This document shows, one piece after another, positions 1 through 64,000 of a stretch of DNA of 64,000 bases. The stretch comes from Phycisphaeraceae bacterium (lineage in GTDB: Bacteria; Planctomycetota; Phycisphaerae; Phycisphaerales; UBA1924). Each line of letters opens with the position of its first letter. Positions within the stretch are counted from its first letter, which is position 1. Both the position numbers and the translations under genes were made by a program. The notes beneath the pieces were generated by a model. It did no database searches, was not told the origin of the DNA, and was given only the letters and a program-made list of their open reading frames with translations. The DNA lies in contig JAHCJI010000001.1 in NCBI GenBank assembly GCA_026126305.1, positions 496,001 through 560,000 of the forward strand. The letters are read 5' to 3'.

Positions 1-458
1 TTCTCTTGCACCAGCCAGTCGATGCTGGTGCGCATGTCGAGGGCGAACTGCCCGTGGCTGGGCGAGAAGCCCGTCTGCGTGTCGGGCGCGATGACGATGA
101 AGCCCCACGAGGCCAGGTGGGCCAGCACCCCGCCGTAGCGCGAGGGCGCCTGGAGGAAGCCGTGCCCGAAGACCACCACCGGGTAGGGCGCCCCCGAGGG
201 CTCGAGCGCGGCCCCGGGGGCGGCGGCCGGGGCGGGGTAGTACAGCAGGGCGTCGAAGGCCGTGGCACCGGGCACCTCCACGCGGGCGACGTTGGCCGAG
301 ACGGCAAAGGCCCCCGGCTGGGACAGGTCGCCGAGGTCCATCGCCCGGGCCGCAGGCACCAGCAGGCAGCCAACAACAAACAGGGCCGCCATGACCCGGG
401 CCACCCCCACGACCCCCACGACCCCCCGCGCTCGCACCGTTTGCTCCGCTCGCACCAT
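1..458 (-). CDS. Secreted alpha/beta-hydrolase (chlorophyllase/PAF-acetylhydrolase-like), 5' part only
   Basis: The reading frame enters from the left edge, so only about the first 152 residues are present. A hydrophobic N-terminus (MAALFVVGCLLVPAARA) reads as a signal peptide. It is followed by an alpha/beta-hydrolase core with VVVFGHGFLQ (oxyanion region), then LAHLASWGFIVIAPDTQTG, as in dienelactone-hydrolase, chlorophyllase or PET-hydrolase-like enzymes. The nucleophile elbow lies beyond the edge. I chose the ATG at 458 because AAGGAGG lies a few bases upstream of it. An in-frame ATG at 392, just before the hydrophobic stretch, is the alternative. The family is fairly clear; the substrate cannot be told. 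Confidence 0.8.
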   Translation of the reverse strand, partial: MVRAEQTVRARGVVGVVGVARVMAALFVVGCLLVPAARAMDLGDLSQPGAFAVSANVARVEVPGATAFDALLYYPAPAAAPGAALEPSGAPYPVVVFGHGFLQAPSRYGGVLAHLASWGFIVIAPDTQTGFSPSHGQFALDMRTSIDWLVQE

Positions 459-574
459 TCGCCTCCTTGTCGGGCTCTTTGTCGGGCTCGGGGGCGCGTC
501 CATGGCTCGGTCTGGATCCGCGTGTACCCATGGAGGGTACGAACCGGACGACCTTGGTGTTACCCATATATACG

Positions 575-589
575 GGATAGTGCCTATCC
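575..589. promoter_or_regulatory. Perfect 6-bp inverted repeat upstream of the hydrolase gene
   Basis: GGATAG-TGC-CTATCC is a perfect inverted repeat. Immediately before it lies an AT-rich block, CCCATATATACGGG, itself roughly symmetrical, in otherwise very GC-rich DNA. On the minus strand the TATATA could serve as a -10 for the hydrolase gene, but no convincing -35 is visible. A repressor operator is the obvious guess; chance cannot be excluded. Confidence 0.3.
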
Positions 590-646
590 GGGGCCGGGCG
601 GGGATGTTCCCGGTGGCCACACCAGGAGGGACACGCCGCGGCGGAC

Positions 647-823
647 GTGACGCCCGGCGTGCCGGATGCGACGCCCGGCGTGCCGGACGTGACGCCCGGC
701 GTGCCGGATGCGACGCCCGGCGTGCCGGACGTGACGCCCGGCGTGCCGGACGCGACGCCCGGCGTGCCGGATGTGACGCCCGGCGTGCCGGATGTGACGC
801 CCGGCGTGCCGGATGTGACGCCC
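647..823. repeat. Tandem 21-bp repeat, 8 units plus a partial, each with a palindromic core
   Basis: Eight consecutive 21-bp units of the form GTGACGCCCGGCGTGCCGG plus AT or AC run from 647 to 814, with a ninth partial unit to 823. They differ only at two positions (GTG/GCG and GAT/GAC). Every unit contains the palindrome CCGGC-GT-GCCGG, so each can form a small hairpin. The array lies upstream of the hydrolase gene and downstream of mfd (both minus strand). Because 21 is a multiple of 3 it is open in several frames (for example a TPGVPDV heptad), but I see no start site or neighbour supporting translation. Confidence 0.85.
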
Positions 824-903
824 CCGGGCTCGAAACGGCACCAGCGGCGGCCCCGACGCGGCCGCGGCATTCCGGGTGCCGCGTGCGATCCGGCCCGGAA
901 CGG

Positions 904-1015
904 GTGTTGGTGGGGGTGTTGGTGGGGGTGTTGGCGGGGGTTTGGTGGGGGTTTGATCTAGGGGGTGAGGTGGTGAGGTGGTGAGGTGGTGTGGTGGTGT
1001 GGGGGTGTGGGGGTG
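904..1015 (-). terminator. C-rich, G-poor tract after mfd; candidate Rho-dependent terminator
   Basis: On the minus strand, directly after the mfd stop codon at 1017, about 110 bases are almost pure C with A and T (repeats of CCACCCCCACA, CCACCTCACC and CAACACCCCCAC) and very few G. Long unstructured C-over-G RNA is the classical rut signal for Rho. The complementary strand is a run of G-tracts that could form G-quadruplexes. Its place at a gene end fits termination, but it could equally be a simple-sequence expansion. Confidence 0.35.
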
Positions 1016-1016
1016 G

Positions 1017-4000
1017 TTATCTGGCCGATGGACCCGTGGCCATCGGGTCCGACGCCGCCCCGCCTCGTGCCCCAAGCCGCTTGCACAGCACCTCCACCAG
1101 CGTCCGGCCCTGGCGGTAGGCCTCGGGCGGCCGCCAGTAGATCTCGTGGAGGGGCTGGGCGGTGTCGCCGTCTCGGCGGGCGGCCCCGCCCGTGCTGGGG
1201 GGCAGGCTGGCCAGCGTGCCGGCGATGCCCTGGAGCATGTCGAGCACCGGCCCGGGGTGGGCTGCAAAGAGGATCACGTCGGCCCCGCGCACGGCCGCGC
1301 TGCCCACGCCCGCGGCGGCCAGCGCCACGCGGAGCTCGGCCAGCGCCAGCAGCCGCTCGACCTGGCCCGGCGGCGTGCCATAGGCCTCGGTCAGGTCCTC
1401 GCGCAGGGCCCGCACGTCGTCCATGCGGGCGGCCAGGGCGATGCGGCGATAGGCGGCCATGCGGCGCACGTCGCCGGGGATGTAGCTTTGCGGGATGTAG
1501 CCCTTGAGCCCCACGTCCAGCGCGATGCGGCTGTGGGTGACCACCCGCTGGCCGGTCATCTCGTGGACGGCCTGCTCGAGCAGTCGGCAGTACATGTCGT
1601 AGCCCACGACGGCGATGTGGCCGCTCTGCTCGGCCCCCAGTAAGTTTCCCGCGCCGCGGATCTCCAGGTCGCGCATGGCGATCTTGAAGCCCGCCCCGAG
1701 CATGGCGTACTGCTCGACGGCGGCCAGCCGCTTCCTGGCCACCGCGCTCAAGACGCCGTCCTCGGGCAGCAGCAGGTAGCAGTAGGCCCGCCGGCTGGAG
1801 CGGCCCACGCGCCCGCGCAGCTGGTGCAGGTCGGCCAGGCCGAAGTGGTCGGCGTCGGCGATGATCATGGTGTTGGCGCTGGGCTGGTCGATGCCGCTCT
1901 CGATGATCGTCGTGCTCACCAATATGTCCGCCTCGCGGCGCACGAACTTGAGCATGACCTCCTCGAGCTCGCCCGAGGGCATCTGCCCGTGGCCCACGAC
2001 GATGCGGGCATCGGGCGCGAGGCCTTGCACCTCGGCGGCCCGGGCCCGGATGTCGCGCACGCGGTTGTGCACGAAGAATACCTGCCCCTCGCGGGCTAAT
2101 TCTCGGGCGATGGCCTGCTCCACGCGCCGGCGGTCGAAGGGGCACACCTCGGTCACCACGCTCTGCCGCTCGGCGGGCGGCGTGGTCAGGCTCGAGATGT
2201 CGCGCAGCCCGAGCATCGCCATGTGCAGCGTGCGGGGGATGGGCGTGGCGCTGAGCGTCAGCACGTCGGCCTCGGTGCGCAGGCGCAGCAATCGCTCCTT
2301 GTGCTCGACGCCGAAGCGCTGCTCCTCGTCGATGATGACCAGCCCCAGGTCGGCGAAGCGCACGTCCTTGCTCAGCAGCCGGTGCGTGCCGATGATCACG
2401 TCCACCTCGCCCTTGCGCAGCGCCGCCAGCGTGGCGTTGATCTCGCTGGCGGTCTTGTAGCGCGAGACGCTCTCGACGCGGAAGGGATACGCCGCGAAGC
2501 GCTCGCGGAAGGTGCGCTCGTGCTGCTCGGCCAGCACGGTGGTGGGCACCAGCACGGCCACCTGCCTTCCATACTCAGCGGCCTTGAAGGCGGCGCGGAT
2601 GGCCAGCTCGGTCTTGCCGAAGCCCACGTCGCCGCAGACGAGCCGGTCCATCGGGCGCGGGCTGGCCATGTCGCGCTTGATGGCGGCCAGGGCGGCGAGC
2701 TGGTCTTCGGTTTCCTGATAGGGGAACTCGGCCTCGAACTCCTTCTGCCAGGTGGTGTCGGCGGGGTAGGCGATGCCCTCGCTGGCCTCGCGGGCCGCCC
2801 GCACGCGCAGCAGCTCGCCGGCCAGGTCCTTGACCGACTCGGCCACCTTCTGCTTCTGGCCCTTCCAGCGCTGCCCGCCCAGCTGCGAGAGCGGCGGCGC
2901 GCCGCCGAAGCCGCCCACGTACTTCTGCACCAGGTCGATCTGCGTGGCCGGCACATGCAGGCGGGCCCGGTCCTTGAACTCCAGGGTCAGGAACTCTTCG
3001 AGCTGGAAATCGTCGGGCTTCTTCTTTTTCCTGTTGGCCGGGGCGGGCTCGCGCTTGGCGCCGTCGCCGCGGTCCATCAGCGACAGGCCCGCGAACCGCG
3101 CGATGCCGTGGTCGGCATGGACGACAAAGTCCCCGGGCGCAAAGTCCAGGAACGCGTCCACCGTGCGGCCGCTCTTGAGCCGGGCGTGCCGGCGACGCAC
3201 GGGCGCGCGCCCCAGCAACTCGTGCAGCGGCAGCACCGCGACGGGCTTTTCCTGCCTCCACACGAACCCGTGCGCGATCGCCGCGTGCCAGGGCTCGATG
3301 GCCGCCACGCCCGCCTCGGCCATCAACTCGCCCAGGCGGCTGATCTCTCCCGGCGTGGCGCAGGGCACCAGCACGCGGGCGTGCTCGCTTGCCGCCCACG
3401 CACCGACGGCGGCGATGACGCCCGCGGCCCCGGCGTCGCACTCGTGCCTGAAATCCGGCGGCCGCTCCACGGGCAGGGATAGTTCTTCGGCGTCGCCCGT
3501 GCTCGAATACTGGTTGATCTCGGCGAAGGCGTGCAGCCGCTCCAGCGCGAGCTTCACCACCGCCGTGTGCGCGATCACGCCCGAGTCGGCCTTCACCCGC
3601 TCGTAATAGCCGCGGCCCTGCTCGCTGACCTCCAGCGTCTCGATGAGCAGGCCCACGGCGCTGCTCGGGCAGTGCTCGACAAAGCACACACCCCCCACAC
3701 CCCCAACGCCCCCGGTATCGGCCGCCTCGCCCACTGCCGCGGGCAGGTCCACCGATTCCATCGCCACCACGCTGGCCAGGCTCTGCACGTCGATCTCGGC
3801 GACGCGGTCGACCTCGTCGCCAAAGAAGTCCAGCCGCACGGGCACGGCCGCGTCCTGATCCACGCCCGGCGCCGCGGGGAACACGTCCAGGATGCCCCCG
3901 CGCTGGGCGAACTGGCCGGGCTCTTCCACCGCGTCGACGCGCTCGTAGCCCGCCTGGCCCAGCCAGCGCACGAGCTCGGTGGGGTCCACGCGGTCGCCCC

Positions 4001-4415
4001 GGCGCACGGTGCGGCTGAGGGCGTCGATGGCCTGTGCCGTGGGCGCGGGCTGCATCCACGCGTGGATCGAGCCCACCACCGCGAAGGGCCCGCCGCCCGC
4101 GGCCAGCTCTCGCACGCGCCGGACCGCCGCCACGCGCCCCGCCAGCGCCCGCGCCGACGCCCCCCCCGGCCCGGCCTCGACGGCGGGCAGTTCCACCACC
4201 GCCAGGCCCAGGGCCTCGAGCTCGTCGGCGGCGTGCTGGGCGTCCTCGACGTGGGCGTGGATGAGCACCACCGGGCGATCGAGACGATGGGCCAGGGTGG
4301 CGGCGGTCACACTGGGCGAGGCCCCGATGGCCCCGCGCACGCGTGGCCGGCCCCCGCCGCTCAGGGCATGGGTCAGCGTGTCGAGCCCGCCAAGGTCCGC
4401 CAGCAGCGTGTGCAA
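1017..4415 (-). CDS. mfd: Transcription-repair coupling factor Mfd
   Basis: Mfd displaces RNA polymerase stalled at DNA lesions and recruits UvrA. With a TTG start at 4415 the protein has 1132 residues, a normal length. In order: a UvrB-like N-terminal module (QRGGILDVFPAAPG), the RNA-polymerase-interacting domain (PGDFVVHADHGIARFAGL), then a RecG-like helicase with Walker A GDVGFGKTE near residue 595, DEEQRFG near 697 and LSATPIPRTLHM. The frame stays open to a GTG at 4529, but those 38 residues look unlike Mfd. TATAGGA lies upstream of the TTG and the homology begins right there. Oddities: a GGVGGVGGV stretch near residue 236 encoded by a C-rich simple repeat, and a basic insert (RKKKKPDD) near 462. 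Confidence 0.95.
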   Translation of the reverse strand: MHTLLADLGGLDTLTHALSGGGRPRVRGAIGASPSVTAATLAHRLDRPVVLIHAHVEDAQHAADELEALGLAVVELPAVEAGPGGASARALAGRVAAVRRVRELAAGGGPFAVVGSIHAWMQPAPTAQAIDALSRTVRRGDRVDPTELVRWLGQAGYERVDAVEEPGQFAQRGGILDVFPAAPGVDQDAAVPVRLDFFGDEVDRVAEIDVQSLASVVAMESVDLPAAVGEAADTGGVGGVGGVCFVEHCPSSAVGLLIETLEVSEQGRGYYERVKADSGVIAHTAVVKLALERLHAFAEINQYSSTGDAEELSLPVERPPDFRHECDAGAAGVIAAVGAWAASEHARVLVPCATPGEISRLGELMAEAGVAAIEPWHAAIAHGFVWRQEKPVAVLPLHELLGRAPVRRRHARLKSGRTVDAFLDFAPGDFVVHADHGIARFAGLSLMDRGDGAKREPAPANRKKKKPDDFQLEEFLTLEFKDRARLHVPATQIDLVQKYVGGFGGAPPLSQLGGQRWKGQKQKVAESVKDLAGELLRVRAAREASEGIAYPADTTWQKEFEAEFPYQETEDQLAALAAIKRDMASPRPMDRLVCGDVGFGKTELAIRAAFKAAEYGRQVAVLVPTTVLAEQHERTFRERFAAYPFRVESVSRYKTASEINATLAALRKGEVDVIIGTHRLLSKDVRFADLGLVIIDEEQRFGVEHKERLLRLRTEADVLTLSATPIPRTLHMAMLGLRDISSLTTPPAERQSVVTEVCPFDRRRVEQAIARELAREGQVFFVHNRVRDIRARAAEVQGLAPDARIVVGHGQMPSGELEEVMLKFVRREADILVSTTIIESGIDQPSANTMIIADADHFGLADLHQLRGRVGRSSRRAYCYLLLPEDGVLSAVARKRLAAVEQYAMLGAGFKIAMRDLEIRGAGNLLGAEQSGHIAVVGYDMYCRLLEQAVHEMTGQRVVTHSRIALDVGLKGYIPQSYIPGDVRRMAAYRRIALAARMDDVRALREDLTEAYGTPPGQVERLLALAELRVALAAAGVGSAAVRGADVILFAAHPGPVLDMLQGIAGTLASLPPSTGGAARRDGDTAQPLHEIYWRPPEAYRQGRTLVEVLCKRLGARGGAASDPMATGPSAR

Positions 4416-4632
4416 GCGGGCGATCCTATAGCGAGCCCGACGCCGTGGGCCCGATGCCGGCACCCCAAGACCGTCCAACACGCAAAAAAACCAGGCCCAG
4501 GCGCGTGCCCGGGCATGTTGTTCGATCACTGTTCAGGCAAGCCGCTCCCAGAGCGTGCCAGCGGGGTTCGCAAGGGTTTTGGAAGGTTCCCGAGGCGCAA
4601 AAAATGTCTTTGGGTGCGCACACTCTTTTTGT

Positions 4633-4646
4633 GGGTGCGCGCACCC
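4633..4646. promoter_or_regulatory. Perfect 14-bp palindrome upstream of mfd, with nearby half-sites
   Basis: GGGTGCGCGCACCC is a perfect palindrome. A copy of its left part (TGGGTGCGCAC) lies about 22 bp away at 4611 and a right-half-like GCGCACCCC at about 4657. The gap 4416-4849 contains no gene and is the upstream region of mfd, so a regulator binding this element could control mfd. No clear promoter hexamers were recognised. Confidence 0.3.
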
Positions 4647-4722
4647 GGAGACATTCGCAGCGCACCCCAAGCCCCGGCACGCGCCCGGGAGGCCTCGCGC
4701 TTCAGCCGGGATTGATCGGGTT

Positions 4723-4765
4723 TCGTGTGGGCGTTGGGGGTGTGGGGGTCGTGGGAGGTGTGGTT
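4723..4765 (-). terminator. C-rich tract after a dockerin-type gene; candidate Rho-dependent terminator
   Basis: Downstream of the minus-strand gene that ends at 4850, the minus strand reads CCACACCTCCCACGACCCCC followed by ACACCCCCAACGCCCACAC, rich in C and poor in G. It resembles the tract after mfd in both composition and position. This supports a Rho-type terminator; no intrinsic hairpin with a U-run was found in the same gap. Confidence 0.3.
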
Positions 4766-4849
4766 CGGAATGCAAAGGACCGCGCCAGCGGCGCTCGCGC
4801 GGGGTGTTGCCCAAGGTGGCCCGCCGCCCGCAGCGCGGCCGCGGATGGT

Positions 4850-6823
4850 CTACGGCTGGGTCGCCTCCTGGTAGGCGTTCAGGTAGTTGGCCATGTCCAC
4901 CGCGTCGACCACGCCGTCCATGTCGGTGTCGGCCCGCTCGTCGCCGGAGATGTACCAGTCGGTGTAGAGCAGGAGGTCGAAGGGATCGACCAGGCCGTTG
5001 GCGTTGAGGTCCAGTGAGAAGCAAGGGAAATTGCGCTGGAACATCCAGACAAGGCGAGTATCTTCATCCTCGACCAGCGTGTGGGTCGACCAGAACCTGC
5101 ACAGGGTCGGATCGGCCTGCAAGTCGGAGTACAGGGCCCAGCGATCATCGGTCTGCCCATAACCGCTTGGGGGCCCGGCCTGCATGATTGCTGGCGGAAC
5201 GGTGATGAACGATGATGGCAGTACCTGCTTTCGCACGATCTTCGGGTCGATCGTCTCGTTGGAGAAGGTGTATTCGACAAAGGCCTGACCCGAACGGGTC
5301 ACGCCGAGTGCCGGAAGGTAGCAGTCCCCGACCACATTGATTTCATCCGACTCGATGCGTCCCATCTCGACGATCGAGGGCCTCCACGTCTCGGAGAGCA
5401 ACGGCGCATTATGGAACTTCGTGTATCGAGGCGGATTCGTCGGGGGCGTAACGATGCTTCCGAAATCCGGATCGATGAGGTACCACTGCACCACCCATCG
5501 AGTGCCCAGCATCGAATCGGCGATCACGCCCGCATGGGCCGCAAAGACTCGCGGGTTGCCCATGTTGTCCCTGGTCAGCACGGCCGTCGCAAAGGATTCA
5601 TCCTCGAGCGTCGGGGTGAAACCGTTGGGCGCCTTCGGGTAAAAGAGGAATGGAAGCGGTGAATGCTTGATGGCCAACAGCTCCATGCCGGTCAGCAGCA
5701 TGTCGTCGACTTGCCACTGCGTGCCGATCTGGATCACCCTCTGTCGGACCTGCCACCGATCGTCTGAAGGATCCGGCGTGCCCATATCATCCCAGAAGAC
5801 GCCCTTGAGCCGGATGCCCTGGATTCCGACGCCACCGAACGTCGTGCCGTCGGTGCTGATGATCAGCGTGATGTTCTCGTACTGCTCGTAGGGCTCCTGT
5901 ACCACCAGGGCTTCGCAGCCGGCGTCCGCGATCAGTGGTTCACCAGTCATCCGAGCGATGGTAATGTCCGTTTCGGAGATGCGGCCGCCGTCATGGATCG
6001 TCCGCTGCACGCCGCCCTCATCAAATACACGGGGGATGAACAGAATCACCTGGGAACAACCCGTCGGATCGCCTTGTAGACCACTGATCACGCAGTTCGA
6101 CGAATCATCGGCGACGATGATGACATGGTTGGTATCGAAGCCCATCGAAGGGTTGAGGAGGTTGTTCTGGACGGGGAAATGGTCTGAAACATGGTTTGGA
6201 TCGTATGGCAGGAGGGGCAAGTTCAGGTTCAACGCCGCGCCGCCCAGGTCGGGCTCGGGGATGGCCGTCGACCCGGTCCAGTAGGTAAAGCCGAACGGGT
6301 CGGGCACGGGCGGGATGACGCCGGGCAGGCGCACGTTGAAGCTGTCAAAATCCGGCCGCCGGCTGGCGGCGATGTGCAGGCGCCGGATGCACGCGCCCCC
6401 ACCGAACTCGGGCCGTGCGGGCTCGAAGACCGGATCGGTCGATTCCGTGCCAGAAGCCTGGCTGTAGAGGATCCAGACGTTGCCCGTGATGGGGTCAAAT
6501 TCGGCCCGAGGATAGATCAGCGCGGAGATCGTCGAGCCGGAGGACGGCGAGGACGTCAGGAACGGATACGTCGGTGAATATTGGATCGGCCCCCAGTTGC
6601 GAACGTCCTGGGGATTCATCGGATCGATCGCCTGGGACTTGTCGAACATCATCATCCGGTGCGATCCCACGACGACGACCTGTTCCAGGCCCACCGCCAG
6701 CGATGGGGCCGTGCTCAGGTCGGCCCGATAGTCTTCCTTGTCGACGGTATAGATGGCGTGGTTCTGCCCCATCGCGAGGCCAGTGATGCCCAAGATGCAC
6801 GCGATAGCTGTTCGAACGTTCAT
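4850..6823 (-). CDS. Secreted protein with C-terminal dockerin-like Ca-binding repeats
   Basis: This 657-residue protein has a signal peptide (MNVRTAIACILGITGLAMGQ). A long body, which I do not recognise, has beta-rich sequence and several Asp/Gly loops. It ends in two dockerin-type EF-hand repeats of the planctomycete kind, DLNANGLVDPFDLLLYTDWY and DTDMDGVVDAVDMANYLNAY. Such tails are common at the ends of exported planctomycete proteins. AAAGGAG lies 8 bases before the ATG. It is divergent from the secreted protein gene at 6978. Its likely promoter contains a 10-G run (see 6862-6892). No catalytic motif was found, so the function is unknown. Confidence 0.85.
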   Translation of the reverse strand: MNVRTAIACILGITGLAMGQNHAIYTVDKEDYRADLSTAPSLAVGLEQVVVVGSHRMMMFDKSQAIDPMNPQDVRNWGPIQYSPTYPFLTSSPSSGSTISALIYPRAEFDPITGNVWILYSQASGTESTDPVFEPARPEFGGGACIRRLHIAASRRPDFDSFNVRLPGVIPPVPDPFGFTYWTGSTAIPEPDLGGAALNLNLPLLPYDPNHVSDHFPVQNNLLNPSMGFDTNHVIIVADDSSNCVISGLQGDPTGCSQVILFIPRVFDEGGVQRTIHDGGRISETDITIARMTGEPLIADAGCEALVVQEPYEQYENITLIISTDGTTFGGVGIQGIRLKGVFWDDMGTPDPSDDRWQVRQRVIQIGTQWQVDDMLLTGMELLAIKHSPLPFLFYPKAPNGFTPTLEDESFATAVLTRDNMGNPRVFAAHAGVIADSMLGTRWVVQWYLIDPDFGSIVTPPTNPPRYTKFHNAPLLSETWRPSIVEMGRIESDEINVVGDCYLPALGVTRSGQAFVEYTFSNETIDPKIVRKQVLPSSFITVPPAIMQAGPPSGYGQTDDRWALYSDLQADPTLCRFWSTHTLVEDEDTRLVWMFQRNFPCFSLDLNANGLVDPFDLLLYTDWYISGDERADTDMDGVVDAVDMANYLNAYQEATQP

Positions 6824-6861
6824 GGCTCGAGTCTCCTTTGCTTCGAGTTATCGACCACCCC

Positions 6862-6892
6862 AATGTACTCGGGGGGGGGGCGCTCGGGTCAA
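6862..6892 (-). promoter_or_regulatory. Candidate promoter whose spacer holds a G10/C10 homopolymer
   Basis: On the minus strand TTGACC (6892-6887) is followed 19 bases later by TACATT (6867-6862), upstream of the gene starting at 6823. Ten consecutive G (6871-6880 on the plus strand) fill over half of the spacer. Slippage at such a tract would change the -35/-10 distance. The -35 is good; the -10 is only fair and the spacing is longer than the usual 17, so the promoter call is tentative. The tract itself is certain. Confidence 0.4.
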
Positions 6893-6977
6893 GTGCTGTT
6901 TTCCCTATTCTGGCAAATATTTTGTGGAATCCGCGATCGGGTGAAACCGTCGCCTTGTTCGGGCTGTATCCTCTTGC

Positions 6978-8390
6978 ATGAAGACCACGCCCCTTGCCAT
7001 GCTCGCCGTCGCGTCGTGCTGCCTCGCGCAGGGTTCGGACGTGTGCGAGCCCCAGCGGGTGGTGGCGCCGCCGGAGGTGCCGACAGTCTTCATGAACCCG
7101 AATATCATCACGAATGGGCACCATTGGTTCTTATCCTCTTCTCAGGCCAGCACGCTGTGCCCCGGCGCACCGATTTCCTGCGCAACGGGCGCGGTCTTTG
7201 TTTACGAGTTGGATGGCAACGAACAACTGGTCCACGTGCAGACCATCGTGCCACTCGACGTGCGGTTGTATGATGGATTTGGTATCAGCATGGACGTGGA
7301 CGGCGATCGCCTCATCGTCGGCGCGCTCAACACCCAGTGGCCCGGTTCGGAACTGCGCCAGGGCGCGGCCTTCATCTACGAGTTCGATGGTCAGGAGTGG
7401 GTCGAGGTGGCACGGATCCGGCCGCCTCCGGCTATCCGGGAGCATTTTGGTAGTCAAGTTGTGATTGATAAAGATATTGCGCTCATCAAGGCAGGGAGTG
7501 CAGACAACAGATTTCATGTCTACAAAATGAGTGATGGGCAATGGGGGCATCTCGATTCGGTCTCGCCACCAGATTCGCCCATTGTCCCGGCTTGTTTTGG
7601 ATGCCGTATGCGGGCAGGCGATGATTGGGTCTTCGTTTCGGCATATCTCGACGATGAGCTCACACGCGCCGGCGGGTCGGTCTTCGTGTATCGACGCCTA
7701 GCCGATGGCACGCTCGAGTTCACCCAGAAGATCGTTTCCGCAGACGTCGGCTGGTTTGGCGTGAGCTTGGACTTTGACGGCACAACGCTGGCTGTCGGCG
7801 CGAATACGACCGGCCGAACACACCTTTACCAGGGCGTCGTGCGGACCTATACGCTCGTGGATGGCACGTGGACGCTCGAGCAGGAAATCACGCACGAGCG
7901 CGCGCGTGAATTGAGCCGATTGGGGACAATCGTCCACGTCTTGGGCGATAGGCTGTTCGCAACCGCCATGAACGACGCCACGTCCACGCCCGCGAGGATC
8001 GTGGGCATGACCTACGCCTTCCGACGCGACGCGGCGGGCCGGTGGGTCGAGACCCGAAGGCTCCTGCCCAATCCGCCGGGGCGCACCGACCAGTACGGCA
8101 CCGGCATCGCCTCGGCGGGCTCGAAGGTGCTCGTCGGCTCTCGGCTCGACTGGGTCCCCGACCGCGGCACGACCGGCGCCGCCTACCTCTTTGACCTCGA
8201 CGTGGACCCAGGCTGCATCCCCTGCCGGGCCGACCTCGACGGCGACGGCGTCGTGACCATCTTCGACTTCCTCGAGTTCCAGAACCTCTTCGCCGCGGGC
8301 GACCTGCGCGCCGACTTCGACGGCGATGGCCGGCTGACCGCCCTGGACTACCTCTTTTATGAGGCGGCCTTCCTGGACGGGTGCGATTGA
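6978..8390 (+). CDS. Secreted beta-propeller (FG-GAP-like) protein with dockerin-like tail
   Basis: The 470-residue product starts with a signal peptide (MKTTPLAMLAVASCCLAQG). The body has repeating units of the type GFGISMDVDGDRLIVGA, WFGVSLDFDGTTLAVGA and YGTGIASAGSKVLVGS. These are typical of the FG-GAP/integrin-alpha-like propellers found in bacterial surface proteins. The C-terminus carries two Ca-binding dockerin-like repeats, DLDGDGVVTIFDFLEFQNLF and DFDGDGRLTALDYLFYEAAF, after a CIPC motif. It is probably exported and surface-attached. It is divergent from the other dockerin-type gene, across a 154-bp gap. The function is unknown beyond likely adhesion or carbohydrate contact. Confidence 0.85.
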   Translation: MKTTPLAMLAVASCCLAQGSDVCEPQRVVAPPEVPTVFMNPNIITNGHHWFLSSSQASTLCPGAPISCATGAVFVYELDGNEQLVHVQTIVPLDVRLYDGFGISMDVDGDRLIVGALNTQWPGSELRQGAAFIYEFDGQEWVEVARIRPPPAIREHFGSQVVIDKDIALIKAGSADNRFHVYKMSDGQWGHLDSVSPPDSPIVPACFGCRMRAGDDWVFVSAYLDDELTRAGGSVFVYRRLADGTLEFTQKIVSADVGWFGVSLDFDGTTLAVGANTTGRTHLYQGVVRTYTLVDGTWTLEQEITHERARELSRLGTIVHVLGDRLFATAMNDATSTPARIVGMTYAFRRDAAGRWVETRRLLPNPPGRTDQYGTGIASAGSKVLVGSRLDWVPDRGTTGAAYLFDLDVDPGCIPCRADLDGDGVVTIFDFLEFQNLFAAGDLRADFDGDGRLTALDYLFYEAAFLDGCD

Positions 8391-8392
8391 GA

Positions 8393-8466
8393 AGATAGCA
8401 GATAGCAAATGGTAGATGAAGAGGGGATCTTCCGCCTCTTGATCTGCCATCTGCGATCTGCCATTT
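8393..8466. repeat. Long imperfect inverted repeat between convergent genes
   Basis: A 32-bp left arm (8393-8424) and a 32-bp right arm (8435-8466) pair at 26 of 32 positions around a 10-base loop. Both arms are built of short near-repeats such as AGATAGC, GATCTGCCAT and GATCTGCCATTT. It sits exactly between two convergent stop codons (8390 and 8493), so it may act as a bidirectional transcription end or be a remnant of a small dispersed repeat. Confidence 0.6.
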
Positions 8467-8492
8467 GCGATCTGGCCCCCCCAGCCCCCGCG

Positions 8493-8987
8493 CTACGGCG
8501 GGCCGATCCGCACGTAGGGCCGCAGGTTCTCGACCGTCACCGGGCCGATGCCGCGGACGCGGGCCAGGTCTTCCACCGTGCGGTAGGGGCCGTTGCGTTC
8601 CCGATCGGCGATGATCGCCGCCGCCCGCGAGGGGCCGATGCCCGGCAGCAGTTGCAGTTGCTCGGCGGTGGCGGTGTTGACGTCCAGCGTCCTGCCGGCT
8701 TCGAGTTTCTGGGCGGGCTCGGAAGGCGGGGGCGCCCCGGGCGATTCGGCGGCCGTGGCGGTTTGTTGCGGCGCTGGTGCCTGCGTGGCGGGGGTTTGGA
8801 TTGCGGGGGTCTGGGTCGTGGGGGCTTGTGTCGTGGGAGTTTGTGTCGTGGGGGTGACGGTGCGGGGCACGAAGACCACCGGCGGCGGCGCGGGTGTGGC
8901 CCTCGTGGCCAGGCTGTAGCCCATGCCGGCCAGCCCGAGGCCGCCGATGGCCATCGCCGCCACCCAGCGCGCCACGGGCACGCTCAT
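8493..8987 (-). CDS. ComEA-like helix-hairpin-helix protein, membrane-anchored
   Basis: The 164-residue protein has an N-terminal membrane segment (VAAMAIGGLGLAGMGYSLA). A low-complexity Thr/Pro/Gln linker (TQTPTTQAPTTQTP) follows, then a C-terminal helix-hairpin-helix pair with LDVNTATAEQLQLLPGIGPS and VRGIGPVTVENLRPYV. ComEA proteins bind incoming DNA outside the cytoplasmic membrane during transformation, and this arrangement fits. No other competence gene is nearby. Its ATG overlaps the stop of the preceding gene as ATGA (8984-8987), so the two are surely co-transcribed. The linker is encoded by the same kind of C-rich simple sequence seen elsewhere in the window. Confidence 0.88.
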   Translation of the reverse strand: MSVPVARWVAAMAIGGLGLAGMGYSLATRATPAPPPVVFVPRTVTPTTQTPTTQAPTTQTPAIQTPATQAPAPQQTATAAESPGAPPPSEPAQKLEAGRTLDVNTATAEQLQLLPGIGPSRAAAIIADRERNGPYRTVEDLARVRGIGPVTVENLRPYVRIGPP

Positions 8988-10624
8988 CCCTTGGCCCCCA
9001 CCACCTGGCCGGCACGCACGGATTGCCGCAGGTTCACCAGCGCCAAGAGCGCGGGCCGGGGCGCGCCGGCGGCGTCGACCAGCCCCACGCCGCCCGCGGC
9101 CCGGGGCGTGTCCTGGGCCAGGCCCCACGCGATGGAATGGACGTAGGGCTTTGCCGCCGCCACGACCAGCACGCGGTCGATCCAGTCGGCTTGGGCCTTG
9201 GGCGACCAGGGGCCATCCCACGAGCCGCTCTCGCCCTGGTCGACGCCCGGGCCGCTTGGGCACTGGGCGAAGGTGATCGACAGCGGCCGGTCGAGCACGG
9301 CGTAGCGGTCGAGCATCTCGGAGAAGGCCATCGCGTCGCGGACCGCGCCGGCCGCGGCGGGGTCGCTCAGGTCGATGCGCAGGCCGATGGCGTCGACGCG
9401 GGCGCTGGCCTGGGCGATCAGTTCTCCCAGCAGCAGCGGCGGCACGGTGCGGGGCGATCGGCCCGCGTAGAGCGCAAAGGGGTCGACGATCTCGACCTGC
9501 ACGCGGCCCTGGGGGTGGAGCTTGCGCACCACCGTCGTCGCCACGCGCAGCACGTCGGCGATCTGCTCGAAGCGCAGGCCCATCGCGCCCTCGGCCCCCA
9601 GCGAGGAGGCCACCGTCCACCACTGCACCGTCCGGCGATAGCGCGTCACCACCTGGCGGACGTGCTCGTAGACCAACTCGCGCAGCGTCTCGTAGTCGTT
9701 CTCCCAGATGTAGAGCCACTCGGGCATCTTGCCGGGCGCAAAATCGAGCAGCGGGCCGGCCACCACGGGCAGCTTGCCCACGCGCACGGCCCACTCGATC
9801 CACCGGTCCGTCGCGGCGAACTGGTACCTGCCCTCGGCGGGCTCGACCGCCGACCAGGGCATGGGCACGGCGACGAAGTCGGCCGCGCGCGTCAGCGCCG
9901 CCTGGGCCGGCGGCTCGAAGGATGCCGGATCGACACCGCAGCCCACGCGCGCCACGCCCGCGAGCGCCACGCCGTGCGCCTCGGGCGCCTTGACCACCGA
10001 CACCGGCTTGGTGGCCGGTCGGCCGATCGAACGCTCGGCCCGCTCGACGGCGTCGGCGAACCACGATCCATCGGCCCGGGCCGCCAGCCCGCGCGCGACG
10101 GCCTCGGCCACCAGCCACTCGCCCGCCTCGCACGCGTCGTTGAGTGCGCGGCGGGCCTTGGCGTCGGCCTCGCCCACGCCCGGGTCGTCGGCCTTGGCGC
10201 CGTTGGCCTGCACGCTGCGCCAGGAGACCAGCGCGGCCGAGAAGTCTTCGCGGGCCCGCTCGAAGGTCACCAGGGCCCGGTGGTCGGCCGGCAGCATCGC
10301 CAGGTTCCAGTCTTCCAGGGCGTTGAGGAAGCGCATGACCTGCTTGCGGGCCAGTTCGAGGGCCAGCAGGTAGGGGCTTGGCCGCTGGGGCAGCAACGTG
10401 GTGGACAGCAGCAGCTCCCGCCCGGGCCGATCGGGCCCGCCGTCGAGGGGGAAGAGCACCTCGAGGGACACCGTGCCGCCATGGCGCGTTGCCACCGTCA
10501 GCAGTCCGTCGAGGATGCTGATCTCACCGGGGGCGGTCGAACCGTCGGCCGCGACGATCCCGGCATGTCGCAGGGGCCATTGGCCCGCCGGCCCACCATC
10601 GCGATGCACGAAGAACTGGAGCAT
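8984..10624 (-). CDS. GH10-fold protein apparently lacking both catalytic glutamates
   Basis: The 546-residue protein has an N-terminal beta/helical part and then, from about residue 230, a stretch that follows glycosyl-hydrolase family 10 (VPMPWSAVEPAEGRYQFAAT, WAVRVGKLPVVAGPLLDFAP). Where GH10 enzymes have WDVVNE, with the acid/base Glu, this one reads WWTVASSLGAEG. Where the nucleophile motif TELD is expected it reads SITFAQCPS. It therefore probably binds sugar or has another role rather than cleaving glycans. GAGGAG lies about 12 bases before the ATG at 10624; the frame is open to a GTG at 10669. It is coupled by ATGA to the HhH protein gene and divergent from purC. No signal peptide was seen. 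Confidence 0.8.
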   Translation of the reverse strand: MLQFFVHRDGGPAGQWPLRHAGIVAADGSTAPGEISILDGLLTVATRHGGTVSLEVLFPLDGGPDRPGRELLLSTTLLPQRPSPYLLALELARKQVMRFLNALEDWNLAMLPADHRALVTFERAREDFSAALVSWRSVQANGAKADDPGVGEADAKARRALNDACEAGEWLVAEAVARGLAARADGSWFADAVERAERSIGRPATKPVSVVKAPEAHGVALAGVARVGCGVDPASFEPPAQAALTRAADFVAVPMPWSAVEPAEGRYQFAATDRWIEWAVRVGKLPVVAGPLLDFAPGKMPEWLYIWENDYETLRELVYEHVRQVVTRYRRTVQWWTVASSLGAEGAMGLRFEQIADVLRVATTVVRKLHPQGRVQVEIVDPFALYAGRSPRTVPPLLLGELIAQASARVDAIGLRIDLSDPAAAGAVRDAMAFSEMLDRYAVLDRPLSITFAQCPSGPGVDQGESGSWDGPWSPKAQADWIDRVLVVAAAKPYVHSIAWGLAQDTPRAAGGVGLVDAAGAPRPALLALVNLRQSVRAGQVVGAKG

Positions 10625-10700
10625 CCCGTTGCGTCTCTCCTCAAGGCTGCCGGGGACCCATCGCGACACGACACCGGCCCGCGACCACTACCATACGGCC

Positions 10701-11651
10701 ATGCCACCCGCCGAGCCTACCCAGGGGGCCACCATAGCCCAAACCCGACTGGCCCTCCCATTGCTCCATCGGGGCAAGGTCCGGGAGGTGTACAGCCTGG
10801 GGCACGATCGGGTGGCCATCATCGCCACCGACCGCCTGTCGGCCTTCGACGTGGTGCTGCCCACGCCCATCCCCGGCAAGGGGCGCGTGCTGACGGCCCT
10901 GTCGGCCTGGTGGTTCCGCTGGCTCCAGGCCCGCGGCCTTGGGCCCACGCACTTCATCGCCGACGAGCCCGACCTGCCCCAGGCCGCCTTCGCCTTGCCC
11001 GACGCCACGCCCAGGGCCGACCTGGCCGGCCGCACCACCATCGCCCGCCGCGGCGAGATCATCCGCCTGGAGTGCGTCGTGCGGGGCTACCTCGAAGGCT
11101 CGGGCTGGAAGGACTACCGGGCCACAGGGCGCATCAGCAGCATCGCCCTGCCCGCGGGCCTGCGGCAGTGCGATCGTCTGCCCGAGCCCATCTTCACGCC
11201 CAGCACCAAGGCCGAGCCGCCCGAGCACGACGAGCCGATCTCCTTCGAGCAGGCCGCTGGCCTGCTGGGGGCAGACTTGGTCGCCGACCTGCGCGAGCGT
11301 TCGCTGGCCATCTATAACGCCGCGGCCGAGCACGCCCTCTCGCGCGGCATTATCTTGGCAGACACCAAGTTCGAGTTCGCCTGGCCGGTCGATCGCGAGA
11401 AGGGCGCTCGCGAGCCGATGCTGGCCGACGAGGCCCTGACGCCCGACAGTTCCCGTTTCTGGCCCGCCGACCAGTACGCCCCCGGCCGATCGCAGGCCAG
11501 CTTCGACAAGCAGTACGTGCGTGAGTATCTCATGGGGCTTGTCGAGGGCGGCCTGTGGGACAAGAGCGCGCCCGGGCCGCTACTGCCCGCCGATGTGGTG
11601 GCGCACACCGCCGAACGCTACGAGGCGGCCCTTGGCCTGCTGGCGTCGTGA
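10701..11651 (+). CDS. purC: Phosphoribosylaminoimidazole-succinocarboxamide synthase
   Basis: PurC joins aspartate to CAIR in purine synthesis, using ATP. The 316-residue protein shows GKVREVYSLG (nucleotide site), ATDRLSAFD, RLECVVRGYLEGSGWKDY, the FTPSTKAE motif, and ILADTKFEFAW near the C-terminal part. The length suits the longer bacterial and yeast-like form. The ATG at 10701 follows directly on a divergent gap of 76 bp to the GH10-fold gene. The frame continues upstream, but that sequence belongs to the opposite gene. It ends 24 bp from a convergent gene. Housekeeping function is almost certain. Confidence 0.96.
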   Translation: MPPAEPTQGATIAQTRLALPLLHRGKVREVYSLGHDRVAIIATDRLSAFDVVLPTPIPGKGRVLTALSAWWFRWLQARGLGPTHFIADEPDLPQAAFALPDATPRADLAGRTTIARRGEIIRLECVVRGYLEGSGWKDYRATGRISSIALPAGLRQCDRLPEPIFTPSTKAEPPEHDEPISFEQAAGLLGADLVADLRERSLAIYNAAAEHALSRGIILADTKFEFAWPVDREKGAREPMLADEALTPDSSRFWPADQYAPGRSQASFDKQYVREYLMGLVEGGLWDKSAPGPLLPADVVAHTAERYEAALGLLAS

Positions 11652-11675
11652 AAGGAACACCGAAGGCGTTGCGGA

Positions 11676-13643
11676 CTACTTGAGTTCGCGTTGGAGGTCG
11701 CGTTGGCGGCCCTGCAACTCTCGCTCGACCATGGCCCGGAACGCGGGCATGCCATCGGGCTCGGGGAAGACCGCCGAGAATCGGCGGCCCTCGACGCGTA
11801 ACTGGCCGGTCTCGTCCTCGAACAGCGGCCTGTACCGCTCCACCAGCCCGTCATACGCCCACCGGCGCAGGTCTTCGGGCGCGTTGTAATACGCCTGCTG
11901 GGCCATATCCAGATCCAGTTGGGGAAGGATCATGCTGAAGATCTGCCCCGCCACGAAGTCGAAGCGCCGGTCCAGGAATTCCATGCGGCTGACGCGGCCG
12001 TGCGGGTTCTCTCGCAACTGCTGCTGAAGGAACGCCGCGTGGTACTCCCGCGCGTATCGCATCGACGACTCGAAGACCTCCCGGTTGTTGCCCACCAGGC
12101 CCGTCAGGTAGGCATCTTGCAGCGAGCCGATGACCTCCTGCAACGCCACCGAAGGCGAACCCAGCCGCTCGCCCAGTTCGGCCCGCACGAAGCGGTCGAT
12201 GTCCTGAGCCAGCCATTGCAGGCGCGTGCGGTCGTTGATGTTGGCGAACTTGAAGTTTGCCAGGTCGTCCTTCATCTGGGCGGCGACGTCGCGGTTGCCC
12301 CGGCGGTACAGATACCGGATGGCGTCCTTGATGAAGTTTTCGTAGCCCGCCGCGTAGGAGTTATAAGCGCGTTCCTCGCTCTCGTAGTAGCTGCGTTCCA
12401 CCACGTCGGCCAGGATCTGCCCGTACACGGGGATGTAGGCCGTGTCGGGGATGCCCAGGTAGAAGGGCTGTTGCTCGCTCCCGCGTAACAGCATGGTGTT
12501 GTAGTCGAACCACAACTGGCCCGTGCGCCACAGTTCCTGGATGGAGTGGACCACCAGTCGGTCGGTGTTGATGAAGTCCAGGTCCTTGGAGTTGACCGCC
12601 TCGATGCGGGTCATGCCGCCCTCGACGCCCTTCTGGGCCCAGTACAGCGCGTGCGCCGCGGGGTGCCGCCAGTCCAACGGACCGTACGTCGTCGTGTACC
12701 GAAGCATCCGCCGCGGCTCCATGTTGTACTCACGCATCAGCACCCGCCGGCGCGTGAAGGCCAGAAGGTCCGCCCAGGCGCTCTCGTAGGCCGGATCGGC
12801 CACGATCTCAGATACCGCCGAGAAGCGTTCGTCGGCCTGCAACCGCAGTTGGGGCCAGATCGCCGAGGCCATCGCCACGCGTGTGCGCGTCACGTTGCGG
12901 AGCATGCGCTGGCTCATGGGGTCGATGTCCATCGCCGAGAGTCGGGAGACCAGTTCCCCGACCCTGGGGTTCTTCTGGACCACCTGCGCCAGTGTTTCGG
13001 GCGCTTCGACGATGGGCATCAGCCACGCCTCGAACTGCGCGATGCGGTCCTCGCGGGTGTTCTTGCCCGGCACGGGCGCGGGCGGCGGGCCGAGGATCTC
13101 GTGCCACTCTTCGGCCAGTTGCAGCTTGTAATACCAGTGCGCATCGTCGGCGAAGGCCTGGATCTTGTGCAGGAACAGCCAGGCCAACTCCTTGTGGATC
13201 ACCATGTCCGTGGGGTTGTGGACGACCCCCTCGCTGCGCAGCAGGTCGATGCCCTGGCTGACCCAGTTCCATCGCTCCTGGGGCGTGTTGGTGGTCACCG
13301 AGATGTTGTACGCCATGTTCCACGCGTGGAAGGCCCAGACCTGCGGGAAGCGAGGTTGCAACCGCGTGATCGCCCGGGCCAGGTCCACCGCCTCGTGGTA
13401 CTTGCCCTCTTCCTTCAACTCGTTGGCGCGGATCCACAGCATGTTCACGAACAGCCCGCGGAATGCACCCATCGCGATGCCGAGGGCCACCTGGGGCGGG
13501 TCGCCCGCCTCGGCCTGCTCGGTATAACTCAGTTTGTACCTACCCGCCGAAGCCGTCAGGTCGGCCGAGACCAGCCCCGACACGCCCAGGAACACCACGC
13601 ACACCACCAATGCGACCAGCTGCGTCATGCGCCCCTGCGGCAT
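11676..13643 (-). CDS. Membrane-anchored, helical (TPR-like) protein, last gene of SPFH/ABC operon
   Basis: The 655-residue protein begins with one membrane segment (LVALVVCVVFLGVSGLVSA). The rest is rich in Trp, Tyr and charged helices with a TPR-like pattern (LWIRANELKEEGKYHEAVDLARAI in part, then VWAFHAWNMAYNISV). That suggests a large periplasmic or outside-facing domain that binds a partner. The ATG at 13643 has GAGGAGG 7 bases before it. The gene follows the ABC-2 permease by 57 bp in the same operon, so it may be an accessory subunit of that exporter. I do not recognise a named family. Confidence 0.8.
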   Translation of the reverse strand: MPQGRMTQLVALVVCVVFLGVSGLVSADLTASAGRYKLSYTEQAEAGDPPQVALGIAMGAFRGLFVNMLWIRANELKEEGKYHEAVDLARAITRLQPRFPQVWAFHAWNMAYNISVTTNTPQERWNWVSQGIDLLRSEGVVHNPTDMVIHKELAWLFLHKIQAFADDAHWYYKLQLAEEWHEILGPPPAPVPGKNTREDRIAQFEAWLMPIVEAPETLAQVVQKNPRVGELVSRLSAMDIDPMSQRMLRNVTRTRVAMASAIWPQLRLQADERFSAVSEIVADPAYESAWADLLAFTRRRVLMREYNMEPRRMLRYTTTYGPLDWRHPAAHALYWAQKGVEGGMTRIEAVNSKDLDFINTDRLVVHSIQELWRTGQLWFDYNTMLLRGSEQQPFYLGIPDTAYIPVYGQILADVVERSYYESEERAYNSYAAGYENFIKDAIRYLYRRGNRDVAAQMKDDLANFKFANINDRTRLQWLAQDIDRFVRAELGERLGSPSVALQEVIGSLQDAYLTGLVGNNREVFESSMRYAREYHAAFLQQQLRENPHGRVSRMEFLDRRFDFVAGQIFSMILPQLDLDMAQQAYYNAPEDLRRWAYDGLVERYRPLFEDETGQLRVEGRRFSAVFPEPDGMPAFRAMVERELQGRQRDLQRELK

Positions 13644-13700
13644 AGCGGACCTCCTCAGACGGATTCCCAACGATCCATACCCCGCACGATCGGCGTGGGT

Positions 13701-15668
13701 TCACTGGCCCGAATAGATCGCCAGTTCTCGCGATCGGAAGACCAGCCACGCCAGGCCAAACAACACCGCGCACCACACGCCCAGCACCACGATGCCCTGC
13801 CCCAGGCTGGTCCACGAGACATACTCGCCGGCCACGAGCTTCTGGGTCGGGTTCAGGTCGGCGTAGACGCGAAAGAGCCAGATGACCCCGCGAGAGATCG
13901 TGCCCACCACCGCCGACAACACGGGCCCGATGCCCTCGCCGAAGAATGGGTTGTAGACCTCCAGGGATTCTTCGAGGAACAGGGCGCTCTCGGCGGCAAA
14001 GAACGCTCCAAAGGCCACCAGGCACGCCACGGGGAAGCTCAGCGCCGTCGATGCCGCGATGGCCAGCAGCGACAGGAACGCCAGCTTGATCCACAGCACG
14101 ACCATCACCCGCAGGAAGTTCATCTGATAACTGCCGACGCTGTAACTCAGCTCCAGCCCGCCGGCGGGGAAGCGGATCGACCTCGGGTTGGGCACGACGC
14201 CGATCTGCCCGCTGCTGCCGCGCACGAGCGAGCCGTTGATGATCTCCAGCTCGAGCACCCCGTCCTCGTTGATCGCCGAGGGCGGGATGTCGTCGATGAT
14301 CAGCGTCTGCGCCAGGCCCACCTCGCGCTCGACCAGGTAGTTTCCGGCGCGAAAGACCAATCGGAAGAACTCGTCGGGCATGTTCGCGCCCGATTCGATG
14401 CGATAGCGCAGCAGCAGCGGGGAGTCTTGCCGGGCCGCTCGGTGCAGCCCGCTGAAGGTGTAGGCCATCCCCTGCCCCGGGTCGATCGTGCGGAAGCGCT
14501 GCACGAGGTCCTTGTACAGGTCGTCGCGGATCTGCGTGCGCGTCCGTGGGCCCTGCTCCAGGCGCTCGATCTCGTCGAGTTGATCGCGCTGCTGGATGTA
14601 CTGGTCCACGATCTGGGCAAACTCGGGACTGTTCTTGGCCAGCGGAAGGTCGATGTCCCGCGCCACGCGCGCTCGCAGCACCTGGTTGTGCAGGATGCGG
14701 CGGTCTTCGCTCAGCACAGAATCCCCGAAACGAACCCCCGACGAGACGTACGCGACCGATTCGCCCTTGGCCGGCTGCTGCCGGAGATACTCGGCAAAGA
14801 GGAAGATCGCCGACCCGCACACCACCAGCAGCACCGCGTTGAGCGACATCACGCCCAGCCACTTGCCCAGCAGGTACTTCCACGCGGGCACGGGCTTGGT
14901 CATGGTCTGCCAGATGATCTTGTCGCGCTGCTCGACGGTCAGCGACGCCGCCGAAAGCAGAAGCGTCAGCACCGCGATCATCCAGAACGCGCCGCCCGTT
15001 CCGTATTGCAGGAACGATTGCATCCGATACCGCAGCGGCGTGCCCTCGTTGAGCAGCATCGGCACCGCGGCCAGACCGAAGATCAGCAGCACGATCAGCA
15101 GCAGCGAGACCTTCATCCGCACGGCCTCGGCCAGCACGTTGCGGGCCACCGCGCAGACCGGACCGGTCGAGACCGACAGCGCCAGCCGCATGACCTCGAG
15201 CCCGGCGGTGAAGAACATTGTCAGCAACGCCGCCCCGGAGAGGATGCGTCCGAACTCTCCCAGGGTCGGGCCCGCTCGTCCGTAGTACGACAGCAGCATC
15301 ATCGGACCGGCCACGAGCGTCACCGCCAGGCCCAGCAGCAGATACGTCAGGCTCAGCCCGAGCCAGACGATCGCCAGGCTCATGCCCAGGCCCACGGCAA
15401 TGCCCAGGCCGACCGCCAAGGGGCTGCGGTCCTGGGCCAGGATCTGCTGGATTGCCCGCTGCTGCCTTTCCACCTGGGCCCGCATCGCCGGATCTTCGAT
15501 CCGGGACGCGTCGAAAAACTGGACCTGGTCGCTCGCGCGGTCGGTGTTGGAACGGACCACGTAGGTCACGCCAGCAACCAAGGCCAAGACCGCGAGCAAC
15601 ACCGTCGCGATGTATTTGAACCCGCGAGACTTCTGCACGCGATCGATCTTCGACCACAGGCCGGTCAT
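13701..15668 (-). CDS. ABC-2 type transporter permease with large extracytoplasmic domain
   Basis: The 655-residue membrane protein has a first membrane segment at about 20-40 and a pair near 105-155 (GLGIAVGLGMSLAIVWLG). An ABC-2 core follows with LTVEQRDKIIWQTMTKPVPA, the amphipathic coupling stretch, then KYLLGKWLGVMSLNAVLLVV. A soluble domain of over 200 residues (about 300-520) comes next, and then C-terminal membrane helices. The start ATG overlaps the ATPase stop as ATGA (15665-15668), so this permease and that ATPase form one transporter. The substrate is unknown; ABC-2 proteins usually export polymers, lipids or peptides. Confidence 0.88.
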   Translation of the reverse strand: MTGLWSKIDRVQKSRGFKYIATVLLAVLALVAGVTYVVRSNTDRASDQVQFFDASRIEDPAMRAQVERQQRAIQQILAQDRSPLAVGLGIAVGLGMSLAIVWLGLSLTYLLLGLAVTLVAGPMMLLSYYGRAGPTLGEFGRILSGAALLTMFFTAGLEVMRLALSVSTGPVCAVARNVLAEAVRMKVSLLLIVLLIFGLAAVPMLLNEGTPLRYRMQSFLQYGTGGAFWMIAVLTLLLSAASLTVEQRDKIIWQTMTKPVPAWKYLLGKWLGVMSLNAVLLVVCGSAIFLFAEYLRQQPAKGESVAYVSSGVRFGDSVLSEDRRILHNQVLRARVARDIDLPLAKNSPEFAQIVDQYIQQRDQLDEIERLEQGPRTRTQIRDDLYKDLVQRFRTIDPGQGMAYTFSGLHRAARQDSPLLLRYRIESGANMPDEFFRLVFRAGNYLVEREVGLAQTLIIDDIPPSAINEDGVLELEIINGSLVRGSSGQIGVVPNPRSIRFPAGGLELSYSVGSYQMNFLRVMVVLWIKLAFLSLLAIAASTALSFPVACLVAFGAFFAAESALFLEESLEVYNPFFGEGIGPVLSAVVGTISRGVIWLFRVYADLNPTQKLVAGEYVSWTSLGQGIVVLGVWCAVLFGLAWLVFRSRELAIYSGQ

Positions 15669-16900
15669 CGGTCGCCACTCCCGGCCTTGCCCTTGCCACC
15701 GTCGTCGTCCAGCAGCGAATCGATCACCCCGAGATCCATCGAATCATCGGCCTTGGGCTCAACGATCTTGGGCTCGTCTTCGATCAGGTCTTCAACGGTC
15801 ACGGTGTCCATGGCTTGCGGCTCGGCTTGCGGCTCGACCGTTTCGGGCTCGGGCAAGGTGTCTTGCGGTTCGGCCCCGCCTCGCACCAGGTCGCCGATCA
15901 GCGCTTCGCCCTCGCGTGGCTCGTCGGCAGCGCCCGCGCGCAGGAACCCTGCCGTCGCGCCACCGGCCATGGCACCGGCGGTTTCCAGCCGTTCGGCCTG
16001 GGCCTCCTCGACGATCTGGAGGAACAGGTCTTCGAGCTTCTGACGGGGGTGCGAGACGCGCTGCACCGACTTCGTGCCTCCCGAGCGACGGCGAATCAAC
16101 GCGTCGATCTCCGCGAGCGTGGCCTCGTCGAGCGTGTCGGTCTCGATGGTCGTGCGATCCTGAGTTTCGAGCAGTTCCTCGCAATCCCCATGCTTGCGGA
16201 TGCGTCCGCCGTAGAGCACAACCATGCGGTCTACCACGTCCTCGACGTCGGCCAGCAGGTGGCTGGAGAGCAGCACGGTCTTCCCTCGGCGTCCCAACTC
16301 GACGATCAGGTCCTTGACCTGCCTTGTGCCGATGGGGTCCAGCCCGGTCGTGGGTTCGTCGAGGATGAGCAGGTCCGGGTCGTTGATGAGCGCCTGGGCC
16401 AAACCGATACGCCGCTGCATGCCCTTGGAATACTCACGCACCTGGCGGTACTGTGCCGCCCGCAGCCCCACCATGTCGAGCAACTCGTCGATGCGCTTCT
16501 GCCGGGTCGAGTGGTCGAGCCCGAACAGCCGGCCGTAATAGTCCAGTGTCTCTCGGGCATTCAGGAACGGGTAAAGGTAACTCTCCTCGGGAAGGTACCC
16601 GATGCGCTTCTTGATCGCCACGTCCGTCGGAGACTTGCCGAAGACGGCCACGCGGCCCTTCGTGGGCTTGAGCAGCCCCAGCAGGATCTTGATCGTCGTG
16701 CTCTTGCCCGAGCCGTTGGGCCCGAGCAAACCAAAGATCTCCTTTGGACGGATCTCGAAACTGACGTCCGAGACCGCCCGGGCGCGCGGCCTCATCCAGA
16801 AATCACGGAAGGTCTTGCTCAGCCCCTGGACCGCGACCACGGGCCTCGCCCCGGTGGGGGCGGGCGTCTCCAGGGTCGACTGTGTTGCCGTCTGCGTCAT
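15665..16900 (-). CDS. ABC transporter ATP-binding protein with acidic C-terminal tail
   Basis: The 411-residue ATPase has Walker A (GPNGSGKSTT) near residue 58, the signature YSKGMQRRIGLAQ, Walker B LLILDEPTTGLDP and the switch His in LLSSHLLADVEDV. It belongs to the multidrug/ABC-2 exporter type. Residues from about 310 to the end form a low-complexity acidic tail (EPEAEPQ-type, many Asp/Glu), unusual for this family, which might dock a partner. It sits 58 bp after the HflK-like gene and is translationally coupled to the permease. It may also serve the second permease at 21953, which has no ATPase beside it. Confidence 0.93.
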   Translation of the reverse strand: MTQTATQSTLETPAPTGARPVVAVQGLSKTFRDFWMRPRARAVSDVSFEIRPKEIFGLLGPNGSGKSTTIKILLGLLKPTKGRVAVFGKSPTDVAIKKRIGYLPEESYLYPFLNARETLDYYGRLFGLDHSTRQKRIDELLDMVGLRAAQYRQVREYSKGMQRRIGLAQALINDPDLLILDEPTTGLDPIGTRQVKDLIVELGRRGKTVLLSSHLLADVEDVVDRMVVLYGGRIRKHGDCEELLETQDRTTIETDTLDEATLAEIDALIRRRSGGTKSVQRVSHPRQKLEDLFLQIVEEAQAERLETAGAMAGGATAGFLRAGAADEPREGEALIGDLVRGGAEPQDTLPEPETVEPQAEPQAMDTVTVEDLIEDEPKIVEPKADDSMDLGVIDSLLDDDGGKGKAGSGDR

Positions 16901-16958
16901 GCCCGTGTCATGTCCTTCATCTCACGCCCCGTGGGGGCGTGTGCCCGTGCGATTCGTG

Positions 16959-18395
16959 TCAACCGCCAAACTGCCGCATCTCCGTGTCCGTGCGGTGCTG
17001 CTGTTCCAGCAGGGTCCGCGTCCGGCGTTCCAGGGCTTCGAGGTTCATCCGCTCGCGTTCGAGTTCCTCGATCCGCCGGCGGATGTCCGGGTCCATGTTG
17101 ACCAGCAGGTGCAGCGGTCCGGTCGGCACCATCATCACTTCCACCGTCTCGCGTGCCAGCACGGTGCGCATCATCCGGGCCCAGTCGCCACGCAGCACCA
17201 GGTCGGGGTTCTCGCGATACTGCGGCAGCTTGACGCGGTACAGCGCCAGGATCCGGCGGGCCGACTGCTCCACTTCGATGGCCGCCTGCTGGGCATCATT
17301 GAGGATCTTGGAAACTTCGCCCGTGACATCGAACCGCTGGATCTCGCCATCGATCTCCACCGGCCGGCCGTCCAAAATGGCATGGATGCGGGGCAGGATC
17401 TGCTCCTGGGCTTGCAGATCTCCCAGTTCGACCGCCTGCTCGTACAACGTGATCTGGTCGAGCAAGGGCTTGGCGGCCGAGCCGGCCACGCGATTCAACT
17501 GCTCGGTGGCATAGCTCTCGGCTCGCACCAGCGCGCCCTGGGCCGTGCTCTCGGCCGTCTGCACCTCGTTGAAGGCGCTCCACACACTCAGCGGCGGGGT
17601 GCGCTGCGACATCACCAGATTTTCCACCACGATCCCAGCGCCGATGGTGTCGAGCAGCTCCTGCGCGACACGTTGCGCCCGGCTGGCCACGCCACCGGCC
17701 GTCCCCGTCTCGCGCAGCAGATCGTCGATGGCCGTTGTCGCGACCGCCTGGATCACCCCGCGGCTGACAGCCGCACGCACGATGTCGCGCTCGTCGCCGG
17801 GTGTGATGCTCTCGGCAAACTTCCGCGGATCATCCCGGCGGTACACGACCGTCCATCGCGTATGGACCAGGTTCTGGTCGCTGGTGATCAACGCCCCGTC
17901 CCGCTCGGGGTTGAGCGATCGCTGGGGTGCCTGCGCCAGTTCCTCGATCGAACGCGTCCGGTCGGCCTCACGCACCGAGAACCAGAATTCGCCTTCCAAT
18001 TGTTCGGTTCGCTGGCCGGTCTGGATGCGCACCAACTGGCCCATCGGGTACGGGGGCGTCCACACGATGCCAGGCACCACGGGCTCGGCCGATGGACGCC
18101 CGAAGAAGACCGCGATGCCCAGTTCGCCCGCCGACACGGTGCGAAACCCGCTGAGTCCGTAGATGACCACGAGGCCCACGATGGCCAGTTGCAGCACCCG
18201 GTACATGGTGCGGAAGGCCGCCGCGAGCGACTCATTGGCCGCGTGCATGTCGTTGATGGCCTGCTCGCCCGAGCCCGAGTCGGCGCGCAGACGCACCGAC
18301 GCCTCGCGGGCCGGGGCCGCTCTGTCCTCGGACAAAGCGGGCAGCATCGACTCGAGCGATTCGCCCTCGCGGCCAGTCCCGGTGGGTTCGCTCAT
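16959..18395 (-). CDS. SPFH (band-7) membrane protein, HflK-like
   Basis: The 478-residue protein has a cytoplasmic N-terminus, one membrane segment at about 67-85 (LQLAIVGLVVIYGLSGF) and a band-7 domain beginning VSAGELGIAVFFGRP. A helical stretch follows, ending with a predicted coiled-coil (RRIEELERERMNLEALERR). HflK and HflC normally form a cage around the FtsH protease; no ftsH is in this window. Its ATG overlaps the stop of the HflC-like gene as ATGA (18392-18395). The gene is within the SPFH/ABC operon, which points to a membrane-scaffold role for the exporter rather than, or besides, FtsH control. Confidence 0.88.
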   Translation of the reverse strand: MSEPTGTGREGESLESMLPALSEDRAAPAREASVRLRADSGSGEQAINDMHAANESLAAAFRTMYRVLQLAIVGLVVIYGLSGFRTVSAGELGIAVFFGRPSAEPVVPGIVWTPPYPMGQLVRIQTGQRTEQLEGEFWFSVREADRTRSIEELAQAPQRSLNPERDGALITSDQNLVHTRWTVVYRRDDPRKFAESITPGDERDIVRAAVSRGVIQAVATTAIDDLLRETGTAGGVASRAQRVAQELLDTIGAGIVVENLVMSQRTPPLSVWSAFNEVQTAESTAQGALVRAESYATEQLNRVAGSAAKPLLDQITLYEQAVELGDLQAQEQILPRIHAILDGRPVEIDGEIQRFDVTGEVSKILNDAQQAAIEVEQSARRILALYRVKLPQYRENPDLVLRGDWARMMRTVLARETVEVMMVPTGPLHLLVNMDPDIRRRIEELERERMNLEALERRTRTLLEQQHRTDTEMRQFGG

Positions 18396-19411
18396 CGTCC
18401 GTCCCCCTCGCTCGCGACCGCCCTGCGCTCCTGGGGCTCGCCCGTGAAGATCCGTGTGCCGGGGATCTCACCCTCGGAGGTCTTCTGCCATAGCGTGGGA
18501 TCCAGCAGGTTCAGCCCGGGCGTGTCGGTCGAGAACAGCAGCGTCGTGCGGCCGAACAACGAATCCTCCAGCAGTTCCAGGTTCTTCAGGTAGATCGCCA
18601 GCCCCGGCACCTCGGTCATCATCGCCAGGTATTGCGCCGCCTCCTGATCGCCCCGGGCTCGGATCTGCCGGGCACGTGCCTCGGCGAACGAGCGGATCTT
18701 CTTGGCCTGCGACTCGGCCCGCGAGCGGATGGTGGTCGCCTCGGCGTCGCCTTGACCTTGCAACCCCTTGACGATCCGCGCCCGATCCTGGCGCATCCGT
18801 TCCAGGGCCGCCTCGGTGGTGGTCTGCGGCAGGCTGGTGCGCGCGATGCCCGTCTGGACCACCTCGATGCCGAAGGAACGCTCACCCTGGCCTTCCAGGT
18901 CCTGCTTCATCTTGGCCAGCACGCGCTGCTCGAGCTCGTCAAACTTCGAGGCCCCATCCACGGGCGTGAAGAGTTCGCTCATCGAGTAGGAACTCAGCTC
19001 GGACATCGCGCTGCGCAGCGTGTCTTCCACCAGCGTCGCCGCCGCCCGGTAGTGGTCGGCCGCCCGTGGTCCAGAGTTGCTGAATCGGCGGAAGAACGTC
19101 CCGGTCTGTTCGGGCTTGACGCGCCAGATGGCGAACGCGCCGACGATCAATTGCCGATCGTCCCGAGTCTGATACGTCTCGATGCGGGCCTGTGTCAGCC
19201 GGTTGGTGGCCTCGTACTTGGTCACCCCTTCGATGGGGTAGAACCACTTGAATCGAAGCCCGGGCTCCTGCACGACCTTGGAGACCTCCCCGAATCGGGT
19301 CACCACCGCGGTCTCGGTGAATCGCACGGTGTAGGTCATCGCGTAGACCAGCAGCACGACCACGAAGAGGATCGCCACCACGAACGTCATGATGAACTTG
19401 GGCTTGGGCAT
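18392..19411 (-). CDS. SPFH (band-7) membrane protein, HflC-like
   Basis: The 339-residue protein has a single N-terminal membrane anchor (FIMTFVVAILFVVVLLVYAM) and a band-7 domain with VRFTETAVVTRFGEVSKVVQ and EPGLRFKWFYPIEGV. A long helix with typical HflC features follows (QGDAEATTIRSRAESQAKKI, EAARQ-like repeats). The length matches HflC (about 330). GGAG lies a suitable distance before the ATG at 19411; the frame is open further upstream but without a start signal. It pairs with the overlapping HflK-like gene and follows the larger SPFH gene by 80 bp. Confidence 0.92.
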   Translation of the reverse strand: MPKPKFIMTFVVAILFVVVLLVYAMTYTVRFTETAVVTRFGEVSKVVQEPGLRFKWFYPIEGVTKYEATNRLTQARIETYQTRDDRQLIVGAFAIWRVKPEQTGTFFRRFSNSGPRAADHYRAAATLVEDTLRSAMSELSSYSMSELFTPVDGASKFDELEQRVLAKMKQDLEGQGERSFGIEVVQTGIARTSLPQTTTEAALERMRQDRARIVKGLQGQGDAEATTIRSRAESQAKKIRSFAEARARQIRARGDQEAAQYLAMMTEVPGLAIYLKNLELLEDSLFGRTTLLFSTDTPGLNLLDPTLWQKTSEGEIPGTRIFTGEPQERRAVASEGDGR

Positions 19412-19491
19412 GCCAGACCACACTCCTGATAACCTGGGGGCCACTCGGGCCCGCGTTGCCAATCTCGATGCCAGCGGCTGTGCCGGCCCGA

Positions 19492-21612
19492 TCAGTTCTC
19501 CGTACCCGTGAACCCATCCTGGAGCACCGCCCCCGACTGGCGATCGTGCTTCAGGTCCACTTCGAACGTCTTGTCGATGCCGCCGGGCAGCACCGTCAGG
19601 CGCTTGCCTTCGAGCGCCGCGAAGAAGCGTTCGAGGTAGAGCGATGCCCGGAAGTAGGCGCTGTTGGCCCGGTCCGAGGCGGCCTGCCCCATCGCGTGCT
19701 GCGCTTCGCCCCACTGGCCCTTGTGCCGCTCCCAGCGCTGCGCCTGGGCCCGGGCGATCATCGATGCCGCCTCGCCACCGGCCAGCGACAGCAGCGATTC
19801 AATCTTCAGGTCCTGCTCGACGATGCTCGCCTCGAGCGCTTCGTCCAAGACCGGGCCGCGACGCGAACGCAAGGTGTTCAGCGCGTCGATCTCGCGCTCG
19901 ATCTCGTCGGCCAGTTCCACCGAGCCCACGACCTGCGTGAGAATCTCGATTGCCTCGCCTCGGGCCGCGTTCAACTGCGCCTGGTACTTCTGCTCTTGCT
20001 CGACGACCTGCTCGTACTGCAACGCCACCGAGGCGGGGGGCGAGACGCCCGTGATCCCCACCGACAGGATCCGCACCAATGGACGCTCCTGGCCAGGCGG
20101 ATACCGCTTGGGGTTCACCCGCTTGAGCTCCGCTTCCAGACGCTGGCGGATCTCCTCGGCCATTTCCGCCCGGCGGGGGCCCATGAGTTCATCGACCCGT
20201 GCCCGCACCAGATATCGCATGACGACACGCTGCGTCAACCGGTGCATGATGTCAAAATGCTGGCCCTCCTGCGCGAACAGTTCCCAGGCCTCGACGTCCT
20301 CGATCACGTACCGCACCGGCACCTCGATACGAAGCAGGCTCAGGTCGCGCCCGTATGTCGCGTCGGCCAACTCCACCTCGCGGCGCGACGGCTGCACCAG
20401 CATCGTCGACTCGTCCTCGGATTGCAGATTCGACCACAACAGCGCCCTGGTCTCTAGTGCGCGGGGCGCGCTGGCACCCATGATCTCGCGCACCGTACCG
20501 GCCGAACGACCCACCATGCGAAGGTTGCGATCGGCGTCGTGCTTCCAGACCCCGGGAACATCGATCCGGTCGATGGGCCAGGGCATCTTCACATGCAGCC
20601 CGGGCTCGACGTTCGCGCGCACGATCCGGCCAAAGCGTGTGTGGACGCCGATCTGATCGGGGCGAACTACCACGAACGCCGACATCCCCCACAGCACCAC
20701 GCCGGCAAACAGCACCAGCACCCACGCGCGACGCGTCAGCAGCCGGTACATCCAACTCCGAGAGACCTCGTACCCGAACTGGTAGTCGATCGCCCCGCTC
20801 ACCGACTCGGCAACCACCTCGGGCGAGGCCACCGGTCCAAGCAGTCGCGATGCAAAAGGCGGGCGGAAGCCTTCCTCGGGCTTGCGCGGGCGGTACAACT
20901 CCAGCAGGAAGTTCAGGATCGCCTCGGCACCAAACACCATCAGCAGGATCGGCGACACGAACAGCATCGTGCGGAGCAGGCCGTTGGAGCCGAACTGATT
21001 CACCACGTGCCCGGCCCCGATCAGCAGGCCGAACACCGCAGTCCCCGCCGCAAGCGTCGCGCCGCCTTGCAGGGCGCTCCACGCGGGACGCTTGGCCATG
21101 CCGGCCGTGTACCGGCTGAACATGAATCCAATGACCGCCACGGCCAGCCCGAGCGTCAGGCCGACCAGCTCGTGCGCCGGGGCCGAGAATGCGTCGGGCC
21201 GGGACATCTCTCGGCCCGCACCAACCCGCAGCGCACCGGCCAGGATCAACCCGGCACCAAAGACCAGGCCCACCGCCGGTACGATCGCCGACCGGATCAG
21301 ACGAAGCCGACGCGCCGCGACCCGAAGGCCGTCGCCCGCATCGTCGAACACCGAGGATGATGACGCGTCGGTGGCGGCAAAAGCCTCGGCTTCCATCGCC
21401 TCGATGCGCTCGCGGCGGTGCTGGTCGTACATCACCAGCAGCACGACCCAAGGCAACAGGCCAAGCAGCGCGAAGATCGACGCCGTCACAGCCGTAGGCT
21501 CGTTGCCGACGACGCCGTAGATCAGCAGCCCGATCCCAAACACACCCTGGAACAGCAGGCCCAAGATGCTGTGGTTCGACGCTCGCTTATAGGTATTGAA
21601 GTCGCCTGACAT
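19492..21612 (-). CDS. SPFH (band-7) protein with large N-terminal membrane domain, HflK-related
   Basis: This is the first gene of the six-gene operon. The 706-residue protein has about 360 residues of membrane helices before the SPFH domain (FGIGLLIYGVVGNEPTA, ALLGLLPWVVLLVMY, AIVPAVGLVFGAGLILAG, GLTLGLAVAVIGFMF and others). A last segment (VLVLFAGVVLWGMSAFVVV) leads into PDQIGVHTRFGRIVRANVEP, a band-7 start. The C-terminal part is helical and rich in Ala, Glu and Arg. HflK proteins usually have one anchor, so the additional membrane module is unusual. CAGGAGTG precedes the ATG at 21612. It is the third SPFH paralogue in a row. Confidence 0.88.
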   Translation of the reverse strand: MSGDFNTYKRASNHSILGLLFQGVFGIGLLIYGVVGNEPTAVTASIFALLGLLPWVVLLVMYDQHRRERIEAMEAEAFAATDASSSSVFDDAGDGLRVAARRLRLIRSAIVPAVGLVFGAGLILAGALRVGAGREMSRPDAFSAPAHELVGLTLGLAVAVIGFMFSRYTAGMAKRPAWSALQGGATLAAGTAVFGLLIGAGHVVNQFGSNGLLRTMLFVSPILLMVFGAEAILNFLLELYRPRKPEEGFRPPFASRLLGPVASPEVVAESVSGAIDYQFGYEVSRSWMYRLLTRRAWVLVLFAGVVLWGMSAFVVVRPDQIGVHTRFGRIVRANVEPGLHVKMPWPIDRIDVPGVWKHDADRNLRMVGRSAGTVREIMGASAPRALETRALLWSNLQSEDESTMLVQPSRREVELADATYGRDLSLLRIEVPVRYVIEDVEAWELFAQEGQHFDIMHRLTQRVVMRYLVRARVDELMGPRRAEMAEEIRQRLEAELKRVNPKRYPPGQERPLVRILSVGITGVSPPASVALQYEQVVEQEQKYQAQLNAARGEAIEILTQVVGSVELADEIEREIDALNTLRSRRGPVLDEALEASIVEQDLKIESLLSLAGGEAASMIARAQAQRWERHKGQWGEAQHAMGQAASDRANSAYFRASLYLERFFAALEGKRLTVLPGGIDKTFEVDLKHDRQSGAVLQDGFTGTEN

Positions 21613-21952
21613 CCAACACTCCTGACGCGGACTGATTCTGGCATGAGCACGGACCGGCCCGCATGAGAACGCCCGGTCGAACCCGAACAGGCCCATTGTC
21701 AGGGCCTATGGGTCTGGAATCCACACCCCAGCCCACGGTCCATCAAAGCCATCGGGGCGGGCCGAGGCCCCATGGTCCAGAACAGAGGCAATCGGTCGCT
21801 ACGACCGGCCCGGCCCGGGGTTCGATCGGCCCGTGGAAAAATTCGTCCCCCAAACCGACCCCAATGCCATCGGCTGGCGAATCATTGCCTCGCCGCCACT
21901 GGTAACCGCACCGCCTCGATGGGCGGCCATCTCCACCCAACAGGGAAGGCCC

Positions 21953-23308
21953 ATGCTCAGCCAACTCCTGACCATCGCCCGGAACACCTACGTCGAGAGC
22001 GTGCGGCAGCCCATCCTGCTCCTGCTCGTCCTCATCACCGGCCTCTTACAGGTGATGAATACATGGACGGCGGCCTTCACTATGGGTAGGACCAGTAGTG
22101 CCGAGGTTCACGGCGACAATAAACTCTTGCTGGATGTAGGTTTAGGTACGATCTTCGGGGCCGGCATGCTCATGGCCGCCTTCGTCGCGACCGCCGTCAT
22201 CTCGAGCGAGATCGAACGGAAGACCATGCTCACGGTCGTGAGCAAGCCCATCTCGAGGACCTGGATCGTCCTCGGTAAATACCTGGGAGTCGCCGCCGCG
22301 CTCACCGGTGCCGTGGTCATCATGCTCACCTTCCTCTTGATGGCCATCCGCCACGGCGTGCTGACCACCGTTGGCGAACAGCTCGACATGCCAGTCATCC
22401 TGTTCGGGTTCGGCGCGCTCTTTGGCGCGCTCATCCTGGCCGGGGTCGCCAATTTCATGTACGGGTGGTCCTTCAACCAGACAGCCATCACGGCCTTGCT
22501 GCCTCTCTCAGTCATGGCTTACATCGCGGTCCTGTTGGTCTCCAAAACCTGGGAGTTCCAGCCCATCATGGCCGACCTGCCAGTAAAAACCCTGACGGCC
22601 TGCCTGACGATGATCCTGGCCATTCTGGTGCTTGCCGCCGTGGCGACGGCGGCCTCGACGCGCCTTGGGCAGGTCATGACCATTGTGGTCTGCGCGGGCG
22701 TTTTCATGGGGGGACTGCTCTCGAACTATTTTCTGGGCAGGCAGGCGTTCACCAATGAGGTCGCCGGCGTCGTCCGGGCCGCTCAGCCAGCCGAGACCAG
22801 CGACCCCAACCCATCCACTCGGGGAGCCATCCTCGAAATCACACTTCGCGAAGATGCCCGGGTCGCCCTGGCACCCGGCATGCCCTTTTATTTTGGACCA
22901 AACCCAAACGGATTCGGCCTGACAACGGGCAATTTCAGGCCCTTCATAGGCGATCACACCCAGACACCAAGGCTCTTCGATCAGGACGCCCCGCCCGGCC
23001 TCATCATTCTGGACGCCACGGGGAGGCAATTGCTCGTGCAGAATATCGGACGTACGCCCTTGTCGCTCGACAGGCCGCCCCAAGAAGATGATTACTTCTT
23101 CGTCACGCCAACAAGGGTCAACCCGCTGGCAGCAACGGCTTGGGCGGTCGTACCCAACATGCATTACTTCTGGTTGCTCGATGCCGTCACTCAGAATAGG
23201 GATATTCCCGTATCGTATCTCTCGAAGATCGTGCTTTATGCCGTCCTGCAAATTGGTGCGTTCCTGGCGCTTGCTGTGGCATTCTTCGAGAGACGAGATG
23301 TAGGGTAA
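21953..23308 (+). CDS. ABC-2 type permease without adjacent ATPase
   Basis: The 451-residue protein begins with MLSQLLTIARNTYVESVRQP, the usual ABC-2 amphipathic start. Six or so membrane helices include AGMLMAAFVATAVISSE and then ERKTMLTVVSKPISRTWIVL (coupling region). A domain of about 150 residues outside the membrane (from about 280) precedes a final helix, VLYAVLQIGAFLALAVAFFE. The gene runs divergently from the SPFH operon (340 bp between starts) and has no own ATPase. It may use the ATPase at 15665. The ATG at 21953 is preceded by AGGGAAGG. Confidence 0.87.
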   Translation: MLSQLLTIARNTYVESVRQPILLLLVLITGLLQVMNTWTAAFTMGRTSSAEVHGDNKLLLDVGLGTIFGAGMLMAAFVATAVISSEIERKTMLTVVSKPISRTWIVLGKYLGVAAALTGAVVIMLTFLLMAIRHGVLTTVGEQLDMPVILFGFGALFGALILAGVANFMYGWSFNQTAITALLPLSVMAYIAVLLVSKTWEFQPIMADLPVKTLTACLTMILAILVLAAVATAASTRLGQVMTIVVCAGVFMGGLLSNYFLGRQAFTNEVAGVVRAAQPAETSDPNPSTRGAILEITLREDARVALAPGMPFYFGPNPNGFGLTTGNFRPFIGDHTQTPRLFDQDAPPGLIILDATGRQLLVQNIGRTPLSLDRPPQEDDYFFVTPTRVNPLAATAWAVVPNMHYFWLLDAVTQNRDIPVSYLSKIVLYAVLQIGAFLALAVAFFERRDVG

Positions 23309-23453
23309 ATCCCTAGAACATTCTGGCAATTTTTCGCGTATGATGTCGAGCGACTGGCCCGGCTAGACTCCTCGGGCGGTCTTGGGTCGTAGACAACGGA
23401 ACAGCAGTCCGTTGCTGGCAAGTCGCCACGCGGTCTATTCGGGAGGTGTATCC

Positions 23454-23768
23454 ATGTCTTCGTTGCTTGATGGAATCGACGTTGGTGAGAAGGGCGGAAA
23501 GAAGTCGGGTGGTGGTGGAGGTGGCCCAAATACCAAGGTCATCAAGGGTGCCGCCGCGGCCGTGCTCTTCCTTGTTGCGGGCGTGATCTTCGCCATCCAG
23601 CTCGACATCATCCCCAACCCCTTTGGCAGCAAGTCCACCAAGAACAGTCGTGGCGAGGTCGTCGAAGTCACCTCTCAGTCGCCTGAAGAGATCGAACGCC
23701 AGCGCAAGATCTTCGAGCAGGAAGAGCAAGAGCATATCCGAAGGGGAGGCCAGGTCGGCGGGGCCTGA
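23454..23768 (+). CDS. Small single-pass membrane protein
   Basis: The 104-residue protein has a Gly-rich, Lys-containing N-terminus (KGGKKSGGGGGG), one membrane helix (GAAAAVLFLVAGVIFAIQL) and a charged C-terminal helix (EEIERQRKIFEQEEQEHIRR). A strong GGGAGG lies 7 bases before the ATG, which supports it being real. It follows the ABC-2 permease by 145 bp on the same strand and ends before a likely hairpin terminator. I do not recognise a family; an accessory subunit for the permease is possible but unproven. Confidence 0.72.
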   Translation: MSSLLDGIDVGEKGGKKSGGGGGGPNTKVIKGAAAAVLFLVAGVIFAIQLDIIPNPFGSKSTKNSRGEVVEVTSQSPEEIERQRKIFEQEEQEHIRRGGQVGGA

Positions 23769-23823
23769 TCGCTCACTACGCATCTTCCTTGCGCTTCCCA
23801 TACAAGTCTGGATATGCCCCTAC

Positions 23824-23850
23824 AGCCCCGAGCGCGAGCATGGGGCTTTT
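23824..23850 (+). terminator. Probable intrinsic terminator after the small membrane protein
   Basis: AGCCCC (23824-23829) pairs with GGGGCT (23842-23847) around a 12-base loop, and the strand continues with TTT, about 55 bp after the stop codon at 23768. The stem is short but GC-rich. The convergent minus-strand gene ends at 23877. Confidence 0.45.
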
Positions 23851-23876
23851 GTGCACTCTTATTTAGAGAGCTGAAA

Positions 23877-24377
23877 TCACTCCCCGTCCGCGTCGGCGTC
23901 CATGTCGCCCAATTGGCGGAAGCACGCTTCATAGCCGAGCAGTACCAACGCGACCCGTTCGGCCGCTTGCTCGGTCTCCAAGCCGAGACTGTCCAGGTCG
24001 ACCGGCGTTCGGAATGTGAAGAGCATGTCGTCCGATCGGAAGTGCTCGTAGGTGGGTCGGGGTCCGTCGTAGCCCAGTTCCACCATTTCCTCTTCCAATA
24101 ACTCGTCGAGCTTGTCGCCGGTATGGACAAGGTCCGTCTCGATCGATTCGCTCTGCCAGCGGTCGGCCATTTCAAGGCATACCCACACCCGTCCAGCGTC
24201 CCAGCGAACTCGGTACCACGCCGTCTCGGCGGACCCGTCGGCGAGACAGTCCAGCCTGCCATCCTTTACAACGGCGCTTGCGAACACGCCAGCCGATTCG
24301 GCCCTCTGGCGGAGCTTCTGGAGCAGCGTGTCGAAGGCCGCAGGTGCGATGTCGCCTGTCGTACGGGGTTGGTTCAT
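23877..24377 (-). CDS. Conserved-looking acidic hypothetical protein
   Basis: The 166-residue soluble protein is acidic, with a mixed alpha/beta pattern (AFDTLLQKLRQRAESAGVFA, WYRVRWDAGRVWVCLEMADR, ERVALVLLGYEACFRQLGDM). It has no signal or membrane segment and ends in DADADGE. AGGAGG lies close before the ATG at 24377, on the minus strand. It is convergent with the small membrane protein gene and divergent from the tRNA-Leu gene. No family was recognised. Confidence 0.7.
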   Translation of the reverse strand: MNQPRTTGDIAPAAFDTLLQKLRQRAESAGVFASAVVKDGRLDCLADGSAETAWYRVRWDAGRVWVCLEMADRWQSESIETDLVHTGDKLDELLEEEMVELGYDGPRPTYEHFRSDDMLFTFRTPVDLDSLGLETEQAAERVALVLLGYEACFRQLGDMDADADGE

Positions 24378-24493
24378 GGCCCCTCCTGGGATTCACGGTT
24401 TGGTTCGCCGGGTGGATGGCATCGTACGCTCGACTGTTGCCGCCACCCTCGCTATGCTCCCCCCCGCCGGAGAAACCCGGCCTCGCCCCTCTT

Positions 24494-24577
24494 GCCCAGG
24501 TGGCGGAACTGGCAGACGCGCTACCTTGAGGTGGTAGTCCCGGTAACGGGGTGGAGGTTCGAGTCCTCTCCTGGGCA
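24494..24577 (+). tRNA. tRNA-Leu (anticodon GAG)
   Basis: An 84-base class II tRNA. The acceptor stem GCCCAGG pairs with CCTGGGC, the anticodon stem CTACC/GGTAG encloses the loop TTGAGGT with anticodon GAG (reads CUC/CUU). The long variable arm TCCCGGTAACGGGG and the T-arm GGTTCGAGTCC are as expected for tRNA-Leu. The discriminator is A (24577). CCA is not encoded. It stands alone between the hypothetical gene and cheB. Confidence 0.96.
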
Positions 24578-24728
24578 TTGCACGTCCGATAGCCTCAAGT
24601 CTCATACCAATTGGGCTTGTTGCTTACTCACGATCAATCCATCTTCAGAATCAGCCGATGCTTCCAGTGCATCCGGCCTTGGGGCGTCGCATTGAAGCGG
24701 CGTTCGGGGCCTTGCAGGGAGCGTTCGC

Positions 24729-25802
24729 GTGCGAGTTCTGATCGTTGACGATTCCGCCTTCATGCGTTCGGCGATCCGGCGCATCCTTGAAGCCGACAAG
24801 GCGATCACCGTAGTCGGTGAGGCCCGCAACGGTCAGGAGGGCGTCGATCTTGCCAAGTCTCTCAAGCCCGATGTCGTGACGTTGGATGTCGAGATGCCCG
24901 TGCTCGACGGGCTGGGTGCTCTGAAACTGATCACCAAACTCCCCGACGCACCCGCCGTCATGATGTGCTCGAGCCTGACCGCCGAGGGCAGCGACGCGGC
25001 CCTGAGGGCGTTGGCTGGCGGCGCGGCGGATGTCATCGGCAAAGCCCCATCGGCAAGCCAGATGGGCAGCATCGGGCCCGAGATCATCGAGAAGATCTTG
25101 GCCATTGGGCACGCCGTCCGGCGTCGGCGAGAACGCCTGGCATCGAAGCCGGTACCAGCGACGGCGCCGCGTGCGGAGGCCGCCAGCGGCCAGCGTGGTC
25201 GGGCTCTGCGGGAACTGAGACCCAACCTGGTTGTCGTGGGCTCATCCACGGGCGGGCCTCCGGTCTTGGAATTGCTGCTCAAGGGCCTCAAGCCGGGGTA
25301 TGCGTTTCCGGTCGTGGTGGCTCAGCACATGCCGCGTCCCTTCACCGAACGCATGTCGAGCCGGCTGCGTGAGGTGACCGGCCTGGACGTGCGTCACGTC
25401 GAGGATCGGATGACCATCGAGCCGGGAGCGGTGTACATCGCGCCGGGCGGCACGCACACGCATATCAAGCGGGGACCCGCCGGCAAGATCGTGCTGCGTA
25501 CCAGCGACGAACCGGCCGACCACTTGTACCGTCCCAGCGTGGACGTGCTCTTCGGCGGAGCGGCCGAGGTTGCCGGTGCCGACGCCTTGGGCATCATGCT
25601 GACGGGCATGGGGCGTGATGGGGCGGTGGGTGCCCAGGCAATTGTCGATGCGGGCGGAACCGTTCTGACCCAGAGCGAGGCCAGTTGCGTGGTGTACGGC
25701 ATGCCCAAGGCGGTGGACGACCTTGGCATCAGCAGCGCTTCGCTGGATCCGGCCATGCTTGCTTCGGCGCTCGGTGCCATCGGTCGGAGGGCCGCGGCAT
25801 GA
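24729..25802 (+). CDS. cheB: Chemotaxis response regulator / protein-glutamate methylesterase CheB
   Basis: CheB removes methyl groups from chemoreceptors. The 357-residue protein has a receiver domain (VLIVDDSAFMRSAIR, phospho-Asp in VVTLDVEMPVLDG, Lys in DVIGKAPSAS). A linker and the methylesterase domain follow, with Ser in VVGSSTGGPPVLE, His in VVAQHMPRPFTERM and Asp in ITML-type TGMGRDGAVGA, the normal Ser-His-Asp set. It starts with GTG; AGGGAG precedes by 7 bases. It leads the cluster cheB-cheW-cheR-cheA. Confidence 0.96.
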   Translation: MRVLIVDDSAFMRSAIRRILEADKAITVVGEARNGQEGVDLAKSLKPDVVTLDVEMPVLDGLGALKLITKLPDAPAVMMCSSLTAEGSDAALRALAGGAADVIGKAPSASQMGSIGPEIIEKILAIGHAVRRRRERLASKPVPATAPRAEAASGQRGRALRELRPNLVVVGSSTGGPPVLELLLKGLKPGYAFPVVVAQHMPRPFTERMSSRLREVTGLDVRHVEDRMTIEPGAVYIAPGGTHTHIKRGPAGKIVLRTSDEPADHLYRPSVDVLFGGAAEVAGADALGIMLTGMGRDGAVGAQAIVDAGGTVLTQSEASCVVYGMPKAVDDLGISSASLDPAMLASALGAIGRRAAA

Positions 25803-25929
25803 GCCCGACCACGTCCAATTCATTCCAAAGTGTGTCGATCAAGTGTGCCCCAGCGTGGGTCGATAAGCCAGCAGCATTGCCGCGCCGCTCATGGGCGTCG
25901 CGGCGATCCAACCTTGTGGAGCGAACGCC

Positions 25930-26445
25930 ATGACCAGCATGATGAGCCAGCCCATGACCGAAGGTCGTCTTGTCGACGAGTCCCTGCAACTGGTGACCTT
26001 TGAGGTCGCCAGCGAGGAGTTTGCCGTAGACATCCTGGCCGTCCACGAGATCAACCGGATGATGGAACTGACACGCGTGCCGCAAGCACCCCGGGAGATC
26101 GAGGGAGTCATCAACCTGCGTGGCAAGATCATTCCGGTGATGGACCTTCGCAAGCGGTTCGGTTTGCCCCATCGGGAGCGTGACGAGCAGACTCGGATTA
26201 TCGTCGTGGAAGTTTCCAGCCGTGTGATCGGATTCATCGTCGATCGTGTCCGTCAGGTGTTGCCCATCAGTCGCTCGATCGTGGAGCCCGCACCGGACAT
26301 GGTTGCAACGATCGACTCGCAGTTTATCTCGGGTGTCGGCAAACTGCCGGACCGGTTGTTGATCTTGCTTGACCTGGATCGGCTGCTCAACGGCGCTCTC
26401 ATGGATTCGGTCGACAAGCTGGCCGATTCGACCGGGACGAATTGA
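25930..26445 (+). CDS. cheW: Chemotaxis coupling protein CheW
   Basis: CheW links receptors to the CheA kinase. The 171-residue protein is one CheW domain with LQLVTFEVASEEFAVDILAV, APREIEGVINLRGKIIPVMD, LRKRFGLPHRE and VGKLPDRLLILLDLDRLL. The ATG at 25930 has GTGGAG 8 bases upstream; the frame is open 13 codons further, but without a better signal. It lies 127 bp after cheB and 48 bp before cheR in the same orientation. Confidence 0.95.
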   Translation: MTSMMSQPMTEGRLVDESLQLVTFEVASEEFAVDILAVHEINRMMELTRVPQAPREIEGVINLRGKIIPVMDLRKRFGLPHRERDEQTRIIVVEVSSRVIGFIVDRVRQVLPISRSIVEPAPDMVATIDSQFISGVGKLPDRLLILLDLDRLLNGALMDSVDKLADSTGTN

Positions 26446-26493
26446 ATTTCCGAATCTCCGACCGCACAGCCCCCAAGCACGGGAATCCACGAC

Positions 26494-27342
26494 ATGCCAA
26501 CCACCCAATCGACACCCAAGCTCAGCGACAAGGACTTCGAGGCGCTGGCGAAAATCATCTACGACCGCTCGGGCATCCGATTCCAGATCAATCGCCGATA
26601 TGTGCTCGAATCCCGGCTGGGGCATCGGCTGCGTGAACTGGAACTGGATGGGTTCGATCAGTACGTGGCCCTGCTGAGCATGGGCCCGTACCAGAACGAC
26701 GAGTTCCAGGAGATGTTCAACCGCATCACGATTAACGAGACCAGCTTCTTCCGGCACGACGCCCAGCTTGAGGTCTTCGAGCGTGCGGTGCTCAGCGAGG
26801 TGCTCGAGGCCCGCAAGGCATCCAAGCGGCTTCGGATCTGGTCGGCGGCGTGCTCGTCGGGCGAGGAACCGTTCACGCTGGCCATCATGGTGCATCGCAC
26901 CCTGGGCGTTCGGCTGGCCGACTGGCATGTGGAGATCCTGGGAACGGACATCAGCGAGCGTTGCCTGGACATCGCCAGCAGCGGCACCTACGGCGATTAC
27001 GCCATGCGGACCACTCCCGACATGATCAAGCGTCGCTACTTCACCCAGAAGGGCAGCCAGTGGTCGCTCAGCAATGAGATCCGAGACCTGGTCAACTTCG
27101 AGCTGCACAACCTCAAGGACCGTGTCGGTGCCAAGCGGCACGGTACGTGGGACATTATCTTCTGCCGCAACGCCATGATCTACTTCGACGACGACATGAA
27201 GCGGCAGGTGCTGCGCACGTTCCATGACCAGTTGGCCAACGACGGCACCCTATTCATCGGGCACTCGGAGACCATCCGCCCCGACGACGCGCCCTTTGTC
27301 GCCAGGAGTGAACGCAGCGGGTTCTGCTATCGCAAGGCCTGA
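26494..27342 (+). CDS. cheR: Chemotaxis protein-glutamate methyltransferase CheR
   Basis: CheR methylates receptor glutamates using S-adenosylmethionine. The 282-residue protein has the helical N-terminal part (LSDKDFEALAKIIYDRSGIR), the NETSFFRHDAQLEVF motif, the SAM site WSAACSSGEEPFTLAIM, ILGTDISERCLDIA and the CRNAMIYFD motif. Everything expected is present and the length is normal. It ends 21 bp before cheA, so it is co-transcribed with it. A receptor gene with methylation sites was not found in the window. Confidence 0.96.
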   Translation: MPTTQSTPKLSDKDFEALAKIIYDRSGIRFQINRRYVLESRLGHRLRELELDGFDQYVALLSMGPYQNDEFQEMFNRITINETSFFRHDAQLEVFERAVLSEVLEARKASKRLRIWSAACSSGEEPFTLAIMVHRTLGVRLADWHVEILGTDISERCLDIASSGTYGDYAMRTTPDMIKRRYFTQKGSQWSLSNEIRDLVNFELHNLKDRVGAKRHGTWDIIFCRNAMIYFDDDMKRQVLRTFHDQLANDGTLFIGHSETIRPDDAPFVARSERSGFCYRKA

Positions 27343-27363
27343 GCAACCGGCAGGAGAATACAA

Positions 27364-29673
27364 ATGGAGATCGGCGGCTTTGACTCACAGATTATCCAGG
27401 ACTTCCTGACCGAATCGGGGGAGCTGCTCGAGCAACTCGAGGGCGACCTCGTCACACTCGAACAGGCTTGCGACGATCTGGACCTGATCAACACCATATT
27501 CCGCGCGCTGCACACCATCAAGGGCAGCGCCTCGTTCCTGGCGCTTACACCGCTGGTCGCGATCGCCCACGCCTCCGAGACGACCCTCAACGCCGCACGC
27601 AGCGGGCAACTGGCCATCACACCCAGCGTCATGGACGACCTCCTGGCGGCCATCGATGCCCTGCGCACCCAGTTCGACGAGCTCAACAAAGGCACCACCA
27701 ACCTGACCGAGGCCGATCCCAAACTCGTCAAGAGGCTCACCGACCTGGGATCGGGGACCATTGCGGAATTTGAAGATGATGCCGCAACGGCTACCTCCGC
27801 ACAATCGGTGGTATCGGCCGGCGGCATCACGGTCGAGCCCTTGAACCTGCCCGACAACAAGGCGGCGCTGCTCGAGTTCCTCGTTGCCGATGTCCAGCAG
27901 TCCATCGGACATTTGCGGGACCTTGCCAAGAAACTCGACGGCGGTGACGAGGCCGCGTTCAACGAACTGGCCGGCATCGCAAGCGAGTTGTGCAAGGCCG
28001 TAGATTTTTTTGATTTCCAGGATATGGCCGATCTGGCCCATGCCATTCAGGAGGCTGGCGAGAACGGCGTCCAGAACCTGTCGGCCGCATTCGATCAGTT
28101 CATCCCCCGATTCCACACATCCCTGCACATCCTCGACGACCAGGCCAAGGCACTGGCCGAGGGACGCCGCCATGTTTGGAACGTCCAGACATTGTGCGAG
28201 CGTATCCAGACGCTGGTCGATGGTGTCGCGCTTCCCGAGGATGCCATCCTGCCAGAGGGTGCATCGATCGATCTCACCCTTCGTGTCGATGAACTGATTC
28301 CCGACTCCACCGATCCACAAGCCGAGCCCGCAGCGACACCATCAACGCAAATTGCGGCGGACGCGGGCAGCCCCGATGAAGCCCAGCCCGTCGAAGATGC
28401 GTCGGACGAGTCGAATCCAAAGCCAGCCTCCGGCAAGAAGACGGAAGCCAAAGACGCCGCGGGCAAGCCCGTCGTCGAGCAGACGGTCCGCGTCGAGGTG
28501 GGCCGGCTCGAAACGCTCATGAACCTCGTGGGCGAGTTGGTGCTCCAGAAGAACCGCATCGGCGCGCTGGCCCGGCAGGCCGACGACGCGCTCAAGGGCG
28601 CGGCCAACGACGAGCTCAGCGAACATCTGCTCACGTCCTCGGCCGCGCTCGACCGCGTCGCCGGAGATATCCAGGTCGCCGTCATGCGCACGCGCATGCA
28701 GCCCTTGGACAAACTCTTCGGCAAGTACCCACGACTCATCCGCGACTTGGCGGGCAAGACTGGCAAGAAGATCAAGCTGGTGGTCGAGGGTGGAGACACC
28801 GAGGTCGACAAGTCCGTCATCGAAGAACTGGGCGACCCGCTGGTCCACATCCTGCGCAACAGCGCCGACCACGGCGTCGAGATGCCCGACGTGCGAAAGG
28901 CCGCCGGCAAGCCCGAAGAGGGCACCATCCGCCTGACCGCCAGCCACGAGGGCAGCTTCGTGCAGGTCGTCATCGCCGACGACGGCAAGGGGCTCGATCG
29001 TGCCGTCATCGGCGCCAAGGCCGTCGAGCGCGGGCTGACCACCGAGGCCGAACTGGCCACCAAGACCGACAGCGAGATCTTCCGCTACATCTTCGAGGCG
29101 GGCTTCTCGACGGCGACCCAGGTCAGCGACCTCTCGGGCCGCGGCGTGGGCATGGACGTGGTGCGCACGAATATCGAAAAGCTCAAGGGCACCATCACCA
29201 TCGACAGCGAGAAGGGCCAGGGCACGACCCTGACCATCGCCATCCCGCTGACCATCGCCATCATGCAGGCCATGATGGTGCGCGTCGGGCCCGAGCGATA
29301 CGCCGTCCCACTGAGCAACATCGTCGAGATCGTGCGACCAACGCCCGAGCAGCTCACCACCATCCGCGAACACCCCGTCATGCGGCTGCGCAACGACGTG
29401 CTCCCGCTCATCCAGGCCAACACCATCTTCGACGTGCCCCAGGAACGCCGGGAAGAGGCGCCCTTTGCCGTCGTCCTGCAAAGCGGGCACCGACGCCTGG
29501 GGCTGATGGTGAGCGAACTCATCGGCCAGCGCGAGATCGTGGTCAAGCCCCTGGGCGACATGCACGACGCCCCCAGCGCCGTCAGCGGCGCCACCGTCCG
29601 CGAAGACGGCGGCGTCTCCCTCATCGTCGACGTGATCGAACTCTTCCGCATCGCCAAGGGGCGGGGCTTCTAA
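27364..29673 (+). CDS. cheA: Chemotaxis histidine kinase CheA with a second, His-less HPt-like region
   Basis: The 769-residue kinase has an HPt domain with His50 in ALHTIKGSASF. A second helical bundle follows (about 165-290: LLEFLVADVQQSIGHLRDLA) and looks like an HPt domain, but the phospho-His position reads ASELCKAVDFF. An acidic linker (about 310-370) leads to a dimerisation region, an ATPase domain (ILRNSADHGVEMP, DDGKGLD, GRGVGMDVV) and a C-terminal CheW-like domain. No separate P2 (CheY/CheB-binding) domain is evident. The output regulator is not in the window, apart from the CheB receiver. Confidence 0.94.
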   Translation: MEIGGFDSQIIQDFLTESGELLEQLEGDLVTLEQACDDLDLINTIFRALHTIKGSASFLALTPLVAIAHASETTLNAARSGQLAITPSVMDDLLAAIDALRTQFDELNKGTTNLTEADPKLVKRLTDLGSGTIAEFEDDAATATSAQSVVSAGGITVEPLNLPDNKAALLEFLVADVQQSIGHLRDLAKKLDGGDEAAFNELAGIASELCKAVDFFDFQDMADLAHAIQEAGENGVQNLSAAFDQFIPRFHTSLHILDDQAKALAEGRRHVWNVQTLCERIQTLVDGVALPEDAILPEGASIDLTLRVDELIPDSTDPQAEPAATPSTQIAADAGSPDEAQPVEDASDESNPKPASGKKTEAKDAAGKPVVEQTVRVEVGRLETLMNLVGELVLQKNRIGALARQADDALKGAANDELSEHLLTSSAALDRVAGDIQVAVMRTRMQPLDKLFGKYPRLIRDLAGKTGKKIKLVVEGGDTEVDKSVIEELGDPLVHILRNSADHGVEMPDVRKAAGKPEEGTIRLTASHEGSFVQVVIADDGKGLDRAVIGAKAVERGLTTEAELATKTDSEIFRYIFEAGFSTATQVSDLSGRGVGMDVVRTNIEKLKGTITIDSEKGQGTTLTIAIPLTIAIMQAMMVRVGPERYAVPLSNIVEIVRPTPEQLTTIREHPVMRLRNDVLPLIQANTIFDVPQERREEAPFAVVLQSGHRRLGLMVSELIGQREIVVKPLGDMHDAPSAVSGATVREDGGVSLIVDVIELFRIAKGRGF

Positions 29674-29726
29674 ACGCCGAAGCCCGCCGCAACCGCCGGG
29701 AAGCCATCGCCGTACAATGCAGCACG

Positions 29727-29885
29727 ATGGCGCTGCTCGACAACAACGCGAAGGTGTACGAGCGTGTGTGGTACACGCCCTACGGCCAGGCGCGGCACCA
29801 TTGGGGCCAGGACATCAAAGCGATCATGGCTCATGCCTTCCTGAGTGACACAAGCATACTTCATCGGGCGACACCTATCGTATGA
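29727..29885 (+). pseudogene. Short RHS/YD-repeat-like remnant
   Basis: A 52-codon frame contains ERVWYTPYGQARHHWGQDI, which matches the end-of-repeat consensus seen in RHS/YD-repeat surface proteins (Y-x-P-Y-G followed by a core boundary). The similarity stops after this and the frame runs into unrelated AT-richer sequence and a stop. There is no preceding repeat region. This looks like a leftover of a larger RHS gene, or a very small cassette. Only a short motif supports it. Confidence 0.35.
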
Positions 29886-29918
29886 CGTATGCGGCAAATA
29901 GGCATGCCAGCGTGAAAT

Positions 29919-29940
29919 ACTAGTTTGAAAAGAAACTAGT
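29919..29940. repeat. Perfect 8-bp inverted repeat in AT-richer strip
   Basis: ACTAGTTT-GAAAAG-AAACTAGT is a perfect stem-loop about 35 bp after the RHS-like remnant. The gap 29674-30053 otherwise holds no gene I can support. The element could be a weak terminator (no U-run) or a mobile-element end. Sequence around it is clearly AT-richer than the flanking genes. Confidence 0.4.
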
Positions 29941-30053
29941 GCCACCATGGCCTGAAAAGCAACATGGTATAGGAATATACATGAACAAAAGGCCGTACTC
30001 GACTGCCCAAACTAGCAGCGCGAGCACGGTATGGTAGTTATGAAATCTAGTAC

Positions 30054-30773
30054 TCAACGACTGGAATGATCGTGAGCGGCACGACGGCGACGCACGGACA
30101 GCAAGCCTCCCAGGCCAAGCAAGGCAAGGGAAGATGGGGCGGGAACAACTTCGATGACACGAAGTTGATCTTGCCCTGTCGATGCCTGAACGAAGAATTC
30201 AAGACGCCAGATGCCCGTCCGCGGATTGCTGATGTCGAACCAGTCTTGCGGCAGAAGGTCGAATCCTCGATCCGAGAGCGCCCCCTTCGAGTAACGGCCT
30301 GCAGCGAAACCGTAATCGTCATCGGTGTTGTCCAGCGATGCGTTCCGAGAAATGACGTAGATTGGACTGGTGAACTCAACCCAGCCACGTGCGCTCTTTG
30401 CGGGGATCCCGCTGGTCGGATCAAAGTGGAAGATGTAGCTGTTCGCGCGGTCGCCGGGATTGATGGGGATGTAGCCGGGCCGGAGCGACCCGTTCGAATC
30501 GTACCTTCCAACATCCTTGGCGTCATAGAGCGTGAACGGGGTGATGGGAACTTTGTAGCTCTCGAGGTATGCGCGCACGCGAGTATTGTCCTCGAGCCTG
30601 TTCAGACGAAGGTCACTGCCGGGCGGCGGGCTGGTTTGCACGCCAGCGTAGATGTTGCCACCGTAATCATGTACATCACCGTACACCGTGCCCGAAAGTG
30701 CGATGAAGCAGAACGGCACGCTCACGAGGCGCTTCTGAATCTGACGCGTGAAACGAGAATGCAAGTCTTCCAT
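30054..30773 (-). CDS. PAP-type (PEP-CTERM-like) exported protein
   Basis: The 239-residue protein has a weak N-terminal signal (VSVPFCFIALSGTVYG) and a beta-rich body (FTLYDAKDVGRYDSNGSLRP, WVEFTSPIYVISRN). The C-terminus has the sorting tail VVPAPSSLALLGLGGLLSVR followed by more Arg, the planctomycete variant of PEP-CTERM with a short motif, hydrophobic helix and basic end. Such proteins are thought to be processed by an exosortase after export. GGAG lies 8 bases before the ATG at 30773. Base composition is lower in GC than its neighbours, and it lies isolated in a gene-poor strip. Function unknown. Confidence 0.82.
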   Translation of the reverse strand: MEDLHSRFTRQIQKRLVSVPFCFIALSGTVYGDVHDYGGNIYAGVQTSPPPGSDLRLNRLEDNTRVRAYLESYKVPITPFTLYDAKDVGRYDSNGSLRPGYIPINPGDRANSYIFHFDPTSGIPAKSARGWVEFTSPIYVISRNASLDNTDDDYGFAAGRYSKGALSDRGFDLLPQDWFDISNPRTGIWRLEFFVQASTGQDQLRVIEVVPAPSSLALLGLGGLLSVRRRRAAHDHSSR

Positions 30774-31097
30774 GTGCAAAACTCCTGTATCTCAGCAAAC
30801 TAGACCTACCAAGGCATAGTCTGGAGAGATAAAGCCGAATTGATGTAGGATCGTCCACTTGTAGGGCTCAGATCAGTCAATCCAATTATTCCAAGCACCG
30901 AAAGGTCCATATAACAAGCGAAATGCAGAAGTGTCATGACGGCTGACTATCGGTTCGCATCTCGCATGTTCTGAGGCCTTGATGCGCCGCGTTCAGACAT
31001 CCGCAGAAGTGTCTTTGGGTGAATATTGACCTATGGCACTGTCCAGCACTACCGGTGCCAGGACTTCGACGGCGATCGAGACCGGCGCAGCGCGTAG
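30774..31097. other. Gene-poor, AT-richer intergenic stretch
   Basis: I find no credible coding sequence here. The right end leads into the terminator of the minus-strand gene at 31229. The left part is the upstream region of the PAP-CTERM gene (minus strand), where no promoter hexamers were clear to me. The lower GC is shared with 29880-30060 and suggests a region of foreign or relaxed composition. Confidence 0.5.
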
Positions 31098-31134
31098 AAA
31101 AACACACCCGGCCTGCGTCCAGGCCGGGCGTGTG
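31098..31134 (-). terminator. Intrinsic terminator (minus strand)
   Basis: On the minus strand a GC-rich stem (CACACGCCCGGCCTG with its partner CAGGCCGGGTGTG, loop GACG) is followed directly by UUUUU. There is a two-base bulge in the stem. It lies about 95 bp after the stop codon of the 91-residue protein gene that ends at 31229, which it presumably terminates. Confidence 0.75.
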
Positions 31135-31228
31135 GAGGGCTGTTGGGTCTCAGCCGGGAAAGGTGCGCTCGGGCCTTTCGGCTCCAAGGCCCCGTGGGCG
31201 ATGATGGGTCGCCGGCTTCTGCGATCCG

Positions 31229-31504
31229 TTACTCGGCGTTGTCTTCACCGGCCGAGCGGGCCAGCATGTCCTTGAGGTAGCGGTTCTCGCGGCGGGTGGC
31301 TTCCAGATCGAAGACGAGGTACTTGACGCTCAGGCGGAGGTAGTCGAGCGATTCCTGCATCTCGCCGATGGCCTTCTTGACGCGGTCGTGGCGGGTCTTG
31401 GTCTCGTCAGCAAGTTGGCGGAGGCGGTCGCGCTCGCCCTCGGGCATGTCGTTGATCTTGGTGAGCAGCTCGCCAAGGCGGGTGTGGAAGTCGCGGTCGT
31501 TCAT
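31229..31504 (-). CDS. Small coiled-coil protein of unknown function
   Basis: The 91-residue, almost entirely helical protein reads as a coiled-coil (LLTKINDMPEGERDRLRQLA, ETKTRHDRVKKAIGEMQESL, then LRLSVKYLVFDLEATRRENR). GGAGG lies 5 bases before the ATG at 31504. A segment is similar to one in the next minus-strand gene at 31725 (IPQSLRDPLRSLADRFKE versus MPEGERDRLRQLADETKT), and both then have an L-R-L helix. It has a promoter candidate (31620-31649) and an intrinsic terminator, so it may be its own unit. No family name known to me. Confidence 0.8.
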   Translation of the reverse strand: MNDRDFHTRLGELLTKINDMPEGERDRLRQLADETKTRHDRVKKAIGEMQESLDYLRLSVKYLVFDLEATRRENRYLKDMLARSAGEDNAE

Positions 31505-31619
31505 GGGTGCCTCCGATTCTTCTGGTCTGACGATGTCCGCCGCCCCCCGCGGCCCATGCCAAGACCCATTACAACCGCCGCGCCCAAGTGCCGGCCCTCG
31601 CGCAGAAATTACACAACGT

Positions 31620-31649
31620 CCAATAAAAAAGGCCTTGATGTGCTGCCAA
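31620..31649 (-). promoter_or_regulatory. Candidate sigma-70-like promoter for the small coiled-coil gene
   Basis: On the minus strand TTGGCA (31649-31644) and TATTGG (31625-31620) are 18 bases apart, about 115 bp upstream of the start at 31504. The -35 is good, the -10 moderate. A run of six T, five of them in the spacer, could also belong to a weak terminator of the upstream gene that ends at 31725. Confidence 0.4.
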
Positions 31650-31724
31650 CGCCGTTCTCGGTCCATCTGGAACGATTGGGCAATCTGGGAACGTACCGAG
31701 GCTGGCGCGTGCTGTTGCGGGGCG

Positions 31725-32291
31725 TCAACGCCGAACGTTGCGTCCGCGCAACACGTCCTGTGCCTCGTTGGGCATCTGCAACGCGATCTGGCGGAATTCG
31801 GCCTCGTTCTCTAGCTTCATCTGCTTGCCCAGCAGGCGCAGGTGCTCTTCGAGGGCACGTCGGAACTGGATGTAGGCGTTCTCGATCTCGTGGCGGGGAA
31901 GCTCCGATAACGGATCCACCAGCCCCGTCTGCATCGCTGCCCAATCGATCAGAGAGCCGCCCCGACCGTTGAAGCGGAACATGGCGCCGCATTCCTTAAA
32001 GCGGTCGGCCAGGGAACGAAGTGGGTCTCGCAGGCTCTGTGGAATGGCGGCCATCCGAGCGATAAGGGCCTGCGGGCTGAGATTGACCGGGCCTTCATCA
32101 TCTTGGGCCAAAGCGGGCGAGTCGATGACCTCTCGCACGCCCGCCCGGGCAAAGCGGATGCGGACCTTGCGGGTGGGTTGCCCATCGACGATGGTGGCGA
32201 TCACCGACAGCACCTCGCCGTGGCCCCATTCGGGGCGCGTGGAGAGGCGGACGCGATCACCTTTCTTGACTTCGGCCACGGTGCTGGACAC
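31725..32291 (-). CDS. DUF3553-type protein with helical C-terminal part
   Basis: The 188-residue protein begins with a small beta-rich module, KKGDRVRLSTRPEWGHGEVL then VRIRFARAGVREV, that fits DUF3553, a domain often beside helicase- or transcription-related regions. A helical part follows (RMAAIPQSLRDPLRSLADRF, ALEEHLRLLGKQMKLENEAE). I chose the GTG at 32291 because CAGGAGG lies 6 bases before it; the frame goes on to 32390 without a site. It is divergent from rpoZ across about 155 bp. Function unknown; a nucleic-acid or polymerase link is only suggested by the neighbour. Confidence 0.82.
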   Translation of the reverse strand: MSSTVAEVKKGDRVRLSTRPEWGHGEVLSVIATIVDGQPTRKVRIRFARAGVREVIDSPALAQDDEGPVNLSPQALIARMAAIPQSLRDPLRSLADRFKECGAMFRFNGRGGSLIDWAAMQTGLVDPLSELPRHEIENAYIQFRRALEEHLRLLGKQMKLENEAEFRQIALQMPNEAQDVLRGRNVRR

Positions 32292-32446
32292 CCCCGCCCT
32301 CCTGGTACTGGGTCTTGGGGCCGATGTTAGCCAGTCCATGCCGGGCCAGACGTGTCTATGATGCTGTTCCACGCGAATGCCAGCCAGCACCGTCCGGCGG
32401 ACCGGGCGTGTGCTGCTTGTGTGTCTTATCGGAGCTACTGCCAGCC

Positions 32447-32701
32447 ATGATCCAAGCCCTCAAGAGCAACGAGATCGCCGAGAAGGTCGGCGGTCGTTTC
32501 AAGTTGACGGTGCTCATCCAGCGCCGACTGGTGGAATTGCTCGATGGGTCTCGCCCGTTGGTGGACCGCAAGGGCCGCAGCGACCTGGAAGTGGTCATCG
32601 ACGAGATCATGCAGGACAAGATCACGCTCGACTGGGCCGAGCCGGCGGCGGCGGCGGAACTGCCCCCGGCCCCGACGCGTTCCGACGAAGCGCTGCTGTA
32701 A
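32447..32701 (+). CDS. rpoZ: RNA polymerase omega subunit
   Basis: Omega is the small subunit that helps beta' fold and holds the core together. The 84-residue protein has the omega pattern: LKSNEIAEKVGGRFKLTVLI, then QRRLVELLDGSRPLVDRKGR, then LEVVIDEIMQDKITLDWAE, with a short Ala/Pro-rich end. Length is normal. ATG at 32447; no strong SD was seen (GGAG is about 13 bases upstream). It precedes the CoaC-type flavoprotein gene by 12 bp, the same rpoZ-coaBC arrangement found in many bacteria, which strengthens both calls. Confidence 0.88.
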   Translation: MIQALKSNEIAEKVGGRFKLTVLIQRRLVELLDGSRPLVDRKGRSDLEVVIDEIMQDKITLDWAEPAAAAELPPAPTRSDEALL

Positions 32702-32713
32702 GGGCGTTGCCCG

Positions 32714-33295
32714 ATGGACACCAAAGCGCCGCATGCCGACTTGGCCGGCCGTCGTGTGTTCGTCGGCGTGACCGGTGGCATCGCCGCGTATAAAACGGCC
32801 ACGGTGGTCAGCCGCCTGGCCCAGCGCGGGTGCGACGTGCGCGTGGCGATGACCGAGGCGGCCACGAAGTTCGTCTCGCCGCTGACGTTCGAGTCTCTCA
32901 GCGGCCATCGCGTGGTGACGGGCATCTGGGACCACCACGACCCGGGCGACGTGCAGCACGTGAACCTGGCCGATCGCGCCGAGGTGGCGCTCGTGGCGCC
33001 GTGCTCGATGGACTGCCTGGCCCGCCTGGCCCACGGGCACGCGAGCGACCCGGTGACGCTGATTGTCAGCGCCATCGACCGAGCGAAAACGCCCGTGCTG
33101 CTGGCCCCCTCGATGAACAGCGTCATGCTGGCCCAGCCCAGCACGCAACGCAACCTCAAGCAACTGCGCGACGACGGCTTCCACGTGCTCGACGCCGAGA
33201 GCGGCTGGCAGGCCTGCCGGCACGTGGGCCCAGGGCGGATGCCCGAGGCGGAGGCGTTGATTGGGGTGGTGGTGGAGGCGTTGTCGAAACGTTAG
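32714..33295 (+). CDS. Phosphopantothenoylcysteine decarboxylase-type flavoprotein (CoaC half)
   Basis: The 193-residue protein matches the N-terminal, FMN-binding decarboxylase half of CoaBC: RVFVGVTGGIAAYKTATVVS (FMN-binding start), the active-site His in VQHVNLADRAEVALVAP, and LLAPSMNSVML in place of the usual PAMN motif. The synthase (CoaB) half is missing; the frame stops after 193 residues. Thus CoaC stands alone here, as it does in some other lineages, and a separate coaB should be elsewhere. It acts in coenzyme A synthesis. It follows rpoZ by 12 bp. Confidence 0.9.
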   Translation: MDTKAPHADLAGRRVFVGVTGGIAAYKTATVVSRLAQRGCDVRVAMTEAATKFVSPLTFESLSGHRVVTGIWDHHDPGDVQHVNLADRAEVALVAPCSMDCLARLAHGHASDPVTLIVSAIDRAKTPVLLAPSMNSVMLAQPSTQRNLKQLRDDGFHVLDAESGWQACRHVGPGRMPEAEALIGVVVEALSKR

Positions 33296-33772
33296 TTAGA
33301 TGGCAATTGGCGTTCTTTGGTAGCGCCCGGCAATCGCATCGCCCAGCAACCCGGCCAGGCCTTGCGGGAAGAACGTCTCGCTCGATCGTTCGATTTCATC
33401 GCGCGACCACCATCGCATGTCGAGGATCGGTTCGTCGGTGCGGTTGCGCAGCCGATCGGGCGTGCGAACCTTGCAGACAAAATAGCGCTCATGGAAGTGC
33501 TTGAGTTTGCCTTCGTGCATGAGTTGATGGTCGCGGATCCAGATCCATTGGAGCCCATCGACCGGGATCCGCACGCCGGTTTCTTCCTCGACCTCGCCGA
33601 CGACGGCGGCCTCGAAGGATTCGCCGTCCATGACGCCCCCGCCTGGCGGAACCCAGAACGACATGGGCCCGGTGAGCCTGGGATCTGCGGGCACGAGTTC
33701 CTCGTATCGCACGAGGAGCACTCGCTCCAGTTCGTTGACGAGGATGATGCGGGCTGTATCGCGGCGGCGCAT
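33296..33772 (-). CDS. NUDIX hydrolase with altered NUDIX box
   Basis: The 158-residue protein has a NUDIX fold: ARIILVNELERVLLVRYEEL, PPGGGVMDGESFEAAVVGEV, EEETGV, then a beta-rich end. The NUDIX box G-x5-E-x7-R-E-U-x-E-E-x-G-U is complete except that the conserved Arg is Gly (GEVEEETGV). The metal-binding glutamates are present, so metal binding seems likely; activity may be altered. It likely cleaves nucleoside diphosphate derivatives, but the substrate is unknown. It starts 3 bp after the ChaN-like gene ends and is probably in the same transcript. Confidence 0.88.
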   Translation of the reverse strand: MRRRDTARIILVNELERVLLVRYEELVPADPRLTGPMSFWVPPGGGVMDGESFEAAVVGEVEEETGVRIPVDGLQWIWIRDHQLMHEGKLKHFHERYFVCKVRTPDRLRNRTDEPILDMRWWSRDEIERSSETFFPQGLAGLLGDAIAGRYQRTPIAI

Positions 33773-33774
33773 GG

Positions 33775-34740
33775 CTATGACTGTTCGTCGTCTTCCTCAT
33801 GAGTCCGCACCACCGGCCCCACATACACCACGATATCTCCCCGCCCCTTGTCCTCTTCGGCCAGCGTGTCGCTCCAGGTGGGCACCATGACGATGCTCAG
33901 CACGCGGGCGCTGGGGCGTTGGTGTCGCAGGAATTGGCGCGTGGCGCCGTTGAACTCGACGTGGAAGCGGCCCACGACCAGGGCGATGGGATCGTGGCCG
34001 GCCTTGTGCGCGCGGGCGACGCTGTCGGCCATCGTCGCGTCCCAGACCAGTTGCGAGCGGAGGAAGTCCAGCGGGCCCGAGCCGCCGTGGCTGGCGTCCA
34101 TGCCGCCCATGGCCTGGACGAAGCGGTCGCGGTAGTCCGACGGGCCTTGCTCGTCGCGGGGCAAGACAAACGTGGCGCGTTGGGCGGGGCTGAATGCGCG
34201 CAGGTGGTCATAGCCCTCGGTGCGCGCCAGACGCACGTAGCGGCGCGGGGCGTTGGCGGCGAAAACAACCCCGCCGGCGGCCTTGGTGGCCTCGAACATC
34301 TCGCGGTGGGCGTCGGGATAGTTCGTGGACCGGCGGCCGGTAGCGGTCTTGAAGGCCTCTTCATCGGTGATGCCCGCGAGGTAGTCGTCGATGGCCAGTT
34401 GGTGGTCGCGCTCGAAGAACTCCAGGAGCAGGGCGGGCCGGCGCCCCACCGTTTGCAATCGCAGCCGGTCGGCCCAGATGGCTGAGGCCACGGGCAAGCC
34501 GACGGCGTGGTCGTGGAGTTCGCCGAAGAGGATGACCCTTGCCCGTTCGGTGCGTTCGAGCACATCGTGCTGCGAGAGTGCCCGACCGTCGTGGCCGTCA
34601 AAGAAAGTAACCATAGGAGTCACCTTCAATTGCGACTCGACCATCGAGGGTTTGTCATATTGCTTGACAGCCATCGAAGTGCAGCCTGCCAGCCAGGCGG
34701 TCACAAGAAGCAAGGCGTAGTGCGCGAGTCGTGGTATCAC
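33775..34740 (-). CDS. ChaN-like haem-binding lipoprotein
   Basis: The 321-residue protein has a lipoprotein signal (YALLLVTAWLAGCTS, lipobox Cys19 or 20). It follows the ChaN/Cofac_haem_bdg family: RVILFGELHDHAVGLPVASA, ALLLEFFERDHQLAIDDYLA, TNYPDAHREMFEATKAAGGV and DPIALVVGRFHVEFNGATRQ. ChaN proteins are outer-membrane lipoproteins reported to bind haem; the function is poorly known. It starts with GTG, with AAAGGTGG upstream. It is followed within 3 bp by the NUDIX gene and is divergent from the EamA transporter. Confidence 0.9.
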   Translation of the reverse strand: MIPRLAHYALLLVTAWLAGCTSMAVKQYDKPSMVESQLKVTPMVTFFDGHDGRALSQHDVLERTERARVILFGELHDHAVGLPVASAIWADRLRLQTVGRRPALLLEFFERDHQLAIDDYLAGITDEEAFKTATGRRSTNYPDAHREMFEATKAAGGVVFAANAPRRYVRLARTEGYDHLRAFSPAQRATFVLPRDEQGPSDYRDRFVQAMGGMDASHGGSGPLDFLRSQLVWDATMADSVARAHKAGHDPIALVVGRFHVEFNGATRQFLRHQRPSARVLSIVMVPTWSDTLAEEDKGRGDIVVYVGPVVRTHEEDDEQS

Positions 34741-34765
34741 GGGTTGTTCCCACCTTTCGTGGCCT

Positions 34766-35845
34766 GTGTTCCGGGCGGTCGATCCCCTGTTCTATGCTCT
34801 GTCCACCGCCCCCGCCTCCCGGAGCCCGACCGCCTTGGACCCCACCCTCTCCGCCGGCTTCGCCGCCGGCTTGGCCACCAGCCTGCTCTGGGCCCTGACC
34901 AGCCTGTGCTTTGCCGCGGGCGGGCGGAGGATCGGCCCCACGCTGGTCAATGGGCTGCGGCTTTACGTGGCCATCGTGCTGCTGACGGTCATGGTCTGGG
35001 CCACCACGGGGCAGCCCTGGCCTTTGCTGAACGACCGCCAACTCCTGTTGCTTGCCGCCTCGGCGTTGGTGGGCATCGTCATCGGCGACCAGGCCTTGTT
35101 CACGGCGTTTGTGGATATCGGCCCCAGGCTGAGCCTGCTGGTGATGGCCACCGCGCCCATCTGGGCGGCGGTGCTGGGGTGGATGTTTCTGGGAGAGTCG
35201 CTGGCATGGCCCGAGATGCTGGGCATCACTGTCACCATCGCGGGCGTGGGATGGGTCATCCTCGAGCGCCCGCCCATGCGGGCCGACGAGCAGGCCCACC
35301 CCCACCGCGTGCGTGGGCTGGCGCTGGCGATGGTGGGGGCCTTGTGCCAGGGCGGGGGCATGATCCTCAGCAAGGCGGGCATGGGCCACGGCTGGATGCC
35401 CCAGGACGAGCACCTGAGCCCCCTGGCGGCTACGCAGGCGAGGATCGCCGTGGCCATTGTGTGCATGACTCCCGTGCTCATCGCGCGATGGCGCATCCAA
35501 GCCCGGCGACGGGCATTACCCATCCCAAAACGGACACTGAAGATCGGGCTCGCTTTCACGGCCTTGGGCGCGTTCGTTGGCCCCTTCCTGGGCATGTGGA
35601 TGAGCCTGGTAACGGCCGACCTGACGCCCGTGGCGGTGGCCCAGACGCTGTGCTCGCTGGCACCTGTCATGATCCTGCCCATGGTGGCCATCCAGGGCGA
35701 ACGGCCCAGCGCTCGGGCGGTGTACGGCGCTTTCGTCGCGGTCGGCGGGGTGGCCATCATGGCCTTGGGCCCGTCCCTGGTGGGTCGAGAATCACAAATC
35801 ACGAAAATGGAGCGTGAGTCGGCCGCCCAACCGGCGCTTCCATGA
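34766..35845 (+). CDS. EamA/DMT-family transporter
   Basis: The roughly 359-residue protein has about ten membrane helices in two EamA repeats: ALTSLCFAAGGRRIGPTLVN, LLLLAASALVGIVIGDQALF, LSLLVMATAPIWAAVLGWMF then the second half, ALAMVGALCQGGGMILSK and VAVAQTLCSLAPVMILPMVA. Such proteins export or import metabolites; the substrate is unknown. The start is uncertain: GTG at 34766 has no SD, while a TTG at 34834 lies nearer the first helix and has GGAG upstream. Divergent from the ChaN-like gene. Confidence 0.88.
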   Translation: MFRAVDPLFYALSTAPASRSPTALDPTLSAGFAAGLATSLLWALTSLCFAAGGRRIGPTLVNGLRLYVAIVLLTVMVWATTGQPWPLLNDRQLLLLAASALVGIVIGDQALFTAFVDIGPRLSLLVMATAPIWAAVLGWMFLGESLAWPEMLGITVTIAGVGWVILERPPMRADEQAHPHRVRGLALAMVGALCQGGGMILSKAGMGHGWMPQDEHLSPLAATQARIAVAIVCMTPVLIARWRIQARRRALPIPKRTLKIGLAFTALGAFVGPFLGMWMSLVTADLTPVAVAQTLCSLAPVMILPMVAIQGERPSARAVYGAFVAVGGVAIMALGPSLVGRESQITKMERESAAQPALP

Positions 35846-35964
35846 GGATGGCACCGGGCATCCTCCATTCTCGTTCGGTCGCGCGGCGTGCTGCCGGATC
35901 GCCGAAACAGGGTTTTCCACGACATTTGGGTTACAATGTCTCCCAGAACAGGGGGGCTAGTGTC

Positions 35965-36618
35965 ATGGAACACGGCGGGCAGCAAGCCAAGGGTCCAAGT
36001 GATCAGGTCCTTGCCAAGGCCATGGCAGGAGACCGAGCGTGCCTCATCGACCTGCTCGAAGAACTTGCCCCGGCGTTGCGCATCCGGCTGGAGAGCAAGA
36101 TCCCACCCGCCCTTCGTGTCGCCGTCGAGGCCGACGACGTGCTCCAGGTCACGTATATCGAGGTCTTCGGTCGCATCGGGCAGTTCAAGGGCGGCGGGCT
36201 GGATGGGTTCAAGGCTTGGGTGGGCCGCGTGGCCGAGAACAACCTGCTCGACGCCATCCGTGCCGCTCAGGCCGCCAAGCGACCCGATCCGGCCAAGCGT
36301 GCCCACCGGGCTCGCACCGCAGAGGATTCGGCGGCCACGCTGATTGACGTGATCGCCGGCGACAGCAAGGCCACGCCTTCGCGTTTCATGGCGCGTGGGG
36401 AAGCGGTCGTCGCGATGGAGCGCATGCTCGCCACGCTCCCGGCCGACTACGCCCGGGTCATCCGCCTGTACGACCTGGCCGGCCACAGCGCCGACGACGT
36501 GGCCAGGGAGATGGGCCGAACGACCGGCGCGATCTTCATGCTGCGCGCCCGGGCCCATGATCGGCTGCGCGAGGCCATGGGCGACGAGGGCAAGTACTTC
36601 TCTCGCGCGGGTGGGTAG
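35965..36618 (+). CDS. ECF-type RNA polymerase sigma factor
   Basis: The 217-residue protein has the sigma-2 region (DDVLQVTYIEVFGRIGQFKG then FKAWVGRVAENNLLDAIRAA) and the sigma-4 region (MLATLPADYARVIRLYDLAG, SADDVAREMGRTTGAIFMLR). It is of the kind that planctomycetes pair with protein kinases. ATG at 35965 chosen because GGGGGGC lies before it; the frame is open back to 35842. The Ser/Thr kinase gene begins 33 bp downstream. It likely directs RNA polymerase to a stress or cell-surface regulon under kinase control. Confidence 0.9.
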   Translation: MEHGGQQAKGPSDQVLAKAMAGDRACLIDLLEELAPALRIRLESKIPPALRVAVEADDVLQVTYIEVFGRIGQFKGGGLDGFKAWVGRVAENNLLDAIRAAQAAKRPDPAKRAHRARTAEDSAATLIDVIAGDSKATPSRFMARGEAVVAMERMLATLPADYARVIRLYDLAGHSADDVAREMGRTTGAIFMLRARAHDRLREAMGDEGKYFSRAGG

Positions 36619-36651
36619 TGCTCACCGCTGCATCGAGACTGGCCAAGCCGT

Positions 36652-39339
36652 ATGGAAGACGCACCCAACCAAGGCGAATCCACACCCCAGGGGGGTGATG
36701 CCGCGCCGCCATCCAAGCCCGACGATGCCGCAAGCGATCGCGAGCGACGGCTGATCGAGGCGGCCCTCGAAGGTGCCAGGCCGGCCAGCGGCTGGCCCGC
36801 GTCCACAACCGCATGGTTCGAGGGGGCACCCCTGCCCCCGCACGGGGCCTTCCCTGGCTACGACATCGTGCGAGAAATCCACCGTGGCGGGCAGGGCGTG
36901 GTCTACCAGGCTGTGCAACTCAGCACGCGCCGCCACGTCGCGGTCAAGGTCATGCACACGGGCCCGTTCATCGGGTCCTCGGGCCGGGCCCGCTTCGAGC
37001 GCGAGGTCCAGGTGCTGGGCCAGCTCGACCACCCCAACATCGTGCGCATCCACGACAGCGGCGTCACGCCCGACGGGTCGTGCTTCTACGTCATGGACTA
37101 CATCAGCGGCAAGCCGCTGGACAAGCTCATGGAGCAGGGGCAACTGCCCGTGCGCGAGGCGCTGCGGCTTTTCGCCAAGATCTGCGACGCCGTCAACGCC
37201 GCCCACCTCAAGGGCGTGATCCACCGCGACCTGAAGCCTTCCAACATCCGCATCGACAAGCACGGCGAGCCCATCGTGGTGGACTTCGGGCTTGCCAAAT
37301 TGGCCATCCCCGACCTCAACGAAGACCCTTCGGGCAGTGGTCGCATGATGAGCATGACCGGGCAGTTCATCGGCTCGCTGCCCTGGGCCAGCCCCGAGCA
37401 GGCCGAGGGTTCGCCCAGCAACATCGACGTGCGCACCGACGTGTACTCGCTGGGCGTGATCTTGTACCAGTTACTGACCAGCCGCTTCCCCTACGAGGTG
37501 CTGGGCAACATGCGCGACGTGCTGGACAACATCCTGCGCGCCGAGCCGGCCCGACCCAGCACCATCCGCCGGCAGGTCAACGACGAGGTGGAGACCATCG
37601 TCCTCAAGGCGCTGGCCAAGCAGAGAGATCGCCGATACCAGAGCGCGGGCGAACTGGGCCGCGACGTGCAGCGATTCCTCGAAGGCCAGCCCATCGAGGC
37701 CAAGCGCGACAGCGGCTGGTATGTGCTCACCAAGACGCTCAAGAGGTACCGCGTGCCGGTGGCGCTCGCATCGGTGGCGCTGGTCGCGCTGGTCGTCTTT
37801 GCCATCACCATCACGTACTTGTATCGGGACGCGAAAACAGCACGCGACATCGCCCGGCAGCAGACCATCGCCGCCCAGCGTGCCCAGGCCGCCGAGGCCC
37901 AGCAGCGTCAGTTGGCCGAGGCACGTCTGGACGCCGCCTATGACCTGGCCACGGTCATGCTGACAGATTTTTATGACGCCATCCGCGAGCTGCGCGGGGC
38001 GACGGCGGCCAAGCAAGCCCTCACGCAAAAGGCCGTCGCCACGCTCGACACACTCGAGGCCGACGCCCAAGGCGACCGCGACCGCCTCCTGCTTATTGCC
38101 CAAGGGCGCTTGCGGTTGGGAAATCTCTATGCCGGCCGGGCCGAGATGCACCGCATCGGCGGCCCGGGAGAGGGTTTGGCGTTGTTCGTGTCGGGCCTGG
38201 GCATCACCGATGCCCTGGTGCGTGAACATCCCGGATGGTTCGCCGCCTTGCTGCTCCGTGCCGACGTTCTGGCGGCCATCGCCCACGCCCAGCGCCTGGC
38301 GCGAGAGTACGAGGCGTCCACCACCTCGATCGAAGAGGCCATCGTCGCTTTCGATCGGGCCGTCGATGCCGCTGGCCCGGGCACGCCCGATCGGCATCGG
38401 GCCCAACTGGCCCGGGCCGACGCCATGCTGGAGCTGGGAGGGCTGCTGGGCGAACGCGGTCAGGTGGCGCAAGACCCCGCCGATCAGACACGCTGGGCCG
38501 AGCGCTCGCTCGAGGCCTATGAGCGCGGGGGTTCGCTGTATGCCGATGCGGCGCTGGTGATGCAAGGCGTGCAGCGTGATCGCGCCCGCCTGGGCCAAGC
38601 CCAGGCCCTCATCCGCCAGGGGCACACCCTCGTCCGGCGAGCCGACGCGAAGCTTGCCGACGATCCGGCACTGGCTCTCGACCTGCTCGGCCGTGGCGCG
38701 CAGGGCCTCGAGCAGTCGGCCTCCACGCTCGATGACCTCATCGCGTTGCATCCCGCTTCGAGCGTGTACGCCCAGAGCGCGATGGTGGCTCGAGACACGC
38801 TGGGCAACCTCCTGAACGTGCGGGCCCGCGCGCTCGAAGCCCGAGCGCAACCGGGCGATGCCCAGCGGGCCGACGAGGCGCGACGCGAGGCCATCGATCT
38901 CCTGGGCCGCGCCATCGAAGATGCGCGACGGGCAAGCGACGCCGATCAGGCCAATGTCACCCTCCCACGCAATGTCGCCCACCTGCTCAATAAGCGAGGC
39001 CGTGCGTACGAAGACCAGCTGCAACCCGGCCAGGCCGAGGCCGATTACCGGGAGTCCATCCGCATCCGAGAGGCTTTGGTGCTGACCGACCCGACGGGCC
39101 AACACCTCAACGATGCCGCGGTGGGCTGGTATCGGCTGGGGTCGTTCCTCGAAGCACGGGCCGAGGCGGCCCAGCCCGACCCCGACAGGGAACTTTTGGC
39201 CCGTTCGCTCGAGGCTTACGAGAAAGCGCTTGGGTTTGTGTTGCGGCAGATCGATCAAGGGATCAGCCCCGATAACACGAATCTGACGGCCATCCAGGCC
39301 CGAGCCGATGCCGTACGGGCGAGGCTCTCGGACGGATGA
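36652..39339 (+). CDS. Membrane-bound Ser/Thr protein kinase with long helical tail
   Basis: The 895-residue protein has a kinase domain at about 70-330: glycine loop IHRGGQGVVYQAV, Lys99 in VAVKVM, HRDLKPSN near 191, DFG near 210 (VVDFGLAK) and ASPEQAEG. A membrane segment follows at about 369-391 (VALASVALVALVVFAITITY). The remaining 500 residues are Ala/Arg/Asp-rich helices with a TPR-like pattern, so probably a sensor or scaffold outside the cell. All catalytic residues are present. It stands 33 bp after the ECF sigma gene, the typical planctomycete sigma/kinase pair. Confidence 0.92.
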   Translation: MEDAPNQGESTPQGGDAAPPSKPDDAASDRERRLIEAALEGARPASGWPASTTAWFEGAPLPPHGAFPGYDIVREIHRGGQGVVYQAVQLSTRRHVAVKVMHTGPFIGSSGRARFEREVQVLGQLDHPNIVRIHDSGVTPDGSCFYVMDYISGKPLDKLMEQGQLPVREALRLFAKICDAVNAAHLKGVIHRDLKPSNIRIDKHGEPIVVDFGLAKLAIPDLNEDPSGSGRMMSMTGQFIGSLPWASPEQAEGSPSNIDVRTDVYSLGVILYQLLTSRFPYEVLGNMRDVLDNILRAEPARPSTIRRQVNDEVETIVLKALAKQRDRRYQSAGELGRDVQRFLEGQPIEAKRDSGWYVLTKTLKRYRVPVALASVALVALVVFAITITYLYRDAKTARDIARQQTIAAQRAQAAEAQQRQLAEARLDAAYDLATVMLTDFYDAIRELRGATAAKQALTQKAVATLDTLEADAQGDRDRLLLIAQGRLRLGNLYAGRAEMHRIGGPGEGLALFVSGLGITDALVREHPGWFAALLLRADVLAAIAHAQRLAREYEASTTSIEEAIVAFDRAVDAAGPGTPDRHRAQLARADAMLELGGLLGERGQVAQDPADQTRWAERSLEAYERGGSLYADAALVMQGVQRDRARLGQAQALIRQGHTLVRRADAKLADDPALALDLLGRGAQGLEQSASTLDDLIALHPASSVYAQSAMVARDTLGNLLNVRARALEARAQPGDAQRADEARREAIDLLGRAIEDARRASDADQANVTLPRNVAHLLNKRGRAYEDQLQPGQAEADYRESIRIREALVLTDPTGQHLNDAAVGWYRLGSFLEARAEAAQPDPDRELLARSLEAYEKALGFVLRQIDQGISPDNTNLTAIQARADAVRARLSDG

Positions 39340-39351
39340 GCCCGAATTTTC

Positions 39352-39380
39352 TTGAGTTTTTCCTTGGATTGTGGTATCTT
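39352..39380 (+). promoter_or_regulatory. Sigma-70-like promoter for the PAP-CTERM gene at 39425
   Basis: TTGAGT (39352-39357) and TATCTT (39375-39380) are separated by 17 bases, and the start codon follows 44 bases later. The region is T-rich between two GC-rich genes. This is one of the better promoter matches in the window. Confidence 0.5.
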
Positions 39381-39424
39381 CCCTACCAGAGGAAAGTGCC
39401 GACAACCGGCACCGGAGAGAGCAC

Positions 39425-40963
39425 ATGACGTATCAAGCCCTGGTGCGAGCCGTGGCGGCGTTGGGTTTGGCGGCCTTGGCCGGTCCATCGGCCTTCGCCC
39501 AGATCCAATCGACGTGGGAGAACCCCGTCTCGGGTTCATGGACCGACGCGGCGTTCTGGAGCACGCCCGAGTTTCCCACCGCCCGCGGCCCGGACACGTA
39601 CCTGGCCATCATCGATCAGACGGGGTCGGCGTACACCATCTCGCTCGGCTCGGCGGTCGACCTCGACGGCCTGCGCTTCACCAGCGGGAATGCCACCATC
39701 GACGGCGGCGGGCTGGGCACGATCGTTGTACGCACGGATTTGGAGTTTGGCGGTGCCACCGCGCGCGCCATCGCCGAACTCCTGGTCGAGGGCACGCTGC
39801 GCTTCACCAGCGCCGCGGGTAGTACCTTGGACGACACGCCCCTGTGCCTGCCGGGCCTGGCCACCGCTCGCAAGACCGGCTCGGGGACGATCAACCTGAT
39901 CGGCACCTCGATCATCGAGCAACTGGCCGGCTCGCTCTTTATCATCGAGAACAGCGGAGACTTCACCGGCGACAGCACCGCCCGCTGGAACAACGATGGC
40001 CTGATCGTCAAGCAATCGCCCGGCGACACACGTGTCGTGGGCATCGCCTTCAACAACACCGGCACCGTGGTTGTCGAGCAGGGCGCATTCATCGTCGAAA
40101 ACCCAGTGCTTCCCAGCGCCCTCACGCTGGGACCGGCCACCTACGACATCGGCGATGGAGCTCGATTCGACCTGCCCGGCACGACGCTGGCTACCAATGA
40201 GGCCACCGTCATCTTCCGCGGCCCGGATTCGGTCTTCGATCAGTTCTCGAACATCAACACCAACCGCGGAACGGTCAGGGCAGAGGGCGGTGCCAATGTC
40301 GCGTTCACGCCCACGCTGGGTCTCGTAAACGAGGGCGTGCTGATCGCCGATGGGAACTCGTCTCGTATCAGCCTGGGGGGGAACCTGGCCAACAACGGCG
40401 GCATCGTCACGCTGCTCAACGGCGGCGTGGTTTCGTCAGCCAACGGCTCGGGCTCGGTCAACAACAACGGCGGGCTTCTCCAAGGCAACGGCACCATCCA
40501 GGGGGCCACCATCCTCAACAACGGCATCGTCAGCCCGGGAAACTCCCCGGGGGTGCTCATCACCGAGGGCGACGGATCGGGCCTGCCCCATATCTACCAG
40601 CAAGGGCCCGCGGGCACGCTCCTCATCGAGATCGGTGGCCGCACCCCGGGCATCGGGCACGACGTGCTGGAGGTCCGCGGCATTGCACTGCTCGACGGCG
40701 TCCTCCAACTGGAGTTCCTGCCCTTCACCGGCGAGCCGCCGGTAACGCCCGGCGACCAGTTCCAGATCCTGCTGGCCGAAGGCATCGATGGCCGGTTCCG
40801 CGACGTCATACTCAACGGCCTGGGTGGTGAAGGCGCGGTCGAGGTCTTCATCAACCCCGGCGTTGTCGTCGTTGTCGTGGTCTCCATCCCAGCGCCGGGC
40901 TCTCTGGCACTGCTGGGCTTGGGGGCCGTGTTTGCCACGCGCCGGCGTCGTGCAGTGTCCTAA
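39425..40963 (+). CDS. Autotransporter-like secreted protein with PAP-CTERM tail
   Basis: The 512-residue protein has a signal peptide (LVRAVAALGLAALAGPSAFA). The body has repeated short beta units, Gly/Asn rich, of the parallel beta-helix type (GNATIDGGGLGTIVVRTDLE, NNNGGLLQGNGTIQGATILN, GIVSPGNSPGVLI), as in autotransporter passengers. The C-terminus is IPAPGSLALLGLGAVFATRR and more basic residues, a PEP-CTERM variant sorting signal. GGAGAG lies before the ATG. The 3' end overlaps the convergent bcp gene by 4 bp. Likely exported and surface-attached. Confidence 0.88.
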   Translation: MTYQALVRAVAALGLAALAGPSAFAQIQSTWENPVSGSWTDAAFWSTPEFPTARGPDTYLAIIDQTGSAYTISLGSAVDLDGLRFTSGNATIDGGGLGTIVVRTDLEFGGATARAIAELLVEGTLRFTSAAGSTLDDTPLCLPGLATARKTGSGTINLIGTSIIEQLAGSLFIIENSGDFTGDSTARWNNDGLIVKQSPGDTRVVGIAFNNTGTVVVEQGAFIVENPVLPSALTLGPATYDIGDGARFDLPGTTLATNEATVIFRGPDSVFDQFSNINTNRGTVRAEGGANVAFTPTLGLVNEGVLIADGNSSRISLGGNLANNGGIVTLLNGGVVSSANGSGSVNNNGGLLQGNGTIQGATILNNGIVSPGNSPGVLITEGDGSGLPHIYQQGPAGTLLIEIGGRTPGIGHDVLEVRGIALLDGVLQLEFLPFTGEPPVTPGDQFQILLAEGIDGRFRDVILNGLGGEGAVEVFINPGVVVVVVVSIPAPGSLALLGLGAVFATRRRRAVS

Positions 40964-41487
40964 ACGGCCAGTGCCTTCGCCGCCAAGACGACCTCTTCGA
41001 CGTGCCCCGGCACGCTGACCTTGGACCACACCCGGGCCACGCGACCATGTCCGTCGATCAGGAACGTTGTGCGTTCGATGCCCATGTACGTTCGGCCGTA
41101 CATGCTCTTTTCGACCCACACACCATACTTTTTCGCGACGATCGGGTCCGGCTTGCCTTGCTCATCCAAGTGGTCGTCGGCCAAGAGCGGGAAGTCCAGC
41201 CCGTGCTTCTTGGCAAACTTCGCCTTGCTGCGCTGGTCCAGGATGCTCACGCCCAGCACCGCCACGTCCATCGCACGCAATGGCGCGAGTTGGTCGCGAA
41301 AATCACACGCCTCGCGCGTGCAGCCGCTCGTGTCGTCCTTGGGATAGAAAAACAAGATCAGCGGACGACCGGCGTAGTCCTTGAGGGCGTGCCCAACGCC
41401 TTGCTGATCCTTCAGTCGGAAAACTGGCGCCTTCTTACCCGCTGCCATTGGTTCGGCCGAAATCGGTGTTGTTGCATTCTTTGGCAT
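40960..41487 (-). CDS. bcp: Thioredoxin-dependent peroxiredoxin (Bcp/PrxQ type)
   Basis: Bcp reduces peroxides using thioredoxin. The 175-residue protein has the pattern PLILFFYPKDDTSGCTREAC with peroxidatic Cys56 and resolving Cys61, the 5-residue spacing typical for PrxQ. VSILDQRSKAKFAKKHGLDF and FLIDGHGRVARVW complete the family pattern. An N-terminal extension of about 14 residues is Thr/Ala-rich. ATG at 41487 was chosen; the frame is open to 41526 and a second ATG lies at about 41448. It ends in a convergent 4-bp overlap with the gene at 39425. trxA at 45610 could be its partner. Confidence 0.93.
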   Translation of the reverse strand: MPKNATTPISAEPMAAGKKAPVFRLKDQQGVGHALKDYAGRPLILFFYPKDDTSGCTREACDFRDQLAPLRAMDVAVLGVSILDQRSKAKFAKKHGLDFPLLADDHLDEQGKPDPIVAKKYGVWVEKSMYGRTYMGIERTTFLIDGHGRVARVWSKVSVPGHVEEVVLAAKALAV

Positions 41488-41542
41488 GGCAAAGTCTTGA
41501 GCAACCCCCCCTGCGAGGTGCAACACTAAGGGGTTTCATGCA

Positions 41543-42106
41543 TCAAGCCAGGATCCAGCGGATCGCCACAGCCGCCAGGGTCGCGCCAACGGCCATCGCG
41601 ATCCCAAGCCGGGCAAGCATCGGCAGGTCCGCCGGGCGGGCCGTGTGCGCGGGGCGGACCAGCGGGACGCGTTCGGCCGTGGGAAGGCCCAGGGGCTCAA
41701 GCCCGCAGCGAGCCGAATCCTGCACGATCGCGATGATCAGGTTGGCATCAAAGGCCCGCAGGCCCATCCGATCGGCTTGGACGAGCAGCCGGTCGCGGGC
41801 CTCGGGTCGAAGGATGGCCGCTCGTCCGCCTTCCAGGCTCACCGCCACTCGGCACGCGAGCACCCAACGGGCGTCGGCCGCGTCCAGCGACGCCGCTCGG
41901 CGGTTCATCCGGGCCACTTCCAGCTCCCGGGGGTCCACGCCTAAGCCGGGAGCGACGGCGGGCTCGGTGGAGATCCCGGCGACCAATCGGGCCGCATTGC
42001 CACCACCCTGTCGGATGTTGCCCGGATGCAACGCCGTTGCACCCACGCCACGTGGCGTGCCGACCAGTCGCAACGATGGGCCCATTCCAGACGATTCCAG
42101 CATCAT
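41543..42106 (-). CDS. Hypothetical protein with C-terminal membrane anchor
   Basis: The 187-residue protein has a Gly-rich N-terminal part, a central conserved-looking segment (ADRMGLRAFDANLIIAIVQD) and a C-terminal hydrophobic helix (LGIAMAVGATLAAVAIRWIL) that probably anchors it. I have no family name. The ATG at 42106 has no clear SD; a start at 42085 is possible. It is divergent from the membrane protein gene at 42167, 60 bp apart. Confidence 0.68.
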   Translation of the reverse strand: MMLESSGMGPSLRLVGTPRGVGATALHPGNIRQGGGNAARLVAGISTEPAVAPGLGVDPRELEVARMNRRAASLDAADARWVLACRVAVSLEGGRAAILRPEARDRLLVQADRMGLRAFDANLIIAIVQDSARCGLEPLGLPTAERVPLVRPAHTARPADLPMLARLGIAMAVGATLAAVAIRWILA

Positions 42107-42166
42107 CTATTCGGTGGTGCATATCTCGTGCCGAGGCGATCATGGGTGGCCGATACACTGGACGGC

Positions 42167-42697
42167 ATGACCGAAGGTGAGCCCCAACAGCCCGCACCGA
42201 CCCCCAAAGTATCCACCGGAGAATCAACATTATCGGACATTGTTGTTTCGCTTGATCCCAGCCAGGTCATAGAGCGGCTTTCGGCTGGGGCTCGCAGGGG
42301 CAAGTTGCCCGAGTTTGCCCCGGGAGGGCCCGAAAACGCCTTGTTTCGTGCCAGTGCTTTGGGATACCCCTTTGACCGTGACCTCTTGGCATGGTCCGAG
42401 AAGTGTGATCAAGGCCACCGGATCCGATTCGGCTTGCGTTGGCGGCGAAGGTCCCCGATCATCTATGCCGCCGCGATGATCCTGACCGTCGAGCCCGGGC
42501 GATACTTTCTGGAACTCATGATCCCCGGTTCGTGGGGTTGGGGTTCGATCATGTGGTGGTATTACCCCTTGACGATCTTGCCCATACTACCATCGTGGCT
42601 GTATTTTGTTCGCAAGTCCCGTCAGTCGACCCTCCAGACGGCTAAGGAGAGCCACGAGGCCATCCGGTTCATTCTGGGCGACGCGTTGCGGGATTAG
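42167..42697 (+). CDS. Hypothetical membrane protein
   Basis: The 176-residue protein has a soluble first half (STLSDIVVSLDPSQVIERLS) and two or three hydrophobic segments in the second half (SPIIYAAAMILTVEPGRYFL, IMWWYYPLTILPILPSWLYF), ending in a soluble helix. No motif or family was recognised. The ATG at 42167 is preceded by GGACGGC rather than a good SD. It lies between a divergent hypothetical gene and the secreted protein gene at 42829. Confidence 0.68.
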   Translation: MTEGEPQQPAPTPKVSTGESTLSDIVVSLDPSQVIERLSAGARRGKLPEFAPGGPENALFRASALGYPFDRDLLAWSEKCDQGHRIRFGLRWRRRSPIIYAAAMILTVEPGRYFLELMIPGSWGWGSIMWWYYPLTILPILPSWLYFVRKSRQSTLQTAKESHEAIRFILGDALRD

Positions 42698-42828
42698 GAT
42701 CGTCAAGGTTTGGTCATGTGCGACGGAAAGCACGTCGCGAGCAATCCGATACAGTACGGGAAGGAACTCACGGCGCCACAGCGCCACCCAGGAGCAATGC
42801 CGGCCCGCCATCGGCAAGGAGAAAGCCC

Positions 42829-44553
42829 ATGCAGACTCGTGTTCGTTCGGTTGTCGGCCTTCGGGGCCGTCTGTTGTGCCTGGCTGCAGCCTGTGGTCTG
42901 GCGTCTTCGGCCTTGGCCGTTCCAACGGTGCTCGACTTTGTCCCCTCCGACTCTTCGGGTGTGGTGGCCGTCAATAACTTGGGCGGCGCGATGGGCGATC
43001 TGCGGGCCTTCATCGAGGCCAGCAATCTGATGGAAATGTTGTTCGATCTTCCGGCCGTTTTCACGGAGATTGATGGCGAGGCCGTCAACGCGGGCGGGTC
43101 GGCGGCGATGTTCTTCACCCGTGGCGGGGTTGATGGGGAACCCATCGTCATTCTCCCCGTGACCAACTACGCCCGATTCGTCACGTCTCGTGGCGGCATC
43201 GGCACGGGCATCGAAGAGATCGAGTTCGGCGGCGACACGGTCTTCGTTCGCAAGGTGAGCGACAACTTCGCGGCTCTGTGCCCTGAGGAGGACGTCCTCG
43301 AAGACTGGCAGCCTTCCGCCGGCCACCGGGCCGCACACGTCTCGGCTCTGGGCGCACGGGCCCAGAAGGCCGCCGAGGGTGCCGACGTCTTCATCATCGG
43401 TGCCCTGTCGGCCATGGCCGCAGACTGGCGCGAGAGCTACGAGGGCATGAAGGGCATGGCGATGATGTTCGGCGGGCCCGAGGCCGGCCAGGCCTTCGGT
43501 GCCATCGACCCGCTGGTGGGCGCGTTCCTGACCGACGCCCAGACGGGCGTGGTGACGCTGGACTTCGGCGGCGACGGCGTGACGGCGCGTCTGCTCAGCC
43601 GATTCACCGAAGGCTCGATGCTGTCGGGCCTGTTCAGCGGCAGGTCGAACACCCAGGGCTTGCTCGAGCGGCTGCCCGACGTGCCCTTCGGCTTCGCGAC
43701 GGCGATGGATACTTCCTCGCCCGGCGTGCGCAGCATCATGGGCATGCTGACGAACAACATGGGCGCCCAAGCCCCCGCTCAGGTCAAGGCCATGGTGGAG
43801 GTGATGAACGCCTCTTCGGGCGGGGCGATGATCATGGGCGCTCCGACGATGCAGGAGATCACCATTGGCGCGGGCGCTTTTGTGCGCAGCGCCGCCTATT
43901 ACCGCTCCAACGATCCCGCCCGCCTGAAGAAGGCCCTGGCCGACAACATCATGGCCTCCAACGGACAGCGGACCGAGCAGAACGGCATGGCCATCACCAC
44001 GAACACCACCTATCGCGCCGAGGCTCGCCGGATCGAAGGCGTGAGCGTGGACGAATGGGGCATGACCACCGAGATCGAGGGCGACGCCAACGACCCGATG
44101 GGCATGCAGGCCCAGATGATGATGAGCACGCTCTTTGGATCCAGCGGTCTGGGCGGGTATGTCGCACCCACCAACGACGGCGTGGTCTTCACCATGTCGC
44201 GCAACAGCCAGATGTTCACCCAGACCCTGAACACCGCAAAGGATGGCAAGGGATTGGGGGCCAACGCCGCCATCCGTCAGATCTCGGCCAAACTCCCCGA
44301 CAACCGCGCCATGGAGATGTACATCGGCGTGGACCATCTGCTGGGCATCGGGGCCGCGTTCTTTGGCGAGGTGCCGCCCATGCCGCCCATCGGCCTTGTG
44401 GCCGCCAGCGGCGATGGCACCGCCGAGATCGCCTTGCACATCTCGCCGGCGGTCATCTCCCAACTCAGCCAGTTGGGCATGATGTTCGGCGGGATGGGCG
44501 CGGGCATGGACTTCGGCGATTTTGACGACTTCGACGACGAGCCCGCGTTCTGA
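42829..44553 (+). CDS. Secreted Met/Gly-rich protein of unknown function
   Basis: The 574-residue protein has a signal peptide (LLCLAAACGLASSALA). The body resembles uncharacterised planctomycete surface proteins with VDLP-like repeats, stretches such as DGEPIVILPVTNYARFVTSR and GDGVTARLLSRFTEGSML, and a very Met- and Gly-rich C-terminal half (GMLTNNMGAQAPAQVKAMVE). It ends in an acidic tail (DFDDFDDEPAF). AAGGAG lies before the ATG. No catalytic motif seen. folP follows closely, but a hairpin and a TTG start suggest that folP is expressed separately or weakly coupled. Confidence 0.8.
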   Translation: MQTRVRSVVGLRGRLLCLAAACGLASSALAVPTVLDFVPSDSSGVVAVNNLGGAMGDLRAFIEASNLMEMLFDLPAVFTEIDGEAVNAGGSAAMFFTRGGVDGEPIVILPVTNYARFVTSRGGIGTGIEEIEFGGDTVFVRKVSDNFAALCPEEDVLEDWQPSAGHRAAHVSALGARAQKAAEGADVFIIGALSAMAADWRESYEGMKGMAMMFGGPEAGQAFGAIDPLVGAFLTDAQTGVVTLDFGGDGVTARLLSRFTEGSMLSGLFSGRSNTQGLLERLPDVPFGFATAMDTSSPGVRSIMGMLTNNMGAQAPAQVKAMVEVMNASSGGAMIMGAPTMQEITIGAGAFVRSAAYYRSNDPARLKKALADNIMASNGQRTEQNGMAITTNTTYRAEARRIEGVSVDEWGMTTEIEGDANDPMGMQAQMMMSTLFGSSGLGGYVAPTNDGVVFTMSRNSQMFTQTLNTAKDGKGLGANAAIRQISAKLPDNRAMEMYIGVDHLLGIGAAFFGEVPPMPPIGLVAASGDGTAEIALHISPAVISQLSQLGMMFGGMGAGMDFGDFDDFDDEPAF

Positions 44554-44558
44554 ACCCC

Positions 44559-45491
44559 TTGCCCACCGCCACAGTTTGGACCCTTGCGAACCGACGCGCG
44601 GTCGACCTGAATCGACCGCGCGTTGTTGCTATCCTGAACGCCACACCCGACAGTTTTTATGACGGCGGGCAACTGCCCGACGCACAGACCGCCCTTGCGC
44701 GCGCCCGCGAGGCGGTCCATCAGGGCGCGGCCATGCTCGACATCGGCGGTGAGAGCACACGGCCCGGCGCGGCCCGTATTCACGCCCGCGATCAGATCAC
44801 GCGTGTTGTGCCGATCATCCAGGCCATCCGCGCCTGCGACGATCCCGCTGTCGCGAACATCCCCATCAGCGTCGATACCACGTTGTCCGAGGTGGCGCAG
44901 GTGGCCATCGATGCCGGGGCCGACGCCATCAACGACGTCTCGGGCGCGAGCGAAGATGTCCACTTGCTCGAGGTCGCCGCACGTACCGGCGCGGGCCTGG
45001 TGCTGATGCACCGCGGGCCCACGCCACCCAACGACCGATACGCCGACGAGTATGAGCACGAACCCGTGTACGAGGGCGGTGTCGTTGCGGCTGTCCGTGC
45101 CAGTCTTCAGGCGCAGGCCCGGCGGGCCTTGGCCGCGGGCATCGCCCGGACGGCACTGGTGATCGATCCGGGGCTGGGCTTCGGCAAGAGCGTGGCGCAG
45201 AACATGGCGCTGGTTTGCGCGACGCCAGCCTTAGCCGCTTCAGGCTTGCCCGTCTACCTTGGTGCCAGTCGCAAGCGGTTTGTGGGACGGGTCTCGCTGG
45301 GGCGTTCGAGTGAACCCTCCGAGCGATTGCCCGGCTCGATCGCCCTGACCGTCCTGAGCGCGTTGGGTGGCGCGAGATTGCACCGCGTCCATGACGTGGC
45401 CGAGCACGTCCAGGCGTTATCGGTGGTGGAATCGTGGAATGCCACCAGCCCCGAAGCGGTTTACAGAGGCAACAACCCTGCTGGGGCCTGA
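44559..45491 (+). CDS. folP: Dihydropteroate synthase
   Basis: FolP condenses p-aminobenzoate with the pterin pyrophosphate in folate synthesis and is the sulfonamide target. The 310-residue protein shows VVAILNATPDSFYDGGQ, MLDIGGESTRPGA, ISVDTT, INDVSGASED, VLMHRGPTPP, VIDPGLGFGK and LGASRKRFVG, all the usual motifs. Start: TTG at 44559, the only in-frame start before the first motif; no SD. A perfect 11-bp inverted repeat (44595-44622) lies inside the first codons. The sequence is otherwise normal. Confidence 0.94.
   Translation: MPTATVWTLANRRAVDLNRPRVVAILNATPDSFYDGGQLPDAQTALARAREAVHQGAAMLDIGGESTRPGAARIHARDQITRVVPIIQAIRACDDPAVANIPISVDTTLSEVAQVAIDAGADAINDVSGASEDVHLLEVAARTGAGLVLMHRGPTPPNDRYADEYEHEPVYEGGVVAAVRASLQAQARRALAAGIARTALVIDPGLGFGKSVAQNMALVCATPALAASGLPVYLGASRKRFVGRVSLGRSSEPSERLPGSIALTVLSALGGARLHRVHDVAEHVQALSVVESWNATSPEAVYRGNNPAGA
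44595..44622. promoter_or_regulatory. Perfect 11-bp stem-loop at the 5' end of folP
   Basis: CGCGCGGTCGA (44595-44605) pairs perfectly with TCGACCGCGCG (44612-44622) around CCTGAA, and is followed by TTGTTG. It sits 36 bases after the presumed TTG start of folP. It could hinder translation, end the transcript of the upstream gene, or be coding by chance. Confidence 0.4.
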
Positions 45492-45609
45492 AGTGGAAGG
45501 CCGCGGCCGGGCCGCTAGGATCGGGTGTCCGGTCTTGCGGAGCACGGGACCGAACAATCGGGCGGGTTCCTTTCTCGGGCCCGGCCTGTGAGCATCAAGG
45601 AGTGGCATC

Positions 45610-45948
45610 ATGGCCAACGAGCACGTACAGGAGTTTACCGACGCTAACTTCCAGGCGGAGGTTCTCAACAGCGACCAGCCCGTGCTGGTGGACTTCTGGG
45701 CCGAATGGTGCATGCCGTGCCGCATGTTGGCCCCCACGATTGACCAATTGGCCGAGGAGTTTGCCGGCAAGGCCAAGGTTGGCAAGCTCGACACCGACGC
45801 CAACCGAGATGTTGCGGTGAAGTACGGGATCCATGCCATCCCCACCGTGATCCTGTTCAAGGGCGGCGAACCGGTGGAGAAGTTCATCGGCCTGAAGAAC
45901 CGCGACGAACTGGCGGCCGCCATCAACGGTGCCGTCGGCGCTGCCTGA
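45610..45948 (+). CDS. trxA: Thioredoxin
   Basis: The 112-residue protein is a standard cytoplasmic thioredoxin, DFWAEWCMPCRMLAPTIDQL with active site Cys34-Met-Pro-Cys37. The residue before Pro is Met rather than Gly. cis-Pro is in HAIPTVILFKGG. AAGGAG lies before the ATG. It donates electrons to reductases and peroxiredoxins; the Bcp-type protein at 40960 is a possible client. The Gfo/Idh/MocA gene starts within its last codons (GTG at 45929). Confidence 0.95.
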   Translation: MANEHVQEFTDANFQAEVLNSDQPVLVDFWAEWCMPCRMLAPTIDQLAEEFAGKAKVGKLDTDANRDVAVKYGIHAIPTVILFKGGEPVEKFIGLKNRDELAAAINGAVGAA

Positions 45949-47110
45949 TCCCGGACGATCGCCAACCCCGGCCACCGCCTTGCCCACGCCACACCACCAG
46001 ACCGGCACGACCAACGGCACCCCGCTTCGTTGCGGAGCCGTTGGTGTTGGCCGCATGGGCCAGCACCACGCCCGCGTCTATGCCCAACTGCCCGACACCG
46101 ACCTGGTAGGCGTGGTCGATCCGAGTTTCGAGCGTGGGAAGGCCATTGCCAGCCAGCACGGTTCTCGCGCCTTTGCGACCCTTGACGAGTTGCTCGAGGT
46201 GGGCGTGGACGTGGTGTCCATCGCCGCCCCGACCACGGCCCACCGCGACCTGGCATCAAGGTGCATCGAGGCGGGCGTGCATTGCCTGATCGAGAAGCCG
46301 CTGGCCGGCACAGTGGCCGATGCCGAGGCCATCCGCGACCTGGCCGAGCGTCGCGGCGTGGTGCTGATGGTCGGGCACATCGAGCGTTTCAACCCGATCA
46401 TGCGTGCGATGCAGCGCGCGACGGCGGCGGACGATTCGATCACGCCCCGTTTCATCGAGGTGCATCGGGTGAGCCCGATGACCTTCCGCAGCGTGGACAT
46501 CGGCGTGGTCATGGACATGATGATCCACGACTTGGACGTGGTGCTGATGCTCATGGGCGGGCAGGAGCCCGACGAGATCCAGGCCGCGGGCGTGGCGGTG
46601 GTGACCGAGCACGAGGACATCTGCAACGCCCGGCTGACGTGGCACAAACCCACCGGCGCGTGCGTTGCGAATATCACCGCAAGCCGCCTGGCGCTCAAGA
46701 CCGAACGCGTGACGCGCATCACCGGCGAGAAGGCGTACATCAAGCTCGACTACGCCGCCAAGAAGGGCGTCATCATCCGCCGGACGGCCAACGAACTCCA
46801 GATGCAGGAGATCCAGGCCCAGTTGCGAGGCGGGGTCGACCTGACGGACCTGAAGTGGGACGAACTGGTGAACGTCGAGGAGCTGGCCATCGACGACGGC
46901 GAGCCCATCGTGCTGGAGATCCGCGCGTTCCTCGACGCCGTCCGGACCGGCACGCCCCCGCCCATCGATGCCCGGGCGGGCTTTGCCAATGTCCGAACGG
47001 CCCAGCGCATCGTCGAGGCCATCCGTTCCATCACGGGCTCGGCATTGGACGCCCCGATGGAAAAGCAAGCAATTGACGGGGCCAAGGCCGGCCCCGTTCC
47101 AACACGGTGA
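45929..47110 (+). CDS. Gfo/Idh/MocA-family NAD(P)-dependent oxidoreductase
   Basis: The protein (up to 393 residues) has the Rossmann start CGAVGVGRMGQHHARVYAQL and the conserved EKPLAGTVADAEAI motif. MMIHDLDVVLMLMGGQEPDE in the C-terminal domain carries the expected catalytic His. The closest kind I can think of is the UDP-GlcNAc 3-dehydrogenase/MviM type, but the substrate is not certain. The true start is uncertain: GTG at 45929 inside trxA, or a later TTG near 45980, since the homology begins at about residue 34. Translational coupling with trxA is possible. Confidence 0.88.
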   Translation: MPSALPDPGRSPTPATALPTPHHQTGTTNGTPLRCGAVGVGRMGQHHARVYAQLPDTDLVGVVDPSFERGKAIASQHGSRAFATLDELLEVGVDVVSIAAPTTAHRDLASRCIEAGVHCLIEKPLAGTVADAEAIRDLAERRGVVLMVGHIERFNPIMRAMQRATAADDSITPRFIEVHRVSPMTFRSVDIGVVMDMMIHDLDVVLMLMGGQEPDEIQAAGVAVVTEHEDICNARLTWHKPTGACVANITASRLALKTERVTRITGEKAYIKLDYAAKKGVIIRRTANELQMQEIQAQLRGGVDLTDLKWDELVNVEELAIDDGEPIVLEIRAFLDAVRTGTPPPIDARAGFANVRTAQRIVEAIRSITGSALDAPMEKQAIDGAKAGPVPTR

Positions 47111-47233
47111 TTGGGCTTATGGGCCCATGCCAGACCCGGCGCACGGACGCCCCGATCCGCTAGACTTCCCCCACCGGCACGGGGCACGCTTCGCCCCGGG
47201 CCGAGTTCCACGACACGACGCCGGAAACCAAAC

Positions 47234-48571
47234 ATGTCCCACGACCAGACCAGCCCGACCACCACCGAGCCCACCGGCACGCAAGTGCCCCAGGCCCAGC
47301 CCCTGAGCGACGAGCTTTCGCGGGAGATCGACGCCGCGATGGACGCCGCCACGCCGCCCGACATCGCCGGGCAGGGCAAGCCCGGGGGGCGTTCTCCGGG
47401 CAAGTCTCCGGGAATCAAGGGCCCGCGCGTCGTCGCCGGTCGGGGCCAGCCCACCACCCGCACTGGCAAGGTGGTGAACGTCACCGAGAACGACATCTTC
47501 CTGGAGTTTGGGCCCAAGGAACTGGGCATCGTCACGCGAGACCAGTGGCGCGAGGGCGAGAACGTGCCCGAGGTTGGCCAGGAGCTGGAAGTCCTGGTCG
47601 AGCGCTTTGACCAGGCCGAGTCCATCTTCGTCTGTGCCCGCCCGGGGGCCATCCGCAAGGCCATCTGGGACCAGTTGCACGCCGGCCAGGTGATCGAGGC
47701 CACGTGCGTGGCGGTGAACAAGGGCGGGCTCGAGATGGAACTGCCCGGCGGGCACCGCGCCTTCCTGCCGGCCAGCCAGGTCTCCGTCGAGCGCGTGGAG
47801 AACCTCGAGCCCTTCGTGGGCCAGAAGCTCCAGTGCGAGGTGCAGCGCGTCGAGCGTCGCGGCGGGGGCAACGTCGTGCTCAGCCGCCGCAGCATCCTCG
47901 AAAAGGAACGCGCCCAGCACGCCGAGAAGCTCAAGGAAACCCTGCACGTGGGCCAGGTGCTCGATGGCACCGTGCAGCGCATCGCGCCCTTTGGTGCCTT
48001 TGTCGACATCGGCGGCATCGACGGGCTTGTCCACGTCAGCGACCTCTCGCACAACCGCGTGGGCCAGGGCGAGAACGCCGTCCGCAAGATCGTGAAGGAA
48101 GGCCAGCGCGTGCGGGTGGAGGTGCTCAAGATCGACTGGGACAACCAGCGCATCGGCCTGGGCATGAAGCAGCTCGAGGCCGACCCCTTCACCCAGAGCG
48201 TGGGCGACATCGCCGAGGGCGCCGAGGTCTCCGGCCGCGTGACCAAGATCATGGACTTCGGCGCGTTCGTGGAACTGGCCCCGGGCGTCGAGGGGCTGGT
48301 GCATATCAGCGAGCTCGACCACCGGCGCGTGAAGGCCGTGGGCGACGCCGTCAAGCCCGACGAGGTGGTGAAGGTCAAGGTGCTGTCCGTTGAGCCTGGC
48401 AAGCGTCGCATCAGCCTGAGCATCAAGGCCCTCAAGCCCGCCCCGGCGGGCGCGGGCGGCAAGGACAAGGGCGACCGAGGCCCCAGCGCCGACGAGATCC
48501 TCAAAGAAACCCCGCAACTGCGCCGCCTGCGCGAGAAGTTCGGCGGCGGGCTCAAGGGCGGGCTGGGCTGA
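47234..48571 (+). CDS. S1-domain RNA-binding protein (ribosomal protein S1-like)
   Basis: The 445-residue protein has a Thr/Pro- and acid-rich N-terminus (about 1-65), then about four S1 domains: VVNVTENDIFLEFGPKELGI, VIEATCVAVNKGGLEMELPG, LDGTVQRIAPFGAFVDIGGI and VSGRVTKIMDFGAFVELAPG. A Gly/Lys-rich end follows. Full S1 normally has six domains in proteobacteria and four in many others, so this may be the organism's S1 or a paralogue. It probably binds mRNA. The frame extends upstream to 47111, but ATG 47234 is the natural start. Confidence 0.9.
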   Translation: MSHDQTSPTTTEPTGTQVPQAQPLSDELSREIDAAMDAATPPDIAGQGKPGGRSPGKSPGIKGPRVVAGRGQPTTRTGKVVNVTENDIFLEFGPKELGIVTRDQWREGENVPEVGQELEVLVERFDQAESIFVCARPGAIRKAIWDQLHAGQVIEATCVAVNKGGLEMELPGGHRAFLPASQVSVERVENLEPFVGQKLQCEVQRVERRGGGNVVLSRRSILEKERAQHAEKLKETLHVGQVLDGTVQRIAPFGAFVDIGGIDGLVHVSDLSHNRVGQGENAVRKIVKEGQRVRVEVLKIDWDNQRIGLGMKQLEADPFTQSVGDIAEGAEVSGRVTKIMDFGAFVELAPGVEGLVHISELDHRRVKAVGDAVKPDEVVKVKVLSVEPGKRRISLSIKALKPAPAGAGGKDKGDRGPSADEILKETPQLRRLREKFGGGLKGGLG

Positions 48572-48719
48572 GCAAGCCGGGCTCGAAGGCCTTCACATCC
48601 CGATGCCATGCATGTTCCTGCGTGTCTTCATGCACGCCATCGAAGAGCAACTCTGTCAGATCCTGATTGCATTCAGGCAGTTATCTCGATGAGCGAGTCA
48701 CGGCTCTTGGAGAGGCACT

Positions 48720-49133
48720 ATGTCTGCAAGCCGCAAGAGCGATATTGGCAAGAAGGCGTGGATCATCACCTGGCGTGATGATCGACAACTCCCTTTCAAG
48801 GATGAGGTGGCGGCCTTCTGCAATTCTCGCATGAGCGAAGAAAGAGTGGGAGAGATCATGCAGCGCATCTTTATTGATAGATATTGCAACTTTAGCGAGA
48901 GATTGGACATTGCTGCCGGAAGGAATGATGCGTTGCAGGATTATTGCGGGGTTCACTACGGTGACCTGAACGGTGTAAAGTGGACTGGCGCACTTTTCTG
49001 CGGTATTTCCGAAAATACTTACTTGTATGCCCGCGTAGTCACCGACATCGTAATCCAAGATGACGATGATGGCAATGGGGTTCCACAATGGACAGAGCCC
49101 TCTAAGCCTGATGTAAAATGGGATGTCCAGTGA
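48720..49133 (+). CDS. Orphan small protein in AT-richer surroundings
   Basis: The 137-residue protein (GKKAWIITWRDDRQLPFKDE, RVGEIMQRIFIDRYCNFSER, GALFCGISENTYLYARVVTD) is soluble and has no recognised motif. GGAG lies 7 bases before the ATG. The DNA is clearly AT-richer than the neighbours (48650-49200), so it may have been acquired by transfer. It resembles, from memory only, small hypothetical proteins scattered across bacteria that begin KKAWIITWE; I cannot verify this. Confidence 0.7.
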   Translation: MSASRKSDIGKKAWIITWRDDRQLPFKDEVAAFCNSRMSEERVGEIMQRIFIDRYCNFSERLDIAAGRNDALQDYCGVHYGDLNGVKWTGALFCGISENTYLYARVVTDIVIQDDDDGNGVPQWTEPSKPDVKWDVQ

Positions 49134-49223
49134 GTAACGGCGTGCTGGTATATTTCTATTCGATTCTTACATCAACTCATTATGAGTCCTTCGGCGATTT
49201 AGTCAGGCCCCGGGCGCGGCCCG

Positions 49224-49715
49224 CTATATGGCCCGCGTGCCGGCCAGGCCCGTGGAGCCGAAGCCGCCCATGCCCCGGACGGTTTCGTCGAGTGATTCGA
49301 CGACCACGACCTCGCACATGGCCACCGGGGCGACCACCAGTTGGGCGATGCGGTCGCCGTGGGCGATGGCCTGGGGCTCCTGGGAGAGGTTGATCAGGGC
49401 GACCCTGAGCTCGCCGCGGTAGTCGGCGTCGATGGTGCCCGGGGCGTTGGGCACGGTGATGCCCCGTTTGGTGGCCAGGCCCGATCGCGGGCGCACCTGG
49501 CCCTCGTAGCCGTCGGGGATGGCGATGGCTAGGCCCGTGGGCACGATGGCGATCTGGCCCGGGGCGAGCGTCAGGGTTGATTGGTCCGCCGGCAGGCAGG
49601 CCGAGAGGTCGAGCCCGGCGGCCCGCTCGCTGGCGCGATGGGGGACGGCGGCGCGAGGGTCGAGCACGCGGAAGCGAATGGGCGGATGGGCCGGCGGGGG
49701 GGTGCCCTGGCTCAT
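49224..49715 (-). CDS. dut: dUTP diphosphatase
   Basis: Dut hydrolyses dUTP to dUMP and keeps uracil out of DNA. The 163-residue protein has motifs SERAAGLDLSAC, GYEGQVRPRSGLATKRGITV, NAPGTIDADYRGELRVALIN and the C-terminal RGMGGFGSTGLA, the complete set. Start at 49715: its ATG overlaps the preceding stop as ATGA (49712-49715); an upstream extension to 49730 is possible. It is the last gene of a minus-strand group with a small helical protein and the CapD-like gene. Confidence 0.95.
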   Translation of the reverse strand: MSQGTPPPAHPPIRFRVLDPRAAVPHRASERAAGLDLSACLPADQSTLTLAPGQIAIVPTGLAIAIPDGYEGQVRPRSGLATKRGITVPNAPGTIDADYRGELRVALINLSQEPQAIAHGDRIAQLVVAPVAMCEVVVVESLDETVRGMGGFGSTGLAGTRAI

Positions 49716-50083
49716 CGGGCCTTGGACCACGTGGCAGGTGAGCCTGGGGCGGTGGGGGTGGTGGGGGCGGTGGGGCCCTTGATCTCGGCGATGGGCGAGA
49801 GGGCGGCCAGCTGGCGATCGACCGAGGCGATCACGCGCTGGGCGTCGACGGCGGCGCGCTCGAGGCTGCTGACGCCCGCCACGCGCTTGTAGGGGTCGCC
49901 GCCGGGCTTCTCGGTCATGCGGGCCTCGCTTTCGGCCCTTGCCCGCTGCAACTCTTCCAGGGCGCTCTGGGCCCGGGCGCGGGTGGCGCGCAGCTCGGCC
50001 AGCAGCTCGGGCAGACTCGCCGGCTTACTGGTGGCGAAGTTGGTCGCGCTTTGGGCGGCGTATTGGCTCGCGGTGGTGGTCAT
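49712..50083 (-). CDS. Small helical protein, co-transcribed with dut
   Basis: The 123-residue protein is largely one or two helices (LPELLAELRATRARAQSALE, AAVDAQRVIASVDRQLAALS) with Ser/Thr-rich ends and a low-complexity tail (PTAPTTPTAP). No membrane segment or family is recognised. ATG at 50083, with AAAGGAC rather far upstream; a TTG at 50089 would be closer to that site. Its stop overlaps the dut start (ATGA), so it is translated together with dut. Confidence 0.7.
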   Translation of the reverse strand: MTTTASQYAAQSATNFATSKPASLPELLAELRATRARAQSALEELQRARAESEARMTEKPGGDPYKRVAGVSSLERAAVDAQRVIASVDRQLAALSPIAEIKGPTAPTTPTAPGSPATWSKAR

Positions 50084-50197
50084 GGGCAATCGTCGTGTCC
50101 TTTTGGCGCTCGGACTGGGGCCGGGCGATGGGGCGGGCCGCTCCAGAACAGGATGCGCGACCCGAGGACTTGGGCCAAAACTGTAGGCCCTGGTGTG

Positions 50198-51874
50198 CTA
50201 CCGATGGTTCGGGCCCTGGGTTTCGGGCTTGGCTGGCGAGTGGACTGGCGAGTGGGCTGGCGGGTTGGCCTGGGGTTCCCCCAATGTCGGCACCCAGCGA
50301 CGCAGCTCGGCCAGCACGTCGTGCCTGTCCGCCGAGCCGGTCGAGCCCGCCAGGCCCTCGAGCGCCGCGACGGCGGCAAGCCCATCGATCTCGCCCCCCC
50401 CACACGCCCCCCCCCACGCGCCCCCGCTGAGCCGCAGCACGCCCGGGCAGGCCGTGGGGACGAGTTGCTCGGCGGCGTGGACCAGGGCCTCGTGCAGCTT
50501 CTCGCCCGGGCGGATGCCCGTCTCGATGATGGCGTGCTGGCCGGGCGAGGCCTCGCTGGCGTTCCACACCGGCTCGAGCCCGTGGGCCCGCACGAACCGC
50601 TCGGCCAGCGTGGCGATAGATACCGGCTGGCCCATGTCCAGCACGAACACGCCGCAGGCGTCCCCCTGGCCCGCGTCGCTGTCGAGCGCCCCGGCGTGGG
50701 CCACCAGCAGGGCCGCCTCGCCGATGGTCATGAAATATCGCGTCATATGACGGTCGGTGATGGTGATGGGCTGGCCCTCGGCCACCTGGGCGCTCCAGAT
50801 GCGCAGCACGCTGGCGGCCGAGCCCAGCACGTTGCCAAAGCGCACGATGGCCAGGCGCGTGGGCAGGCCCATGGCCCGGGCCCGCCGGTCGGCGGCGACG
50901 CCGTAGGCCTCGGCCAGGCGCTTGGTGGCGCCCATGACCGAGCGGGGGGCGACGGCCTTGTCCGTGGAGACCAGGACCACGCGGTCGGCCCCGGCCTCGA
51001 GGGCGGTGTCCACCAGCGAGGCGGTGCCCAGCAGGTTGTTGGCGATGGCCTGGGCGGGGTGGTCTTCCATCAAGGGCACGTGCTTGTGGGCGGCGGTGTG
51101 GAAGACCACCTGCGGGCGCTCGTGCAGCAGCAGGCGGCGCGTGCCCTCGCGGTCGGCCACGTCGTGGAGCATGGCCCGGCGCACCAGGCCCGGGTGGGCC
51201 CAGGCCAGGCGGCGGTCGATCTCGAACAGGGCGTTCTCGGCCCGCTCCATCAGCAAGACGGCGCTGGGGCCAAAGCGGGCGCAGAGCATGGCCAGCTCGC
51301 TGCCGATGGAGCCGCCCGCCCCGGTGACCAGGACGCGGCGGCCGCCGATGAGCTCGCGCAGCGGCCCGGTGTCGGTCTCGCGCATGGGCCGGCCGATGAG
51401 GGCCTGGAGGTCGATGACCGGGGCGGTGGTCATGGTGGCACTCGTGCCGGTCTCGGGCGGCCCGCCCAGGCCCACGAGCACGGGCGGGCGACGGCCCAGC
51501 AGGTCGACGATGGGCGGCAGGAAGCGCTCTTCCAGGCCGGCCTCTCGGATGGCCCGCCGCGCGCGGGCGATGGCGGCGTGGTCGTCCAGGGGCAGGCTGA
51601 CGATGGCCACGCGCACGCCCAGCCGCTCACGCACGCCCTCGAGCGCCTCGAGCGAGCCCAGCACGGGCGCGCCGATCAGCTCGTGGTCGCGTGCCCCCCC
51701 ACCCCCTCCACAGGCCAGGACCAGCCCGACCACCAAAGGCCCGCCCTCGGGCAGCATCCGGGCGGCCAGGGGGGCGGTGCTCGCGTCACCGATGACCACG
51801 CAGGGCACGCCGGCCAGGGGCAGCAGGCCCTTGGGCCTGGCTTTCAGGGCGGTGGGTGTCGCTGCAATGCTCAT
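50198..51874 (-). CDS. CapD/FlaA1-family nucleotide-sugar 4,6-dehydratase, soluble form
   Basis: The 558-residue protein combines an N-terminal Rossmann domain (PCVVIGDASTAPLAARMLPE; IGAPVLGSLEALEGV) and an extended SDR domain with NAD site VLVTGAGGSIGSELAMLCAR. The catalytic stretch is VSTDKAVAPRSVMGATKRLA, the MxxxK-like motif of UDP-GlcNAc 4,6-dehydratases. Membrane helices found at the N-terminus of WbpM-type enzymes are absent. C-rich simple repeats give Gly runs (ACGGGGGARDH; GGAWGGACGGG). It likely acts in making a modified hexosamine for surface polysaccharide. Start ATG 51874; upstream frame opens to 52108. Confidence 0.9.
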   Translation of the reverse strand: MSIAATPTALKARPKGLLPLAGVPCVVIGDASTAPLAARMLPEGGPLVVGLVLACGGGGGARDHELIGAPVLGSLEALEGVRERLGVRVAIVSLPLDDHAAIARARRAIREAGLEERFLPPIVDLLGRRPPVLVGLGGPPETGTSATMTTAPVIDLQALIGRPMRETDTGPLRELIGGRRVLVTGAGGSIGSELAMLCARFGPSAVLLMERAENALFEIDRRLAWAHPGLVRRAMLHDVADREGTRRLLLHERPQVVFHTAAHKHVPLMEDHPAQAIANNLLGTASLVDTALEAGADRVVLVSTDKAVAPRSVMGATKRLAEAYGVAADRRARAMGLPTRLAIVRFGNVLGSAASVLRIWSAQVAEGQPITITDRHMTRYFMTIGEAALLVAHAGALDSDAGQGDACGVFVLDMGQPVSIATLAERFVRAHGLEPVWNASEASPGQHAIIETGIRPGEKLHEALVHAAEQLVPTACPGVLRLSGGAWGGACGGGEIDGLAAVAALEGLAGSTGSADRHDVLAELRRWVPTLGEPQANPPAHSPVHSPAKPETQGPNHR

Positions 51875-52010
51875 GGGCCCAGTATCGGAAGCCGGGGCTT
51901 GTTGGGATGAGTCGTGGTCGCATCGCCCGGGGTGCCATCGCTTCGCCCGGCGGTGCCATACGGGGGTGCCAGCACGGCCGGAGCCTTTGTGCGTGCGGCT
52001 ATGCTGGGCG

Positions 52011-54233
52011 ATGAGAAGCCATTGGAAGTTGCTGGCTCTGGCGCTGGTTGGCGTTCTGGGCGCGCGTGGGTCTTCGCAGGAAATCTCGACCATTGCCACG
52101 GGGGGCAACCCCGCCTCGCTGGTGGTCTACGGGTCTGCGCAGGCCACCGCCTCGCTGGCCGACGGCACCGTGCTGGCGGCTCGGGCGCATGCGGGTTTGG
52201 GCCGTGTGGTGGCCATCGGGCACGGGGGCTTTCTCGAAGATAATCGTGGAGACACCCGGGCGTTCCTGGATGCCCAGGTGGCATGGCTGCTCGAAGGCCG
52301 ACGCGAGGCGCGGGCCTGGGGTGTGCCCGCGGCGATGCGGCAGCGACTGACCGAGGCGGGCCTTCCGCTGGCCCACGTCTCCGGCGGCGTCGAGGCGCTG
52401 GACCTCTCGCGGCTGGACCTGGTCGTCGCCTCGCCCCAGGCGTTCGCTCGTACTGGTCGGTTGGCAGAGCTGGAAGCATGGCTGCTGGGCGGTGGTGCGC
52501 TCCTGAGCGTCGAGACGGCCTGGGGGCAGATCCAGCTTGGTCATGCCACGGGGGCGCACGACCTGGCCGCCAACACGCTGCTGGGGACCCATGGCATCTT
52601 GTATACCGAGCGGGCGCTGTCTCCCGGTCGCGACGGGCTGTACACGCTCGACCCCCAGGCGGGCCTTGCCGCCAACGCGAGCGACGCGCTGGCCTTGCTG
52701 TCGGGGGCGATGTCGGGCGACGTGACGCGGGCGGCCCGCGTGGTGCGGCAGGCGTTGGCCATTGCGCCCCTCGACGGCCCGCTGGTGGCGCGTGCCGACG
52801 CGCTGTCGCAGGCGCACGCCGAGGCGCTGGAGGCGGCCTATGCCGGCATGGCCACCACGCCCTTGCGGCTTGCCCAGCAGCCGCTGGCCTGCGCGTTGCT
52901 GGATTTGTCGGCCCGTCGCGCGATGCTCGACGCGCCCTCGGGTCGTGTGGCGGCCCACCCCAGCGGCGCGGCCTTTCCCGGCCCGGTGCCCGGGGATGCG
53001 CCACGGGTGAGGCGTGTGGTCACGCTCGACGACGGCATCCCCGGCTGGCGCAGCACGGGCCTGTACGCGGCCCCGGGCGAGGCCGTCCACCTGCGCATCG
53101 TCGATGGACCGGAGGCGAAGGCCACGCTCCAGATCGGCTGCTGGCTCGACCCGCAGGACTTCGACGACCGGGTGCGGATGCCCCTGGCCGTGTTCCGCAC
53201 GCCCGTGCGCGATGGCCGCGCCGTGCTGGCCTCGCCGATCGGCGGGCCCGTGTACCTCGACCTGGGCGACACACCCGCCGGGCTGAAGGTGGAGATATCC
53301 GGCGCGGTCGAGATGCCGCGCTTTCGCCTGGGCCACACCGGGGTGAACCAGTGGCAGCGTGTGACGCGGCACCTGCCCGCGCCCTGGGCCGAGCTGGAGT
53401 CGGACCATCTCGTGTTCACGGTGCCCGCAACGGTCGTGCGCACGCTCGATCGCCCGGACCTGGTGATGATGCACTGGGACCAGATCCACACTGCCATGCA
53501 AGGGCTGGAACCGCGCTCGCCCCGGCACTGGCCCGATCGGCAGTACCGCTACGTGGCCGAGCAGCGGCTGAGTTGGGGCTACATGTACTGCCCGAGTGAT
53601 GCGCCGGTTGTCATACCCACGACCGAGGCAGGCGCGATGGTGACGCTGGCCAACTTCGATGCGCAGGGCCCCAACCACCTCTGGGGGCACTACCACGAGA
53701 TGGGACACGCCCATCAGAACCCGCTGTGGACGTTCGAGGGCACGGGCGAGGTGACCGTCAACATCTTCACCGTCTACGCGCTGCACACCATCAACGGCTA
53801 CCCGCTCGACAGCGAGGTCATGCGCAGCGAGCCATCGCTGGCCTTGTCGGCCATGCAGGCCCATGCGGCCCGGGGCGCGCCCTTCCACCGCTGGAAGGCC
53901 GACCCGTTCCTGGCACTCCAGACCTACGCGCTGTTGTGGCACGCCTTCGGGTTTGAGGCCTTCCACCGTGCCTTCCGCGCGTACGACGACATGCCTGAGG
54001 CCCGGCACCCAAGAGACGACGCGGCCAAGCGCGACGTGTTCGTCATCACCATGAGCCGGGCCGTGGGGCACAACCTCGAACCATACTTCCGCGCCTGGGG
54101 CGTGCCCCTGAGCGATCGCCCGGCCCGCGAGCTGGCCGACCTGCCCGGGTGGATGCCCCCGGGCTACGAGCCGATCGGCGACGGACTCACTCCAGCAGAC
54201 GACGCGCCCGCGACACCAGCTCGGCGTCGATGA
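52011..54233 (+). CDS. M60-type (enhancin/TCAF-like) secreted zinc metallopeptidase
   Basis: The 740-residue protein has a signal peptide (HWKLLALALVGVLGARGSSQ). Residues about 50-330 form a domain like the N-terminal part of TCAF/ThuA-like proteins (GRVVAIGHGGFLEDNRGDTR). From about 450 the peptidase domain has HEMGH (562-566) with Glu580 in WTFEGTGEVTVN, the HEXXH-x(8-28)-E zinc pattern of M60 gluzincins. Such enzymes cut mucin-type glycoproteins. Its last 47 bp overlap the convergent lipoprotein gene. ATG at 52011 is the one that begins the signal peptide. Confidence 0.92.
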   Translation: MRSHWKLLALALVGVLGARGSSQEISTIATGGNPASLVVYGSAQATASLADGTVLAARAHAGLGRVVAIGHGGFLEDNRGDTRAFLDAQVAWLLEGRREARAWGVPAAMRQRLTEAGLPLAHVSGGVEALDLSRLDLVVASPQAFARTGRLAELEAWLLGGGALLSVETAWGQIQLGHATGAHDLAANTLLGTHGILYTERALSPGRDGLYTLDPQAGLAANASDALALLSGAMSGDVTRAARVVRQALAIAPLDGPLVARADALSQAHAEALEAAYAGMATTPLRLAQQPLACALLDLSARRAMLDAPSGRVAAHPSGAAFPGPVPGDAPRVRRVVTLDDGIPGWRSTGLYAAPGEAVHLRIVDGPEAKATLQIGCWLDPQDFDDRVRMPLAVFRTPVRDGRAVLASPIGGPVYLDLGDTPAGLKVEISGAVEMPRFRLGHTGVNQWQRVTRHLPAPWAELESDHLVFTVPATVVRTLDRPDLVMMHWDQIHTAMQGLEPRSPRHWPDRQYRYVAEQRLSWGYMYCPSDAPVVIPTTEAGAMVTLANFDAQGPNHLWGHYHEMGHAHQNPLWTFEGTGEVTVNIFTVYALHTINGYPLDSEVMRSEPSLALSAMQAHAARGAPFHRWKADPFLALQTYALLWHAFGFEAFHRAFRAYDDMPEARHPRDDAAKRDVFVITMSRAVGHNLEPYFRAWGVPLSDRPARELADLPGWMPPGYEPIGDGLTPADDAPATPARRR

Positions 54234-54978
54234 CCGGCCGGGCCACGTCGTCCAGCCCCAGCCGCAACATCCAGGGCATGGCCTCGTCGGCGTCGGTGAA
54301 CCGGCCGTCGCCGTCGCTGTCGAAGAGCACCTGGGCGTAGAGGTTCTCATACTGCCAGTCGATCCACACGCGCAGCACGTACGCGCCCGCGGGCGTGATG
54401 GGCCTTGGGTTGCGCCCATCGCCCTCGGCCAGCCAGAGGCGTCGCGCGTCCAGGCTGTTGAGGTACCCATCGCCGTTGGTGTCTTCGGTGGTGGCCAGGA
54501 AGAGCAAGTTGGTGATCTCTTGCGGGGTGGTGCGCGGCGGGCTCAGGAAGGCCAACGACGTGATCACCCCGCGGCGGTCGAGCACCATCCATTCCTCGTT
54601 GCGATCCAGGTCGCGGATGAAGGCGTTGTGCCAGCGCACCTGCCCGGCGGCGTAGGTTGCGCCGTTGCGGGCCCCCAGGCTGGCGTTTTCGAGCCAGGTC
54701 GGCCCGCCGTGTGAGGCCGGGGGCATCGAGCCCCGGCGCTGGAAGGGATCATCGCGCTCGAACATGCCCTTCTCGGACTCCAGCACGAAGGGGACGACCA
54801 CGACCGCCCGCCCGGGAACCTCGACGGGCCGTTGCAACGCCGCCCGCCCGACCACCGGCACGTCGGTCGTGGTGGTGGAGATGGTGTGCGAGCGGCCCCC
54901 CATGGAGCGGGATGCTGGCTGGCATCCACCCACCACGACCGAGATCAACACAAGACAAACCGCGAACTTCCAGCCCAT
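54187..54978 (-). CDS. Lipoprotein with two EF-hand-like calcium loops
   Basis: The 263-residue protein has a lipoprotein signal peptide (FAVCLVLISVVVGGCQPASR, Cys19). The body includes two calcium-binding loops of the dockerin/EF-hand type, DTNGDGYLNSLDARRLWLAE and DSDGDGRFTDADEAMPWMLR. It is probably attached to the outer membrane. The 3' end overlaps the M60 peptidase gene by 47 bp in convergent orientation, so the two transcripts would pair at their ends. No enzyme motif seen. Confidence 0.85.
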   Translation of the reverse strand: MGWKFAVCLVLISVVVGGCQPASRSMGGRSHTISTTTTDVPVVGRAALQRPVEVPGRAVVVVPFVLESEKGMFERDDPFQRRGSMPPASHGGPTWLENASLGARNGATYAAGQVRWHNAFIRDLDRNEEWMVLDRRGVITSLAFLSPPRTTPQEITNLLFLATTEDTNGDGYLNSLDARRLWLAEGDGRNPRPITPAGAYVLRVWIDWQYENLYAQVLFDSDGDGRFTDADEAMPWMLRLGLDDVARPVIDAELVSRARRLLE

Positions 54979-55043
54979 GACAAGCCTCCAAGTGGGGCAT
55001 CGCCCTCCAAGAGTGCGCAGGGCGAGCGCTTCGAGCGCAGTTC

Positions 55044-55098
55044 AGATTCGATTCGGGCACGCTCTACCCATGGAGTAGAGCGTGCCCGAATCGAATCT
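55044..55098. repeat. Perfect 24-bp inverted repeat with 7-bp loop
   Basis: Positions 55044-55067 and 55075-55098 are perfect reverse complements around CCATGGA, itself palindromic except for the last base. The hairpin has no U-run. It lies between the EF-hand lipoprotein gene (minus) and the truncated gmhA copy, 17 bp from the copy's stop codon. Such a perfect long stem is rare in the window. It may be a REP-like element, a recombination site or a strong terminator. Confidence 0.9.
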
Positions 55099-55114
55099 GG
55101 GGTCACGGTTGGGC

Positions 55115-55320
55115 TCAGGGCCTGCCGAACAGCCGACCCTCCACGCCCTCCACCAGCGCGTGCAGCACCAGCATGTGGATCTCCTGGATCCGATCCGCCG
55201 TGGGCGCAGCCGCTGGCACGCCGGGCACGATCCATTCCAGGTCGCACACGCCCGCCAGCCTGCCGCCGTCGCGCCCCAGCAGGCCGATGGTCTCTATGCC
55301 GATGTCACGGGCGGCGCATG
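55115..55320 (-). pseudogene. Truncated second copy of the gmhA-type isomerase 3' end
   Basis: Reading leftwards, the frame runs AARDIGIETIGLLGRDGGRL and then continues as in the complete gene at 56150 to LFGRP and a stop (TGA 55115-55117). There is no start codon in this frame and no SIS N-terminal half. Positions 55125-55293 repeat 56160-56328 with a single mismatch. The sequence just before it (AARDIGIE) is similar, but not identical, to the parent (AARQASMQ), as if a diverged paralogue had been overwritten. Certainly not a functional isomerase. Confidence 0.75.
55125..55293. repeat. 169-bp direct repeat, copy 1 (second copy 56160-56328)
   Basis: The copy is identical to 56160-56328 except for one base (55180 T versus 56215 C). 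The offset is 1035 bp, and both copies have the same orientation. It covers the 3' third of the gmhA-type gene. The zinc-ribbon membrane protein gene lies between the two copies, so recombination between them would delete it. Confidence 0.9.
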
Positions 55321-55328
55321 GCGTACCT

Positions 55329-56138
55329 TCAGCCCTTCGCGGCCTTGTCCTGCCGCAGGCGTTCCCGGCGGATGCGCTTGAATGCCTGGCGGAATCGGTC
55401 GAGCAGGTTCCAGTACATGACCACCGCCACCAGCGGGCCCAAAAAGAGTAGCGGCGCGCCGACGATGAAGACGACCGGGCCGAGCCAGGCCAGCAACAAC
55501 GCCCGCTTGCGCATGGACGTGTCTGGGACGCGCCTTGCCAGCCAGGCCAAGTACAACATCTGTGTTACATAGCCGGCGAGCCATGCCACCAGCACGAGCA
55601 CCAGCATCGCCATGCTGATGGGGTCGAGCCACACGCCGCCCATTGAGAGGACCAGCATGAGCCCCGCACGAACACCCAGCAACACCGCCGAAGCGACGAG
55701 CAGCCAGCGAACCCACACCCGGGCCCGGTTGGCCTGGGGCGCATCCTTGAGCGAGGGCAAGGGCGTGCTGAGCATCCACCAGCCCAACAGGAACAGCCCG
55801 CCGAGGCCGAACTGCACGAAGGCGAAGACCAGCAGCAGCGAGACCACCGGGCCGTAGCCCATCATGCCAAAGGCCATGCCGAAGAACGCCGACGCGAACA
55901 CGTTGAGCAACTGTAAAAGCAGCGCCGTCAGCGTCAGCACCGAGCCGCGATGCAGCATCGCCAGGTATTCGGGCGAGGCCTTGAGCATGAGTTCGCCCTT
56001 GAGCGAACGCTCGACCTCGATGCCGCACTCGGGGCACACGCCGTCCTCGGGCAAACCGTCAATTGCATAACCGCACCCAACGCAACGCGTCCCACCTTGT
56101 ACGACGTCCACGCTCTCTCGGCCCGTGTTCTCGTCCAT
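55329..56138 (-). CDS. Zinc-ribbon membrane protein
   Basis: The 269-residue protein has a short N-terminal zinc ribbon (CVGCGYAIDGLPEDGVCPEC) followed by about five to six membrane helices (LTLTALLLQLLNVFASAFFG, VSLLLVFAFVQFGLGGLFLL, WLLVASAVLLGVRAGLMLVL) and a basic C-terminus (RFRQAFKRIRRERLRQDKAA). Proteins of this layout are common in planctomycetes, but their role is unknown. It lies between two direct repeats derived from the gmhA gene. ATG at 56138; no strong SD was seen. Its upstream neighbour on the same strand is the complete gmhA gene, 11 bp away. Confidence 0.83.
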   Translation of the reverse strand: MDENTGRESVDVVQGGTRCVGCGYAIDGLPEDGVCPECGIEVERSLKGELMLKASPEYLAMLHRGSVLTLTALLLQLLNVFASAFFGMAFGMMGYGPVVSLLLVFAFVQFGLGGLFLLGWWMLSTPLPSLKDAPQANRARVWVRWLLVASAVLLGVRAGLMLVLSMGGVWLDPISMAMLVLVLVAWLAGYVTQMLYLAWLARRVPDTSMRKRALLLAWLGPVVFIVGAPLLFLGPLVAVVMYWNLLDRFRQAFKRIRRERLRQDKAAKG

Positions 56139-56149
56139 GGCCCCCCGCC

Positions 56150-56731
56150 TTACCCGCCCCCGAACAGCCGACCCTCCACGCCCTCCACCAGCGCGTGCAG
56201 CACCAGCATGTGGACCTCCTGGATCCGATCCGCCGTGGGCGCAGCCGCTGGCACGCCGGGCACGATCCATTCCAGGTCGCACACGCCCGCCAGCCTGCCG
56301 CCGTCGCGCCCCAGCAGGCCGATGGTCTGCATGCTTGCCTGACGCGCCGCGGCCACCGCGCGGACGACATTTTCGGAGTTGCCGCTGGTGCTCAGCGCCA
56401 CCAGCACGTCTCCCGGCCGGCCCAACGCCCGCACGCCGCGGGCGAAGACCTCGTCATATCCATAGTCGTTGGCCACACAGGTGATATGCCCCACGTCCGT
56501 CAGGCTGATAGCCGCCAGCGGGGGGCGGTCGTTGCGGAATCGCCCAGTCAGTTCCTCGCAGAAGTGCATGGCGTCGCACGCCGAACCGCCGTTGCCGCAT
56601 GCCAGCACCTTGCCCCCGTCTCGCAGGGCCTGCGCGAGCATGTCGGCTGCCAGATCGAGCGTGGTGGCGTTGCGTCCATCGGCCAGGAATGCCTCGATGG
56701 CCAGCCGCGCGTTGTGGAAGGCCTCGATCAC
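56150..56731 (-). CDS. gmhA: Sedoheptulose-7-phosphate isomerase-type SIS protein (GmhA)
   Basis: GmhA makes D-glycero-manno-heptose 7-phosphate for lipopolysaccharide heptose. The 193-residue protein has the SIS pattern: KVLACGNGGSACDAMHFCEE with the active Glu, DVLVALSTSGNSENVVRAVA, and the C-terminal His in RIQEVHMLVLHALVEGVEGR. It starts with GTG (56731), overlapping the smc stop as GTGA (56728-56731), so it is translated with smc. Its last 170 bp are duplicated 1035 bp downstream. A related SIS sugar isomerase is possible, but the length favours GmhA. Confidence 0.9.
   Translation of the reverse strand: MIEAFHNARLAIEAFLADGRNATTLDLAADMLAQALRDGGKVLACGNGGSACDAMHFCEELTGRFRNDRPPLAAISLTDVGHITCVANDYGYDEVFARGVRALGRPGDVLVALSTSGNSENVVRAVAAARQASMQTIGLLGRDGGRLAGVCDLEWIVPGVPAAAPTADRIQEVHMLVLHALVEGVEGRLFGGG
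56160..56328. repeat. 169-bp direct repeat, copy 2 (inside gmhA)
   Basis: This copy lies within the intact gmhA-type gene and has the sequence it needs to code for its C-terminus. It matches 55125-55293 with one mismatch. Beyond 56328 the two regions diverge, apart from a short ATGC match. Confidence 0.9.
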
Positions 56732-59700
56732 GATCCGCGGGCCTCCAACATCTCGGGTTCGTGCGATGCATCGGCTTCAACCCGCACGGGCTGGTTTTGC
56801 TTCAGGTGCGCCAGCGCGTCGCGCAGCGGGGGCTTGTGCCCATTGGGTTTCGGGGCGTCGTGCTTGGCCGACGAATCCACCGCCGCCGCGTGCAGCTTGC
56901 CATCGGCGCCCACCTGGTCGAAGCGCACGCCCACGCGTGTCGACACGCCACGCTCCTGCATCGTCACCCCGTGCAGGCGATCGCACATGGCCATCGTCTT
57001 CTTATGGTGGGTGATGACGATGAAGTTGCTCTTCTCGCTGAACTGGCGCACGACGCGGCTGAAGCGGTCGACGTTCGCGTCGTCCAGCGCGGCGTCCACC
57101 TCGTCGAGCACGCAGAAGCAACTGGGCTTGCTCTGGAAGATCGCCAGCAGCAGCGCCACCGCCGTCATCGCCTTCTCGCCGCCGCTGAGCTGGCTGATCG
57201 ATCGCGGCTGCTTGCCGGGCGGGCGGGCCACGATCTCGATCCCGCTCTCGAGCAAGTCCACTTCGTCGGTGACGATCTTCTGCCCGTCCACTTCGCGCAC
57301 CAGCGGCATGAGCTTGATCTCGGCTCGCCCACCACCAAACAACTGGCGGAACAGCCCGTCGTCGCCCGCGAAACTCTCGCGCACGCGTTCGAGCATATCG
57401 CCGAAGCGGTGCCGGCTGGCCTCGTTGAGTTGCGTGATGAGCGTCTCCAGCCGCAGGCGGGCCTGGTCGATGTCCTGGACCTGGGCGGCCAGTTGCTCGT
57501 TCTTGCCGGCCAGTTGGCCCTCTTCTTCCATCGCCGCCAGGTTCACGCTTCCCAGGCGATCGATGGCCGCCTTGAGGGTGCGGATGGCCTCGTCGGCCTC
57601 GGCGTCGCCCACGGCCCGCATGACGCCCGCGTCGTCTTCGCCCAGCGCCGCGCGATAGCCGATCAGTTCCGCGTCCAGGTCCAGCCCGTCCTCGTCCATC
57701 GTTCGCTGGACGAGGTTTTCCAGGCGAATCTCGGCCTCGCGCCCGCGCAGTTCCAGGTCGTGCCAGCGCTTCTCGACTTCGCCGGCCGCACGCCGGGCCG
57801 CGTCGAATCGTCGTTCCAGCCCCAGCGATGCCTCCTGGGCCGTGTGCAAGGCGGCGCGTTTGGTATCGATCCCCGCGAGGACCGCCTGGGCGGTGGCCTG
57901 CTGCGCCTCGATGCGTTCCTGGGCTTCCAGCGCCGCCTGCTGGTGCTGCTGGGCCTGCTCGCGGGCGCGTTGCACGTGCGACGCCAGGTCTCGCTGGCTG
58001 GCGCGCAGGCGGGCCGCCTCGTCGCGACGGGCCGAGGCCTCGCGCCGCGCCGCGCCCAACTGCTCGCCCAGCGTGCCCGCAGACACCCGCGCCACCGTCA
58101 ACGCCTCTCCCAGCGAGTCGGCGTCCTTCTCGGCCTGTTCGACCGAAGTCGCCAGGGCTTCGAGCGATCGCCGCTCGTCGTGCAGGATGCTCTCCAGCGA
58201 TGCCAGTTTGTGCTCCAGGTCTGCCACCTTGTCGCGGGCCTGCGACGCGCTGGTCTGGGCAGACTCGCACTCGTCCTGGGCCCGTTGCCGCTGACGCTCA
58301 AGCCGCGAGAGTTCGTCGCCGGCGCGTTCGGCCTCGCCCTGGGCTTTCAGGCCCGCCTGCGAGAGCTCGTTGAGCACCCGCTGAAGGGCCGTCTGCCGTT
58401 CGGCCAGGTCTCCCGCCCGTTGGTCGAGCGAGCGAAGCGTTGCCTGCGCGTGTGCCAGCGCACGGGTTGCCGTTTCGAGGTCGAGCGTCAGTTGTTCCAG
58501 CTCGGCGCGGCGCTGCAACACGCCCATCGCGGGCGTGCCGTCCTCGCTACCGGCGGTCAGTGGCCCCGCGCTGACGATGCCCGGATGCCGCAGCACGCTG
58601 GCGCCATCGTCGATGAACGTTGCTCCCCGCAGTGGCCCCGCCGCCAGCAGCGAAGCCGCCGACAGGTCGCCCGTCCGCCAGCAGTCGTGCAGCAGCACGT
58701 CCAAGAGCCCCGACACCGATGCCGCATCCACGCCCGCGGCCCGGCAGGCGGCCTCGTCGACACGGGCCACCTCGCGCAGGGGAAGCAGCCGGCCAGATGC
58801 ACGCAACGCCGCAAACCCGGCATGATCGTGGCGCTCGTTCATCGCGGGCACGCCCAGCCCCAGCGGCACGAAGGTCACCCGTCCGCTGAGGGTCTGGAGT
58901 TCCTCGTGCGTGGGCATCGCCTCGAGCGAGGGCACCACCAACGCCGACAGCAACGCACCCAGGGCCGCTTCCACCGGGGCCGCGTGCTCCAGCGGTACGC
59001 GCACCAGTTCGGCCAGCGGGGCGATGACCGTCGCGAAGCCTTCGCCACGCGCCGATCGCTCGAGCACCTCGCGTGCTGGCTGTCCCAGACCCTCACGAGA
59101 GGCCAGCAACTCCGACACCGCGTGGTGCCGCGTCTCCAGGCGCAGCCGACGCTCTTCCAGCGCCTTGACCTCTCCCGCCTGCTTCGATCGGCCCTCGCCC
59201 AGTGAGGCCGACTCACGCTCCAGGCGCTCGGCCTCGCCGGTGCGTTCCCCGTGCTCGTGCGACAGCCGAGCGACCTCTGCCAGCGCGCCGTCGCGACGCT
59301 GCGAGGCACCACGCGCTTCGTCCTCGAGCGAAGACAACTCCGAACGGGACCGCTCGATCTTCTCGGCCAACTGCTCGGCCCGTCGCTGCTCCTCGGCGAT
59401 GCGTGCCCCGGCCGAAAGCTGGTCACGCTCGATGCGCTCCACCTCGCGCCGCTTCTCGGCCAGTGACTGGCGATGGCCGGCCACCGCCTGCTGCGCCCGC
59501 TGACGAGCCTGCGAGGCCTGCTCGAGCACGCGCTCGGCGTCTGCCAACTGCTCGGCCAGGGCCGCCACGCGTTCGGCGGCACGCTCGGCCTGAGACTCGG
59601 ACGCTTCGGCGGAACGCTCCACTAGGGCCAGACGCTGCCCGTCGGCGTCCAGCCGGTCGAGCGCTTCCTGGGCCGAACGCTGGGCCAGCTCACGCTGGTG

Positions 59701-60735
59701 CCGGGCGCGCTCGAGCGATTGGTTCGCTTCGGCCAGTTGCGCTTCGGTCTCGCGCAGGGCTCGGGCTGCCTCGTGGCGCGACAGTTCCGCTTCCTGGCGT
59801 ACCTTCTCCAACGCGCCAAGATCGGCCTCGGCGGCATCCCGCTCGGCCCGGGCCCGCTGCATGTCTGCGTGGATGCGCTCCACCGCGGTGGTCAGCGCGT
59901 CGTGCTGGGCCAGCGCCCGGGCCGCTCGCCAGGCCTTCAACTCCGCGTCCAGTTCCACGAACTGCCGCGCCTTGGCCGCCTGCCCGCGCACGATCTTCAG
60001 CCGGCGCTCGGTGTTGGCCAGTTGCTCGCGTGTCACCGCCAGGTTGCGTTCGGCCCGGTCGAGCTTGCGGAGCGCCTCGACCCGGCGCTGGCGATACCGC
60101 GCGATGCCAGCCGCCTCTTCGAAGATCGTCCGACGCTCCTGCGGGTTGGCCAGCAGCATCGCGTCCACGCGACCCTGCTCGATGATCGAGTACGCGTCGG
60201 CACCCACCCCCGTGTCCAGGAACAGGTCGCGGATGTCCTTCAGGCGGCACCGCTTCCCGTTGATCAGGTACTGGCTGCCCCCGTCGCGGTACAAGCGACG
60301 CTCCACCTCCACGATGTCCGAATCCACCGGCAGCCCGCGACGCACCGTCCGCCGGTCGGCGATGATGCCCGCGCCCTCCTCGTCGGGCTCCAGTTCCTCG
60401 CCGTCGTCGTCCAGGTCGTCCACCGTCGGGCCGCCCTCTGTGATGGGGTCGGCCTGGGGCAGCGAAGGCAGGATCGGGTTTTCAAAAGTCAGCGTGACAC
60501 TGGCCATGCCCGCGGGCTTGCGCGCCGCCGAACCGGCGAAGATGACATCGAGCATCTCTTTGCCGCGAAGGCTCTTGCTGCTGCGCTCGCCCAGCACCCA
60601 CTTCAGGGCGTCCACCACGTTGCTCTTGCCGCAGCCGTTGGGCCCCACGATGCCCGTCACCGGGTCGTCGAAGCGAAACTCCGTTCGGTCGTCGAACGAC
60701 TTGAAACCATTGAGCGTCAACTTCGCAAGCCGCAT
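56728..60735 (-). CDS. smc: Chromosome segregation SMC protein
   Basis: SMC is the ATPase of the condensin complex that arranges and separates chromosomes. The 1335-residue protein has Walker A (GIVGPNGCGKSNVVDALKWV) near residue 30, long coiled-coil arms, a hinge region near the middle and the C-terminal head with ISQLSGGEKAMTAVALLLAI and CVLDEVDAALDDANVDRF. There is an acidic insert near 105 (DDLDDDGEELEPDEEG). A tail of about 75 residues follows the head. Longer than the usual 1150-1200. AGGAGG is 4 bases before the ATG at 60735. Its stop overlaps the gmhA start. Confidence 0.96.
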   Translation of the reverse strand: MRLAKLTLNGFKSFDDRTEFRFDDPVTGIVGPNGCGKSNVVDALKWVLGERSSKSLRGKEMLDVIFAGSAARKPAGMASVTLTFENPILPSLPQADPITEGGPTVDDLDDDGEELEPDEEGAGIIADRRTVRRGLPVDSDIVEVERRLYRDGGSQYLINGKRCRLKDIRDLFLDTGVGADAYSIIEQGRVDAMLLANPQERRTIFEEAAGIARYRQRRVEALRKLDRAERNLAVTREQLANTERRLKIVRGQAAKARQFVELDAELKAWRAARALAQHDALTTAVERIHADMQRARAERDAAEADLGALEKVRQEAELSRHEAARALRETEAQLAEANQSLERARHQRELAQRSAQEALDRLDADGQRLALVERSAEASESQAERAAERVAALAEQLADAERVLEQASQARQRAQQAVAGHRQSLAEKRREVERIERDQLSAGARIAEEQRRAEQLAEKIERSRSELSSLEDEARGASQRRDGALAEVARLSHEHGERTGEAERLERESASLGEGRSKQAGEVKALEERRLRLETRHHAVSELLASREGLGQPAREVLERSARGEGFATVIAPLAELVRVPLEHAAPVEAALGALLSALVVPSLEAMPTHEELQTLSGRVTFVPLGLGVPAMNERHDHAGFAALRASGRLLPLREVARVDEAACRAAGVDAASVSGLLDVLLHDCWRTGDLSAASLLAAGPLRGATFIDDGASVLRHPGIVSAGPLTAGSEDGTPAMGVLQRRAELEQLTLDLETATRALAHAQATLRSLDQRAGDLAERQTALQRVLNELSQAGLKAQGEAERAGDELSRLERQRQRAQDECESAQTSASQARDKVADLEHKLASLESILHDERRSLEALATSVEQAEKDADSLGEALTVARVSAGTLGEQLGAARREASARRDEAARLRASQRDLASHVQRAREQAQQHQQAALEAQERIEAQQATAQAVLAGIDTKRAALHTAQEASLGLERRFDAARRAAGEVEKRWHDLELRGREAEIRLENLVQRTMDEDGLDLDAELIGYRAALGEDDAGVMRAVGDAEADEAIRTLKAAIDRLGSVNLAAMEEEGQLAGKNEQLAAQVQDIDQARLRLETLITQLNEASRHRFGDMLERVRESFAGDDGLFRQLFGGGRAEIKLMPLVREVDGQKIVTDEVDLLESGIEIVARPPGKQPRSISQLSGGEKAMTAVALLLAIFQSKPSCFCVLDEVDAALDDANVDRFSRVVRQFSEKSNFIVITHHKKTMAMCDRLHGVTMQERGVSTRVGVRFDQVGADGKLHAAAVDSSAKHDAPKPNGHKPPLRDALAHLKQNQPVRVEADASHEPEMLEARGS

Positions 60736-60855
60736 CGGACCTCCTGTCCCCGACAGACACCCGCGGGCCTCCTGCCCGCCGTGCCACAGTATCGGCCTGC
60801 CCACGCCGGAGACGTGGGATTCTTCGGGCCCGCGTCCGCCCGCGTGCGGGGGTTA

Positions 60856-62841
60856 TCAGCCCTGCTCGTTGCCGCCCTCGATGGTGCGCCTCAGATAGTC
60901 CTGGAGCGGGTCGATGCCCGTCTCGGGGGAACTGTCGGTCTCGGGACGGTCGGCGGCGGTGCCTCGGGTCTGGCGATCGACGCCCTCGCGCAAAATGCTG
61001 CGTTCCACCTGCCACTGTGCCTTGATTGCCCCCGACTCCGAGAGCCGCGAGAGGATCGTGACGATCTGCCCGAAGTTGAGCCCCAGCCCACCCAGCGGCC
61101 GCTCGATCGTCGGCTTGGTGGCCAGGAACTCGATGAACTCCACGACGTTCGATGGCGCGTCGGGCACGGTCACCAGCCAGTCGGCCGACCGGTGGCGATA
61201 ACGGATACGCACGTCGCGGCCCGAGGGGTCGCTCAGCTCCGAGCCCGCCTCGGCCCGGGCCATCAGGAACTCGCCATCTTCCAGCCGCAACACCGACCCG
61301 GGCTCGATGTGCAGGTCTTCGCCGAAGATGACCAGCCCGGCCGTGCCCTGCTGTCGCAGGAACATGAGCGGTTTGCCGATGGGCACCCGATCGATGACGA
61401 AGCCTCCGGGCATGATGTCGCGTTGCAGGCCCAGACTGGCATTGCCACGGAACTGTCGTCGGGCGGCCTCGGACCAGTCCCGCAGCACGCCAACGCGGTC
61501 GACGCCTGGGGGAATGCGGCCTTGTTCCAGTATGCTCCGCAGCTCGCGCATGCCCGCTCGGCGGACCATGGCCTCGTACGCGGCCACTCGCACCGAGACC
61601 AGTTCGTGCCCGGCCAAGTCCTGGAGCGTGGCGTCGATCATCGGGCCGATGCCCAGTTCGCCCAGCAACTCCAATGCCTGGATCTGGAGATCCGGGTTGC
61701 CGCTTCGGGCCAGCTGGACGAGCGGCCGCTCGGCCCTTGGGTCTCCCAGTCTGGCACCGACGCGCAAGGCCGCCAGACGCGGGGCGATCTCGGGCCACTC
61801 GTACAACGAGCCGACGTTGGTGGGGCCTTCGATGGCTACCGGGCCCATGGCCTCGAGCGCCCAGGCGATGCGATCGGCGAAGGCGGGCTCTTCCTTCATA
61901 GCCTGGATATACCGGCCCACGGTGCGCTCTTCGCGACCCTCGGCATCGGGGTTGATGTTGGCTACCAGACGCAGGAAGTCGCCCGGGCGGTCCTTGTACT
62001 CCCAGGGGATGCGCAAGGTGACCAGCGAGCTTTCGGCCTCTCCCCGGCCGACAAGCCGACCGCCGGCGATGTCGCCCCGTTCCAGGGGAGAACTGCCGAA
62101 ACGGGCATTGATGAGTTGGGAAATGGCCCGTGCCCGCCTGGGGCTTGGCACATTGAGGCGAATGGCTAACTCCAGCGGATTGGTCATGACCCCGCCGCCG
62201 ATGACCCGGCCTTGCGAAGGGTTGGCACGGGAACCGGTGGCAAAGGGATTGACATAGACCTGGCCTTGGGCGAAGCCGATCTGCCGGGCACGCAAGGCCC
62301 CCTGGACGGCCGGACGTCCAAGTCGCATATCGGTGCGCCAGAGTTGTCCGCCCGAGAGGTCCTCGTTGTTGAGTGCGAAGACCAGCACGTCGAAGGTGGA
62401 GCCGCGCGGGGCCCCCGGGGCCACCAGGGCAAGGAGCGCTACCACTGCCACGTCGCTGCGCCGCAGGAAGCTCTCGGCGCTCTCGCCCTCGAACATCGTG
62501 CCGTAGAACATGTCCACCCCGCGGGCACCCTCGCGCAGCGACAAGTCGCGGATGATGGTGGCCTCGATGTCCGGGCGCAGCGGGCCGCCTCGGCCTCGGA
62601 CGCCCACGACCACGCCCAGCCCGCCCACGAGCACGGGGTCGGCCCCGACGAGCGTGGCCGATGCGCCCACGGTGCCGCGGAGCACGCTCGGGCCGTCGAA
62701 GGGCACGATGACACCGCCGCCGGGCGTGACGACGGTGCCCCTGGACTTGCAGCCGGGCGTCGCGGCGGTGAGCATCACCAGCACCGCCAAGGCGAGCAGG
62801 ACGGCCAAGGGACGGGCGGGCGCTGGCAAGTGTCGGGCCAT
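60856..62841 (-). CDS. FlgI-related lipoprotein with added repeat-like C-terminus
   Basis: The 661-residue protein has a lipoprotein-like signal (LAVLVMLTAATPGCKSRG). The region about 35-260 recalls the flagellar P-ring protein FlgI (VGGLGVVVGVRGRGGPLRPD, LVAPGAPRGSTFDVLVFALN, GQVYVNPFATGSRANPSQGR, GGGVMTNPLELAIRLNVPSP). FlgI is normally about 360 residues and not a lipoprotein; here about 400 more follow, with HEAT-like helical repeats (IAPRLAALRVGARLGDPRAE; PDLQIQALELLGELGIGPMI) and a beta-rich end. No flagellar genes are in the window. GGAGG lies 10 bases before the ATG. Confidence 0.85.
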   Translation of the reverse strand: MARHLPAPARPLAVLLALAVLVMLTAATPGCKSRGTVVTPGGGVIVPFDGPSVLRGTVGASATLVGADPVLVGGLGVVVGVRGRGGPLRPDIEATIIRDLSLREGARGVDMFYGTMFEGESAESFLRRSDVAVVALLALVAPGAPRGSTFDVLVFALNNEDLSGGQLWRTDMRLGRPAVQGALRARQIGFAQGQVYVNPFATGSRANPSQGRVIGGGVMTNPLELAIRLNVPSPRRARAISQLINARFGSSPLERGDIAGGRLVGRGEAESSLVTLRIPWEYKDRPGDFLRLVANINPDAEGREERTVGRYIQAMKEEPAFADRIAWALEAMGPVAIEGPTNVGSLYEWPEIAPRLAALRVGARLGDPRAERPLVQLARSGNPDLQIQALELLGELGIGPMIDATLQDLAGHELVSVRVAAYEAMVRRAGMRELRSILEQGRIPPGVDRVGVLRDWSEAARRQFRGNASLGLQRDIMPGGFVIDRVPIGKPLMFLRQQGTAGLVIFGEDLHIEPGSVLRLEDGEFLMARAEAGSELSDPSGRDVRIRYRHRSADWLVTVPDAPSNVVEFIEFLATKPTIERPLGGLGLNFGQIVTILSRLSESGAIKAQWQVERSILREGVDRQTRGTAADRPETDSSPETGIDPLQDYLRRTIEGGNEQG

Positions 62842-63213
62842 CAGGGGGAAACCTCCGTCGAGAATCGCGTAGCGGGGCAGCCTCACTTTACGGGCCATCC
62901 ACCACATTGCTGCATGAGCCCGGGTGATCTCGTGAGGATAGACTAGCCGTGTTCGGAATCCACTCGGCTTTTGGGCATTCTGGACGGCTTTCGAGACGGT
63001 CTCGAGCGTTCGGAGATAAAGAAATGGGCAGAATGGGAAGGAATCCACAGGATGATGTATAGGGGTTTTCGAGAACCACCATCTGTCGGGTGCTGTCGTT
63101 TTTGTTGTCGTCTATGTGTGGGTTGTTGGGCTAAGTCTGGGCAAGGGCGTCATTTAGGCGGCCTTGTTCGAGAGCGACAGGTTGTCCATACTCCATATTG
63201 TGGCAAAAAAGTG
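62842..63213. other. Gene-less upstream region of dcd
   Basis: This stretch is AT-richer than its surroundings and has no credible coding frame. It contains several TGGG/GTGGG motifs, for example TGTGGGTTGTTGGGC, spaced irregularly. Both flanking genes start away from it (the FlgI-like gene on the minus strand from 62841, dcd on the plus strand from 63324). A promoter for the FlgI-like gene should lie here but was not identified. Confidence 0.5.
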
Positions 63214-63242
63214 TTGCGTCCACGAATTGTAGTGGGTAGAGT
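63214..63242 (+). promoter_or_regulatory. Candidate sigma-70-like promoter for dcd
   Basis: TTGCGT (63214-63219) and TAGAGT (63237-63242) are 17 bases apart, about 80 bp upstream of the dcd start codon, and a TTGTGG/A-rich block precedes them. Spacing is ideal and both hexamers are moderate. Confidence 0.4.
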
Positions 63243-63323
63243 GGGGGCACCGATATTTGTTCCCGGCGGGTGGGCCGGTGCACCCGTCGGGCTCTGGGGC
63301 GTACCCAATAGGAAGGACCCGCG

Positions 63324-63899
63324 ATGACCGTGCTGTGCGATGAACAGATCAGGGCCCTGGTTCGCATCGAGCCCTTCGAGAAGGGCGAGCGGCGGCCCGG
63401 GAAGATCTCCTACGGCGTGTCGAGCTATGGCTACGACGTGCGGGTGGGCCCGACCTTTAAGATCTTCACGCCCACGCCCAAGAGCGGGGGCATCACGGTG
63501 GTGGACCCCAAGAATTTCACCGACGACCTGTTCGTGGAGGTGAACTGCGAGGCCCACGGCACCGACCACGTCATCATCCCCCCCAACAGCTTCGCGCTGT
63601 GCGAGACGGTGGAGTTCTTCGAGATCCCCCGAGACTGCCTGGTGATCTGCGTCGGCAAGAGCACGTACGCGCGGTGTGGGCTCATTGTGAACGTGACGCC
63701 GTTGGAGCCGGAGTGGCGGGGGAAGATCACGCTTGAGATCAGCAACACGACGCCGTTGCCTGCGCGGGTTTACGCGAACGAGGGGATTGCGCAGCTCGTG
63801 TTCCTGAAGGCCGACCAAGTGTGTGCGGTGAGCTACGCGGATAAGGCTGGGAAGTATCAGGATCAGGTTGGGTTGACGTTGCCGAAGGTGGATCAGTGA
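63324..63899 (+). CDS. dcd: dCTP deaminase
   Basis: Dcd converts dCTP to dUTP, which dUTPase (dut at 49224) then turns into dUMP for thymidylate. The 191-residue protein shows [40 protein letters not shown], the substrate-binding [20 protein letters not shown] and [20 protein letters not shown] with the catalytic Glu. Ordinary bacterial monofunctional length. GGAAGGA lies before the ATG. The last 100 bases of the window contain no gene I can support. Confidence 0.95.
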
Positions 63900-64000
63900 A
63901 AGGGTTCACGACGGATTCGCCACGCACGAAGCCTGTGAGGTGCTTGCCTCCAGAGTTGTGGTTTGGCGAGCCTGGACAACACGGCAAGCCAATTGAATTG

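Follow-up and report, generated by a model that had tools for sequence, protein, structure and literature searches.

The Phycisphaeraceae genome studied here encodes, in addition to a canonical flagellar P-ring protein FlgI, a long FlgI-HEAT lipoprotein, which is a separate paralogue of FlgI and is kept in 42 Planctomycetota genomes with no match to the L-ring protein FlgH. We found its gene in a window of 64,000 nucleotides (the whole stretch of DNA that was analyzed), at positions 60856..62841 of the minus strand. An earlier note on this DNA had described a long FlgI-related reading frame lying next to smc and dcd and not to flagellar genes, and our analysis confirms both points. The reading frame is intact and codes for 661 amino acids plus stop; the open frame of the canonical FlgI from the same genome has 384 amino acids (355 when trimmed). 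The smc gene for the chromosome segregation ATPase (56728..60735, minus strand; TIGR02168, 813 bits with a cut-off of 567) begins downstream on the same strand, its ATG lying 120 nt past the stop codon of the lipoprotein gene. It is of the ordinary bacterial type and represents the sole SMC-length frame among nine SMC_N matches in the genome. On the other side, dcd (dCTP deaminase) forms a divergent neighbor at 63324..63899 on the plus strand (TIGR02274, 144.6 bits, cut-off 93), and no flagellar gene adjoins the lipoprotein gene in the window. A gmhA-like gene for a sedoheptulose-7-phosphate isomerase follows smc at about 56150..56731 on the minus strand (TIGR00441, 209.9 bits, cut-off 209.45), and its first few bases overlap the end of smc. 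This overlap suggests a lipoprotein-smc-gmhA operon in the window and in two close loci. Scans of positions 60600-63330 returned no promoter-like element (mean of 0.3 in shuffled sequences) and two terminator-like elements (mean of 1.4), neither count being clearly above the shuffles.

The protein had been called a probable lipoprotein, and this assignment is supported. Residues 1-30 form a hydrophobic signal peptide (62752..62841, minus strand), which is directly followed by the lipidation residue Cys-31 (codon 62749-62751). The corresponding alignment column holds cysteine in 44 of 44 homologues, and the small residue preceding it at position -1 is glycine, alanine or serine in all 44, a regularity that is in part due to selection, as homologue start codons were picked with the cysteine in view. 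The -3 and -2 residues of the window protein (Thr and Pro) are atypical for a lipoprotein signal. In Escherichia coli, a residue other than aspartate after the lipidated cysteine points to the outer membrane. Aspartate is found in this position in only 2 of the 44 homologues, and judged from the sequences its rarity points to an outer membrane location by the E. coli rule, which may not hold in planctomycetes.

We compared the predicted structure of the protein to FlgI, a check proposed in the earlier note, and FlgI is the best match for both its first and its last part. An AlphaFold2 model calculated with 44 homologues (pLDDT 87.3, pTM 0.84) has an N-terminal FlgI-like part with the domains FlgI-IRU and FlgI-OR (residues 53-299; 61945..62685, minus strand; HHalign probability 99.7), for which FlgI chains of the flagellar LP ring are the best structural matches. 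Residues 56-299 of the model align with FlgI residues 20-245 in 7nvg_r3 (Z 13.8, 200 aligned residues), and the rmsd of 8.8 may indicate that the domains are placed differently relative to each other in the two structures. Foldseek matches the FlgI chain 7bgl_a with an E of 3.4e-12, and Pfam FlgI (PF02119) covers residues 67-296 (E 1.6e-10, 40.9 bits, cut-off 25.3). The helical repeats noted before are present as well. They form a HEAT solenoid of residues about 300-444 (61510..61944, minus strand) with structural matches to alphaRep and HEAT proteins, and Pfam HEAT_2 (PF13646) is found above its cut-off on residues 352-423 (E 3.4e-7). The solenoid measures 127-145 amino acids in all 84 sequences compared, and both PF02119 and HEAT_2 are detected in 44 of 44 aligned members (E up to 1).

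The C-terminal domain (residues about 470-635; 60937..61434, minus strand) was folded alone with a pLDDT of 86.9. When 1000 chains were re-aligned to it, the top three all corresponded to FlgI residues 247-365 (Z 5.6, 4.6 and 4.5), with every other chain below 4; the best of these alignments spans 76 residues with an rmsd of 2.9. HHalign relates the isolated C-terminal part to canonical IRL domains with a probability of 90.6 using 84 sequences (pairwise E 1.3e-6) and of 91.8 using 40 distant sequences. The same region aligned to whole FlgI gave a probability of 9.6 over just 30 residues at the FlgI C terminus, no FlgI appeared among the best 50 Foldseek matches listed for this domain (best E 0.18), and a PDB profile search with the C-terminal profile did not find FlgI. 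FlgI is divided, in the portion of PMC8298488 consulted, into OR (residues 1-11 and 160-230, mature numbering), IRU (12-159) and IRL (231-346), and from these borders it follows that our N-terminal alignment stops, and our C-terminal alignment starts, near the OR/IRL junction. The protein probably has a complete FlgI fold that is interrupted at this junction by a HEAT solenoid, and the C-terminal domain is probably FlgI's own third domain (IRL), displaced by the insert. A FlgI half joined to an unrelated tail and missing the IRL, as suggested by the Pfam and whole-model searches, was dropped after the C-terminal domain had been folded and aligned separately. The first half is indeed FlgI-like, as the earlier note stated, but the likeness is not confined to it: the beta-rich end described there exists and probably represents the IRL domain.

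The genome was searched for flagellar genes and for a canonical flgI, also at the suggestion of the earlier note. We located a canonical FlgI (C18:182002-183006, E 2.9e-54) together with FlgH (C18:183148-183660) and FlgA (C18:183918-184214) beside it. The long protein is therefore not the sole FlgI of its genome, the case that would have spoken for a function as the P-ring. A quick tree was built from 255 columns of the N-terminal part that both groups share, and in it a single branch (SH-aLRT 100) separates 84 long from 21 canonical proteins. The long protein is a paralogue separate from canonical FlgI. The column of the rod-contacting Lys-63 contains lysine or arginine in only 16 of 84 long proteins, where proline is most frequent, compared with 16 of 21 canonical ones. 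Lys-95 is non-discriminating, because lysine occupies this column in 3 of 84 long proteins and in just 5 of 21 canonical ones, and so are the NCBIfam FlgI subfamily and equivalog models, for which the long protein scores 28.8 bits (cut-off 300) and 13.1 bits (cut-off 557) and the canonical protein of the same genome likewise stays below (161.7 and 82.2 bits). The long protein thus shares with FlgI (PF02119; 7bgl, 7nvg, 7cbl, 8z5n) the IRU and OR domains, seen in both sequence and structural comparisons, a probable IRL domain and an export signal, and differs from it by the HEAT solenoid at the OR/IRL junction, the lipid anchor and the lack of flagellar neighbors. The inserted solenoid resembles HEAT-repeat proteins and designed alphaRep proteins, but unlike in these, it sits inside an exported FlgI fold.

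We next consider how the long protein is distributed in Planctomycetota. A homologue is present in 58 of 61 genomes (our genome and 60 relatives), and was not found in the other three (G027, G031 and G033). The FliF family PF08345 was tried as a flagellar marker and rejected: it matched 43 of the 61 genomes and missed 13 that have FlgH, and FlgH was taken as the marker for this reason. FlgH is missing in six of the 61 genomes, and the same six have the long protein as their only FlgI-family match. One genome without FlgH (G028) keeps a FliF match, and here as elsewhere the absence of FlgH may come from an incomplete assembly. In a survey of 393 Planctomycetota genomes with a completeness of 90% or more, the profile of the long protein matches 359 at an E of up to 0.001, many of these matches being weak and probably caused by canonical FlgI or HEAT proteins. 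Strong matches (E up to 1e-40; the next best is 1.3e-21) occur in 199 genomes, with 77 belonging to the order of the window, 24 to the rest of its class and 98 lying outside the class. All but one (G371, with a weak match) of the 102 sampled genomes of the class have a strong match. FlgH is found in 255 of the 393 genomes, 157 of which are among the 199 with a strong match; the other 98 have FlgH but no strong match, so the lipoprotein is not universal in the phylum.

The remaining 42 of the 199 genomes keep the long protein with no FlgH match, and it thus does not occur only with flagellar LP-ring genes. PF02119 matches the long protein in each of these 42 genomes and nothing else in 41, and an intact canonical FlgI was found in none of them (E up to 0.001). 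For the 12 genomes beyond the best-listed matches, all 12 PF02119 matches fall in a frame that the long-protein profile also detects, with E values no higher than 1.9e-49. FlgA (PF13144) is present in 14 of 14 FlgH-bearing genomes tested, but only in 6 of the 42, with five of the six matches weak. The exception is G250, with a strong FlgA match and a short remnant of a canonical flgI. Its locus (L157; G250:C62:10000-19000) has a flgA-like gene beside a 142-residue frame that matches just both ends of the FlgI profile, and is apparently a decaying flagellar cluster. Because FlgH, canonical FlgI and mostly also FlgA were not found in the 42 genomes, the long protein must have another task there. 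Its independence of the flagellum is well supported by its retention without FlgH, which was confirmed in the 12 further genomes, and an envelope lipoprotein with a task other than that of the P-ring, as the earlier note had supposed, is supported by this retention together with the separate canonical FlgI. In practical terms, the presence of a flagellum cannot be read from a FlgI domain match in a planctomycete genome, since these 42 genomes show such a match.

We analyzed the gene neighborhood in 62 loci that each span about 13 to 22 kb and were chosen for spread. Of these, 22 come from the genome itself, its order and the class record L006, and the other 40 are distributed over the order, class and phylum. 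In 50 of the 62, the lipoprotein gene is followed by smc on the same strand. The distance from the lipoprotein stop to the smc start, with starts guessed by pattern, ranges from 11 to 413 nt for 48 of these 50; it is 2781 nt in L051 (G048), and in L044 the start motif is misplaced and the frames abut. No neighbor family other than smc reaches more than 8 of the 62 loci, with the dcd family present in seven and the gmhA-like family found beside smc in three (L004, L006 and L037). In a systematic sample of every second of the best-scoring 150 genomes, which favors the order and class of the window, all 75 genomes have smc; in 56 it follows the lipoprotein gene on the same strand at a distance of no more than 3.5 kb, and in 19 it is located elsewhere, including G388 and G293, whose lipoprotein genes lie at contig ends and are uninformative. 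The pair is also kept in 8 of the 12 further genomes without FlgH (not in G209, G271, G331 and G390). Altogether, 32 of the 36 genomes read without FlgH retain it; the 36 comprise the 42 except for G058, G363, G201, G263, G373 and G414, and include six paired loci from the 62 (L040, L047, L053, L095, L107 and L110). A seemingly stronger pairing in genomes without FlgH (18 of 18 versus 38 of 57; Fisher p 0.004) was dropped after the result of 8 of 12 in the further genomes. The three genomes of the family f71 that were read (G271, G331 and G390; loci L161, L163 and L168) lack FlgH as well as an smc gene adjoining the lipoprotein gene, perhaps because of a single break of the pair within this family. 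In three class-level loci (L096, L095 and L097), two adjacent members of one family are located downstream of smc; the first residues of those in L096 resemble M16-type zinc peptidases.

We favor as the probable explanation that the long protein is a flagellum-independent FlgI paralogue acting as a lipid-anchored, peptidoglycan-facing scaffold of the FlgI fold, with no need for a rod, L-ring or FlgA. The protein would be lipidated after export and stay anchored at the outer membrane, with its OR domain resting on peptidoglycan. FlgI-OR is likened to secretin N3 and to peptidoglycan-binding domains such as those of OmpA and MotY in PMC8298488, and it is from this likeness that we infer an outer membrane-anchored scaffold on peptidoglycan; neither a secretin nor an OmpA family was among the Pfam matches of 44 members (E up to 1). 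By analogy to the 26-fold P-ring, the IRU and IRL domains of neighboring molecules may line up against one another to form a ring or an arc, and they would do so without rod, L-ring or FlgA. The HEAT solenoid would then project as an arm or docking site and recruit a partner. In the model it is placed between the P-ring-forming domains and might also block a closed ring. If the lipoprotein gene is indeed co-transcribed with smc, the supply of the lipoprotein would be linked to chromosome segregation. The HEAT insert, the lipid anchor, the retention without detectable flagellar ring genes and the usual position in front of smc suggest a previously unrecognized cell envelope structure. With a ring-forming fold, a gene often paired with smc, and an occurrence in nearly the whole sampled class as well as in many genomes outside, the protein is a candidate for the unusual envelope biology of planctomycetes.

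Could the long protein instead be an accessory part of the flagellar motor, for example a basal disk or an additional P-ring, working together with the flagellum? Its homology to FlgI and the presence of FlgH in 157 of the 199 strong-match genomes are in line with such a role, but its retention in the 42 genomes without FlgH, the 98 FlgH-bearing genomes without a strong match, the lack of any neighbor family but smc in more than 8 of the 62 loci, and the frequent replacement of Lys-63 together render it highly improbable. We also judge it quite unlikely that the protein builds the ring of the crateriform structures. Many planctomycetes carry these SDS-resistant pits on their surface, as ring-like outer membrane assemblies specific to planctomycetes. 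Crateriform structures are outer membrane complexes that touch the inner membrane according to the consulted text of PMC5394234, and a single ring seen in SDS-boiled walls (PMC5287468, in part) is what one would expect of a P-ring-like assembly; the strong matches in 98 genomes outside the class would fit as well. However, described Phycisphaeraceae are reported to be without crateriform structures, or these were "not observed" in some, in the consulted parts of PMC7783415 and PMC8882080, and members of this family carry the FlgI-HEAT gene. The gene is thus not restricted to organisms with crateriform structures: it occurs in three strains of Phycisphaerae for which these structures were reported absent or were not observed, and whose identities we inferred as Poriferisphaera corsica (G340, L101), Mucisphaera calidilacus (G285, L104) and Phycisphaera mikurensis (G249, L100). 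The smc pair is present in the first two of these and absent in the third.

A plainer alternative is that the protein is a general tether between the outer membrane and peptidoglycan that forms no ring, and that the pairing with smc is an inherited operon without a functional link. The likening of FlgI-OR to peptidoglycan-binding domains (PMC8298488, as above) would suit a tether, and so would the location of the product outside the cytoplasm while Smc is cytoplasmic, and the position of smc away from the lipoprotein gene in 19 of 75 genomes and 4 of 12 further ones. Yet the pair persists in many families between which the other neighbors change, which fits a functional link without proving it, and we regard this alternative as rather unlikely, albeit with some chance of being correct. 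A more specific form of the scaffold reading assigns the protein an inferred role in division or segregation. Here, a lipid-anchored periplasmic ring or arc would sit where the envelope grows or constricts, its HEAT arms would recruit division or wall-remodeling partners, and the pair would couple synthesis to segregation. If true, a flagellar ring protein would have been recruited to bacterial cell division, but we consider this detailed scenario speculative and unlikely as it stands.

Planctomycetes are described as dividing without FtsZ in the consulted part of PMC10632474. We found FtsZ above cut-off in none of the 393 Planctomycetota genomes, and a link with smc and division is therefore attractive, if unproven; being below cut-off in all 393, FtsZ is uninformative as a predictor of where the long protein occurs. 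The main text of the same paper, a transposon-essentiality study of Planctopirus limnophila, contains none of the terms "flagell", "P-ring" or "smc" in the part consulted, and no published description of a FlgI-HEAT lipoprotein was found in full-text searches of a literature library on FlgI and the P-ring, planctomycetes and crateriform structures. Two proteins of the Tubulin/FtsZ superfamily came up in the FtsZ survey, one in G365 (L155:3954-5276, minus strand; Pfam Tubulin E 3.2e-9) and one in G199 (L156:3210-4526, plus strand; Pfam Tubulin E 4.4e-9), both with a weak TubZ-like match at the C terminus. Two further genomes of the same genus (G166 and G180) have similar weak FtsZ-profile matches, and G088 has a partial FtsZ-like match (C21:6286-6978, 56.1 bits, below cut-off) located in a frame of 377 amino acids.
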